A stretch of 38,647 nucleotides of DNA. Origin: Sharpea azabuensis DSM 18934 (GTDB lineage Bacteria; Bacillota_I; Bacilli_A; Erysipelotrichales; Coprobacillaceae). Positions 1 through 38,647 of the stretch are shown piece by piece. Both the position numbers and the translations under genes were made by a program. Location: positions 1 to 38,647 of the forward strand of contig NZ_JNKU01000027.1 of NCBI RefSeq assembly GCF_000702165.1, given 5' to 3'. Under the pieces are notes generated by a model that worked only from the letters and a program-made list of their open reading frames with translations, did no database searches and was not told the origin of the DNA. Numbering within the stretch: position 1 is the first letter of the stretch; the number at the start of each line of letters is the position of its first letter.

Positions 1-228
1 CATACGTATGAGGAAGCTGCAGAGATCATTTACCGGACATATGAATACTATATCTACAGATATCCACAGAAACGTTTTCAAGGGAAGACTGCGTACCAGG
101 TAAGACAGGAAGCACTGACTGCAAATACACCGGAACAGTATCCGATTGCACCAAACAAAAGAATAGAACGATTCTGGGAAAGGATTGAGAAGAGCAAAGC
201 AAAACACCAGGAGCAAGCACAACAATAA
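1..228 (+). CDS. IS3-family transposase OrfB, C-terminal fragment
   Basis: The reading frame is open from the first base to a TAA at 226-228 and encodes the last 75 residues of a DDE transposase of the OrfB (IS3/IS150) type. The region around YIYRYPQKRFQGKTAYQVR resembles the conserved C-terminal stretch after the catalytic glutamate in which IS3 OrfB proteins carry 'YN..R.Q..L.G.TP..YR'. The catalytic DDE residues lie upstream of the window. The tail is lysine- and glutamine-rich. The gene is cut by the window edge, not necessarily truncated in the genome. Confidence 0.85.
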   Translation, partial: HTYEEAAEIIYRTYEYYIYRYPQKRFQGKTAYQVRQEALTANTPEQYPIAPNKRIERFWERIEKSKAKHQEQAQQ

Positions 229-308
229 AAAACAAGGCCAAATCTAATTGACCTTGCTTGGTAGTTGTTTTGGATATTTTCTCTGTCTACTTGACAGGGA
301 TCATATCA
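1..308 (+). mobile_element. Right end of an IS3-family insertion sequence
   Basis: The window opens inside this element: it contains the 3' end of a transposase gene, a short spacer and a terminal inverted repeat at 284-308 that ends in CA. The reverse complement of that repeat begins TGATATGATCCC and ends with AGTAGACA, matching the left end at 38342-38369 (TGATATGATCCC then GGTAGACA). The TG...CA termini and the position of the transposase stop about 80 bases from the end are usual for the IS3 family. The target-site duplication cannot be checked because the other end of this copy is outside the window. Confidence 0.85.
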
Positions 309-369
309 GATTAACCGTTTTTTTATTTTGTTGAAGAACTAAAAATACTAAAATATAGGAGATGAAATT

Positions 370-2682
370 TTGACACTTAACAATAATATTAAATTAGATT
401 TACATATTCATTCATATGCAAGTTCTTATAAAGAGCCAAATTACAAAGATGGCACTTCAATAGTTTATAATTCTTCAATGGATAATATTGATGTCTTATT
501 GAATAAATTGATTGAAAATAATATTTCTTTATTCTCAATAACTGATCATAATAGATATGATATTGATTTATATAAAGAATTAATAAACAAATTGAATTTG
601 GAACAATATCACGCTTTAAATCTACTTCACGGAATTGAATTTGATGTAAAATTCGAATCAGACAAAGATACAGCTCACATAATTGCAATCTTTGATGTCA
701 AAGAAGAATCTAAAGAAGCTGATATGATATCTATATCAGAAACAATACAAAATAATTTGATACAAGATAAAAATGGATTTTATACAAAAGATGACTTCGA
801 AAACATTCTTAAATCTATCGGTTTGAATACAATTCTAATTGTTCATCAACGCTGTAGTTTAGATAAAGAAAGCACCGGACATAATTCATTAAGTGAAAGT
901 GTAAGTAATCCTTATAAAATATTAAAAATTGGGTATATCAATGCTTTAGAATATCAAAAACCGAATGTTGAGGGAATACTTAAAAATAATTTAAAAAATA
1001 TTGATTCAAATATTGCTTTGATTACCGGATCAGATTGTCATGATTGGAAATACTATCCAAAACATGATAAAGAATCTTCGGTAAGTAATGCATATTTTTC
1101 AAAGTGCAAAATACTTCCAACATTCAAAGGATTACTATTAGGATTGACATCTCCAAACACAAGATTTAACAGAGCAGATAAAAGCGATACTAATTACATT
1201 AATTCGTTTGAAATCAATGGAAACTCAATTCCATTAGATCCAAGCATAAATGTAATTATTGGTGAAAATGGATCTGGTAAAAGTACATTATTTAACATTT
1301 TGAGTGATTCAACCTTACCTCAGTATATAAAAAGTTTAAAAAAGAAAAATAAGATTAATATAAATTCTTCAAGTTTACATTTAAAGGTGATACATCAAGC
1401 AGAATTAATCGAAAAGTTTCAAAATAATGAATTATTTCAAACAGAGGAATTATTTAACACCATTGACACCTCTGATTTTGATACGCATTATTCTGCTTTT
1501 TCTAGTCAACTAAAAAAGATAATTGAAGAAAACATTCAAAAACATACAGCAATTAATTCTCTTGAAAGAACAAATTTTAAATTTAATTTGGATTATGAAG
1601 ATGCATCAACACTTTATATTTCAATATTGCAAGAGGATTTATCGGATGAAGTCAATCTTCATACTGAACGTAGACAAAGGTTATCTAGGATCCTTAATTT
1701 GCTCATTTCAGAATATGATAATAATTACTACTCTAAAGAAGAAAAATTAATTTTACGTAATTCTATTTTGCAATTAGAAAGTATATATTTAAAAATTGAT
1801 AAAAAAGAAAAAGATATCTCTTTAAAAAATAAAATTAAAAATATTATTATTGCAGAAACAAAAGAATACAATGCAAACATTAGATTGTTATCTACTAGCG
1901 AAGATCAGGAAATACAAACTTATAAAAAACAAAAGGCAGATTTTATAAGTTATATAGTTAATGCTGTCCAATTAAATAATGCAAAAAGTGAAGAAGTTAA
2001 AATTCCAGAACCTATAGTTGGAAAATCAATTAAACGGTATAACGGGTATGTTTTTACACGTGAAACTAATTATAATGATATTGATGTTAGTTCAAAGTTT
2101 TTTGATTTGATGTTTACTAAAAATTACAAGAATCCTTCTTCACTATATTCCATTACTACTAAAAATGAATTTCAGTCTGCATTATATGGATGCAAAGAAA
2201 TGGAAAAAATAAATGAAATTTGGAACAGTAATTTTGATAAATTTTTAAAATGGGCAAAAGATCAAAAATCATTCATTAAAGAAGAAACAACAGACGATTC
2301 TATTGGAAATACATTGGGAGAAATGTCACTTGTATATTATAGATTTCAAACTAACGAAGATAATGATTGGGATGTATTAATGATAGATCAACCTGAAGAT
2401 AATATTTCAAACAATAGAATTGCTGAAAAGCTTTTAGTATATTTGAATAGAAATCGAAATCAAAAACAATTAATACTAGTTACACATAACCCCCTTTTGG
2501 TTGTTAATTTAGATGCAGATAATATTATTTATCTATCAAAAACAAATGATACAATTAATGCTTTATCTGGATGTTTAGAATATGAAAATGATTCAAAAAG
2601 AGAAAACATTTTAAAAATCGTTGCAGATACATTAGACGGAGGAAAAGAAATGATTGAAAAGAGGCTAAAAATATATGAATAA
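370..2682 (+). CDS. PHP-domain plus ABC/SMC-like ATPase (TrlF family), candidate defence effector
   Basis: A 770-residue two-part protein. The N-terminus is a PHP phosphoesterase-like domain with its metal-binding motifs: DLHIHS at 10-15, TDHN near 58, a GIEFD segment near 88, VHQR near 158 and GSDCHDW near 218. The second part is an ABC/SMC-like ATPase with Walker A GENGSGKST at 298-306, a long coiled middle, a signature-like LGEMS near 645, Walker B LMIDQPED at 670-677 and the switch histidine in LVTHNP near 707. Databases call this architecture TrlF-family AAA-like ATPase. Such PHP-ATPase fusions are found in defence islands, so nucleic acid or nucleotide cleavage controlled by ATP is a reasonable inference, not shown. 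The start is TTG: AGGAGAT at 357-363 sits about 7 bases before it, and the nearby ATG at 362 runs into a stop after three codons. It overlaps the next gene by 8 bases. Confidence 0.8.
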   Translation: MTLNNNIKLDLHIHSYASSYKEPNYKDGTSIVYNSSMDNIDVLLNKLIENNISLFSITDHNRYDIDLYKELINKLNLEQYHALNLLHGIEFDVKFESDKDTAHIIAIFDVKEESKEADMISISETIQNNLIQDKNGFYTKDDFENILKSIGLNTILIVHQRCSLDKESTGHNSLSESVSNPYKILKIGYINALEYQKPNVEGILKNNLKNIDSNIALITGSDCHDWKYYPKHDKESSVSNAYFSKCKILPTFKGLLLGLTSPNTRFNRADKSDTNYINSFEINGNSIPLDPSINVIIGENGSGKSTLFNILSDSTLPQYIKSLKKKNKININSSSLHLKVIHQAELIEKFQNNELFQTEELFNTIDTSDFDTHYSAFSSQLKKIIEENIQKHTAINSLERTNFKFNLDYEDASTLYISILQEDLSDEVNLHTERRQRLSRILNLLISEYDNNYYSKEEKLILRNSILQLESIYLKIDKKEKDISLKNKIKNIIIAETKEYNANIRLLSTSEDQEIQTYKKQKADFISYIVNAVQLNNAKSEEVKIPEPIVGKSIKRYNGYVFTRETNYNDIDVSSKFFDLMFTKNYKNPSSLYSITTKNEFQSALYGCKEMEKINEIWNSNFDKFLKWAKDQKSFIKEETTDDSIGNTLGEMSLVYYRFQTNEDNDWDVLMIDQPEDNISNNRIAEKLLVYLNRNRNQKQLILVTHNPLLVVNLDADNIIYLSKTNDTINALSGCLEYENDSKRENILKIVADTLDGGKEMIEKRLKIYE

Positions 2683-2989
2683 AAACATTGGTTTTAAAGC
2701 AGATCAAAACCATTTTATTATCAGTGTAAATGGTAATGAAAAATTTAAGATTTCCAAAGAAATTCGAACATTAAATGCGAAAGATATATATGATATATTA
2801 GATTACTCTTTAGGAGATACATACACGTATGATGAAATTGAAAATGTGGGTAAAGATGCACTGGTTCTAAGTAAAATCAAAGATCTATTTGAACAAATCA
2901 CTAATAAAATAATTGAAATTTCATTTTCTGAAAACGATACTTCACTAAAAAATAAGCTAGATAATATAAATAATGAAAATTTAGAATAA
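2675..2989 (+). CDS. Small partner protein of the TrlF-like ATPase, function unknown
   Basis: A 104-residue acidic protein with no signal peptide or membrane segment. Its ATG lies inside the end of the upstream ATPase gene (shared ATGAATAA), so it is translationally coupled and almost certainly co-expressed. I do not recognise a domain. The first half reads as a short beta-rich segment (residues about 10-30) and the second half is amphipathic helical with alternating lysine and acidic residues. Given the tight overlap, a regulatory, inhibitory or assembly partner of the ATPase is the simplest inference. Codon use matches the very AT-rich upstream gene and differs from the chromosomal genes further right. 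Confidence 0.7.
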   Translation: MNKNIGFKADQNHFIISVNGNEKFKISKEIRTLNAKDIYDILDYSLGDTYTYDEIENVGKDALVLSKIKDLFEQITNKIIEISFSENDTSLKNKLDNINNENLE

Positions 2990-2990
2990 A

Positions 2991-3218
2991 ATGCAAAAAT
3001 TTAATGAAAGAGATACTGCTTAATATATTGCTTCTTCTATCTTTGAAAAGAAAGCTAAGGTTGTACGTAATGCTGGAGGATTTTGTACCATTGTGTTTTC
3101 GAATAATGGAAACTTCGGTCCTTCTGGTACTCGTGTCCGTGAATCAAAGTTGTATCGTACAGAAAAAGAAGCGAATGAAGTTGTTAAACAGCACAAGGAA
3201 GCAAACAAGCAAAGATGA
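2991..3218 (+). pseudogene. Small hypothetical protein interrupted by one nonsense codon
   Basis: An ATG one base after the stop of the previous gene opens a frame that reads MQKFNERDTA, hits TAA at 3021-3023, and then continues for 64 more sense codons in the same frame to TGA at 3216-3218. The continuation (for example KKAKVVRNAGGFCTIVFSNN and then GPSGTRVRESKLYRTEKEAN) has the composition of a real protein. I do not recognise the family. A single base change (for example CAA or GAA to TAA) would explain the break. The overlapping open frames in this stretch are less protein-like. Confidence 0.5.
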
Positions 3219-3799
3219 TGAGTCTTCGCTTTTACTTTGGATTGGCAAAACAATGTAAGCGCCAAATAATATAGTGTATCGATAGTAATGCGCCCTAGGG
3301 TTAGAATAGGTCTAAACAGGGTTTCTGTTTATTCCTGGAATTTTCAGAGTGTCTGATTATTTTCGGAATATCAGGAGCACTCTGAATTTACCAGGAGGAA
3401 CCGAAATGACACTACAACAAGAACTATAAACGAACCAGGAGCTCTCTTGTCCTGTTCCTTCTTGGCTTTCTTAAGCTCGCTGTTAGCCAGCTACCATTCA
3501 ATTCTTCTCACGGCATGTGCCAATCCGATTATTTTTTATTCCTATTTTTTGTACAAATATAGTTTTCTGATAAGGAACAACTCTCATAAATACGGAAGGA
3601 TTTATGTTTTCTGATTGATATTATATTCGTTATTGCATTGATTTCTTGAAATAAGATTTGTATATAACTGAGTGAAGCTCGCTATCATATATAGTTTTAA
3701 TGTTTGTATATGCTTAAGTAAGAACTATGTTTCTTGAATTATTAATTTTGCACGAAAAAGCAAGTTAACGTCAATATGATCATATTTATATAGGCAAAA
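3219..3799. other. Non-coding stretch with remnants and a long hairpin
   Basis: No intact gene is visible. The stretch holds a long inverted repeat (3334-3395), directly followed by an AGGAGGA motif and an ATG that opens only seven codons (3406-3429). On the minus strand, about 3431-3535 reads GLAHAVRRIEW, a stop, then LANSELKKAKKEQDKRAPGSF, which looks like the worn remains of a coding gene, perhaps from a transfer element. The rest, 3540-3780, is AT-rich with nothing I can name. The composition fits decayed mobile DNA. Confidence 0.4.
3334..3395. repeat. Long imperfect inverted repeat (hairpin)
   Basis: The 18-base arms CCTGGAATTTTCAGAGTG (3334-3351) and CACTCTGAATTTACCAGG (3378-3395) pair with three mismatches; the innermost eight base pairs are perfect. 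CTGAT and ATCAG inside the loop extend the stem. No T-run follows, so this is not a simple terminator. It sits just upstream of an orphan ribosome binding site, which suggests the leader of a lost gene or the end of a mobile element. Confidence 0.55.
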
Positions 3800-3839
3800 A
3801 GGATTCCAATATGAGTTGTATGACTCGTTGAGGAATCCT
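3800..3839 (-). terminator. Intrinsic terminator, minus strand
   Basis: On the minus strand the arms AGGATTCC and GGAATCCT form an 8-bp stem, with GAGT/ACTC able to pair inside the loop, followed by a run of T (TTTTTG). It lies 26 bases past the end of the antitoxin-like pseudogene and would have terminated its transcript. Confidence 0.65.
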
Positions 3840-3865
3840 GATATGTAATGTATGCATCTCTTTTA

Positions 3866-4158
3866 TTACTGTATGAGTACTTTTCTATAATTCATGCTTT
3901 TTAGGCTTGATATGGTCTCTTTAGCTGACTCATAATTTCCTTTTGATGCTGATTCTCTAGATTTGTTTAATTTCTCTAAAATCTCTTCTTCTGTCATATA
4001 AAGTATATGAATTCTCTGGTTTTCTTGTAACTTCGAAATAAAAGCCATATTTTGCGTCAGCTAACGTATGGAATACTTATCAGTTCCAAAATTTTTGAAA
4101 ACTGATCAGATTTTGTTTTGAGTTCATTATTAATATTTATTTGTATCGTACTAAGCAT
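3866..4158 (-). pseudogene. RelB/DinJ-family antitoxin, frameshifted
   Basis: Starting at the ATG at 4158-4156, one frame reads MLSTIQININNELKTKSDQF, the typical ribbon-helix-helix beginning of RelB/DinJ antitoxins, and ends at a TGA near 4061. The adjacent frame then carries LTQNMAFISKLQENQRIHIL, which corresponds to the helix-turn-helix and the 'ENRIPF' segment, and continues with an acidic toxin-binding tail (TEEEILEKLNKSRESASKGN...). A one-base deletion around GTTAGCTGAC joins the two frames. No toxin gene is visible next to it, so this is an orphan, inactive antitoxin. It may instead be a recent lesion or a read error. Confidence 0.65.
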
Positions 4159-4241
4159 ACAAACCACTACTTTCATTTGTATATTAAAGAATTAATATAT
4201 GGGAATGTAAAGTTAAAAATATAATTGTAAGCAGCTAGTGC

Positions 4242-5636
4242 TTAAACTAAGAATAGGTCATCAACAGTTAAGAGAACTGTGTCATCTTTTTTAGCTTGGG
4301 AAATGACTGAGTCTGAATAACCAGATTTACTGATAAACCAGAGTTGTTTATCTTCTATATTCTTAAAGGCTCGCGTGGCTATGACAAGATCTTCATATTC
4401 ATTATAGGGCATAGGCTTGGAAGTGAATTTACATTCTACAAATATTGCTTTTTTACCCGCTTTATCTATTGCTAATAAATCAACATCATCCTGCGCTTTA
4501 ATAGCTGGGTTTGTGCCCCACCATTTACCTAAGTGATAAGGAATGAAGGGAAGTTTTCTCTTTTTCGCAAGACGAATCATATATTCTTTACATATATCTT
4601 CAAAGGCATCACCCATGAGATTGCTGATATCATTCATGATTTCGTGAGCAGCTTGCTTAGCGCCCAACATGGCGTAATAGGTGTTGTTTGTGAATTCATA
4701 GCGGAACCAAAACTTAAAGAAATTATCTTTGATAACATAGATAGATTTTCGACTTGTTTCTAACTCACCGCATGGAGCTCTTTTTTCAATTAATCGTAAT
4801 GTTTGTAGCGTTAGCAAATACTTGGATACTTTGGAACGGTCCTCGTGAATATAATTAGCTATATCAGTTATCTTGTTTCGCCCGTTCGCAATGGCTGATA
4901 AAATACTGCTATATACATTTGTTTCTCTTAATTCTGCTTTCAACAAATTGTCTGGCTCCTCGTGAAGATATGCACCATTTCTAATGATTTTAGAAGCTAT
5001 ATTTTGTTCTATTGAGATATTTGGGTCAAAAGCTTCTAAGTATCTTGGAATACCTCCTAATATCCCATAAGCTAATAACTTATCTATGTTGGAATAGTTT
5101 GGGAAAAAGAGACTGCTTTCGTAATAATCGAAAGGTTTAATTTCAAGTGAAGAAGTTTGTCGATCATGCAAGGGACTCTTTCTTCCCATGACATCACTTT
5201 CCATAATGCTCACTGATGACCCACAAAGAATAAGAAAAAGATTTTTGTTCTTCCAACTATGATCAATGGTATGTTGTAATATAGATTTTACGGAAGGATT
5301 TTCATTAATAATATAAGGAAATTCATCAATAATAATGGCTGTCCTTTCTGTTACTTTTGTTCCAATATAATGAAATGCATCTTCCCAGCTTTGAAATGAA
5401 GCAATAAAGGTATGATCAAAATGATATTGAATGACTTTTGAGAAATCTTCTAGATTTAATGGGTCATTCTTTTCTCGTGCAGGAAAGAAAATGCTATTGG
5501 TATTCTTGGTGAATTCTTGGAGTATTGTTGTTTTTCCCACTCTTCTTCGCCCATACATCACTAAGAATTCAAAAGAAGAGCTTGTATATAATTCATATAA
5601 ATGTTCTAATTCTTCTTTTCTACCAATCAAAATCAT
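4242..5636 (-). CDS. AAA ATPase with DUF234-type nuclease-like C-terminus
   Basis: A 464-residue protein of the 'archaeal-type' ATPase group. Walker A is GRRRVGKTT near residues 29-37, Walker B IIIDEFPYI near 100, followed by a sensor-like LILCGSS. Residues about 240-300 form a winged-helix segment, and the last 100 residues have a PD-(D/E)XK-like core (DDVDLLAID then IFVECKF), as in DUF234 proteins. The role of this family is poorly defined; it is common in accessory DNA and thought to act on DNA. Of the three possible starts, I chose ATG at 5636, which has GAGG four bases upstream; GTG at 5639 is too close to it. Palindromes upstream (5653-5689) may be its operator. Confidence 0.75.
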   Translation of the reverse strand: MILIGRKEELEHLYELYTSSSFEFLVMYGRRRVGKTTILQEFTKNTNSIFFPAREKNDPLNLEDFSKVIQYHFDHTFIASFQSWEDAFHYIGTKVTERTAIIIDEFPYIINENPSVKSILQHTIDHSWKNKNLFLILCGSSVSIMESDVMGRKSPLHDRQTSSLEIKPFDYYESSLFFPNYSNIDKLLAYGILGGIPRYLEAFDPNISIEQNIASKIIRNGAYLHEEPDNLLKAELRETNVYSSILSAIANGRNKITDIANYIHEDRSKVSKYLLTLQTLRLIEKRAPCGELETSRKSIYVIKDNFFKFWFRYEFTNNTYYAMLGAKQAAHEIMNDISNLMGDAFEDICKEYMIRLAKKRKLPFIPYHLGKWWGTNPAIKAQDDVDLLAIDKAGKKAIFVECKFTSKPMPYNEYEDLVIATRAFKNIEDKQLWFISKSGYSDSVISQAKKDDTVLLTVDDLFLV

Positions 5637-5650
5637 CACCTCATTCGCAA

Positions 5651-5689
5651 TTTGTATACTTGTAAGTAGTATACTTTAAAGTATACAAA
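5651..5689. promoter_or_regulatory. GTATACTT palindromes upstream of the AAA ATPase gene
   Basis: GTATACTTTAAAGTATAC at 5669-5686 is a perfect 18-bp palindrome, and a third half-site GTATACTT lies at 5653-5660. The outer ends TTTGTATACTT (5651-5661) and AAGTATACAAA (5679-5689) also pair. The position, 15-50 bases before the start of the minus-strand ATPase gene, suits an operator. A related near-palindrome lies upstream of the divergent DUF4406 gene at 5866-5890. Confidence 0.5.
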
Positions 5690-5710
5690 TAATCAAGTTA
5701 AGCTTGTTCT

Positions 5711-5794
5711 TTACTTTATTTTATTTTCGTAGTCTTGAAGGCAATGAAATATATTATCAATGAAGACTACGTTCTTTTCTATTCTGTTTGACAT
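5711..5794 (-). CDS. Possible 27-residue protein with a consensus ribosome binding site
   Basis: A minus-strand ATG at 5794-5792 opens 27 codons (MSNRIEKNVVFIDNIFHCLQ and a charged tail) to TAA. AAGGAGGTG at 5809-5801 precedes it by six bases, an almost perfect Shine-Dalgarno sequence that would be surprising by chance. I do not recognise the peptide. The coding sequence also contains a 9-bp inverted repeat (CGTAGTCTT at 5728-5736 and AAGACTACG at 5763-5771), so a regulatory RNA is an alternative reading. Confidence 0.45.
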   Translation of the reverse strand: MSNRIEKNVVFIDNIFHCLQDYENKIK

Positions 5795-5865
5795 ATTCAG
5801 CACCTCCTTATTATCTATTTTATAGCACAGTGAAGAAAGAGAATTGAGGAATGTCATCAATTAGC

Positions 5866-5890
5866 GTATACTTTTCTTAAGAAAGTATGA
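5866..5890. promoter_or_regulatory. GTATACTTTT near-palindrome upstream of the DUF4406 gene
   Basis: GTATACTTTTCTTAAGAAAG followed by TATGA forms an imperfect palindrome with ATACTTT/AAAGTAT arms. It shares the half-site GTATACTTT with the palindromes at 5651-5689, and its right end abuts the GGGGGTGG ribosome binding site of the DUF4406 gene. It may be a binding site for the same regulator. Confidence 0.4.
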
Positions 5891-5903
5891 GGGGGTGGTT
5901 TCC

Positions 5904-6197
5904 ATGAAGATTTACATTTCACAGCCATATGCTTATAAGAGTGATGAAGAAATAGTTAAAGTGAGAAATGATATTGTTAAGGAACTTCATGCATATATGA
6001 AGGATATTGAAATATTAGATTCGGTCATTCAAAAAGAACAGACATTTGGACTTAAACAATTATCAGAAAGTATTCTTGTGTTATCTGATGCCGATGCTAT
6101 TATCTTTGCACCAGGCTGGGAGGAATCTCGTGGCTGCCGCATTGAACATATGATAGCAGAAGAATTCCATATGCATATTATTCATTTGGGTAACTAA
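5904..6197 (+). CDS. DUF4406 protein (nucleoside deoxyribosyltransferase-like fold)
   Basis: A 97-residue cytoplasmic protein. It begins with the beta-strand MKIYISQPY, and the second half has the DUF4406 hallmark: a DADAIIF strand followed by GWEESRGCRIEHMIAEEF, where the glutamate-rich helix sits over the nucleotide-like pocket. The family is related in fold to nucleoside 2-deoxyribosyltransferases and is common in phages and accessory DNA; its substrate is unknown. ATG at 5904 was chosen because GGGGGTGG lies five bases upstream; the GTG at 5895 falls inside that site. Confidence 0.75.
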   Translation: MKIYISQPYAYKSDEEIVKVRNDIVKELHAYMKDIEILDSVIQKEQTFGLKQLSESILVLSDADAIIFAPGWEESRGCRIEHMIAEEFHMHIIHLGN

Positions 6198-6222
6198 GAA
6201 GGACAACATGTTCTTCTTTTTT
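6196..6222 (+). terminator. Intrinsic terminator after the DUF4406 gene
   Basis: AAGAAGGAC (6196-6204) pairs with GTTCTTCTT (6210-6218) with one G-U pair, followed by a run of T. It overlaps the stop codon of the gene. Confidence 0.7.
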
Positions 6223-6225
6223 CCT

Positions 6226-6773
6226 TCAACAAAAAAGATTGCCAAAGCAATCTTGATACACTTTATTATAAGAAATAGTGGATGAAGCAAAGAGACTGTT
6301 AAGTACTTTATAGGGACAATAGCCAATTAGTCCACCTAATGTATTGGTGATGACATCAGTTATATCTGTTGCACGATACGCAATAGAGAAGAGCTGAAAG
6401 AACTCAATACTGAAAGAAAATGCCATCGTTATAAATAAAGTTTTGATCAGATTCATCTTCTTGCCAACAAGTGGTAAGAAGAATCCAAAAGGAATAGTCA
6501 TAATGATATTAAGGATGATCTGGCGCAGATAATCTCCACGTTTATTGATGCCATCAATAAAGGAAACAAGGTTAATAGGAGCATATCCATCATTATGATC
6601 AAATAAATGGGGGAATACTAGCCATCATGGGCATCAATGTAAAATACAAAACAAATATAAATATACATCGTTGTATTAAGAAGAAGGGCACGCATACCTC
6701 TTTGTTTCCATCTTTTCAAGAATACAAAATAATATATGAAGCTCAATGCCATAACATCTAAAACAATACTCAT
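6226..6773 (-). pseudogene. VanZ-like membrane protein, frameshifted
   Basis: The ATG at 6773-6771 opens MSIVLDVMALSFIYYFVFLK and reaches a TAG at about 6619 just after YIDAHDG. The next frame then reads LVFPHLFDHNDGYAPINLVS and continues through IPFGFFLPLV, SIEFFQL and TDITDVITNTLGGLIGY to TGA at 6226. The second part carries the VanZ hallmarks (a PF..F.P segment, E.FQL, D..DV..NTLG..IGY). A one-base deletion at GATGGCTAG reconnects them. VanZ-like proteins are small membrane proteins, the founding member contributing to teicoplanin resistance. The ATG at 6501 could still give the C-terminal 91 residues, but that lacks the first membrane segments. Confidence 0.75.
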
Positions 6774-6862
6774 AACATACCTACTTTCTAGAACTCAATC
6801 CTAACAAGAAAAGATGAAGAATTAGTGGAGAAAAATATAAATAATTTCTAAACAAGTGCCTT

Positions 6863-7744
6863 TTAAAACATTGCTTTCAACATTTCAGCAAAATCTTCAA
6901 TATAGTATCCAGAGTTGTTTTTATGCCAGAAGGCGCAGTAGGTCTTTTTGACAGGTTCACCCTGTCTGACAAGAGGGATACGCTCGATTGTGGAATCAAA
7001 CCAATCCTGGACACCAATGACATCAACAGGCATATAACCCTGACCGGTGATGATTTTAAGTCTTGCTTCCTGCATGGAATCCGCAAAAAGAAAGTCCCCC
7101 TTTATACCAATAATATCCTCATAGTATTGCTGCTCTTCTTTTCGCCCGGTTTGATTAATGACAAGGATGCAAGGCATGTTCTTAATTTCTGATATTTCTA
7201 TTTGTTTGAGATGACTCAAGGGATTATTATGAGAGATTTCAATATACATATAGCTTTCAGATAGAATTTCATTATGATACATATCAGAAAAGGCTCTTCT
7301 TTGATCATTTAAAACTAAGTCAACCTGATCATTTTCCATAGCTCGATATAATTCTTCATGACTACCAGCCATGATAGTTGTTTCAATCGTTGGATATTTT
7401 AATGAAAACTGTGCAATTGCCTCAGAAAGTTCATTCCCATGGTATCCTTTATAATAGCCAATACGAAGAACGGTATGATTTTGATCTGCAATTCTTTGTG
7501 TTTCTCTTATCGTTTGTTTTAAATCACTAACGATGATAAGACTTTTTCGGTAAAAGTGTTCACCAGCTGATGTTAGAGAAAAGGTCCTGTTATGCCTGTC
7601 AAGAAGCTTCACTCCGAGCTCTTCTTCAAGTTTTTTGATTTGTTGGGAGATGGCTGATTGTGATACATGGCATTGTTCTGCTGCTTGATAAAAACTGCTT
7701 GTTTCAACGACTGCCTGAAAGTATTCTATTTGTCTTAATAACAT
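6863..7744 (-). CDS. LysR-family transcriptional regulator
   Basis: A 293-residue protein of standard length. Residues 1-60 form the winged helix-turn-helix (QAAEQCHVSQSAISQQIKKL then ELGVKLLDR), followed by a linker helix and a periplasmic-binding-protein-like effector domain starting near residue 92 (VLRIGYYKGYHG). It is divergent from the flavodoxin and dehydrogenase genes, the usual arrangement for a LysR regulator and its target, so it probably controls them in response to a small molecule. AGGGGAT about ten bases before the ATG is the ribosome binding site. Confidence 0.9.
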   Translation of the reverse strand: MLLRQIEYFQAVVETSSFYQAAEQCHVSQSAISQQIKKLEEELGVKLLDRHNRTFSLTSAGEHFYRKSLIIVSDLKQTIRETQRIADQNHTVLRIGYYKGYHGNELSEAIAQFSLKYPTIETTIMAGSHEELYRAMENDQVDLVLNDQRRAFSDMYHNEILSESYMYIEISHNNPLSHLKQIEISEIKNMPCILVINQTGRKEEQQYYEDIIGIKGDFLFADSMQEARLKIITGQGYMPVDVIGVQDWFDSTIERIPLVRQGEPVKKTYCAFWHKNNSGYYIEDFAEMLKAMF

Positions 7745-7846
7745 TGTATTTCATCCCCTATTTTTTCTCTTCTTATCATATATTAATAAGTATAACTAAT
7801 CAATATGATAAGAATAAAGATTTGATTGAATAGTAATTCTGAATTA

Positions 7847-7866
7847 TTCTTAAGTCGACTTAAGAA
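7847..7866. promoter_or_regulatory. 20-bp perfect palindrome before the flavodoxin gene
   Basis: TTCTTAAGTCGACTTAAGAA reads the same on both strands and ends just before the AGGAGG ribosome binding site. LysR sites normally have a T-N11-A core further upstream, so this may be a downstream operator for the LysR protein, a site for another regulator, or a small mRNA hairpin. Confidence 0.5.
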
Positions 7867-7881
7867 AAGGAGGAAAAAGTA

Positions 7882-8409
7882 ATGGCAAAGAATTTGATTA
7901 TTTATTATTCACGGAAGGGACAAAATTATGTCAATGGGAGTATAAAAGATTTAAAGAAAGGTAATAGTGAAATATGTGCAGAGTTTATTCAAGATTCAGT
8001 CGGAGGCGATTTATTTGAGATAAAACCAGTCAATGATTATTCGGAAGATTATCAAACATGTACAAAAGAAGCTGCAAAGGAATTGAAGAATCATGCCCGT
8101 CCTGAATTAAAACAATATTTAAAAGATATTGATGCTTATGATCATGTATTTATCTGTGGCCCATGCTGGTGGGGAACTTTCCCAATGCCAGTTTTCTCCC
8201 TTCTTGAAAAACTTGATTTTACTGGTAAGAAGGTCATGGCACTTATGACTCATGAAGGAAGTGGGCTTGGGCATAGTGAACTTGATTTACGTAAAGTATG
8301 TAAAGGTGCTTATTTTGGTAATTCTATCGCCATTCATGGTGGAGATGCTTTAAAAGCATATAAAGCCATTGAAATATGGGCAAAGCAAAATATCAGTGAT
8401 GAGAAATAA
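7882..8409 (+). CDS. Flavodoxin-like FMN protein
   Basis: A 175-residue flavodoxin-fold protein. The first strand and phosphate loop read NLIIYYSRKGQNY (residues 4-16, the loop S/R-K-G-Q-N-Y being the FMN phosphate site in this subfamily), and the aromatic FMN loop is CGPCWWGTFPMP near 93-104. It is of the longer 'flavodoxin_4' kind often paired with oxidoreductases. AGGAGG lies nine bases upstream of the ATG. It is followed 59 bases later by a short-chain dehydrogenase, and the pair is divergent from a LysR gene, so a redox or xenobiotic response unit is likely. Confidence 0.85.
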   Translation: MAKNLIIYYSRKGQNYVNGSIKDLKKGNSEICAEFIQDSVGGDLFEIKPVNDYSEDYQTCTKEAAKELKNHARPELKQYLKDIDAYDHVFICGPCWWGTFPMPVFSLLEKLDFTGKKVMALMTHEGSGLGHSELDLRKVCKGAYFGNSIAIHGGDALKAYKAIEIWAKQNISDEK

Positions 8410-8468
8410 GTGATTGATAAGAACATTATTGAAATGATGAAAATATAAGAATAGGAAGGAATTAAGAA

Positions 8469-9293
8469 ATGAAAGATGTAATGATTGTAACAGGAGCTGG
8501 TCAGATCAGTATGGCTATTGCTCGTAGAATGGGTTATGGAATGAAGATTGTGATGGGAGATAAAAATTTGAAAAATTCAGAAGCCATCGCTAAGGTGATG
8601 AATGAAGCAGGTTTTGATGTAGTGCCTTTTGAAATGGATTTATCTTCTCGTGAATCAATTCAAGAAATGATTCATGTAGCACAGGAATTTGGTGATATTA
8701 AAATGCTTATCAATGGGGCTGGTGTTTCGCCTAGTCAGGCTTCCATCGAAACAATTCTCAAAGTTGATTTATATGGTACGGCAGTATTGTTGGAAGAAGT
8801 GGGAAAGGTGATTAAGAAGGGTGGTGTCGGTGTGACGATTTCTAGTCAGTCAGGATGGCGTATGCCTGCATTGAGTCAAGAAGAAGATGAACAGCTTGCC
8901 ACAACACCAACTGAAGCCTTATTACAACTCCCAATACTCCAAGAGGAAAATATTAGAGATACGCTTCATGCATATCAACTTGCCAAACGCTGTAATGAAA
9001 AACGTGTCATGGCGCAGTCAGTAGAATGGGGAAAACGTGGTGCGCGGATTAATGATATTGCTCCTGGCATCATTGTGACTCCTCTTGCTTTAGATGAATT
9101 TCATGGTCCACGTGGTGAATTTTACAAGAATATGTTTGCGAAATGTCCGGCAGGAAGACCAGGAACAGCGGATGAAGTTGCAAATGTTGCCGAACTATTA
9201 ATGAGTGACAAAGGTGTCTTTATTACTGGTTCAACTTTCCTAATTGATGGTGGAGCAACTGCAAGTTATTTTTATGGTCCATTAAGACCATAA
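8469..9293 (+). CDS. Short-chain dehydrogenase/reductase (SDR)
   Basis: A 274-residue NAD(P)-dependent oxidoreductase. The cofactor loop is TGAGQI at residues 8-13, NGAG follows near 80, the catalytic serine is S125 or S126 in TISSQSG, and the YxxxK pair is Y169 and K173. The C-terminus GSTFLIDGGA is the usual SDR tail. The region between residues 130 and 165 carries a longer insertion (QEEDEQLATTPTEALLQLP) that may shape the substrate pocket. The substrate cannot be told. It is likely co-transcribed with the upstream flavodoxin and regulated by the divergent LysR protein. AGGAA precedes the ATG. Confidence 0.9.
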   Translation: MKDVMIVTGAGQISMAIARRMGYGMKIVMGDKNLKNSEAIAKVMNEAGFDVVPFEMDLSSRESIQEMIHVAQEFGDIKMLINGAGVSPSQASIETILKVDLYGTAVLLEEVGKVIKKGGVGVTISSQSGWRMPALSQEEDEQLATTPTEALLQLPILQEENIRDTLHAYQLAKRCNEKRVMAQSVEWGKRGARINDIAPGIIVTPLALDEFHGPRGEFYKNMFAKCPAGRPGTADEVANVAELLMSDKGVFITGSTFLIDGGATASYFYGPLRP

Positions 9294-9451
9294 AGAGTTT
9301 TGAGAGAGCTGCATCTTTATACTGATGAGATGAACATGAAACTGAAGAATCATGAGAATGCTAGAGTTAAACTTACTTGCCACAAGAAGAATATTCAGAT
9401 ATTGTTTTGTGAATTAGAATGATATTTCTACATTTATTAAATCATAAAGAA

Positions 9452-9484
9452 AAGTCAAGGTGAGTCAAAAACTCACCTTGACTT
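9452..9484 (-). terminator. Strong hairpin, likely terminator
   Basis: A perfect 14-bp stem (AAGTCAAGGTGAGT and ACTCACCTTGACTT) with a five-base loop. On the minus strand it is followed by TTTTCTTT, so it can terminate transcription of the decayed gene; on the plus strand no T-run follows, although it could still protect the end of the dehydrogenase transcript. Confidence 0.7.
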
Positions 9485-9579
9485 ACTGTCTGATTATTTA
9501 TTTTGCCAACGCAAGGATAGCATTCTGGTATAGGTTCAATACTATTAATGCTATCTAAAATATTCTTCATCGTATCTTT

Positions 9580-9625
9580 AATTTTCAAAGGACTAATTGG
9601 AGAATTTTCAAAGGACTAATTGGAG
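9580..9625. repeat. Tandem 23-bp duplication
   Basis: The 23-base unit beginning AATTTTCAAAGGAC and ending TAATTGGAG occurs twice with no gap, at 9580-9602 and 9603-9625. Because 23 is not a multiple of three, it shifts the frame of the minus-strand pseudogene; removing one copy restores a continuous reading frame (ISPLKIKDTMKN). Confidence 0.85.
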
Positions 9626-10002
9626 GTAGATCTGACAACTCTAATTTATCCCAACTAACATGGTAAGAATGCCCGCTTTCAACATACGGATATCATATTG
9701 CCCTTCAAACAGAGGATCAACAGGACGGTCCAAATGTGTTATTTTGTAGACAGTAGTCATCGCAGTATGCACGCTTGTTTCTACAGTAATACGACATTTC
9801 CTGGCAGTTCCACAAACTGACCAAAATCTTCACGTTTTGTAGCTAGTTTTTCCCATAGTGTAAAGTAGCCACGATTCTTTATATCGCAGTTCATTACGGG
9901 AGCTTGAGTCATGCTACTATGTGTTGAATTTTGTGTCATTGTTCCAATGGCAAATAAAATCATATCTTTAAGTTTAACACTCTGGATTTTTTCTACATTA
10001 CT

Positions 10003-10411
10003 CTACATGAGATGCAATGTAGGACGGATTGAAAATGATGAGATAGAAAGAATCATTAGGTTAATCTCAATTGCTTTTGCTTTATGCTAAACTTATATCA
10101 TGAGAGAATGAGTAAGGTTAAAAGTGCTTCAAAGAATGATAATCTATTAAAAAACATGATAAAATATCAAGAAAAATGAAAGTAGACATTGTAACATAAA
10201 CGTTTTTTCATTATATAGGTCCACTGTGCAAATGGGGATTTTAAGGAAATAAGTCTCTCTTTTATGTGAATGTTTATGCTATGTCTGCTTTTTGCATAAC
10301 AAAAATGTTTATTTTGAAGTATTGCATATCATACTGTACACATATAAAAAATAGTGTAATATGAAGTCTAGATTCTTGTAGAAATAGAATGCTTTTGAAG
10401 GGAGAATATCT
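10003..10411. other. Intergenic region upstream of brnQ
   Basis: About 410 bases without a gene. I see no clear T-box or other leader. TTGCAT at 10322 and TATAAA at 10343 are a weak promoter candidate (15-base spacer) about 60 bases before the brnQ start. Confidence 0.3.
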
Positions 10412-11542
10412 TTGAAGAAATTAACACGAAAACAAAGCATTGTGATTGGCTTTATGCTTTTCTCGATGTTCTTTGGGGCAGGCAATCTCATTTTTCCACC
10501 AATGCTTGGAATGCAGGCAGGAACCCATACACCCTTAGCGATGCTTGGGCTGATAGCGACAGCAGTGATCTTGCCGATATTAGGTGTAGCCGTTGTTGCC
10601 AGGCATGGTAACCTCATTAACTTAGGGAGCCTTATTCATCCTAAATTTGGTTATCTCTTTACAATACTTGTATGTTTGATTATTGGCCCTATTATTGCTA
10701 TTCCAAGAACAGCTAGTACATCTTTTGAAATGGCTGTTGTGCCTTTTATACATATGAGTGGCAATGGGCTATTAGCTATGCGTTTTCTTTATTCAGCCCT
10801 CTTCTTTACTCTTGCTTTTCTTGTTGCATTAAGGCCAATGCGTCTTAAGGACTTGTTGGGGAAAATCATGACGCCAATACTCATTACTATGATCATTCTA
10901 TTATTTATAGCAGTGTTGATACGTATGCCATTTGTCATGCATCACCCCATTACAACGGGTTATCTTAAACAACCCTTTTTAACGGGCTTTTCAGCAGGCT
11001 ATCAGACAATGGATGGTTTAGCAGGATTGAATTTTGGTCTTATTATCGCGGTCAATATAGAATCTTTTGGCATTCATGACAAGAATGCCTTAGCGAAAGA
11101 AACGATTAAATCAGGCATTATTGCCGGTATATTATTGGCAATACTCTATATGCTTCTTGCCTATATGGGTATGCAAGTGAATCCTAACGTCCTTTCTGGC
11201 GTGAAGGATATCACTGGTGCTGATATTCTAAGTTATATCGTTATGCTTTGTTTTGGAAGACTAGGGCAGGTCTTTGTGGCAATTATCTTCTTTATTGCTT
11301 GCTTTAATGTCTGTTGTGGCTTATTGTCAAGTATTTCTGAATACTTCTATGCTCTCTATGACAAGATTAGCTATAAGAAGTGGCTAGTCATCTTTACATT
11401 ATCAAGCTTCTTTATTTCTATCTTAGGCTTATACAACATATTAAGTTTCTCTGTCTATATTCTAAATGTGCTCTACCCAGTTGCCATTGGATTAATGATA
11501 TTAGGCTTTGTAAGAAAGAAAAAAGACAATGAAAAATGCTAG
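10412..11542 (+). CDS. brnQ: Branched-chain amino acid transport carrier (BrnQ/LIVCS family)
   Basis: A 376-residue inner-membrane symporter for leucine, isoleucine and valine. The N-terminus carries the family signature FMLFSMFFGAGNLIFPPMLG (residues 14-33), and about ten to eleven further hydrophobic helices follow. It is shorter than the usual 430-450 residues, the C-terminal helices being compact, but no internal break is seen. The start is TTG at 10412: AAGGGAG lies nine bases before it and no in-frame ATG precedes the signature. It is a single-gene transcript closed by a terminator. Confidence 0.88.
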   Translation: MKKLTRKQSIVIGFMLFSMFFGAGNLIFPPMLGMQAGTHTPLAMLGLIATAVILPILGVAVVARHGNLINLGSLIHPKFGYLFTILVCLIIGPIIAIPRTASTSFEMAVVPFIHMSGNGLLAMRFLYSALFFTLAFLVALRPMRLKDLLGKIMTPILITMIILLFIAVLIRMPFVMHHPITTGYLKQPFLTGFSAGYQTMDGLAGLNFGLIIAVNIESFGIHDKNALAKETIKSGIIAGILLAILYMLLAYMGMQVNPNVLSGVKDITGADILSYIVMLCFGRLGQVFVAIIFFIACFNVCCGLLSSISEYFYALYDKISYKKWLVIFTLSSFFISILGLYNILSFSVYILNVLYPVAIGLMILGFVRKKKDNEKC

Positions 11543-11567
11543 AAAAGCCTTTTAGGGCTTTTTTAGC
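11538..11567 (+). terminator. Intrinsic terminator of brnQ
   Basis: AAAAGCC pairs with GGCTTTT around a short loop and runs into T; outer GCTA/TAGC bases extend the stem. It overlaps the stop codon. Confidence 0.8.
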
Positions 11568-11591
11568 ATATACCTTAAACCTCAAATCACC

Positions 11592-11690
11592 CTATTCCTG
11601 TAACCATCTACGAATATCAATGACCTGGATGCCTTGATAATCATAATTCTCATGATAAGTTCTTGTAATGATCATTTTAGGGTTGAGATT
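11592..11690 (-). pseudogene. C-terminal remnant of an AAA-type ATPase
   Basis: A minus-strand frame encodes NLNPKMIITRTYHENYDYQG followed by IQVIDIRRWLQE and a stop. This resembles the last strand and helix of DUF4143-type AAA ATPases (ending in a 'I.V..I..WL' segment). The remainder of the gene is missing. Alternatively it is a chance frame, but the ending fits that family well. Confidence 0.4.
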
Positions 11691-11845
11691 CTATTCCCGC
11701 TTTTAAAAAAATATTCATTTTTCGGTAATAGAATTTGTTGTGAAGAAACATTTAAATGTGAATTCGTTTCGATGATGAAGAGAAAATGTTGTTAATATAA
11801 GGTTAGAAAATAGAAAAAATAGTTTATGATTGATGTTGAATTCGT

Positions 11846-11851
11846 TATAAT
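11846..11851 (+). promoter_or_regulatory. -10 box of the tRNA gene
   Basis: A perfect TATAAT lies nine bases before the tRNA start. The -35 position (TTTATG at 11823, spacer 17) is weak. Confidence 0.6.
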
Positions 11852-11859
11852 AATGGTAT

Positions 11860-11936
11860 GTGCCTATAGCGTAACCGGATAACGCATCAGTCTCCGGAAC
11901 TGAAGATTGCAAGTTCAAATCTTGTTAGGCACGCCA
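11860..11936 (+). tRNA. tRNA-Arg (anticodon CCG)
   Basis: A complete cloverleaf: acceptor arms GTGCCTA/TAGGCAC, D stem GCGT/ACGC, anticodon stem TCAGT/ACTGA with loop CTCCGGA (anticodon CCG), a five-base variable region, a T stem GCAAG/CTTGT with loop TTCAAAT, discriminator G and encoded CCA. It reads CGG, a rare arginine codon in this AT-rich genome. A promoter precedes it and a terminator follows ten bases later. Confidence 0.95.
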
Positions 11937-11945
11937 ATAGTAATC

Positions 11946-11979
11946 AAAAAGGAAAAGTCGTTTCGCTTTTCCTTTTTTT
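11946..11979 (+). terminator. Intrinsic terminator of the tRNA gene
   Basis: AAAAAGGAAAAG pairs with CTTTTCCTTTTT across an eight-base loop that can itself pair CG/CG; the 3' arm continues as a run of T. Confidence 0.8.
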
Positions 11980-12087
11980 GGTTGAAATAAATACGCTGAT
12001 TTACAATACTTTGATTGAAAATGGTTCATCTAACAATTGAAATTTCAGTAGGGGATGAAGTGCTCTATGATTATAAATTATCCTTTA

Positions 12088-12115
12088 TAAGAAAACCACT
12101 ACCATAAGGCAGTGG
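12088..12115 (-). terminator. Intrinsic terminator of the tetR gene
   Basis: On the minus strand CCACT...AGTGG forms the stem, followed by TTTTCTT, five bases beyond the tetR stop codon. Confidence 0.65.
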
Positions 12116-12120
12116 CGAGA

Positions 12121-12735
12121 TTATGCACTATGGATGATGGCACGAATAGCTTTGTAGAGATATGGCTTATAGGTTTCCATGTCACAAGGTATCTGTTCAT
12201 GCAGACAGTGATAACATGTTGTACCAATGAGTTCAACAATCATAAAGAACACAATATCAACATTCTCAATCCCCTTATTCACTGTCTTTACGCCTTCTAC
12301 AAACAAATCATATAAGCCCAAAGCATTATCATCAAAGATCTTACTGATTTCATGACTATAGAATCCTAATGAAAGATCGCGGTTAATAAAGGAGAGGATT
12401 TCATTATCATTCTGTAAATCATCAATAACATGATTGATGACAAAGATAATCTGTTCATCAAACTGATCAATATCCTGTGTCTTTAAAGCATCAATGGCAC
12501 GCTTGAATAAGTTATTAGATTTCTCTGCAACTAAGTGATTTCGAATATCTTCCTTATTCTTAAAATAGAGATAGAAAGTCCCTTTCGCAACACCAGCTTT
12601 ATCGACTATGTCCTGAATAGAGGTTTTCTTGAAGCCTTTTGTTTCAAAAAGCTCGTAAGCATTTTCGAGTAGTTTTGTACGTTTTTCTTCTTTATTTTGT
12701 TCAATCTTGCTTTTGATCTCTTTTAAGACTTCCAT
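12121..12735 (-). CDS. TetR-family transcriptional regulator
   Basis: A 204-residue protein. The DNA-binding domain lies after an extended basic-acidic N-terminus: LLENAYELFETKGFKKTSIQ then DIVDKAGVAKGTFYLYFKNKED (residues about 22-64), the classical TetR helix-turn-helix. The remaining helices form a ligand and dimerisation domain with no clear relation to a named subgroup. GGAGGTG precedes the start. It is divergent from the MMPL exporter and heptad-repeat genes with three TGAC...GTCA sites between them, so it probably represses the exporter operon and itself. Confidence 0.9.
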   Translation of the reverse strand: MEVLKEIKSKIEQNKEEKRTKLLENAYELFETKGFKKTSIQDIVDKAGVAKGTFYLYFKNKEDIRNHLVAEKSNNLFKRAIDALKTQDIDQFDEQIIFVINHVIDDLQNDNEILSFINRDLSLGFYSHEISKIFDDNALGLYDLFVEGVKTVNKGIENVDIVFFMIVELIGTTCYHCLHEQIPCDMETYKPYLYKAIRAIIHSA

Positions 12736-12786
12736 ACACGCACACCTCCTTTTTATTTCATTTCATTTGTATGATATGACAAAAAA

Positions 12787-12876
12787 TGACCAAAGTCAAT
12801 TTTATTATAAAAATAATTGACTATAAGTCAGTTTTGGTATAGTATAGCCATGTAAATTAAAGGTGACCATCGGTCA
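12787..12876. promoter_or_regulatory. Three TetR operator-like sites and the exporter promoter
   Basis: TGACCAAAGTCA (12787-12798), TGACTATAAGTCA (12818-12830) and TGACCATCGGTCA (12864-12876) share TGAC...GTCA arms. The second overlaps a TTGACT -35 box at 12817; TAGTAT at 12840 gives a 17-base spacer. The third sits between the promoter and the exporter start, so bound repressor would block both initiation and elongation. The first is positioned to control the tetR promoter. Confidence 0.7.
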
Positions 12877-12897
12877 TTTTGGTAGGGAGGAATAAAT

Positions 12898-14970
12898 ATG
12901 AAGCGATTCTGCCATGCTGTAACGAAAGGCAGATGGGTGATCATCGTAGTGAGCTTATTGCTGTTGATACCATCAGTATTTGGTTATTTCAATACGAAGA
13001 TCAACTATGACCTTATTACATATCTGCCTAAGGATGTTGAAACAATGAAGGGTGAAGATATCCTGACAGATGACTTTAAACAAGGGGCATTCTCTGTTGT
13101 CATTACAGAAAATATGAATGCGAAGCAGATCTTACAATTAGAAAAAGAAATTAAGAAGGTTGACTCTGTTAACCGTGTGGGATCTGTCTATGATATTATT
13201 GGTTACTCTATTCCAATAGAAATGTTACCAGATAATGTGGCTTCTAAGGTTAAGAAGGATGATAGTAACTTGATTGTTGTAACATTCAAGAATTCTACAT
13301 CTGATGATAAAACACTTGAAGCAGTACAGAAAATACGTGATTTGAAAAAGAATATCAAAGTATCAGGTATGTCAGCAACAACACTTGATACAGCCCAGAT
13401 GGCGCAAAGCGAAGTTATCGCCTATGTCATTATTGCCGTTATTCTCTGTATGATTGTGTTACAGATTGCCTTGGATTCATTCTTTGTACCAGTATTATTA
13501 TTAGGTAATATTGGTGTTGCGATTCTCTTTAATATGGGTTCTAACTATTTCTTAGGTCAGATTTCCTATATTACACAGGCTATTGCTGCCGTCCTTCAGT
13601 TAGGTGTCACAACTGACTTCTCTATCTTCTTATATCATAAATATGAATATTGGAAGACTCAGAAAGAAGATAAGAAGGAAGCTATGGAAGAAGCAATTGC
13701 TGAAACAATGATTTCTGTTATTGGTTCTTCAACAACAACTATTGCTGGGTTCTTAGCTCTTTGTACAATGTCCTTAAAGCTTGGTGCCGATATTGGTATC
13801 GTTATGGCCAAGGGTGTTGTCTTTGGGGTTATTACTGTAGTAACATTATTCCCTGCACTTATTCTTGTATGCGATCCTATTATTGTGAAGACTTCACATA
13901 AGAATGTGTTGCCTAACTTCAAGGGCGTGAAGAACTTCGTCATGAAATATTACAAGATTATCTTTGTGGTATTCTTAATATGTATGGTGCCTGCTTACTA
14001 TGGACAAAGCAGAACACAAAGCTACTATAACTTAACTGCCGGATTGCCTAAGAGACTCCCTGGTGTTCAGGCTAATGATGAATTAAAGAATAAGTTTGAT
14101 ATTGTTTCACCATATTTCATTCTTGTAGATAGTGACTTACGTCCTTCAAAGACAAATAAGATGGTGAAGGAAATAGAAAAGGTTAAGGGCATTGATACAA
14201 CAATGAGCTATGCCAAGTTATCAAGTGCTGGTATTAGTGAAGATGTCTTATCTGATGATTTAAGAGATATGATTGATGATGGTAAACATCAGATTATCTT
14301 GATTTCTTCTAAATATGGTGTTGCGACTGATGAATTAAATAGTCAGATCAAGACTGTTAATAAGATTGCTAAGAGCTATGACAAGAAAGCAATTGTCGCA
14401 GGTGAAGGACCATTAATGAGAGATATGGTAAGTATTGCCGATGTGGACTTTAAGAACGTCAATACAGCATCTATTATTGCAGTATTTGTGATCTTGGCAT
14501 TGGTATTAAAGAGTTTCTCTTTACCAGTTATTCTTGTTATTGCGATTGAATTTGCGATTTTCTGTAATACAGCTGTTCCATTCTATATGGGGGATCAGAT
14601 TCCATTCGTTGCTGGTATTGTCATTGGTACAATTCAGTTAGGTGCAACAATCGACTATGCCGTATTAATGAGTACAAAGTATCTTGAAGTCAGAAAATCA
14701 GGTGAAGATAAGTTCCAGTCAGTAAGAACGGCGATGACGGCTTCAGTAAGTTCAATCTTTGTATCAGCCTTATGTTTCTTTGCCGCAACTATTGGTGTTG
14801 GTTTCTACTCTGATATGGATATGATTTCAGCTATTTGTATCATGCTTTCACGTGGTGCATTGATCTCTATGGTTACTGTTATCTTTGTAGTTCCTGCATT
14901 ACTCTTATTATTCGATAAGATTATTATTCATACTTCATTTGGATTTAAAGGCTTAAAGGAGGCTAAGTAG
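12898..14970 (+). CDS. MMPL/RND-superfamily membrane exporter
   Basis: A 690-residue protein with two-fold internal repeat. Each half has one membrane helix, an extracellular domain and a block of five helices. Conserved motifs in the fourth helix of each half are GVTTDFSIFLYHKY (about 236-249) and GATIDYAVLMSTKY (about 582-595); the buried aspartates are those expected to carry protons. Related Firmicute proteins move lipids or surface components and are often regulated by a divergent TetR protein, as here. The next gene follows two bases after the stop and encodes a secreted heptad-repeat protein, a common partner. AGGGAGG precedes the ATG. Confidence 0.88.
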   Translation: MKRFCHAVTKGRWVIIVVSLLLLIPSVFGYFNTKINYDLITYLPKDVETMKGEDILTDDFKQGAFSVVITENMNAKQILQLEKEIKKVDSVNRVGSVYDIIGYSIPIEMLPDNVASKVKKDDSNLIVVTFKNSTSDDKTLEAVQKIRDLKKNIKVSGMSATTLDTAQMAQSEVIAYVIIAVILCMIVLQIALDSFFVPVLLLGNIGVAILFNMGSNYFLGQISYITQAIAAVLQLGVTTDFSIFLYHKYEYWKTQKEDKKEAMEEAIAETMISVIGSSTTTIAGFLALCTMSLKLGADIGIVMAKGVVFGVITVVTLFPALILVCDPIIVKTSHKNVLPNFKGVKNFVMKYYKIIFVVFLICMVPAYYGQSRTQSYYNLTAGLPKRLPGVQANDELKNKFDIVSPYFILVDSDLRPSKTNKMVKEIEKVKGIDTTMSYAKLSSAGISEDVLSDDLRDMIDDGKHQIILISSKYGVATDELNSQIKTVNKIAKSYDKKAIVAGEGPLMRDMVSIADVDFKNVNTASIIAVFVILALVLKSFSLPVILVIAIEFAIFCNTAVPFYMGDQIPFVAGIVIGTIQLGATIDYAVLMSTKYLEVRKSGEDKFQSVRTAMTASVSSIFVSALCFFAATIGVGFYSDMDMISAICIMLSRGALISMVTVIFVVPALLLLFDKIIIHTSFGFKGLKEAK

Positions 14971-14971
14971 G

Positions 14972-17455
14972 ATGAAGAAAAATGTATTAAAGAAAGCTAT
15001 TCCCCTTACTGTTGCAGCAACAATGATGAATGTTGTACCAGTAGCAGCTTATGATAAAGATGAAACTGTATATACAAAAGTAGATGGTGATGGCAATGTC
15101 ACTTATCAGGTTGTTTCAGAACAATTAAAGAGTTCTAAGAAAGAAGAAATCAAAGATCATTCTGACTTATCAAATATCAAGAATATTTCTGGTGATGAAA
15201 AGTATAAGAAAGATGGTAATGATTTAACTTGGAAGAGTAAAGGTAATGATATCTTCTATCAGGGTAAGACAACAAGACAGTTACCTATTACTGTTGAGAC
15301 ATCATATAAACTCGATGGACAGGAAATTAGTCCTAAAGATGCTTCAGGCAAGAAGGGACATGTAGAAATCTCATTCAAATATACAAATAATGATAAACAT
15401 GACTATAATGGTAAAACACTCTATACACCATTTACTATTGCCTTAGCTACAACACTTAATTCTGACAACAACAAGAATGTCACAATCAACAATGGTAAAG
15501 TCGTTAATAATGGTGAAAATAACATTATCGTAGGTGTTGCAGCACCTGGTTTATATGAATCATTAAACATAGATCAGTTAAAGAGTTTTGATGAAATCAA
15601 GATTGAATTTGATACAACAGATTTAGATATTAAATCATTCTATTCTGTTGCCACACCTAAACTTGCAACTGCGGATGATATCAATAATATGTTTGATAAG
15701 ATTGATGGTTCATTTGATGACCTCAACAAACTTAAAGATGCGACTAACCAGTTAGTTACTGGTACATCGGACTTATCAAAAGGTGCTAAAACACTAAGTG
15801 ATGGTACAAAGACATTTAATTCTGGCTTAGTAACTGCTAATTCAGGGGCTGGTTTATTGACTAAGAACTCTAAGAGCTTAAGAGATGGTGCTAGTCAGCT
15901 AGCAAGTGGCTTAGGTACTCTTTCTAGTGGATCAGGTGCACTTGTTGATGGCTTAAAGAAAGCGGCAACAGGTAGTGATGAACTTACAAAAGGTCTTGCT
16001 CAGGCCAAGGCTGGTACTGATGAAATGAATGCTGGTAAAGGCAAACTTTCTTCAATGAAAACACAGTTAACACAGGCAGCATTTACGCAGGTTGCTTATG
16101 GTATGCAGGCTAGTGCTGGGGCAAAATACTATGAAACAATGAATAAGCAATTAGCTACAAATGAAGATGGCACAGCTGCTAGCAATGCTAAATTAATGTC
16201 AGCTATTCAGAATGCTGCTGGTGCTACAGGTGCTAATATGGCTTTAAAAGCTCAGGTTCAGGCTCTTAATACAAATATTGCTGCTATCAATAACAATGCT
16301 GGTGGTCTTAAAGACAAAACTGCTAAAGAAGCAAGAGATACAGTTATTGCAACAGCTATTAAAGAAGGTAAAGCACCTGCTGGTTTAACTTATGAAGCAT
16401 TAGATACATTAATCAAACAGGCAACTAATGGTGCTACACAGGCTGCTGCAGGCGCTAAGCAGGCTGCCGATGCCGCAGCTAAGTATGCCCAGGAGGGCGA
16501 TGCTGCCAATGCCGCAACATATAAAGCTAAAGCAGAACAACTTGAAAAGACAGCTAATGATGCAAAAAATCAAGCTACACAATTAACTGTTTTAAAACAA
16601 TCTGCGGATATTGCTGGCAGCACAGCAGTTGCAACAGCATTAGCGACATTAAAAAAGGTTAAAGATAGTGTAGAAGCTTCACTTAATGCTGGTGCAACTC
16701 AACAGGGCAGTAATGCAAATGTCGCTGATCTTAAGGATGTCGCTAATAAGACTGCAACCGGCTTAAAGACAAGCCAGGAAGGTACGGTAGCTGCATATCT
16801 ATTAACTACTGATTCAAAGGCATTAGCTAAAGAAGTAGCAGCTGCTTATACAGCTTATAAGAATGGTACTAAGCCTACTTCAAAGGGTGCTCAGATTGTA
16901 ACTGCATTGAATGCGGATCCTAACAACAAGATTGATGGAAAAACAATCTTTGAAACAATTGATAGTGTTGCATCACAGACTGGTGATATTGATAAGTTAG
17001 TAAATGGTATTACATCATTAAGTGATGGATTGAATAAGCTATATGCTGGATCAAGTCAGTTATCTAGTGGCTTAGATACTGCTGTCGACAAATTACCAAC
17101 ACTTACAAATGGTATTTCTGCATTAGTAAGTGGTTCTTCTAAGTTAAATGCTGGTACGAAGGAATATACTGAAGGCGTTGATAAATTAGCCGGTGGTGTT
17201 TCTCAGTTAACAAGTGCATTTACTCAGATTGTTAATGGTAGTGCTCAGTTATCAACTGGTGCTGATAAGTTAGCAAGCGGTATGTCTGAATACAAGACGA
17301 CTGGTATTGATAAGTTAACTGAACTTGCTGATACATTAAATGGTGATAGTGATACAGCTAAACAGTTAACAAAGTATGCTGATGAATATACTTATACAGC
17401 TACAAACAAGGACGCTAATTATACAACAAAGTTTGTATATATCGTTCAGGAATAA
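14972..17455 (+). CDS. Secreted protein with Leu-x-x-Gly heptad repeats, partner of the exporter
   Basis: An 827-residue protein with signal peptide (cleavage likely after VAA, residue 26). A beta-rich segment (about 35-240) precedes two blocks of heptads of the form L..G (for example SDLSKGAKTLSDG, QLASGLGTLSSGSGALVDG, then again near 675-790), as found in YhgE/Pip-like proteins. Between them lies an alanine- and glutamine-rich helical insert of about 250 residues. There is no sortase signal or terminal membrane helix, so it is released or held by its partners. It probably assembles with the MMPL protein encoded just upstream. Its last 51 codons, stop and terminator recur at 19743. Confidence 0.85.
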   Translation: MKKNVLKKAIPLTVAATMMNVVPVAAYDKDETVYTKVDGDGNVTYQVVSEQLKSSKKEEIKDHSDLSNIKNISGDEKYKKDGNDLTWKSKGNDIFYQGKTTRQLPITVETSYKLDGQEISPKDASGKKGHVEISFKYTNNDKHDYNGKTLYTPFTIALATTLNSDNNKNVTINNGKVVNNGENNIIVGVAAPGLYESLNIDQLKSFDEIKIEFDTTDLDIKSFYSVATPKLATADDINNMFDKIDGSFDDLNKLKDATNQLVTGTSDLSKGAKTLSDGTKTFNSGLVTANSGAGLLTKNSKSLRDGASQLASGLGTLSSGSGALVDGLKKAATGSDELTKGLAQAKAGTDEMNAGKGKLSSMKTQLTQAAFTQVAYGMQASAGAKYYETMNKQLATNEDGTAASNAKLMSAIQNAAGATGANMALKAQVQALNTNIAAINNNAGGLKDKTAKEARDTVIATAIKEGKAPAGLTYEALDTLIKQATNGATQAAAGAKQAADAAAKYAQEGDAANAATYKAKAEQLEKTANDAKNQATQLTVLKQSADIAGSTAVATALATLKKVKDSVEASLNAGATQQGSNANVADLKDVANKTATGLKTSQEGTVAAYLLTTDSKALAKEVAAAYTAYKNGTKPTSKGAQIVTALNADPNNKIDGKTIFETIDSVASQTGDIDKLVNGITSLSDGLNKLYAGSSQLSSGLDTAVDKLPTLTNGISALVSGSSKLNAGTKEYTEGVDKLAGGVSQLTSAFTQIVNGSAQLSTGADKLASGMSEYKTTGIDKLTELADTLNGDSDTAKQLTKYADEYTYTATNKDANYTTKFVYIVQE

Positions 17456-17493
17456 TGTAGTATCTAGACAATGATGACATATGTCGTCATTGT
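17301..17493 (+). repeat. Direct repeat, copy 1 (3' end of the heptad-repeat gene plus terminator)
   Basis: 193 bases starting CTGGTATTGATAAG, covering the last 51 codons of the heptad-repeat gene, the stop and the terminator hairpin. The second copy is at 19743-19935 in the same orientation with two mismatches (A/G in the coding part, T/A in the hairpin loop) and no gaps. The ATPase/RloB module lies between them. Confidence 0.95.
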
Positions 17494-17500
17494 TTTTTTT
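17468..17500 (+). terminator. Intrinsic terminator of the exporter operon
   Basis: CAATGATGAC and GTCGTCATTG pair (one G-U) around ATAT, followed by eight T. Confidence 0.85.
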
Positions 17501-17607
17501 GTTTTTTATTGATAAATCTATTTTGCGAAATAAATGTAAAATGAATCAAAAATATGGTGAAAAATAAGGAAATATGATATTATACTGAAGTGAGGAGGTA
17601 GAATGAT

Positions 17608-18924
17608 ATGCTTTTAGAATTTGAGGTAGAAAACTATAAATCTTTTCAACATCGTGCTTTATTTTCAATGGTACCTGCCCCTAAACAACACGGTTTAGAC
17701 TATAGTGTCTTTCAAGAAAAAGTGAAGCGTAAGAATGTGAAATCATTATGTTCGTCAGTCATCTATGGTCCTAATGCATCAGGCAAAACAAATATTATTG
17801 GTGCTATGGATACGCTCAGAGCGATTATTTTACGTGGAAATATTCGCAATAGCGAAGAACAGGACTCGCCTAATCAAGCAGCGTATCATTTAGAATTAAT
17901 ACCGAATAATCGCTGTAAAGAAGTATGTCCTGTGCTGTTCAAGATTTCTTTTTTGGAAGATGGCTTGAAGTTTACGTATGAATTAAGTGTTTTACTAGGA
18001 CAATTTTTAGACAATACCTATGATAGAACTATAGAATATGAAAGGTTAGTAATTAATGATGAACTTATCTTTGATAGAACTGATCAGGTGACTCTTGGAA
18101 ACTTAAAGAGATTTAAAGAATATGTAGCAAAGGAAATTATAAAAAATGAAACAATACAATTTGTAATAAATCAAAGTTTAGTCAAAGATGAATTATTCCT
18201 TGCTAATGGTTTTAAAAGTATCATTTCACAAGTACTCTCAAAAAAAATAATTGACTGGTTCACTAATAAACTTATGGTTATATATAGCGCTAATTCCATA
18301 CAATTAATTAGACGTTTTTCTAATCCTGATAAAAATACGATTTATGTAGAAAAAACAATGAATGAAGCTGCAAAAATATTTGGAATTAATTCAAATGATT
18401 TAGCTTATGTTCAAAATGGAGAAGATGGAAAAACAAAACTATGTTCGATTTTTAAAACAAATGATCAGAAAATTCAGGCTATCCTTGCGGATGTGTTTGA
18501 ATCTTATGGGACAATCCGTTTCATTAATTTATTTCCTCTCGTAGTACAAGCGATATACACAGGAGGTACTTTAGTGATTGATGAATTTGATGCTTCTATT
18601 CATCCAATGGCATTGATGAGTATAATTAGTGTTTTTCATAATGATGAAATAAATAAAAAGAAAGCTCAGCTCATTTTTAATACACATAATCCTATCTTCT
18701 TAAATGCGAATATTTTTAGAAGAGATGAAATTAAATTCGTAGAGAAGAATGATGAAACACATTTAAGTGAGATTTATTCATTATCTGATTTTGGTACAAC
18801 AGGAGAAAAAGGTGTTCGCAAAGGGGATGACTATATGAAAAACTATTTTGTAAGTCAGTATGGAGCTATTAAAGACATTGATTTCTCACCGTTATTTGAA
18901 GATATCATGTTAGAGGATGATTAA
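17608..18924 (+). CDS. AAA15/21-type ATPase of an AbiL-like defence module (AbiLi-like)
   Basis: A 438-residue ABC-class ATPase of the OLD/AAA_21 type: N-terminal strand LLEFEVENYKSF, Walker A GPNASGKT at 54-61, Walker B TLVIDEFDASIHP with D325 and E326, and a switch histidine in NTHNP at 358-362. Together with the next gene (an RloB protein two bases downstream) it matches the arrangement of the AbiL abortive infection system, in which an ATPase senses or powers and the RloB protein acts. The assignment rests on domain pairing, not on a search. GAGGAGGT precedes the start. The gene lies between two copies of a 193-bp repeat and is more AT-rich than the exporter genes. Confidence 0.8.
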   Translation: MLLEFEVENYKSFQHRALFSMVPAPKQHGLDYSVFQEKVKRKNVKSLCSSVIYGPNASGKTNIIGAMDTLRAIILRGNIRNSEEQDSPNQAAYHLELIPNNRCKEVCPVLFKISFLEDGLKFTYELSVLLGQFLDNTYDRTIEYERLVINDELIFDRTDQVTLGNLKRFKEYVAKEIIKNETIQFVINQSLVKDELFLANGFKSIISQVLSKKIIDWFTNKLMVIYSANSIQLIRRFSNPDKNTIYVEKTMNEAAKIFGINSNDLAYVQNGEDGKTKLCSIFKTNDQKIQAILADVFESYGTIRFINLFPLVVQAIYTGGTLVIDEFDASIHPMALMSIISVFHNDEINKKKAQLIFNTHNPIFLNANIFRRDEIKFVEKNDETHLSEIYSLSDFGTTGEKGVRKGDDYMKNYFVSQYGAIKDIDFSPLFEDIMLEDD

Positions 18925-18926
18925 TT

Positions 18927-19589
18927 ATGGCTAGTAGAAAATCAACTAAGAAATATTATTTCAGCGTAGAAGGACAAACAGAACAATGGTATTTTAATTG
19001 GCTAAGTAATGAAATTAATAATAATGAAAAATCCACGCATAAAGTATCTTTTGACATAAAAGTTGAAAAGGATCCTCTTAAAAGGGCTAAGAAATTGATG
19101 ATTACACAAAAAACCATAATATTTCATATTTCTGATTACGAAAGCAATGAAGAATTTCATGAAAATCAGTTTAAGAAAACTATGGATTCAATGAAAAAAG
19201 CTAGCAATTTAGGTAAACAGATTACGTATCGTTTTGGATATAGTAATTTCACCTTTGATTTATGGATTTTGCTGCATAAGATTGATTGCTCTGGTACTCT
19301 TTCGCATCGAAATAATTATTTATCCTTCATTAATCGTGCATTTGGCGAAAAATATTCAAGCATGAATGATTACAAACATGAGAATAATTTCAAAAAGTGT
19401 TTAGCGCAGTTAACAATTGAGGATGTACGGAATGCGGTTCAAAGAAGCAAAGACATCATGAATCAAAATTTAAAAAAGGGGTATATTCTACAAGAATATA
19501 GAGGATTTACGTATTACAGAGAAAACCCTTCGTTATCTGTTTGGGAAATTGTGGAAAGGATTTTAATTGATTGCAATCTTTTAGCATAG
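18927..19589 (+). CDS. RloB-domain protein (AbiLii-like), likely Toprim-fold effector
   Basis: A 220-residue RloB-family protein. The first strand and loop read YFSVEGQTEQWYF (residues 11-23), where the glutamate is the Toprim-like acidic residue; the second acidic motif is HISDYES near 68-74. The segment FDLWILLH near 107 is also typical. Toprim-like nucleases use such residues to hold metal, so DNA or RNA cleavage under control of the upstream ATPase is inferred. Two bases separate the genes, so they are translated together. No terminator of its own is evident; the repeated terminator at 19911 may serve. Confidence 0.78.
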   Translation: MASRKSTKKYYFSVEGQTEQWYFNWLSNEINNNEKSTHKVSFDIKVEKDPLKRAKKLMITQKTIIFHISDYESNEEFHENQFKKTMDSMKKASNLGKQITYRFGYSNFTFDLWILLHKIDCSGTLSHRNNYLSFINRAFGEKYSSMNDYKHENNFKKCLAQLTIEDVRNAVQRSKDIMNQNLKKGYILQEYRGFTYYRENPSLSVWEIVERILIDCNLLA

Positions 19590-19742
19590 AACTTCGTAAC
19601 AATCTTTATATGAATTTTGTCTCAATGATTTTAAATAATTGATTATGGTTTACATATTTTGCAAATGGTGAATCACTGCTTATTAGCGGTGTTATAAAAT
19701 CCATGATAAATTGACTAATACTAATATATTCTAGCGTTATCG
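19590..19742. other. Right junction of the defence module
   Basis: AT-rich non-coding DNA between the RloB gene and repeat copy 2. I see no integrase, no inverted repeats and no terminator. It is the place to look for an attachment or crossover signature. Confidence 0.4.
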
Positions 19743-19897
19743 CTGGTATTGATAAGTTAACTGAACTTGCTGATACATTAAATGGTGATAGTGATACAGC
19801 TAAACAGTTAACAAAGTATGCTGATGAGTATACTTATACAGCTACAAACAAGGACGCTAATTATACAACAAAGTTTGTATATATCGTTCAGGAATAA
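19743..19897 (+). pseudogene. Duplicated 3' fragment of the heptad-repeat gene
   Basis: The frame encodes the same last 51 residues (GIDKLTELADTLNGDSDTAK and onward to VYIVQE) and stop as the gene ending at 17455. No start or ribosome binding site precedes it; the frame meets a TGA 42 bases upstream. One synonymous difference (GAA to GAG) indicates little divergence since duplication. Confidence 0.9.
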
Positions 19898-19935
19898 TGT
19901 AGTATCTAGACAATGATGACAAATGTCGTCATTGT
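19743..19935 (+). repeat. Direct repeat, copy 2
   Basis: Second copy of the 193-bp sequence at 17301-17493: 191 of 193 positions identical, no gaps. Upstream of its first base the sequence is unrelated to copy 1. Confidence 0.95.
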
Positions 19936-19944
19936 CTTTTTTTT
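19911..19944 (+). terminator. Duplicated intrinsic terminator
   Basis: Same hairpin as at 17468 with loop ACAA in place of ACAT and a longer T-run interrupted by one C. It can end transcripts of the ATPase/RloB pair. Confidence 0.75.
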
Positions 19945-20022
19945 AAAGTGATTCTGTTAATTGTAAGTAGTTACTTTTTGCTGTGGTTTTGATGAATTAA
20001 AATTTTATTTTCAACTAAAGTA

Positions 20023-20031
20023 TGGTATTAT
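20023..20031 (+). promoter_or_regulatory. Extended -10 promoter of the structured RNA
   Basis: TGGTATTAT is an extended -10 (TGn plus TATTAT) placed to start transcription at about 20037-20038, the first bases of the closing helix of the RNA. The -35 position (TTTTAT) is weak. A near-identical element, TGGTATAAT, lies at 33973. Confidence 0.5.
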
Positions 20032-20035
20032 AGAC

Positions 20036-20160
20036 ATGCGAATAGATTGCTATTTGGGAAAGCAGCAAATTATTTTATATTCATTGGAATTAATATTATA
20101 ATGATCATATTATGCGTGGAAAATCTATTTGCATATGAGACACTTTTGTGTCTCTTTTTG
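20036..20160 (+). ncRNA. Structured small RNA candidate with its own promoter and terminator
   Basis: ATGCGAATAGATT (20036-20048) and AATCTATTTGCAT (20122-20134) form a 13-bp closing helix with a single G-U pair, enclosing about 73 bases that can fold further (TCATT/AATGA, and ATTTG/CAAAT). An intrinsic terminator follows after two bases. With the extended -10 just upstream this gives a free-standing transcript of about 120 bases. No open reading frame fits. It is shorter than 6S RNA, lacks the signal-recognition-particle loop and shows no riboswitch core I know. A separate TATAAT near 20172 can serve the downstream operon. Confidence 0.6.
20137..20160 (+). terminator. Intrinsic terminator of the small RNA
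   Basis: GAGACAC and GTGTCTC pair perfectly around TTTT and are followed by TTTTTG. Confidence 0.85.
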
Positions 20161-20192
20161 TATTTTCAGTGTATAATAGCTAAAAAGGAAAA

Positions 20193-20984
20193 ATGATGAA
20201 TATGAAGAAAGCAAAACTGACAAAACAAACAAAGATTATCTTAGCTGTTATAGCTTTACTTCTAGCTGGACTTGCAACCTACAAAGGCGTAGAGTACTAC
20301 AAGCTACAACAGGAAATAAGCAGGGGACGGGCTTATTTAAAAAAGTTAGATGATCAATCATTATCAAGTATTAAGAATACGATAGATAAACAAAATGAAA
20401 GTGATGAATTAGCCCTTGGGAAACAGGCCCTTAAAGATTATGCGAAAAATAAGGATAAGCTATGGGGCGCGTTTAAGAACTATGTGCTTATTGGTGATAG
20501 CAGGGTGGAGACATTTAAGCTCTTCTTGCCTGAAACGAATGTCCTCGCTAAAAAGGGGACAAGAATTACCAAGGTTGATGATTATTTAGGAACAATCAAG
20601 AATATTAGTCCTAAGTATGTCTTTATTAGTTATGGTGTCAATGACTTAAGTATTCCCGCTTATTATAATCAGGATAAATATATTGAAGTTTATCAGTCCT
20701 ATTGTGAAAAGATTAAAAAGGCAGCGCCGGATGCTACTATTTATGTAAATTCCATCATTCCTGTTAATAGTAAGGCTATTAATAAGCAGGCTAACTATAA
20801 GAATATCCCTGCTTATAATGCAAAGCTCAAGGCAATGTGCAAGAAGAATGGTTATAAATATGTTGATCTTGATAGTCTTGCAAAACAATATCCTGAAGAA
20901 TATGAACAGGATGGCATTCATTTCAAGAGTAGCTTTTATAAATACTGGGCTTATCGCCTATTAAGTAGTGTATATGGAGGATAA
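20193..20984 (+). CDS. Membrane-anchored SGNH/GDSL hydrolase of an O-acylation cluster
   Basis: A 263-residue protein with one N-terminal membrane helix (about residues 13-30) and an extracellular SGNH domain. Block I is VLIGDSRVE with nucleophile S103, block III GVND near 152, and the catalytic pair is D240 and H243 in DGIHF. It heads a four-gene set with a DUF4358 protein, an MBOAT acyltransferase and a DHHW protein, so it probably transfers or removes acetyl groups on a surface polymer after the MBOAT protein brings them across the membrane. AAGGA lies just before the start, and TATAAT near 20172 gives a short leader. Confidence 0.85.
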   Translation: MMNMKKAKLTKQTKIILAVIALLLAGLATYKGVEYYKLQQEISRGRAYLKKLDDQSLSSIKNTIDKQNESDELALGKQALKDYAKNKDKLWGAFKNYVLIGDSRVETFKLFLPETNVLAKKGTRITKVDDYLGTIKNISPKYVFISYGVNDLSIPAYYNQDKYIEVYQSYCEKIKKAAPDATIYVNSIIPVNSKAINKQANYKNIPAYNAKLKAMCKKNGYKYVDLDSLAKQYPEEYEQDGIHFKSSFYKYWAYRLLSSVYGG

Positions 20985-20987
20985 GTG

Positions 20988-21461
20988 ATGAGTATTAAGA
21001 TTACGAGAACATTAAGAATTTTATTGGTTGTTTTCATAGCTGTTTACATTGGTTTAACTGTCAAGGGGGCAACACCTAGTCAGACAAGCTTTGAGACAAT
21101 GCGCAAAGTCATTGCGAAATACCAAAATAAGAATACCCAGCTAGGAAATAACCAGGCTGTTAAAAGACTTTATAAGCTTAATCCAGCAGATTATGAAGGT
21201 GTATTACTCTATCAGCCTAGTAGTACAATGAATGCCGAAGAGATTCTTGTCGTTAAGCTTAAGGATAAGAGTCAGGCAAATGATGTAAAAAATGCGATTG
21301 AGGAAAGAAAGAAGACCCAGCTCAATACCTTTAAAGGGTATGGGGCAGCCCAGACTGATTTATTAAATAAAAGTATTATTGATGTTCAGCCAAATTACAT
21401 ATTATATGTTGTTGATGGCAAGGCTTCAGTCATTGATGATGCTTTTAGGAAGGCATTGTAG
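20988..21461 (+). CDS. DUF4358 family membrane-anchored protein
   Basis: A 157-residue protein with an N-terminal membrane helix (RILLVVFIAVYIGLTV) and an extracytoplasmic domain of the DUF4358 type: LYKLNPADYEGVLLYQPSS, then EILVVKLKD and ILYVVDGKASV near the end. Function is unknown, but these proteins recur next to MBOAT/DHHW genes. It overlaps or abuts the upstream stop codon; ATG at 20988 was preferred to the GTG at 20985 because GGAGG lies eight bases before it. Confidence 0.8.
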   Translation: MSIKITRTLRILLVVFIAVYIGLTVKGATPSQTSFETMRKVIAKYQNKNTQLGNNQAVKRLYKLNPADYEGVLLYQPSSTMNAEEILVVKLKDKSQANDVKNAIEERKKTQLNTFKGYGAAQTDLLNKSIIDVQPNYILYVVDGKASVIDDAFRKAL

Positions 21462-21472
21462 GAGGAGAATAT

Positions 21473-22819
21473 ATGGCATTTAATACAATTACATTCCTCT
21501 TTTTCTTCTTTCCAGTAACCCTCTTACTCTTCTTCTTAACACCTAAAAAATATCGTCAGTATACATTATTAATTACTTCATTTATCTTCTATTGTTGGGG
21601 GGATACAAAAAACTTAATCTTTATTCTCTTTAGTGCCCTCTTCAGTTATCTTTCAGCAATAGAAATAGAGAATTTGCAGAAAGAAAATAAAGACAAAGAG
21701 AATAAGATTGTCTTTATAACAACAATCATTGCTCATATTGGCTTATTGGCATTCTTTAAATATGCAGGTTTAATGAGCATGCCTTTAGGGATATCTTTCT
21801 ATACTTTCTCTGTTCTTTCTTATATCTTTGATGTCTATTATGGTAAATGTGGAGCAGAAAATAATATTTTGAATTATTTGCTTTATGTGAGCTTCTTCCC
21901 AAAAGTGATTTCTGGGCCAATTATACAGTTCCATGATTTTAAAAATCAGCTTGCTAACCGTATTGTGACAAGAAGAGGTGTTGTTGAAGGAACACAGCTT
22001 TTCATGCTTGGCTTATTCAAGAAAGTCTTGTTAGCCGATCAGCTTGGAATGGCTTATAGCTCATTTGCACAGACTGATACTGTTGTTGGCAGCTATTTCA
22101 CTGTCATCAGCTATGGATTGCAGCTATACTTTGATTTCTCAGGTTATTCGGATATGGCCATTGGCCTAGCAAGCATCTTTGGCTTCAATTTTGGCAAGAA
22201 CTTCGATGAACCATATACAAGTCACAGTATCAGTGAGTTCTGGCGTCGATGGCATATCAGTCTAGGGGCATGGTTTAGAGATTATGTCTATATTCCACTA
22301 GGCGGTAATCGTGTGGATACAAAGCGACATATTATGAATTTGCTCGTCGTTTGGCTTTTAACTGGTATCTGGCATGGTAATACATTAGGCTTTATCATCT
22401 GGGGACTTTATCATGGCTTCTTTGTCATTGGTGAGAAGTACTTCTTCCATGATCTCCATCAACGCATCAAACCAGGCTTACAAGTTGCCCTAACGAACAT
22501 TATTGTCTTTATTGGCTGGATTTTCTTCTTCTCGCCAACAATCAGTGATGCCTTTGGCTTAACAGGACGTTTACTAGGTATTCATGCAAGTGGCTTTATT
22601 TCTCGTCAGACGATTTACTATTTATTAGGAAATGGCCTGATTGTGATTGCCGGAATATTGTGTTGTATGCCAGTAATAATTAATGGCTATAAGAAAATTT
22701 TCATGATGAATAAGAAGAGAATGATATTCCATCTTATTTTCCAGGTTATTCTCTTGATTATATGTATTGCTTATATGATTGGTTCTACATATTCATCATT
22801 CCTCTATTTTGCATTCTAA
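21473..22819 (+). CDS. MBOAT-family O-acyltransferase (AlgI/DltB/PatA-like)
   Basis: A 448-residue polytopic membrane protein with about eleven helices. The conserved cytoplasmic region reads SEFWRRWHISLGAWFRDYVY (about 257-276) followed by IPLGGNR, and the invariant histidine is H301 in GIWHGN. It is expected to move acyl (probably acetyl) groups from a cytoplasmic donor across the membrane to the partner hydrolase-fold proteins encoded on both sides. The polymer acceptor (cell-wall polysaccharide, teichoic acid or exopolysaccharide) is not shown by sequence. GGAGGAG precedes the ATG. Confidence 0.92.
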   Translation: MAFNTITFLFFFFPVTLLLFFLTPKKYRQYTLLITSFIFYCWGDTKNLIFILFSALFSYLSAIEIENLQKENKDKENKIVFITTIIAHIGLLAFFKYAGLMSMPLGISFYTFSVLSYIFDVYYGKCGAENNILNYLLYVSFFPKVISGPIIQFHDFKNQLANRIVTRRGVVEGTQLFMLGLFKKVLLADQLGMAYSSFAQTDTVVGSYFTVISYGLQLYFDFSGYSDMAIGLASIFGFNFGKNFDEPYTSHSISEFWRRWHISLGAWFRDYVYIPLGGNRVDTKRHIMNLLVVWLLTGIWHGNTLGFIIWGLYHGFFVIGEKYFFHDLHQRIKPGLQVALTNIIVFIGWIFFFSPTISDAFGLTGRLLGIHASGFISRQTIYYLLGNGLIVIAGILCCMPVIINGYKKIFMMNKKRMIFHLIFQVILLIICIAYMIGSTYSSFLYFAF

Positions 22820-22832
22820 GGTGGTTATTGTT

Positions 22833-23951
22833 ATGTTGAAAAGATTTCAAAGAATTATTATCACAATTTTTTATGTGATTATTGTCTTTTTTTTGATTGC
22901 TGGCTTGATTATGCCAGATAAGAAAATGTCCGAGCAGGAAAACCGTACCCTTACGCAATTTCCTGAACTAACAACAACATCAATTACAAGTGGACATTTC
23001 TTTTCCCAGCTAGATGACTATTTATCTGATCAGTTCCTCTTCCGTGACCAGTTCATGAAGTTAAAAGTCAGGGTTGATAAGATTGAAGGAAAGCGTGAAT
23101 CGGCAGGTGTCTATCTTGGTCATAAAGGCTATCTTCTTGCAAAGAATGAAACACCAAACAAGAAAGCCTTGAACAATACTGTTCAAGCAATCAATAAATT
23201 CACATCATCCCATGAGAATATCTCAATGATGATTATCCCATCATCAGGTACAATTAACCCAGCCCTCCTGCCTTTTGGAGCCCCAATGCGTGATGGTATT
23301 CAAGACATTCATGATTTCACAAAGCAATTATCAAAGATTCAGATCATTGATAGTGCTGCAGGATTAAAGATATATAAAAATGATTATCTTTATTACAAGA
23401 CTGATCACCATTGGACAACATATGGGGCTTATCGTGAATTTTTAAGTGTTGCTAACAAGCTAGGTATTGAAAAGCCAATCACAAAATACAAGAAATATCT
23501 TGTCACTGATAGCTTTGAAGGAACACTAGCTAGCGAGAGTGGTGACCATACCCATAGCGATGAAATACATGTCTATGAACCAGAAACTAAAGTGAAGTAC
23601 TATGTCAACTATGTCATTGAAAACAAAAAGACAACTTCACTTTATGAAACAAAGCAGCTCAAAACAAAAGACCAATATACGCTCTTTGAGGGCGGTAACC
23701 ATCCAGTTGTCGAAATCAATACGACAAATAACAACCATAAGAACCTTCTTATCTTCAAAGATTCTTATGCGAATAGCTTTGTCCCATTCCTATATCCTTA
23801 TTATCAGAAAATCATTATGGTTGATCCAAGATACTATAATGATGATATCAATAAACTTATTGAGAACTATGACATCAACCAGTATCTGTTCCTCTATAGT
23901 GCTAATACCATGATGAAAGATACATCCCTGTCAGATTTACTCAATAGCTAG
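22833..23951 (+). CDS. DHHW-motif protein (AlgX/AlgJ-like), extracytoplasmic acyltransferase
   Basis: A 372-residue protein with an N-terminal membrane helix (ITIFYVIIVFFLIAGLI) and an SGNH-like domain. The DHHW motif is at 191-194 in YYKTDHHWTTYGAY, and a serine-containing loop LLIFKDSYANSFVPFL near 307-322 supplies the nucleophile. Related proteins (AlgJ, AlgX) finish acetyl transfer onto polysaccharide. I chose ATG at 22833 since the longer frame would overlap the MBOAT gene and lacks a ribosome binding site. It ends the four-gene operon with a terminator one base later. Confidence 0.87.
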   Translation: MLKRFQRIIITIFYVIIVFFLIAGLIMPDKKMSEQENRTLTQFPELTTTSITSGHFFSQLDDYLSDQFLFRDQFMKLKVRVDKIEGKRESAGVYLGHKGYLLAKNETPNKKALNNTVQAINKFTSSHENISMMIIPSSGTINPALLPFGAPMRDGIQDIHDFTKQLSKIQIIDSAAGLKIYKNDYLYYKTDHHWTTYGAYREFLSVANKLGIEKPITKYKKYLVTDSFEGTLASESGDHTHSDEIHVYEPETKVKYYVNYVIENKKTTSLYETKQLKTKDQYTLFEGGNHPVVEINTTNNNHKNLLIFKDSYANSFVPFLYPYYQKIIMVDPRYYNDDINKLIENYDINQYLFLYSANTMMKDTSLSDLLNS

Positions 23952-23975
23952 AAGAGGACTTTTTGTCCTCTTTTG
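23952..23975 (+). terminator. Intrinsic terminator of the O-acylation operon
   Basis: AAGAGGAC and GTCCTCTT pair around five T, followed by a T-rich tail. Confidence 0.8.
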
Positions 23976-24102
23976 TCTTGCAAAAGAATTAATGTTAGCG
24001 ATTACTTTGATGGAATTTGGAAATTTTCAAAAAAGAGACTTTATTTATATCTCCCAACGTATTACAATGCGTTCGTAAAACACGATTAAAAGGGGAAAAT
24101 TT

Positions 24103-25653
24103 ATGAATTCATTTTTAATGTTCATTCTTGCCTTAGCACCAATTATTTGGTTAATTGTTGCAATGAGTGTCTTAAAGATGGCAGGCTGGAAAGCTTGTTT
24201 AATTGCACTTGTGGTAACATTTATTGAAGCTATGGCATTCTGGAAAATGCCTTTTGTCTTTGCAGCAACAGCTGCAGCTGAAGGTATCGCTAATGCATTA
24301 TGGCCTATCATTATCGTTATTTTAGCCGCATTATTCGTATATAACCTTACTGTTGAAACAGGCGCAATGGAAAAGATTAAAGCAATGCTTGCTTCAGTAT
24401 CTACTGACAAGCGTGTCTTAATGCTTTTAATCGCCTTTGGTTTTGGTAACTTCATGGAAGGTATGGCTGGCTTTGGTACAGCAGTTGCCATTCCTGCAGG
24501 TATCTTAGTAGGTCTTGGATTTAATCCATTACTCGCCGTAGTTTCATGCTTAGTTATTAACTCTACACCTACAGCCTTTGGTTCAGTTGGTGTCCCAGTT
24601 AATACAATGGCTAATATCACTGGCTTAAACGTCGTACATATCGCTAGCTATACAGCACTTATTCAGATTGTTGTTCAGTTCATTATTCCTTTTGTTGCCG
24701 TTATTATTATCGGTCAGGGAACAAAGGCATTAAAAGGCTTAATTCCATTTACTATTATCGCTGATTTAGCTTTCATTATTCCTGAATACTTAACTGCAAC
24801 GTTCATTGGACCAGACTTAGCTGATATTATTGGTGCCATTGTATCAATGTTAGTGATGATTCTTTGTGCATTCAAATTACCAATGAAAAAGATTGATGAA
24901 TTCCAGGTCGAAGATGCTGGAAATGGCTTAGAAGGCTTAACATTTGGTGAAGCATTCAAGAGCTGGTCTCCATTCATCTTTGTCTTCATCTTCTTACTTG
25001 GTACTTCTAAGATTGTACCATTCATTCATGATCCACTTGCTTCAATCAATAGTCCTATTCAGTTCTATGCTGGTAAGAAACCTGCAACATTGACATTCTA
25101 CTGGATCAATACACCTGGTGTATTAATCTTGCTTGCTGGTTTAATTGGTGGTGCTATTCAGGGTGCAAGCTTTGGCACAATGATGAAAGTTCTTGGTAAC
25201 ACTGTTAAGACAAACGTTAAGACAATTATCACAATTTGTTCAGTATTAGCTGTCGCAAAGATCATGGGTTATAGTGGCATGATCGGTGATATCGCAAAGA
25301 TCTTAGTTGCGGTTACAGGAGTATACTTCCCATTAATCTCACCATTAATTGGTACGATCGGTGGTTTTGTAACAGGTTCTGGTACTTCTACAACAGCATT
25401 ATTTGGTGCCTTACAGGTTCATACAGCCGAAGCAATTGGTGCAAATCAGACATGGCTTGCAGCTGGTAACTTGATGGGAGCTGGTCTTGGTAAGATGATC
25501 TGTCCACAGTCTATTGCAATCGGTACAGCAGCCGTAGGCCTAAGCGGGGCAGAAAGTAAAATCCTTTCCGCAACAGTCAAGTATACAGTACTCTTTGCCG
25601 TAATTGGCGGTATTGTCTGCTTTGTATTCCCAATGCTTGGTTTAGTCGCATAA
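24103..25653 (+). CDS. lctP: L-lactate permease (LctP family)
   Basis: A 516-residue membrane protein with about twelve to fourteen helices and the LctP features: ALAPIIWLIVAMSVLKM at the start, FGFGNFMEGMAGFGTAVAIP (about 112-131) with the motif for lactate binding, and GFVTGSGTSTTALFGALQ and AAGNLMGAGLGKMICPQSIA near the C-terminus. The substrate is lactate, exported or taken up with a proton. It is transcribed alone, with GGGGA before the ATG and a terminator after. Length is close to the family's normal 520-560. Confidence 0.93.
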   Translation: MNSFLMFILALAPIIWLIVAMSVLKMAGWKACLIALVVTFIEAMAFWKMPFVFAATAAAEGIANALWPIIIVILAALFVYNLTVETGAMEKIKAMLASVSTDKRVLMLLIAFGFGNFMEGMAGFGTAVAIPAGILVGLGFNPLLAVVSCLVINSTPTAFGSVGVPVNTMANITGLNVVHIASYTALIQIVVQFIIPFVAVIIIGQGTKALKGLIPFTIIADLAFIIPEYLTATFIGPDLADIIGAIVSMLVMILCAFKLPMKKIDEFQVEDAGNGLEGLTFGEAFKSWSPFIFVFIFLLGTSKIVPFIHDPLASINSPIQFYAGKKPATLTFYWINTPGVLILLAGLIGGAIQGASFGTMMKVLGNTVKTNVKTIITICSVLAVAKIMGYSGMIGDIAKILVAVTGVYFPLISPLIGTIGGFVTGSGTSTTALFGALQVHTAEAIGANQTWLAAGNLMGAGLGKMICPQSIAIGTAAVGLSGAESKILSATVKYTVLFAVIGGIVCFVFPMLGLVA

Positions 25654-25677
25654 TTCCAACAATTAATATTTAAGAAG

Positions 25678-25712
25678 CGCGTAGGTTCAAATCAAGAACT
25701 TATGCGTTTTTT
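25678..25712 (+). terminator. Intrinsic terminator of lctP
   Basis: CGCGTAGGTTC and GAACTTATGCG pair with two G-U pairs around a seven-base loop, followed by six T. Confidence 0.8.
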
Positions 25713-26047
25713 ATGCCTCAATATATCAATGAGATGAAATGATTAACAAAACTAACATATAATTTTCATATAATGAAAGAATTGGCAATATATAATAATA
25801 GGCTTGTGTTTAGAATTTATGTATATTAATATATAAAAGAGAAATTCTATCAGCAATATTTTTATTTCATTTCGATAATTCAACGTTAAAGCTAATGAAA
25901 TATCAATCCAGAAATATGATCTATTCAATATTTCTGAGAGTTATTCCTTATCAAATAGTAATATATATATATAAATGATTATAATACGACACAGTGTAAT
26001 ATAAAACATGCATATGAAAAATAAATAATATAGAAAGGTGTATTGGG
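25713..26047. promoter_or_regulatory. AT-rich leader and promoter region of the pilus locus
   Basis: No gene is present. TATAAT at 25980-25985 is the best -10 candidate, about 60 bases before the first pilin start, without a good -35. A 9-bp inverted repeat (CAGAAATAT at 25909-25917, ATATTTCTG at 25928-25936) lies 40 bases upstream and could be an activator site. No pilus regulator gene is in the window. Confidence 0.4.
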
Positions 26048-29000
26048 ATGCTAGTTCATAATAAACATAAATTAAAAGTCATCACAGCGCTATTTTTGTG
26101 CGTCTTTATGGCCATTGTAACTTTGTATTCATATACCCATGCATTTGCAGACAATGCAATCGATTTAGGCAGTCAAGAGGGATGGGTCAGTAAAGTTTCA
26201 GTCAAGAAAAATGTAAATGGCGAGTGGCAAGAGACAACACAATTCAAAGATGGTGATGAAGTTCAGGTAGGTATTAATTATACGATACCACCGAATAGTT
26301 TTACGACTTCTCCATATCAGGTGAAATATCAGTTACCTAGCGGTATTACAATCACAAAAACTGAAAGTGGTATTGTCAAAGATCCTGATACTAAGGAAGA
26401 ATTAGGAACTTATCAAATTAGTATGGATGGTCTGATTACAATAACCTATAATGACCAATTCAATACAATTGAGGAATATCAGGGAACAGTGCAGGTAACT
26501 GGTTCGATATCTTCAAATGGAAGCGGAGAAAATGGTGAAATACATTTCCCTGGATCCAATACGACAATCACTGTTGAAAAAGAACATGAACAAAATGATA
26601 CTGATATTTTTGTGAAAAAAGAAGCACAAGTAGCTTCTGATAAGAAATCAATAAGTTATAAGGTCATTGTCTCAACAACAAAAGGAACTTCCGATGTTGT
26701 AAAAATTGAAGATGGGATTTGGGCATATAATGTAAATGCTGAATATGATATGAATTCATTCCAGCTAGTGAAGAAGAATGCTAGTGGGGGAAGTGAAGTA
26801 ATCTCTAACCCTAATGTGGTAAAGGACATTTATACAAATAAAGTGAAAATTGAAAATTTGCCAAAATTACAAGCTGGTGAATCCTATGAACTCAGCTATA
26901 AGGTGAATTTAACGGACATAATAGGATCAAATGGTGATGCTAAGGTTGGCAATACGGCTTCTGCAAATTCAGGTAAAAATTCCGATAATAAAAGTCTTGA
27001 AAGTCGTGTTTCTAATAGAATGATTAATAAATGGGGACAGAGTGATGGTGAGAATATTAAATGGACTGTCACTTTCAATGATGGGAAAGCAGATATCTCA
27101 CATTATGTTTTTACTGACACATTACCAGGTGAATGTGTCAATAATACCTTTAAGCTATCTGATATAAATGAGGTACCCATTGATACTCAAATCAATGGTT
27201 TGTTGTCATATGACGCAAATACAAAACAACTCAGAATTGACTTTTCTAAACTTCCAAAACAATATCAAAGCAAGCAGCTTAAACTTGTATATAGTACAAA
27301 GGCACCAGAGGTTAGTGATAATAGCCCAATAAAAGTTAGTAATACAGGCTATTTTGATGGCGATGGTCATCACTATTCGGCAAGTGCTAATGTTGAAGTC
27401 AAGCCTAATATTCATGTAGGCAAGACAAAGGCTTATGTACCACAAAAGATCGATGAAAAGCATATGCAATACTTCTGGAAATCGACAATTGGTAACTTTG
27501 AAGGTAAAAATGTAACAGAAATCACTTATGAAGATGAAATTAAAGATGCAATAATCGATAATCAGACCGTCGCAAATACACATTATACTTATGCCAAGAC
27601 TTTACAAGATGAACTTTACAAGAATGAGAATCTGATTGTCAGAAGCAGTGAGAATCATCAGCCTTTTTCAAAGGGTCAATACCAATGGACACTTGAATGT
27701 TATGATGCATCAGGAAATAAGATTGATAACAATAATACAACGCAACCTGTTCACAGTTTTAAGATTCATATCACATCTTCTTCACCATTGAAGGTAGAGA
27801 ATATTGAAATTCATTATTCTACCATTGGAGATATTTCGAAAGTAACGGAAGGTGCAACTGCAAACTATGGCAATAAAGCTTCCATCCCTTCTTTCAACAA
27901 TAATCCACTCAATAATGTCACGACAGAAACGCAACAGGAATATAAGAATGTAAAAGTTCTAGAAAAGCAGGTAAGTCTATATAATGAAAATATAGTCAAT
28001 AATCAGCCGTCCTATGTTTCAGGTAAGCTGAATGTCAATTATGATAAAATAGCTGAAGAAAATGGCAAGAAGGTTATTTATTATCGTCTGAAGATCCATG
28101 TTGCGCCAAATAGCAGTGGTGAGATAAAGATAATCGATAATCTTCCTAAAGGCATGCAATATGTTGATGGAAGCTTGGAGGGAGCTTTCTATGGCAGTGA
28201 GTACTATATTTATACAAGCCAAGGTAGTTATAATTTCAATACAACTCATAAGCCTTTAGTCAATAAAGATGAAAAAAGCGATGGTACAACAGAACTTACC
28301 TTTACAGTTTTAGATGGATATCAAGCTAATCAAGAACAAATCATTTTACTGAAATATAAAGCTTATATCTCGGATGACTATTGGCTTGATATGTCAAATT
28401 CCGCAAAGAGTTATATCAATAAAGCAATTTATAACAATATACCTGTAGAACAGGAAACTCATATTGCAAGAGATGTCAAGGCTGTGAAGAAATCAGGTAA
28501 ACAGAAAAAAGATGCTTCCGGCAATCCGACGAATCAAATAGAATATGCGATTGATATAAATCCGGCAGGTAAAGATTTGAATCCAAAAGGCAATACATTA
28601 GAATTAAAAGACAAACTTTCTATTCCTGGTAATTATTCTAAAATCAAGGCTTTCCTAGATTTAAAGAGTGTTAAGCTTTATAGCTATGATTCTTCAAAGA
28701 GTGATCACCGAGGTGTTCTTCTTGATAACAGTTTATATTCTTTACAATATGATAGTCAGACACATGTAATAAAACTGACGATACCTGATGAGCAGCCATG
28801 CGTATTTGTCTATGAGTATAATATCGATGGCATGAGTGAGTATGTCAATGCACCTGCGATTTCTAATAGTGCTGAATTAGCAGGCTTCTATTCTGATCAG
28901 AAACAGTTGCAATTAGATAAAACTTCATCTGGGGCAACACTTCAAACGGAAAAAATTGTAATCAAGAAGATTGATAGTGATAACTATTCAAGAGCTTTAC

Positions 29001-30094
29001 AAGGTGCAGAATTTTCTGTTGAAAAGCTTAACAATAAGAGTTGGCAATCTTTAAATCCACAAGACATTACATCCTTTAATTCACTTACAACGGATGATAA
29101 GGGAGAATTATTATTCACGAAATATGATAATAATGTACTCTATCGACTTAAAGAAACAAAAGCTCCTGATGGTTATAAGCTAGAAACAAAGCCATACTAT
29201 TTTGTTGCACTTGAAAATACTGAAGCTGATGCCTTCTTTACAAGTCTTGATCAGGCAATCAAGAATGATATACCTGGAAATGATGATAATGAGAAGAAAG
29301 CTAATATTCATTTCCTGGGAAATGAGGGTGGAACAATTTATATTCCAAATACATATACTAAGCTAACAATTCATAAGAACTGGCTGAATAAGGATGGATC
29401 AACTGATACTTCTAATAAGAGTCCAATTCATCTTACTTTATGGCGCTATAATACAAAATATGATAGTGCAAAAGTTACTCTTAAATACTTTATTGTTGAT
29501 GACAATGGAAATAAACAGAATTGGGGCGATGAGACTAGAAACTATGATGTGGAAAGAGGTACATCATTTACAGTGAAATGGCCTGAGAATACAACAAAAG
29601 GTATATTTAAAGTTATGTTCAATAACCAGCTAGATAGTAACCATACAAATCTTACATATACGTCACCAAATATCACAAGTGATAGTGTTATTGAGATATA
29701 TTTAAAGGGTTATCAAGGTAATAGTGCAGTTCAATTTGCTAAGCCACAACTTGCTTTAGATCAAACAACAGCTTATAAGCAGCAAGAGTTTAATATATCT
29801 CAGCTGAATAACTGGTCAAAATCATTTGAAAATTTACCTGCTGAAGATGAACAGGGACATAAGTATGTTTACAGCGTCATGGAAGAACCAATGGCTGGTT
29901 ATGATGTATCCTACAGCAATAATAATGGAATAACGACTGGTACCATTCAGGTTATCAATAAGAAGAATGATAGTGGTGTTCTTTTACCAATAACAGGTGG
30001 CCGGGGCACGGTATTAGGTTGCTTGACAGGTCTTATGTTTATTATGGCAACAAGTATTGTGATGTTGATGAAAGTGAAAAAGAAATACTTATAA
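26048..30094 (+). CDS. Large LPxTG-type pilus tip/adhesin subunit with SpaA domain
   Basis: A 1348-residue surface protein. The signal peptide ends after AFA (residue 34). Several beta-sandwich domains with DUF11/isopeptide-type patterns follow (repeats of 'DxL...G...V' style with KKEA, VEKEH and YKV strands). A SpaA/Cna-B domain begins near 970 (IVIKKIDSDNYSRALQGAEF) with an E-box in RLKETKAPDGY, then a second Cna-B-like domain with a long insertion starts at about 1100 (KLTIHKNW). The sorting signal is LPITGG at 1313-1318, followed by a hydrophobic helix and KVKKKYL. It is probably the tip adhesin or ancillary pilin, joined by the class C sortase encoded at 33119. Confidence 0.87.
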   Translation: MLVHNKHKLKVITALFLCVFMAIVTLYSYTHAFADNAIDLGSQEGWVSKVSVKKNVNGEWQETTQFKDGDEVQVGINYTIPPNSFTTSPYQVKYQLPSGITITKTESGIVKDPDTKEELGTYQISMDGLITITYNDQFNTIEEYQGTVQVTGSISSNGSGENGEIHFPGSNTTITVEKEHEQNDTDIFVKKEAQVASDKKSISYKVIVSTTKGTSDVVKIEDGIWAYNVNAEYDMNSFQLVKKNASGGSEVISNPNVVKDIYTNKVKIENLPKLQAGESYELSYKVNLTDIIGSNGDAKVGNTASANSGKNSDNKSLESRVSNRMINKWGQSDGENIKWTVTFNDGKADISHYVFTDTLPGECVNNTFKLSDINEVPIDTQINGLLSYDANTKQLRIDFSKLPKQYQSKQLKLVYSTKAPEVSDNSPIKVSNTGYFDGDGHHYSASANVEVKPNIHVGKTKAYVPQKIDEKHMQYFWKSTIGNFEGKNVTEITYEDEIKDAIIDNQTVANTHYTYAKTLQDELYKNENLIVRSSENHQPFSKGQYQWTLECYDASGNKIDNNNTTQPVHSFKIHITSSSPLKVENIEIHYSTIGDISKVTEGATANYGNKASIPSFNNNPLNNVTTETQQEYKNVKVLEKQVSLYNENIVNNQPSYVSGKLNVNYDKIAEENGKKVIYYRLKIHVAPNSSGEIKIIDNLPKGMQYVDGSLEGAFYGSEYYIYTSQGSYNFNTTHKPLVNKDEKSDGTTELTFTVLDGYQANQEQIILLKYKAYISDDYWLDMSNSAKSYINKAIYNNIPVEQETHIARDVKAVKKSGKQKKDASGNPTNQIEYAIDINPAGKDLNPKGNTLELKDKLSIPGNYSKIKAFLDLKSVKLYSYDSSKSDHRGVLLDNSLYSLQYDSQTHVIKLTIPDEQPCVFVYEYNIDGMSEYVNAPAISNSAELAGFYSDQKQLQLDKTSSGATLQTEKIVIKKIDSDNYSRALQGAEFSVEKLNNKSWQSLNPQDITSFNSLTTDDKGELLFTKYDNNVLYRLKETKAPDGYKLETKPYYFVALENTEADAFFTSLDQAIKNDIPGNDDNEKKANIHFLGNEGGTIYIPNTYTKLTIHKNWLNKDGSTDTSNKSPIHLTLWRYNTKYDSAKVTLKYFIVDDNGNKQNWGDETRNYDVERGTSFTVKWPENTTKGIFKVMFNNQLDSNHTNLTYTSPNITSDSVIEIYLKGYQGNSAVQFAKPQLALDQTTAYKQQEFNISQLNNWSKSFENLPAEDEQGHKYVYSVMEEPMAGYDVSYSNNNGITTGTIQVINKKNDSGVLLPITGGRGTVLGCLTGLMFIMATSIVMLMKVKKKYL

Positions 30095-30200
30095 ACATGC
30101 AATACTACATTCTATATTTGGGAGGCGGATAGAATAGAAGAGAAGTTAAGAGATCTATATGATAAGTAAAATTTTGGAAAAAGGAGAAGAAAAAAATTTT

Positions 30201-31700
30201 ATGAAACATTTACACAAACTACTTAGCTTTATTGTAGCATTGACAATGGTCTTTGCTCTTGGAAGCATGCAAGCTACTTCTGTATCTGCAGAGGAAACAA
30301 CTTACAAACTCACATTAACAGGAACTGCAACAGGACATACTTATGAAGCTTATCAGGTCTTTAAAGGTGACTTAAGTACAAATAATGAAGGCAAGAAAGT
30401 ATTATCAAATGTCACTTGGGGTACTGGCGTGACATATTCAGGAGAAGAATCTGCTGCTGAGGTCGCAAAAGCTCTTGGTGATCACACTATGACAATTGAT
30501 CAATTACTTGAAAAATTAACTCTCACTACAGTTACTAAGACAGTATCATCAAGTGCATATAGCACTGTTATTGAGGGCTTAACTGCTGGTTACTACTTAG
30601 TTAAGGATCAAGATGGAACACAGTCTAATACATCAGATGCTTATACTAAATTCATTGTCCAGGTTGTTGGTGATACAGAAGCTGACATTAAATCAGGTGT
30701 TCCAACTGTAGAAAAGAAAGTAAAAGATACTAATGATTCTACTGGTAAAACTTCTGATTGGCAGGATTCAGCAGATGCTGATATTGGTGATGATGTTTCA
30801 TATCAGGTAACTGGTACTATGCCAGATAACATTGCCGACTACACATCTTACAAATATGTCTTCACTGATACAATGAGCAAAGGCTTAACTTATACAGCTA
30901 ATAATGCAAGAATCGCAATTGGCGACAAAGATGTTACAAGCTCATTCAAAGAAGTAGTTACACCAAAAGATGATGGTTCTACAGTTGTAACATGGACATG
31001 TGACAACTTAAAAGGTATTGAAGGTGTTACTCTTGATGCTGATACAAAAGTTGTTGTAAAGTACAATGCTAAGTTAAATGATAATGCAGTTCTTGGTTCT
31101 GAAGGTAACCCTAATACAGTGAACTTGACTTACTCCAACAACCCTAACAAGGGCGGTGAAGGTGATACTGGTAAGACTCCAGATGACAAGAATATCGTCT
31201 TCACTTATAAAGTAGTTGTCAACAAGTTTGATCAGGATCAGAACCCATTAGCTGGCGCTGCCTTCAAATTAGAAAAGAAATTAGCTGATGGCTCATACAA
31301 GACAGTTAAAGAATTCACTGCTGGTGTAGAAACAACATTCGAATTCAAAGGCTTAGATGATGGTGAGTATAAGTTAACCGAATCAACAACTCCAGATGGA
31401 TATAATACAATTGATCCTATTACTTTCACAATTTCAGCAGAACATGATACTGAAAGTGATAATCCATCATTAACATCTTTGGAAGGATCTTTGCCAGGCG
31501 ATAAAACTACAGGAGAAATCACATTTACTTCTAATATTACTCATGGTTCATTAACTACTAATGTTATCAACAAGAAGGGTTCTGAATTACCTGAAACTGG
31601 TGGCATGGGTACTACATTGTTATATGGTGTTGGTGGCGTACTAGTAGCTTTAGCAGCAGTTTACGTTGTTTACACTAAGAAAAATGAGAAAAAGCAGTAA
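30201..31700 (+). CDS. Backbone pilin, LPETG-anchored, with isopeptide domains
   Basis: A 499-residue pilin: signal peptide with cleavage after SVSA, N-terminal domain, a linker with PTVEKKV (near 168) whose lysine is in the place used for polymerisation in class C systems, a fimbrial D2-type domain (DIGDDVSYQVTGTMP), a SpaA/Cna-B domain with E-box YKLTESTTP near 391, and the sorting signal LPETGG at 463, a membrane helix and KKNEKKQ. An earlier ATG at 30159 would add 14 residues, but the signal peptide favours 30201; AAAGGAG lies 14 bases upstream, rather far. Abundance of favoured codons compared with neighbours suggests high expression. Confidence 0.88.
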   Translation: MKHLHKLLSFIVALTMVFALGSMQATSVSAEETTYKLTLTGTATGHTYEAYQVFKGDLSTNNEGKKVLSNVTWGTGVTYSGEESAAEVAKALGDHTMTIDQLLEKLTLTTVTKTVSSSAYSTVIEGLTAGYYLVKDQDGTQSNTSDAYTKFIVQVVGDTEADIKSGVPTVEKKVKDTNDSTGKTSDWQDSADADIGDDVSYQVTGTMPDNIADYTSYKYVFTDTMSKGLTYTANNARIAIGDKDVTSSFKEVVTPKDDGSTVVTWTCDNLKGIEGVTLDADTKVVVKYNAKLNDNAVLGSEGNPNTVNLTYSNNPNKGGEGDTGKTPDDKNIVFTYKVVVNKFDQDQNPLAGAAFKLEKKLADGSYKTVKEFTAGVETTFEFKGLDDGEYKLTESTTPDGYNTIDPITFTISAEHDTESDNPSLTSLEGSLPGDKTTGEITFTSNITHGSLTTNVINKKGSELPETGGMGTTLLYGVGGVLVALAAVYVVYTKKNEKKQ

Positions 31701-32535
31701 TCTTTTTAAGAAGCTTTGTATTATTCTTTCCTTGCTGCTGATCATGGTCAATGCGCAAGGCAAAGTTTTCGCAAAAGAGAGTTCCACTTTGACACTTACA
31801 AAGTGTCAGAGTGGGATGCATCTTCATTTGTATCATGTTGCCAATAAGATCAATGGAGAATTTGTCTATACACAAGAGTTTTTAGATGCCAAAAATGCCA
31901 ATATTGATCTTAATAAATTACCGACAGCTGATGATACACAGAAAGCTGCTGAGACATTAAAAGGATATGCCATAAACAAAGAAGGACAAGATAAAGAGGC
32001 TAATGGTGATGTAGTGAAATATAATGGTCTTCAAAAAGGTGTCTATCTTCTTATTATTGATAACCTTGAAAAAGATCATCAGATCTATCGCTATTTGCCA
32101 TACCTTATAGACCTCTCTCAGAGCACAGAGGTTGAACTCAGTAAATATTCATTGTCCACTGTTTATAAATATCGCTTATTGAAGAAGTGGGAAGGTACAA
32201 ACAATCCTCCTGATCGTATTGTTGTTGATATTTATGGGAATGGTATAAAAGAGAAAACGGTTAATCTGACAAAGAAACAAAACTATTTTTATAGCTGGCA
32301 GGATCATCAAAAGAAGAATTATACTGTTGTTGAACATCATGTAAAAGGTTATAAGAATAGTGTTGTCTATGGGGAAAAAGATGGTGAAGCGAATATTGTT
32401 TTGACTAATACCAAGACGATAACACAAAAGTCTCAAACAAAGACGGGAGATGCAACACCCATAATGTTTTATGTCATTCTGCTTTCAATAAGTGGCATTG
32501 TCCTTATCATGATTGGGAAGAAATGCAAAAGATAA
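31684..32535 (+). CDS. Third pilin-like subunit with a non-canonical sorting signal
   Basis: A 283-residue secreted protein whose ATG overlaps the end of the backbone pilin gene by 17 bases. The signal peptide (LCIILSLLLIMVNAQGKVFA) is followed by a pilin-type N-domain (SSTLTLTKCQSGMHLHLYHV), an inner segment with YNGLQKGVYLLII, and a Cna-B-like domain (YRLLKKWEGTNNPPDRIVVD). The C-terminus has QTKTGD at 251-256 in place of LPxTG, then a hydrophobic helix and KKCKR. It is probably the anchor or minor pilin, and the sequence change suggests a different sortase specificity or the cell-wall housekeeping sortase. The track of longer upstream starts (TTG at 31666) was rejected. Confidence 0.8.
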   Translation: MRKSSNLFKKLCIILSLLLIMVNAQGKVFAKESSTLTLTKCQSGMHLHLYHVANKINGEFVYTQEFLDAKNANIDLNKLPTADDTQKAAETLKGYAINKEGQDKEANGDVVKYNGLQKGVYLLIIDNLEKDHQIYRYLPYLIDLSQSTEVELSKYSLSTVYKYRLLKKWEGTNNPPDRIVVDIYGNGIKEKTVNLTKKQNYFYSWQDHQKKNYTVVEHHVKGYKNSVVYGEKDGEANIVLTNTKTITQKSQTKTGDATPIMFYVILLSISGIVLIMIGKKCKR

Positions 32536-32557
32536 TGGTACGTAAGTACCATTTTTC
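32535..32557 (+). terminator. Intrinsic terminator after the pilin genes
   Basis: ATGGTAC and GTACCAT pair around GTAA, followed by TTTTTC. It separates the three pilin genes from the assembly genes and may lower expression of the latter. Confidence 0.75.
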
Positions 32558-32621
32558 TTATGAGTAAAAGACTAGTAGGAAAGTGTGACTAGTGCTAGAA
32601 TATTGAATCAGGGGTTATCAC

Positions 32622-33119
32622 ATGAAAAGATTGATTGTAATTGTTGTTGGTATAATAATAAGTGTCAGCATGATTTTGATAGCGACATTTGGGACATTTT
32701 ATTTTGTTTATGGCAATGATATGGAAAATGTGCTGAAAGAGAATGATCTTGTATGGGTCCATAAGACGAAGAATGTAGGTAGGGGTGATGTTGTTGCCTT
32801 TTACTACAATAATAAGATTCTTGTGAGACGTATTATTGCCTTAAATGGTGATAAGGTGGATATGGATCAAAAAGGTCATATGATTGTTAATGACAAGATG
32901 GTTAAAGAAGACTATCTTAAGAAAGCAAGTGATTATAAGCATCGTGATATTGTTTATCCTTATACAGTCAGTAAGCATAGTTATTTTGTACTTGGTGATA
33001 ATCGCAGTCTTAGTGTTGATTCAAGAATGAAGGACTTAGGAACAATCAAGAAAAAGGATATTATTGGGAAGGTTGTCTTGAGATTATGGCCCCTTAATCG
33101 ATTAGGAGGTGTCGCCTGA
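32622..33119 (+). CDS. Signal-peptidase-like pilus protein lacking both catalytic residues (SipA-like)
   Basis: A 165-residue type I signal peptidase homologue with one N-terminal membrane helix. Alignment by eye with SipS-type enzymes places GNDMENVL where active enzymes have GxSMxPTL, so the nucleophile is D33, and VRRIIALNGD where they have VKRxIGxPGD, so the general base is R69. The conserved GDNRSLSVDSR box is intact. SipA of Streptococcus pyogenes pilus loci likewise has replaced catalytic residues and is needed for pilus assembly, so a chaperone or scaffold role is likely here rather than proteolysis. It overlaps the sortase gene by one base. Confidence 0.82.
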   Translation: MKRLIVIVVGIIISVSMILIATFGTFYFVYGNDMENVLKENDLVWVHKTKNVGRGDVVAFYYNNKILVRRIIALNGDKVDMDQKGHMIVNDKMVKEDYLKKASDYKHRDIVYPYTVSKHSYFVLGDNRSLSVDSRMKDLGTIKKKDIIGKVVLRLWPLNRLGGVA

Positions 33120-33931
33120 TGGTTAAGAAAATCATGAATGTCCTTGTCGCAATCATTTTTATTGCGGGCGTTGGCTTACTTGTCTATCCTAGTTTCTCTG
33201 ACTGGTGGAACAAGCAGCATCGTTCGGAAGCGATTGCCTCATATGAAAAGAAGGTTGCTTCTTTAACTGAAAAACAATATCAACAACTATGGGATGGTGC
33301 TATTCATTATAATCAGACTCATCCAACAAATAGCTTTGTATTAAGTAAGGATGAAGAAGCACTCTATAAAAAGACTCTTGATGTGACTGGTACGGGTATT
33401 ATGGGTTATGTAGAAATCCCTAAGATCAATGTCTCGTTGCCAATCTATCATGGTGATGATCAGTCCATCTTACAGATAGCCATTGGCCACATTCCTGGAA
33501 CTTCCTTACCAGTAGGTGGTAAAGGAACGCATTCTGTGCTATCTGGACACCGTGGCTTACCAAGTGCACGTTTGTTTACAGATATTGATCAGCTTAAGAA
33601 GGGCGATATTTTCATGTTGCAGGTGATGGATAATACATTGACATATAAGGTTGATCAAATAAGTGTCGTTCTGCCATCGGATATGTCAAAGATGCAGATT
33701 GATCCTAATCAAGATTATTGTACCCTGATGACATGTACGCCTTATGGGGTGAATACGCATCGTTTGCTAGTGAGAGGGCATCGTATTTCTCGTAAGTCAA
33801 CACGTGTTGCCCGTAATTTAACACGAGCTGATTATGTTATCTGGGATCTTTCATGGGGATTGATTTGTCTTATTCTTGTAATTATTCTAATAAGAATGGT
33901 TAAACAAAGAAGAAAAACAATGAAAAGTTAA
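33119..33931 (+). CDS. Class C pilin-polymerising sortase
   Basis: A 270-residue sortase with helices at both ends (residues 5-23, and about 242-262). The catalytic triad is H144 in SGHRGLP, C206 in TLMTCTPYG and R219 in RLLVRGHR. GIMGYVEIPKINVSLPIYHG is the class C core signature. The usual DP(F/W) lid motif before this core is not seen; the segment reads NSFVLSKDEE. Its ATG overlaps the TGA of the SipA-like gene, so the two are translated together. It should link the pilins encoded upstream. Confidence 0.92.
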   Translation: MVKKIMNVLVAIIFIAGVGLLVYPSFSDWWNKQHRSEAIASYEKKVASLTEKQYQQLWDGAIHYNQTHPTNSFVLSKDEEALYKKTLDVTGTGIMGYVEIPKINVSLPIYHGDDQSILQIAIGHIPGTSLPVGGKGTHSVLSGHRGLPSARLFTDIDQLKKGDIFMLQVMDNTLTYKVDQISVVLPSDMSKMQIDPNQDYCTLMTCTPYGVNTHRLLVRGHRISRKSTRVARNLTRADYVIWDLSWGLICLILVIILIRMVKQRRKTMKS

Positions 33932-33972
33932 TCGGATTGTATACAAAGAATTGTGATAAAAGTGATGACGTA

Positions 33973-33981
33973 TGGTATAAT
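33973..33981 (+). promoter_or_regulatory. Extended -10 promoter of the DUF2238-like gene
   Basis: TGGTATAAT, 23 bases before the start codon, is an extended -10 with perfect TATAAT. Confidence 0.6.
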
Positions 33982-34003
33982 GGCGCTATAGGGAGGATAT
34001 CTT

Positions 34004-34741
34004 ATGGCGAAAAAGAAGGATGATGCGTTTGATCAGGCATATTCACGGGGTGCAAAAGTTAAGCGCTTTTTCACAATCATTGTTTTCATACTTACTGTAA
34101 TAACTTGCATACAGCTCTTTTTTATCCATGATTCAAAACAGTTTAATCGACAAGTCTTTTCATTAATTCAGTATATTGCCTTTTTCCTGATTCTGAATTC
34201 ACCAAAACTACTTAAGAAATATCATCTTGAAGTACCTGTTGAAGTCTATATTGTTGTAACGCTATTTGCGTTTCTGGGATTGGTACTTGGGGATGGACTG
34301 AATTTCTATGGCCGTATTCATTGGTGGGATAGCTTGTTGCATTTTGCATCAGGGGTTATTCTGTCTTTTGTTGCGATGTGGATGATACAGATGCTTATTG
34401 GGCGACATGAAAGACATCAGTTATTAGATACAGTTATAATTTATATCTTTGTGGCGTCATTTTCTCTTGCTGCTGGGGCATTCTGGGAACTTTGTGAATA
34501 TACGACGGATGATATTTTCATGACCAATAACCAGCAATACATGGCTTCTACAAGAGGGACAATCATTACAAAGAATGATGTTCCACTAGTTGGACATGCA
34601 GCTTTAACCGATACAATGAAAGATTTAGCTCTTGATTTAGCTGGAGCCTTAGTCGTAATTGCCTATGAATGCAGTAAGAAAGGTATTCAAAAGAAAATAA
34701 AGAAAAAGAAGTCTGGCGAGACTTCTAAGATGAGTGAGTGA
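34004..34741 (+). CDS. DUF2238/YjdF-like integral membrane protein
   Basis: A 245-residue membrane protein with about six helices. The signature IHWWDSLLHFASG (about 105-117) and the following AAGAFWELCEY and DTMKDLALDLAGA motifs are those of the YjdF/DUF2238 family, whose function is unknown. The C-terminal tail is basic (KKIKKKKSGE). GGGAGGA precedes the start. It ends convergently with the Hpt gene, overlapping it by 17 bases. Confidence 0.75.
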   Translation: MAKKKDDAFDQAYSRGAKVKRFFTIIVFILTVITCIQLFFIHDSKQFNRQVFSLIQYIAFFLILNSPKLLKKYHLEVPVEVYIVVTLFAFLGLVLGDGLNFYGRIHWWDSLLHFASGVILSFVAMWMIQMLIGRHERHQLLDTVIIYIFVASFSLAAGAFWELCEYTTDDIFMTNNQQYMASTRGTIITKNDVPLVGHAALTDTMKDLALDLAGALVVIAYECSKKGIQKKIKKKKSGETSKMSE

Positions 34742-35072
34742 TAAAGTCTACGATATCAACGTAGGCTTTTTTTACTGGTGGAAAGCTTTGATCAATATGA
34801 GAGAGGTCATGACGTCTAAGCTCTTCGACAAGTATGCATACCGGTTTATAAAGAGCATCAAGAGAGAGATTGGCTGCAACGCCTTTTAGTTTATGCGCTG
34901 CCTGAAATGCTTCTTCGGCCTTCTTGCTTGCAAGGGCATTGACAAGTTCATAATAGCTAGGGTCTTGAGGGAATATTTTAAGAAAATGTTGATAGAGCTC
35001 TTCGTTGTCGACAACGCGATGAACACCATCATCATAGTTGATACCATGCAGAATACAATCTTCACGTTTCAT
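34725..35072 (-). CDS. Stand-alone histidine phosphotransfer (Hpt) protein
   Basis: A 115-residue all-helical protein. The phospho-accepting residue is H60 in AAHKLKGVAANL, the HxxKG pattern of Hpt domains; helices on both sides fit a four-helix bundle. Hpt proteins relay phosphate between histidine kinases and response regulators, but neither is encoded here. The ATG at 35072 has GGTGG five bases upstream. Its 3' end runs through the terminator of the convergent gene. Confidence 0.82.
   Translation of the reverse strand: MKREDCILHGINYDDGVHRVVDNEELYQHFLKIFPQDPSYYELVNALASKKAEEAFQAAHKLKGVAANLSLDALYKPVCILVEELRRHDLSHIDQSFPPVKKAYVDIVDFITHSS
34743..34773 (+). terminator. Intrinsic terminator of the DUF2238-like gene, inside the Hpt gene
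   Basis: AAAGTCTACG and CGTAGGCTTT pair (one G-U) around a seven-base loop, followed by T. It lies within the last codons of the convergent Hpt coding sequence. Confidence 0.75.
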
Positions 35073-35133
35073 CACAACCACCTGCCTTTTCTATATCATA
35101 TCACAAGTCAGGAACTTTTGAACGATAAAGAGG

Positions 35134-35162
35134 TTGCAAGGCTATATAAAATGGCATATAAT
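35134..35162 (+). promoter_or_regulatory. Promoter of the potassium uptake operon
   Basis: TTGCAA at 35134 and TATAAT at 35157 with a 17-base spacer form the best sigma-A promoter in the window. Confidence 0.75.
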
Positions 35163-35173
35163 CGAGGTGTTGA

Positions 35174-35195
35174 GAGGAAGTGAACTTCCTTTTTC
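35174..35195 (+). promoter_or_regulatory. Terminator-like hairpin in the ktrB leader
   Basis: AGGAAG and CTTCCT pair around TGAA and are followed by TTTTT. It starts only about ten bases after the predicted transcription start and 20 bases before the ktrB start codon, so it may cap or attenuate the message. Confidence 0.45.
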
Positions 35196-35215
35196 ATTAT
35201 TATGAGGAAAAGTTT

Positions 35216-36622
35216 ATGGAAGCAGTTGTAGAAAAACGCCACAAGAAGAAAAAAGTACCATTCTCTGGTACAAAGAAAATAGCATTATCTTTTGCGGCAG
35301 TTATATTTATCGGGTCCATACTGTTATCAATGCCTTTTGCGAATACATTGGATGTTCGTCCTTATATTGATAATCTGTATATTGCCGTAAGCTGTGTCTG
35401 TGTGACAGGGTTGACGCCCTTTGATGTTGGGGCACAATATAATCTCTTTGGTGAGATTGTCATGGCCATCTTGATACAGATTGGTGGACTTGGACTGATT
35501 ACGTTTATTTATCTTATTCTCTATCAGATGGGCAGTAAGATGCGGATGAAGACGAAGATGGTATTCTCGGAAGCACTCAATGCAGATAATGCCAAAACAC
35601 TTCCTAGATTACTGAAGACAATTTTCTTCTATACCGCATTAATGGAGATTGTTGGTGCCATTATCTTAAGTATTGTCTTTGTCCCTCAATATGGCTATGT
35701 CAGAGGCATATATTTTGGTATATGGCATGCCATATCAGGGTTCTGTAATGCGGGTTTTGATTTACTTGGCAGTACAAGCTTAATTAAATATAATGTCAAT
35801 CCGGTCATTAACTTTGTCATTCCATTGTTGATTATTACTGGTGGTATTGGCTTTAGAGTTGTTCTTGATCTATATGATACATTCAATAAAGAAAGACATC
35901 ATAAATCAAAATTTTGTTTCCATCGTTTTGTTCGTCAGTTACACTTACATTCAAAGCTTGTCTTAGTAACAACATTCATATTATTAATCAGTGGAACAAT
36001 CCTGTTCCTAGCTATTGAATACAAAAATATGGCAACAATTGGTAGAATGACCTTTGGCCAGAAGTTAGCCGCAAGCTTCTTCCAGTCTACAACAACCCGT
36101 ACAGCAGGTTTCTCTAGCGTACCGATGGTTGAATTAAGACCAGCCACAAAGATTATCATGTGTATTTTGATGTTTATCGGTGGTTCCCCAGCCTCTACTG
36201 CCGGTGGTATTAAGACTGTAACCTTTGCCATGGTTATCTTGATGTTGCATTCGGTCTATACTGGAAGTGAAGAAACATATGTCTTCCATCGTCGTATTAA
36301 GAAGAGAATTATGCTTTCAGCATTCTCAATCTTTGCGATTTCCCTGACAATATGTTTTACAGCGCTTATCTTATTTACAATCACTGATCCACAATTCAAT
36401 ACCTTAAATCTTGCTATGGAAGTCTTCTCAGCATTTGGTACAGTAGGGCTTTCAGCTGATGTTACTGGTGGATTATCATTTGCGGGCAAGATTATTGATA
36501 TCATGCTTATGTATACAGGAAGAATTGGGCCAGTTTCATTAATGATCTTATTTACAAGAAAAGCCCATTCACAGGTTGATAAAGAAATAAAATATCCTGA
36601 TGAGGATGTTATTGTTGGATAG
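35216..36622 (+). CDS. ktrB: Potassium uptake channel subunit (KtrB/TrkH family)
   Basis: A 468-residue membrane protein with four membrane-pore-membrane repeats. The pore loops carry the glycine of the K+ filter: VTGLTPFD, ISGFCNAGFD, TRTAGFSSV and FSAFGTVGLSA. The N-terminal tail is basic. It is the pore of a Ktr-type system and the gate is set by the KtrA-like RCK protein encoded 11 bases downstream. ATG at 35216 is preferred because GAGGA lies eight bases before it; GTG at 35180 lies within the leader hairpin. Confidence 0.9.
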   Translation: MEAVVEKRHKKKKVPFSGTKKIALSFAAVIFIGSILLSMPFANTLDVRPYIDNLYIAVSCVCVTGLTPFDVGAQYNLFGEIVMAILIQIGGLGLITFIYLILYQMGSKMRMKTKMVFSEALNADNAKTLPRLLKTIFFYTALMEIVGAIILSIVFVPQYGYVRGIYFGIWHAISGFCNAGFDLLGSTSLIKYNVNPVINFVIPLLIITGGIGFRVVLDLYDTFNKERHHKSKFCFHRFVRQLHLHSKLVLVTTFILLISGTILFLAIEYKNMATIGRMTFGQKLAASFFQSTTTRTAGFSSVPMVELRPATKIIMCILMFIGGSPASTAGGIKTVTFAMVILMLHSVYTGSEETYVFHRRIKKRIMLSAFSIFAISLTICFTALILFTITDPQFNTLNLAMEVFSAFGTVGLSADVTGGLSFAGKIIDIMLMYTGRIGPVSLMILFTRKAHSQVDKEIKYPDEDVIVG

Positions 36623-36633
36623 GAGGACGTTAT

Positions 36634-37305
36634 ATGTCTAAAACAAAACAAGTCGCTATTCTTGGCTTAGGTATCTTTGGTTCTACACTTGCTGAAACAC
36701 TTGAAGATTATGGTGTAGAAGTCTTGGCTGTTGATATTGATCCGGCATGTGTTGAAAGAATTGCTGATAATGTCACAAGAGCAGTTGTTGCCGATGTCAC
36801 AGATAAAGACCAGCTCTTAGAATTAGGCGTAGCTGATTTTGATACAGCTGTTGTAGCTATCAGTAAGCACTTTGAAGAATCAGTACTCTGTACAATGATT
36901 CTTAAAGAAGCAGGCATTAAGAATGTCATTGTCAAAGCACGTACAAAGCGTAAGAAGATGATTTTAGAGAAGGTTGGTGCCGATAAGGTCATCAATGTTG
37001 AAAAAGATATGGCTTATAAGGTTGCTAAGTCATTACTACGTAGAAGTATTGTAGATTTAGTAGAACTTGATAGTGAATATTCAATTGTGGAAATAAAGGT
37101 TATGCCTGACTGGGTTGGCAAGAGCTTAAAGATGTTGAATATTCGTAGTGCTTATGGCATGAATATTATTGGCATTACATGTGTTGATGCGAAACAGATG
37201 AACATGGACTTTACAGCTGATTATGTTGTTAAAGACGGTGATCATTTTGTCGTAGCAGCCAAGACAAAGAAAATAGAAGAATGGGATTATCTTACAAGGG
37301 ACTAA
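36634..37305 (+). CDS. ktrA: Potassium uptake gating subunit (KtrA/TrkA, RCK)
   Basis: A 223-residue cytoplasmic RCK protein. The nucleotide-binding Rossmann start is GLGIFGSTLAETL (residues 10-22), with the acidic end of strand two at VDIDP; a RCK_C domain follows after about residue 135 (IVEIKVMPDWVGKSL). It binds ATP/ADP or NAD and the C-terminal domain may bind cyclic di-AMP, as in the family. It gates KtrB encoded just upstream. TAGGAGG precedes the ATG. Confidence 0.92.
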   Translation: MSKTKQVAILGLGIFGSTLAETLEDYGVEVLAVDIDPACVERIADNVTRAVVADVTDKDQLLELGVADFDTAVVAISKHFEESVLCTMILKEAGIKNVIVKARTKRKKMILEKVGADKVINVEKDMAYKVAKSLLRRSIVDLVELDSEYSIVEIKVMPDWVGKSLKMLNIRSAYGMNIIGITCVDAKQMNMDFTADYVVKDGDHFVVAAKTKKIEEWDYLTRD

Positions 37306-37324
37306 AGCGGGCAACCGCTTTTTT
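37305..37324 (+). terminator. Intrinsic terminator of the potassium uptake operon
   Basis: AAGCGG and CCGCTT pair around GCAA, followed by a run of T; the hairpin overlaps the ktrA stop. Confidence 0.85.
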
Positions 37325-37399
37325 CTTTTTATTCATTATAGCTATAAGATTAATTAGGTGATTTTTGAGTTTTAATGTATATCTTTCTTGACACAAGAT

Positions 37400-37600
37400 A
37401 TGGGAGAAAATTGTATACAGAAAAAAATCTTATATTTGCTAGATTTTATTTTTTCATTGGTACTTACGCTTTTTTTGCTTGTGCTGATTCATAACCTGTT
37501 CAAAATAAAATCTTCCGCTTTTTTTATTTGTTTGACAATAGCGCTATTCATTATGGCAATTGTTAGAATTTTTTGGACGTATAGGAGATGGAGACAGTAA
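37400..37600 (+). CDS. Small two-helix membrane protein, possible immunity protein
   Basis: A 66-residue protein with two membrane helices (YLLDFIFSLVLTLFLLVLIH and FFICLTIALFIMAIVRIFW) and a basic tail WTYRRWRQ. It overlaps the start of the following secreted bacteriocin-like gene by one base, so they form a unit in which this could protect the producer. The start is unsure: ATG at 37400 lacks a clear ribosome binding site, and TTG at 37388 is an alternative. I do not recognise a named family. Confidence 0.6.
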   Translation: MGENCIQKKILYLLDFIFSLVLTLFLLVLIHNLFKIKSSAFFICLTIALFIMAIVRIFWTYRRWRQ

Positions 37601-38228
37601 TGAAGAAATTTAAAATTTTAACCTCACTGGTAGTTGCACTATCAATAGTGATCCCAAGCATGAACTTTACTTTTGCAGAGAATTCGAATGTGCTGTTTGA
37701 TGGGAATGTATATAAAATTTCTATAGTTGATGGCGTGTACAAAATTTATGATAAAGAACTTAACAAGGAAATTGAGCTAAAGACTTCTGGTGAAATGATT
37801 TCAGAAATTGTTTTTGATAATGACGAATCAGTCAGCATTTCTCCAAGACAGAATAATGCAAGAAGCGTTAGAAAAATAGGTGTACCTATTTCAAAAGGTG
37901 TCAATCCAGCAAAGCTTACATATCATTACCTCGATACAACTTACAGCAATACGCAGTAGATTAATAATTACAAGGCTTCTGGATGGCTCTGGTTGGTTTT
38001 ATTCCATATATAGGTCAAGCAGTGTCAGTCATTTCTTTCATTGATACAGTTCGCTCAATGAATAATAATAAAATTGTATATTTCAAAACGGATCGTTACT
38101 ATGCAGACGGATTTATGTATGATAAATATGTGACTAGTGCATACAAAGACAGTGCCAGAAAAAAGGATAGATTATATAAAAATGTTTTAATAAACACTCG
38201 CCAAGTGTTTATTAAATTCAAGCTATAA
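37600..38228 (+). pseudogene. Secreted bacteriocin-like protein, broken by a stop and a frameshift
   Basis: ATG at 37600 has GGAG about six bases upstream and opens a signal peptide (MKKFKILTSLVVALSIVIPS ending AFA-like FTFA) and a 119-residue frame that stops at TAG (37957-37959). After 24 bases, the next frame opens with GFWMALVGFIPYIGQAVSVI and continues to ARKKDRLYKNVLINTRQVFI. A glycine-containing hydrophobic segment followed by a Y- and K-rich C-terminus recalls hydrophobic bacteriocin-like secreted proteins of Firmicutes. One stop plus one frameshift joins the two parts into about 209 codons. The family assignment is tentative. Confidence 0.5.
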
Positions 38229-38341
38229 TCCCACTACGTCAAGTTGATGGATAGTTTACAATCATCTTAAAAGAGCAAGGCTCAAGACGTTTTGTCTTAC
38301 ATAATTGAAAGAATTGAATGAGCCGTAAAAAAAGGGGAATT
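38229..38341. other. Short intergenic stretch with a nested hairpin
   Basis: GGCTCA (38279-38284) and TGAGCC (38319-38324) enclose an inner AAGAC/GTCTT hairpin and are followed by a GT and seven A. I see no gene. Confidence 0.4.
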
Positions 38342-38647
38342 TGATATGATCCCCTAAAGGTAGACAGTACAAATACACAAAATGTACTGCCCTGCTTTTA
38401 GGGGGTTTTATTATGGGAAGAAAAGCAAAATATACATTTGAACAGAAACTTCAGGCTGTACTGGATTATCAGTCAGGAAAGAAATCAGCAGTTGATATTG
38501 CCTTTGAATTAGGTATGGGGAAAAATGGTGACAACAGAATACGTGAATGGTCGAATCTCTATAAAGCTAACGGGCAAGAAGCTCTCAAGCCTAAAGAAAG
38601 AAATTCATCTTACTCAAAAGAATTCAAAGATATGGTCGTTCAGGATT
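38342..38647 (+). mobile_element. Left end of an IS3-family insertion sequence
   Basis: Starts with TGATATGATCCC (38342) and has GGTAGACAG further in, matching the right end at 284-308 in reverse complement. A two-part hairpin follows: CCCCTAAA (38351-38358) with TTTAGGGG (38397-38404), and inside it CAGTACA (38365-38371) with TGTACTG (38383-38389). Such hairpins near IS ends can shield the transposase gene from outside transcription. The orfA gene begins right after it. Confidence 0.85.
38413..38647 (+). CDS. IS3-family transposase OrfA, N-terminal part
   Basis: The frame opens with MGRKAKYTFEQKLQAVLDYQ and continues with a helix-turn-helix in which DIAFELGMGKNGDNRIREW is the recognition region, as in IS3 OrfA proteins, and reaches the window edge open. 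AGGGGG lies eight bases before the ATG. The OrfB fusion by programmed frameshift would follow outside the window. It is the 5' part of the same IS type whose OrfB end is at 1-228. Confidence 0.87.
   Translation, partial: MGRKAKYTFEQKLQAVLDYQSGKKSAVDIAFELGMGKNGDNRIREWSNLYKANGQEALKPKERNSSYSKEFKDMVVQD

Follow-up and report, generated by a model that had tools for sequence, protein, structure and literature searches.

The analyzed window comprises 38,647 nucleotides and corresponds to contig C25 of the 2.41-Mb genome of Sharpea azabuensis DSM 18934. Sharpea belongs to the order Erysipelotrichales and lives in the rumen and gut. On the forward strand of the window, an extended −10 motif (TGGTATTAT) was found at positions 20023-20031, with the TG dinucleotide at 20023-20024 and the hexamer TATTAT at 20026-20031. 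A good −35 region could not be identified in the sequence upstream of it. The predicted RNA starts at about 20036-20038, approximately 7 bases past the −10 hexamer and within the first base pairs of a closing helix. According to the folds, this helix is formed by a 5′ arm (20036-20048) and a 3′ arm (20122-20134) and consists of 13 pairs, one of which is G-U. It encloses a weakly paired internal segment (20049-20069; GCTATTTGGGAAAGCAGCAAA), which is a candidate interaction site, and an apical hairpin (20080-20105). The helix is separated by 2 nucleotides (20135-20136) from an intrinsic terminator (20137-20159; GAGACAC-TTTT-GTGTCTC TTTTT), in which a 7-bp stem (20137-20154) is followed by TTTTTG. 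The terminator represents the predicted 3′ end (about 20159), and the length of the predicted RNA is approximately 122 nt. The closing helix, the extended −10 just upstream of it and the terminator two bases downstream had been described in a sequence-only reading of this DNA, and all three could be located as claimed.

The terminator ends about 33 bp upstream of an operon on the same strand (20193-23951), for which Pfam models indicate a GDSL hydrolase, a DUF4358 protein, an MBOAT acyltransferase and a DHHW/AlgX-like protein. The ATG of the first gene at position 20193 is preceded by the ribosome binding site AAAAAGGA and, further upstream, by a TATAAT hexamer (20172-20177). The latter is the putative −10 region that had been assigned to the operon in the earlier reading, and it was found to be conserved in Sharpea porci. 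Its position resembles that of candidate −10 regions in front of the same operon in other genera, and a good −35 region was not found for it. Further downstream (26048-30094), a protein of 1348 residues with SpaA and Cna_B domains is encoded, which is a pilin- or adhesin-like surface protein. Upstream of the RNA, an ATPase/RloB gene pair (17608-19589) matches the models of the AbiL abortive-infection system (AbiLi, E 7e-72; AbiLii, E 7e-14). The pair is flanked by two 200-bp direct repeats with 99% identity (17301-19942), which correspond to the 3′ end of the preceding gene together with its terminator. An integrase was not seen in the DNA that they enclose, and the cassette is missing in S. 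porci. The region looks like a defence cassette whose insertion duplicated the end of the gene.

The conservation analysis compared two sequences, the S. azabuensis window and S. porci, the sole other Sharpea genome examined. S. porci (NZ_VUNM01000004.1) has the RNA at the equivalent location, where it is flanked by the GDSL gene on one side and, on the other, by the large gene that follows the MMPL gene. Including its terminator, the RNA differs by substitution at 4 of 118 positions (approximately 120 aligned bases, 3.3%). The promoter stretch contains 2 substitutions in 33 positions, with no change in the extended −10 motif, and the stretch between the terminator and the start codon contains 1 in 32. 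Within the 4.4 kb that were compared, few stretches are conserved as well as positions 20100-20199 (50/50 and 49/50). In the neighbouring intergenic DNA about 17-21% of the positions are substituted, including 9 of 52 just before the promoter and 32 of 149 in the stretch that precedes the lactate permease gene. In the two genes that follow the RNA, 65 of 120 four-fold degenerate sites were found to be substituted. The terminator of the RNA is 100% conserved, whereas those of the neighbouring genes diverged by about 20% or more, as for the terminator of the upstream gene (9 of 46 positions). The terminator of the acylation operon (23952-23975) is not invariant like that of the RNA, since its sequence is changed while its stem is apparently kept, with the arms AGAGGAC/GTCCTCT in S. 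azabuensis and AGAGAGC/GCTCTCT in S. porci. The 6S RNA candidate of the genome has 100% identity to its S. porci counterpart; the RNA therefore evolves faster than 6S RNA and far slower than neutral DNA. This conservation is the decisive evidence for the reality of the predicted element.

All 4 substitutions are located in helices and retain pairing. In two cases an A-U pair is changed to G-U, and one pair is changed on both sides. One of the A-U to G-U changes affects the 5′ arm of the closing helix, and the 3′ arm is identical in S. porci, so that the helix is maintained in the relative. It does not contain the compensatory change for which the sequence-only reading had proposed a search, since the double change concerns the innermost pair of the apical hairpin, the loop of which also varies in length between the species. 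The three insertions or deletions are found in loops or unpaired stretches. The segment 20049-20069 is identical in both species and shows low to intermediate pairing probabilities in each of them, and the inner pairing is predicted differently for S. azabuensis and S. porci. In the covariation test 252 of 500 shuffles were as good as the observed alignment, a result that is statistically empty because only two sequences were compared.

The folding energy of positions 20036-20160 corresponds to a z score of −3.7 relative to shuffled sequences. Omitting the terminator, the z score was −1.9 and 11 of 200 shuffles were as stable, which means that the stability of the interior by itself is not unusual. 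Thermodynamics alone is therefore insufficient for the case. A helix of at least 13 bp was obtained in 17 of 1000 shuffles of the RNA body (1.7%).

Several known families were considered for this RNA. At the gathering score, only a tRNA was identified in the window using Rfam, and for positions 19900-20250 only chance-level matches were found with E values up to 10. The claim that the RNA is not a 6S RNA, SRP RNA, tmRNA or known riboswitch is in agreement with these results. No match to the 6S family RF00013 was obtained here at E values up to 10, and the 6S RNA candidate of the genome is located on contig C3 (42.3 bits, E 3e-7, just below the cut-off of 46.4 bits). The shape also differs, as the RNA has about 122 nt and a short apical hairpin compared to 160-200 nt and a long apical arm beyond the central bubble in 6S RNA. 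SRP RNA (RF00169) gave no match at this position and was found on contig C4 with 63.4 bits. No riboswitch family of Rfam matched. Three conserved GGA motifs suggested a CsrB-type sponge for CsrA, which was rejected since a search of the genome detected no gene for CsrA; an Hfq-dependent sRNA was rejected likewise, as a gene for Hfq was not detected either. Positive controls were detected in both searches. Weak matches elsewhere in the genome are scattered, single and AT-rich and form no array, which speaks against a CRISPR-associated RNA or a paralogue. A retron-type RNA, for which the closing helix was suggestive, was dismissed because S. porci carries the RNA without the ATPase/RloB cassette and no reverse transcriptase was found among ten neighbouring proteins scanned.

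Neither blastn against the 41 other genomes of the family nor a covariance model run on 194 other genomes from the order identified a homologue, and the RNA is therefore apparently restricted to the genus Sharpea. One weak covariance match (E 0.036, genome G018) lies inside an ABC transporter gene, and the blast matches in genomes G013 and G030 are located in coding sequence or resemble it. In other genera, the regions that follow genes related to the upstream gene showed no similar RNA on inspection by eye, and plasmid, phage and viral collections contained nothing relevant.

The conserved block could be interpreted in other ways. It is very unlikely that only promoter or regulatory DNA is conserved and that the inverted repeat and the terminator are incidental. 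Helices of 13 bp are fairly frequent in AT-rich DNA (in 62 of 1928 stretches of 101 nt), but the expectation for such a helix whose end lies no more than about 6 positions from a given terminator is only approximately 0.005. Furthermore, the conservation covers a block of the length of the whole transcript, and the changes preserve pairing. The statement that the RNA contains no reading frame was nearly right. A frame of 31 codons exists, which is broken in S. porci, and a second frame of 21 codons starts at the predicted 5′ end without a ribosome binding site. The latter could represent a leaderless mini-gene for a peptide of 21 residues (ATG at 20036, TAA at 20101). It is open in both species, its start, stop and length are the same, and its first 12 codons differ by a single, synonymous change. 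However, its ATG is part of the 13-bp helix, and its second half differs because the frame is shifted in the middle by a deletion of 2 bases and an insertion of 2 bases. Conservation is strongest at 20100-20199, outside this frame. A mini-gene is thus extremely improbable, and the reading frames, which are not convincingly conserved, were counted in favour of a discrete sRNA.

A cis-acting 5′-leader of the GDSL/DUF4358/MBOAT/DHHW operon, either a riboswitch or a protein-controlled attenuator in which a ligand or protein permits read-through past the terminator, has to be considered more seriously, though it appears doubtful. Its strand, its short distance to the operon and the order of RNA and operon, which is kept in both species, fit such a function. 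The same applies to the invariance of the terminator compared to those of the neighbouring genes, to the lack of a good −35 region for the TATAAT of the operon and to the conservation that runs through the terminator to the start of the operon, as a leader would also give. However, regulated termination in a leader depends on a pairing that competes with the terminator, and none was found for either of its arms in either species. Forbidding the terminator costs 7-9 kcal/mol and yields no strong upstream partner for its arms, and the closing helix and the terminator are separate. In S. azabuensis, read-through RNA could form a long helix between approximately 20108-20122 and the complementary stretch at about 20163-20180 around the TATAAT; this helix leaves the terminator formed, and the fold is not preferred in S. 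porci. The GDSL-DUF4358-MBOAT operon is present in several other genera of the family, where no comparable element was found upstream of it and a candidate promoter is located directly before it. The missing riboswitch match and the conserved TATAAT just ahead of the operon also speak against a leader, and a discrete sRNA followed by the promoter of the operon is the more economical reading. The earlier description, a structured RNA that has a promoter and a terminator of its own, is well supported by the sequence and by the conservation in S. porci. The RNA is probably free-standing; the layout of promoter, structured RNA, terminator, ribosome binding site and gene also fits an attenuated leader. 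It is improbable that the element belongs to a new class, be it one of genus-specific leaders that sense a cell-envelope or acylation signal and control the GDSL/MBOAT operon through regulated termination or one of sRNAs with a dedicated protein partner.

The locus is probably a gene for a discrete, intrinsically terminated sRNA of approximately 122 nt, which is confined to Sharpea among the genomes examined. RNA polymerase would start at the extended −10 (about 20036-20038) and stop at the terminator (about 20159). The resulting RNA would have its 5′ end locked in the 13-bp helix and the terminator hairpin as its 3′ end. Its working part may be the invariant, weakly paired and G-rich segment UUUGGGAAAGCAGCAAA together with the opposite strand GCGUGGAAAA, which could contact an mRNA or a protein in trans. 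As the genes for Hfq and CsrA were not detected, the RNA would act without either. Discrete transcription and action in trans are what we infer from the sequence elements and their conservation. When up to 3 mismatches were allowed, the sequence complementary to the invariant 20-mer had no match common to both genomes except the locus itself, so that the function of the RNA remains one that we infer.

Most bacterial genomes can be expected to contain lineage-specific sRNA candidates, and the RNA described here is probably a lineage-specific sRNA as well; as a candidate it is real, new, narrowly distributed and ordinary in kind. A search of the open literature revealed no description of an sRNA from Sharpea. 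A strongly conserved RNA in a genome with no Hfq or CsrA detected would provide a handle on RNA regulation in this organism.

Compared to known systems, the RNA shares the promoter, the closing helix and the terminator ahead of an operon with riboswitch and attenuator leaders. It differs from them in that no antiterminator pairing and no family match were found and that it is not present before this operon in other genera. The closing helix, the internal open region, the apical hairpin and the probable free-standing organization are similar to 6S RNA (RF00013; 6S-1/6S-2), whereas the length of approximately 122 nt instead of about 160-200 nt, the short apical arm and the missing Rfam match are not. 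In contrast to the intergenic trans-acting sRNAs of the Firmicutes, the exposed segment is G-rich and not C-rich, and therefore pairing to ribosome binding sites is not the obvious mode of action; the RNA also belongs to no Rfam family. With these sRNAs it has in common its own promoter, an intrinsic terminator, a length in the range of about 100-200 nt, the intergenic location and a narrow phylogenetic range.
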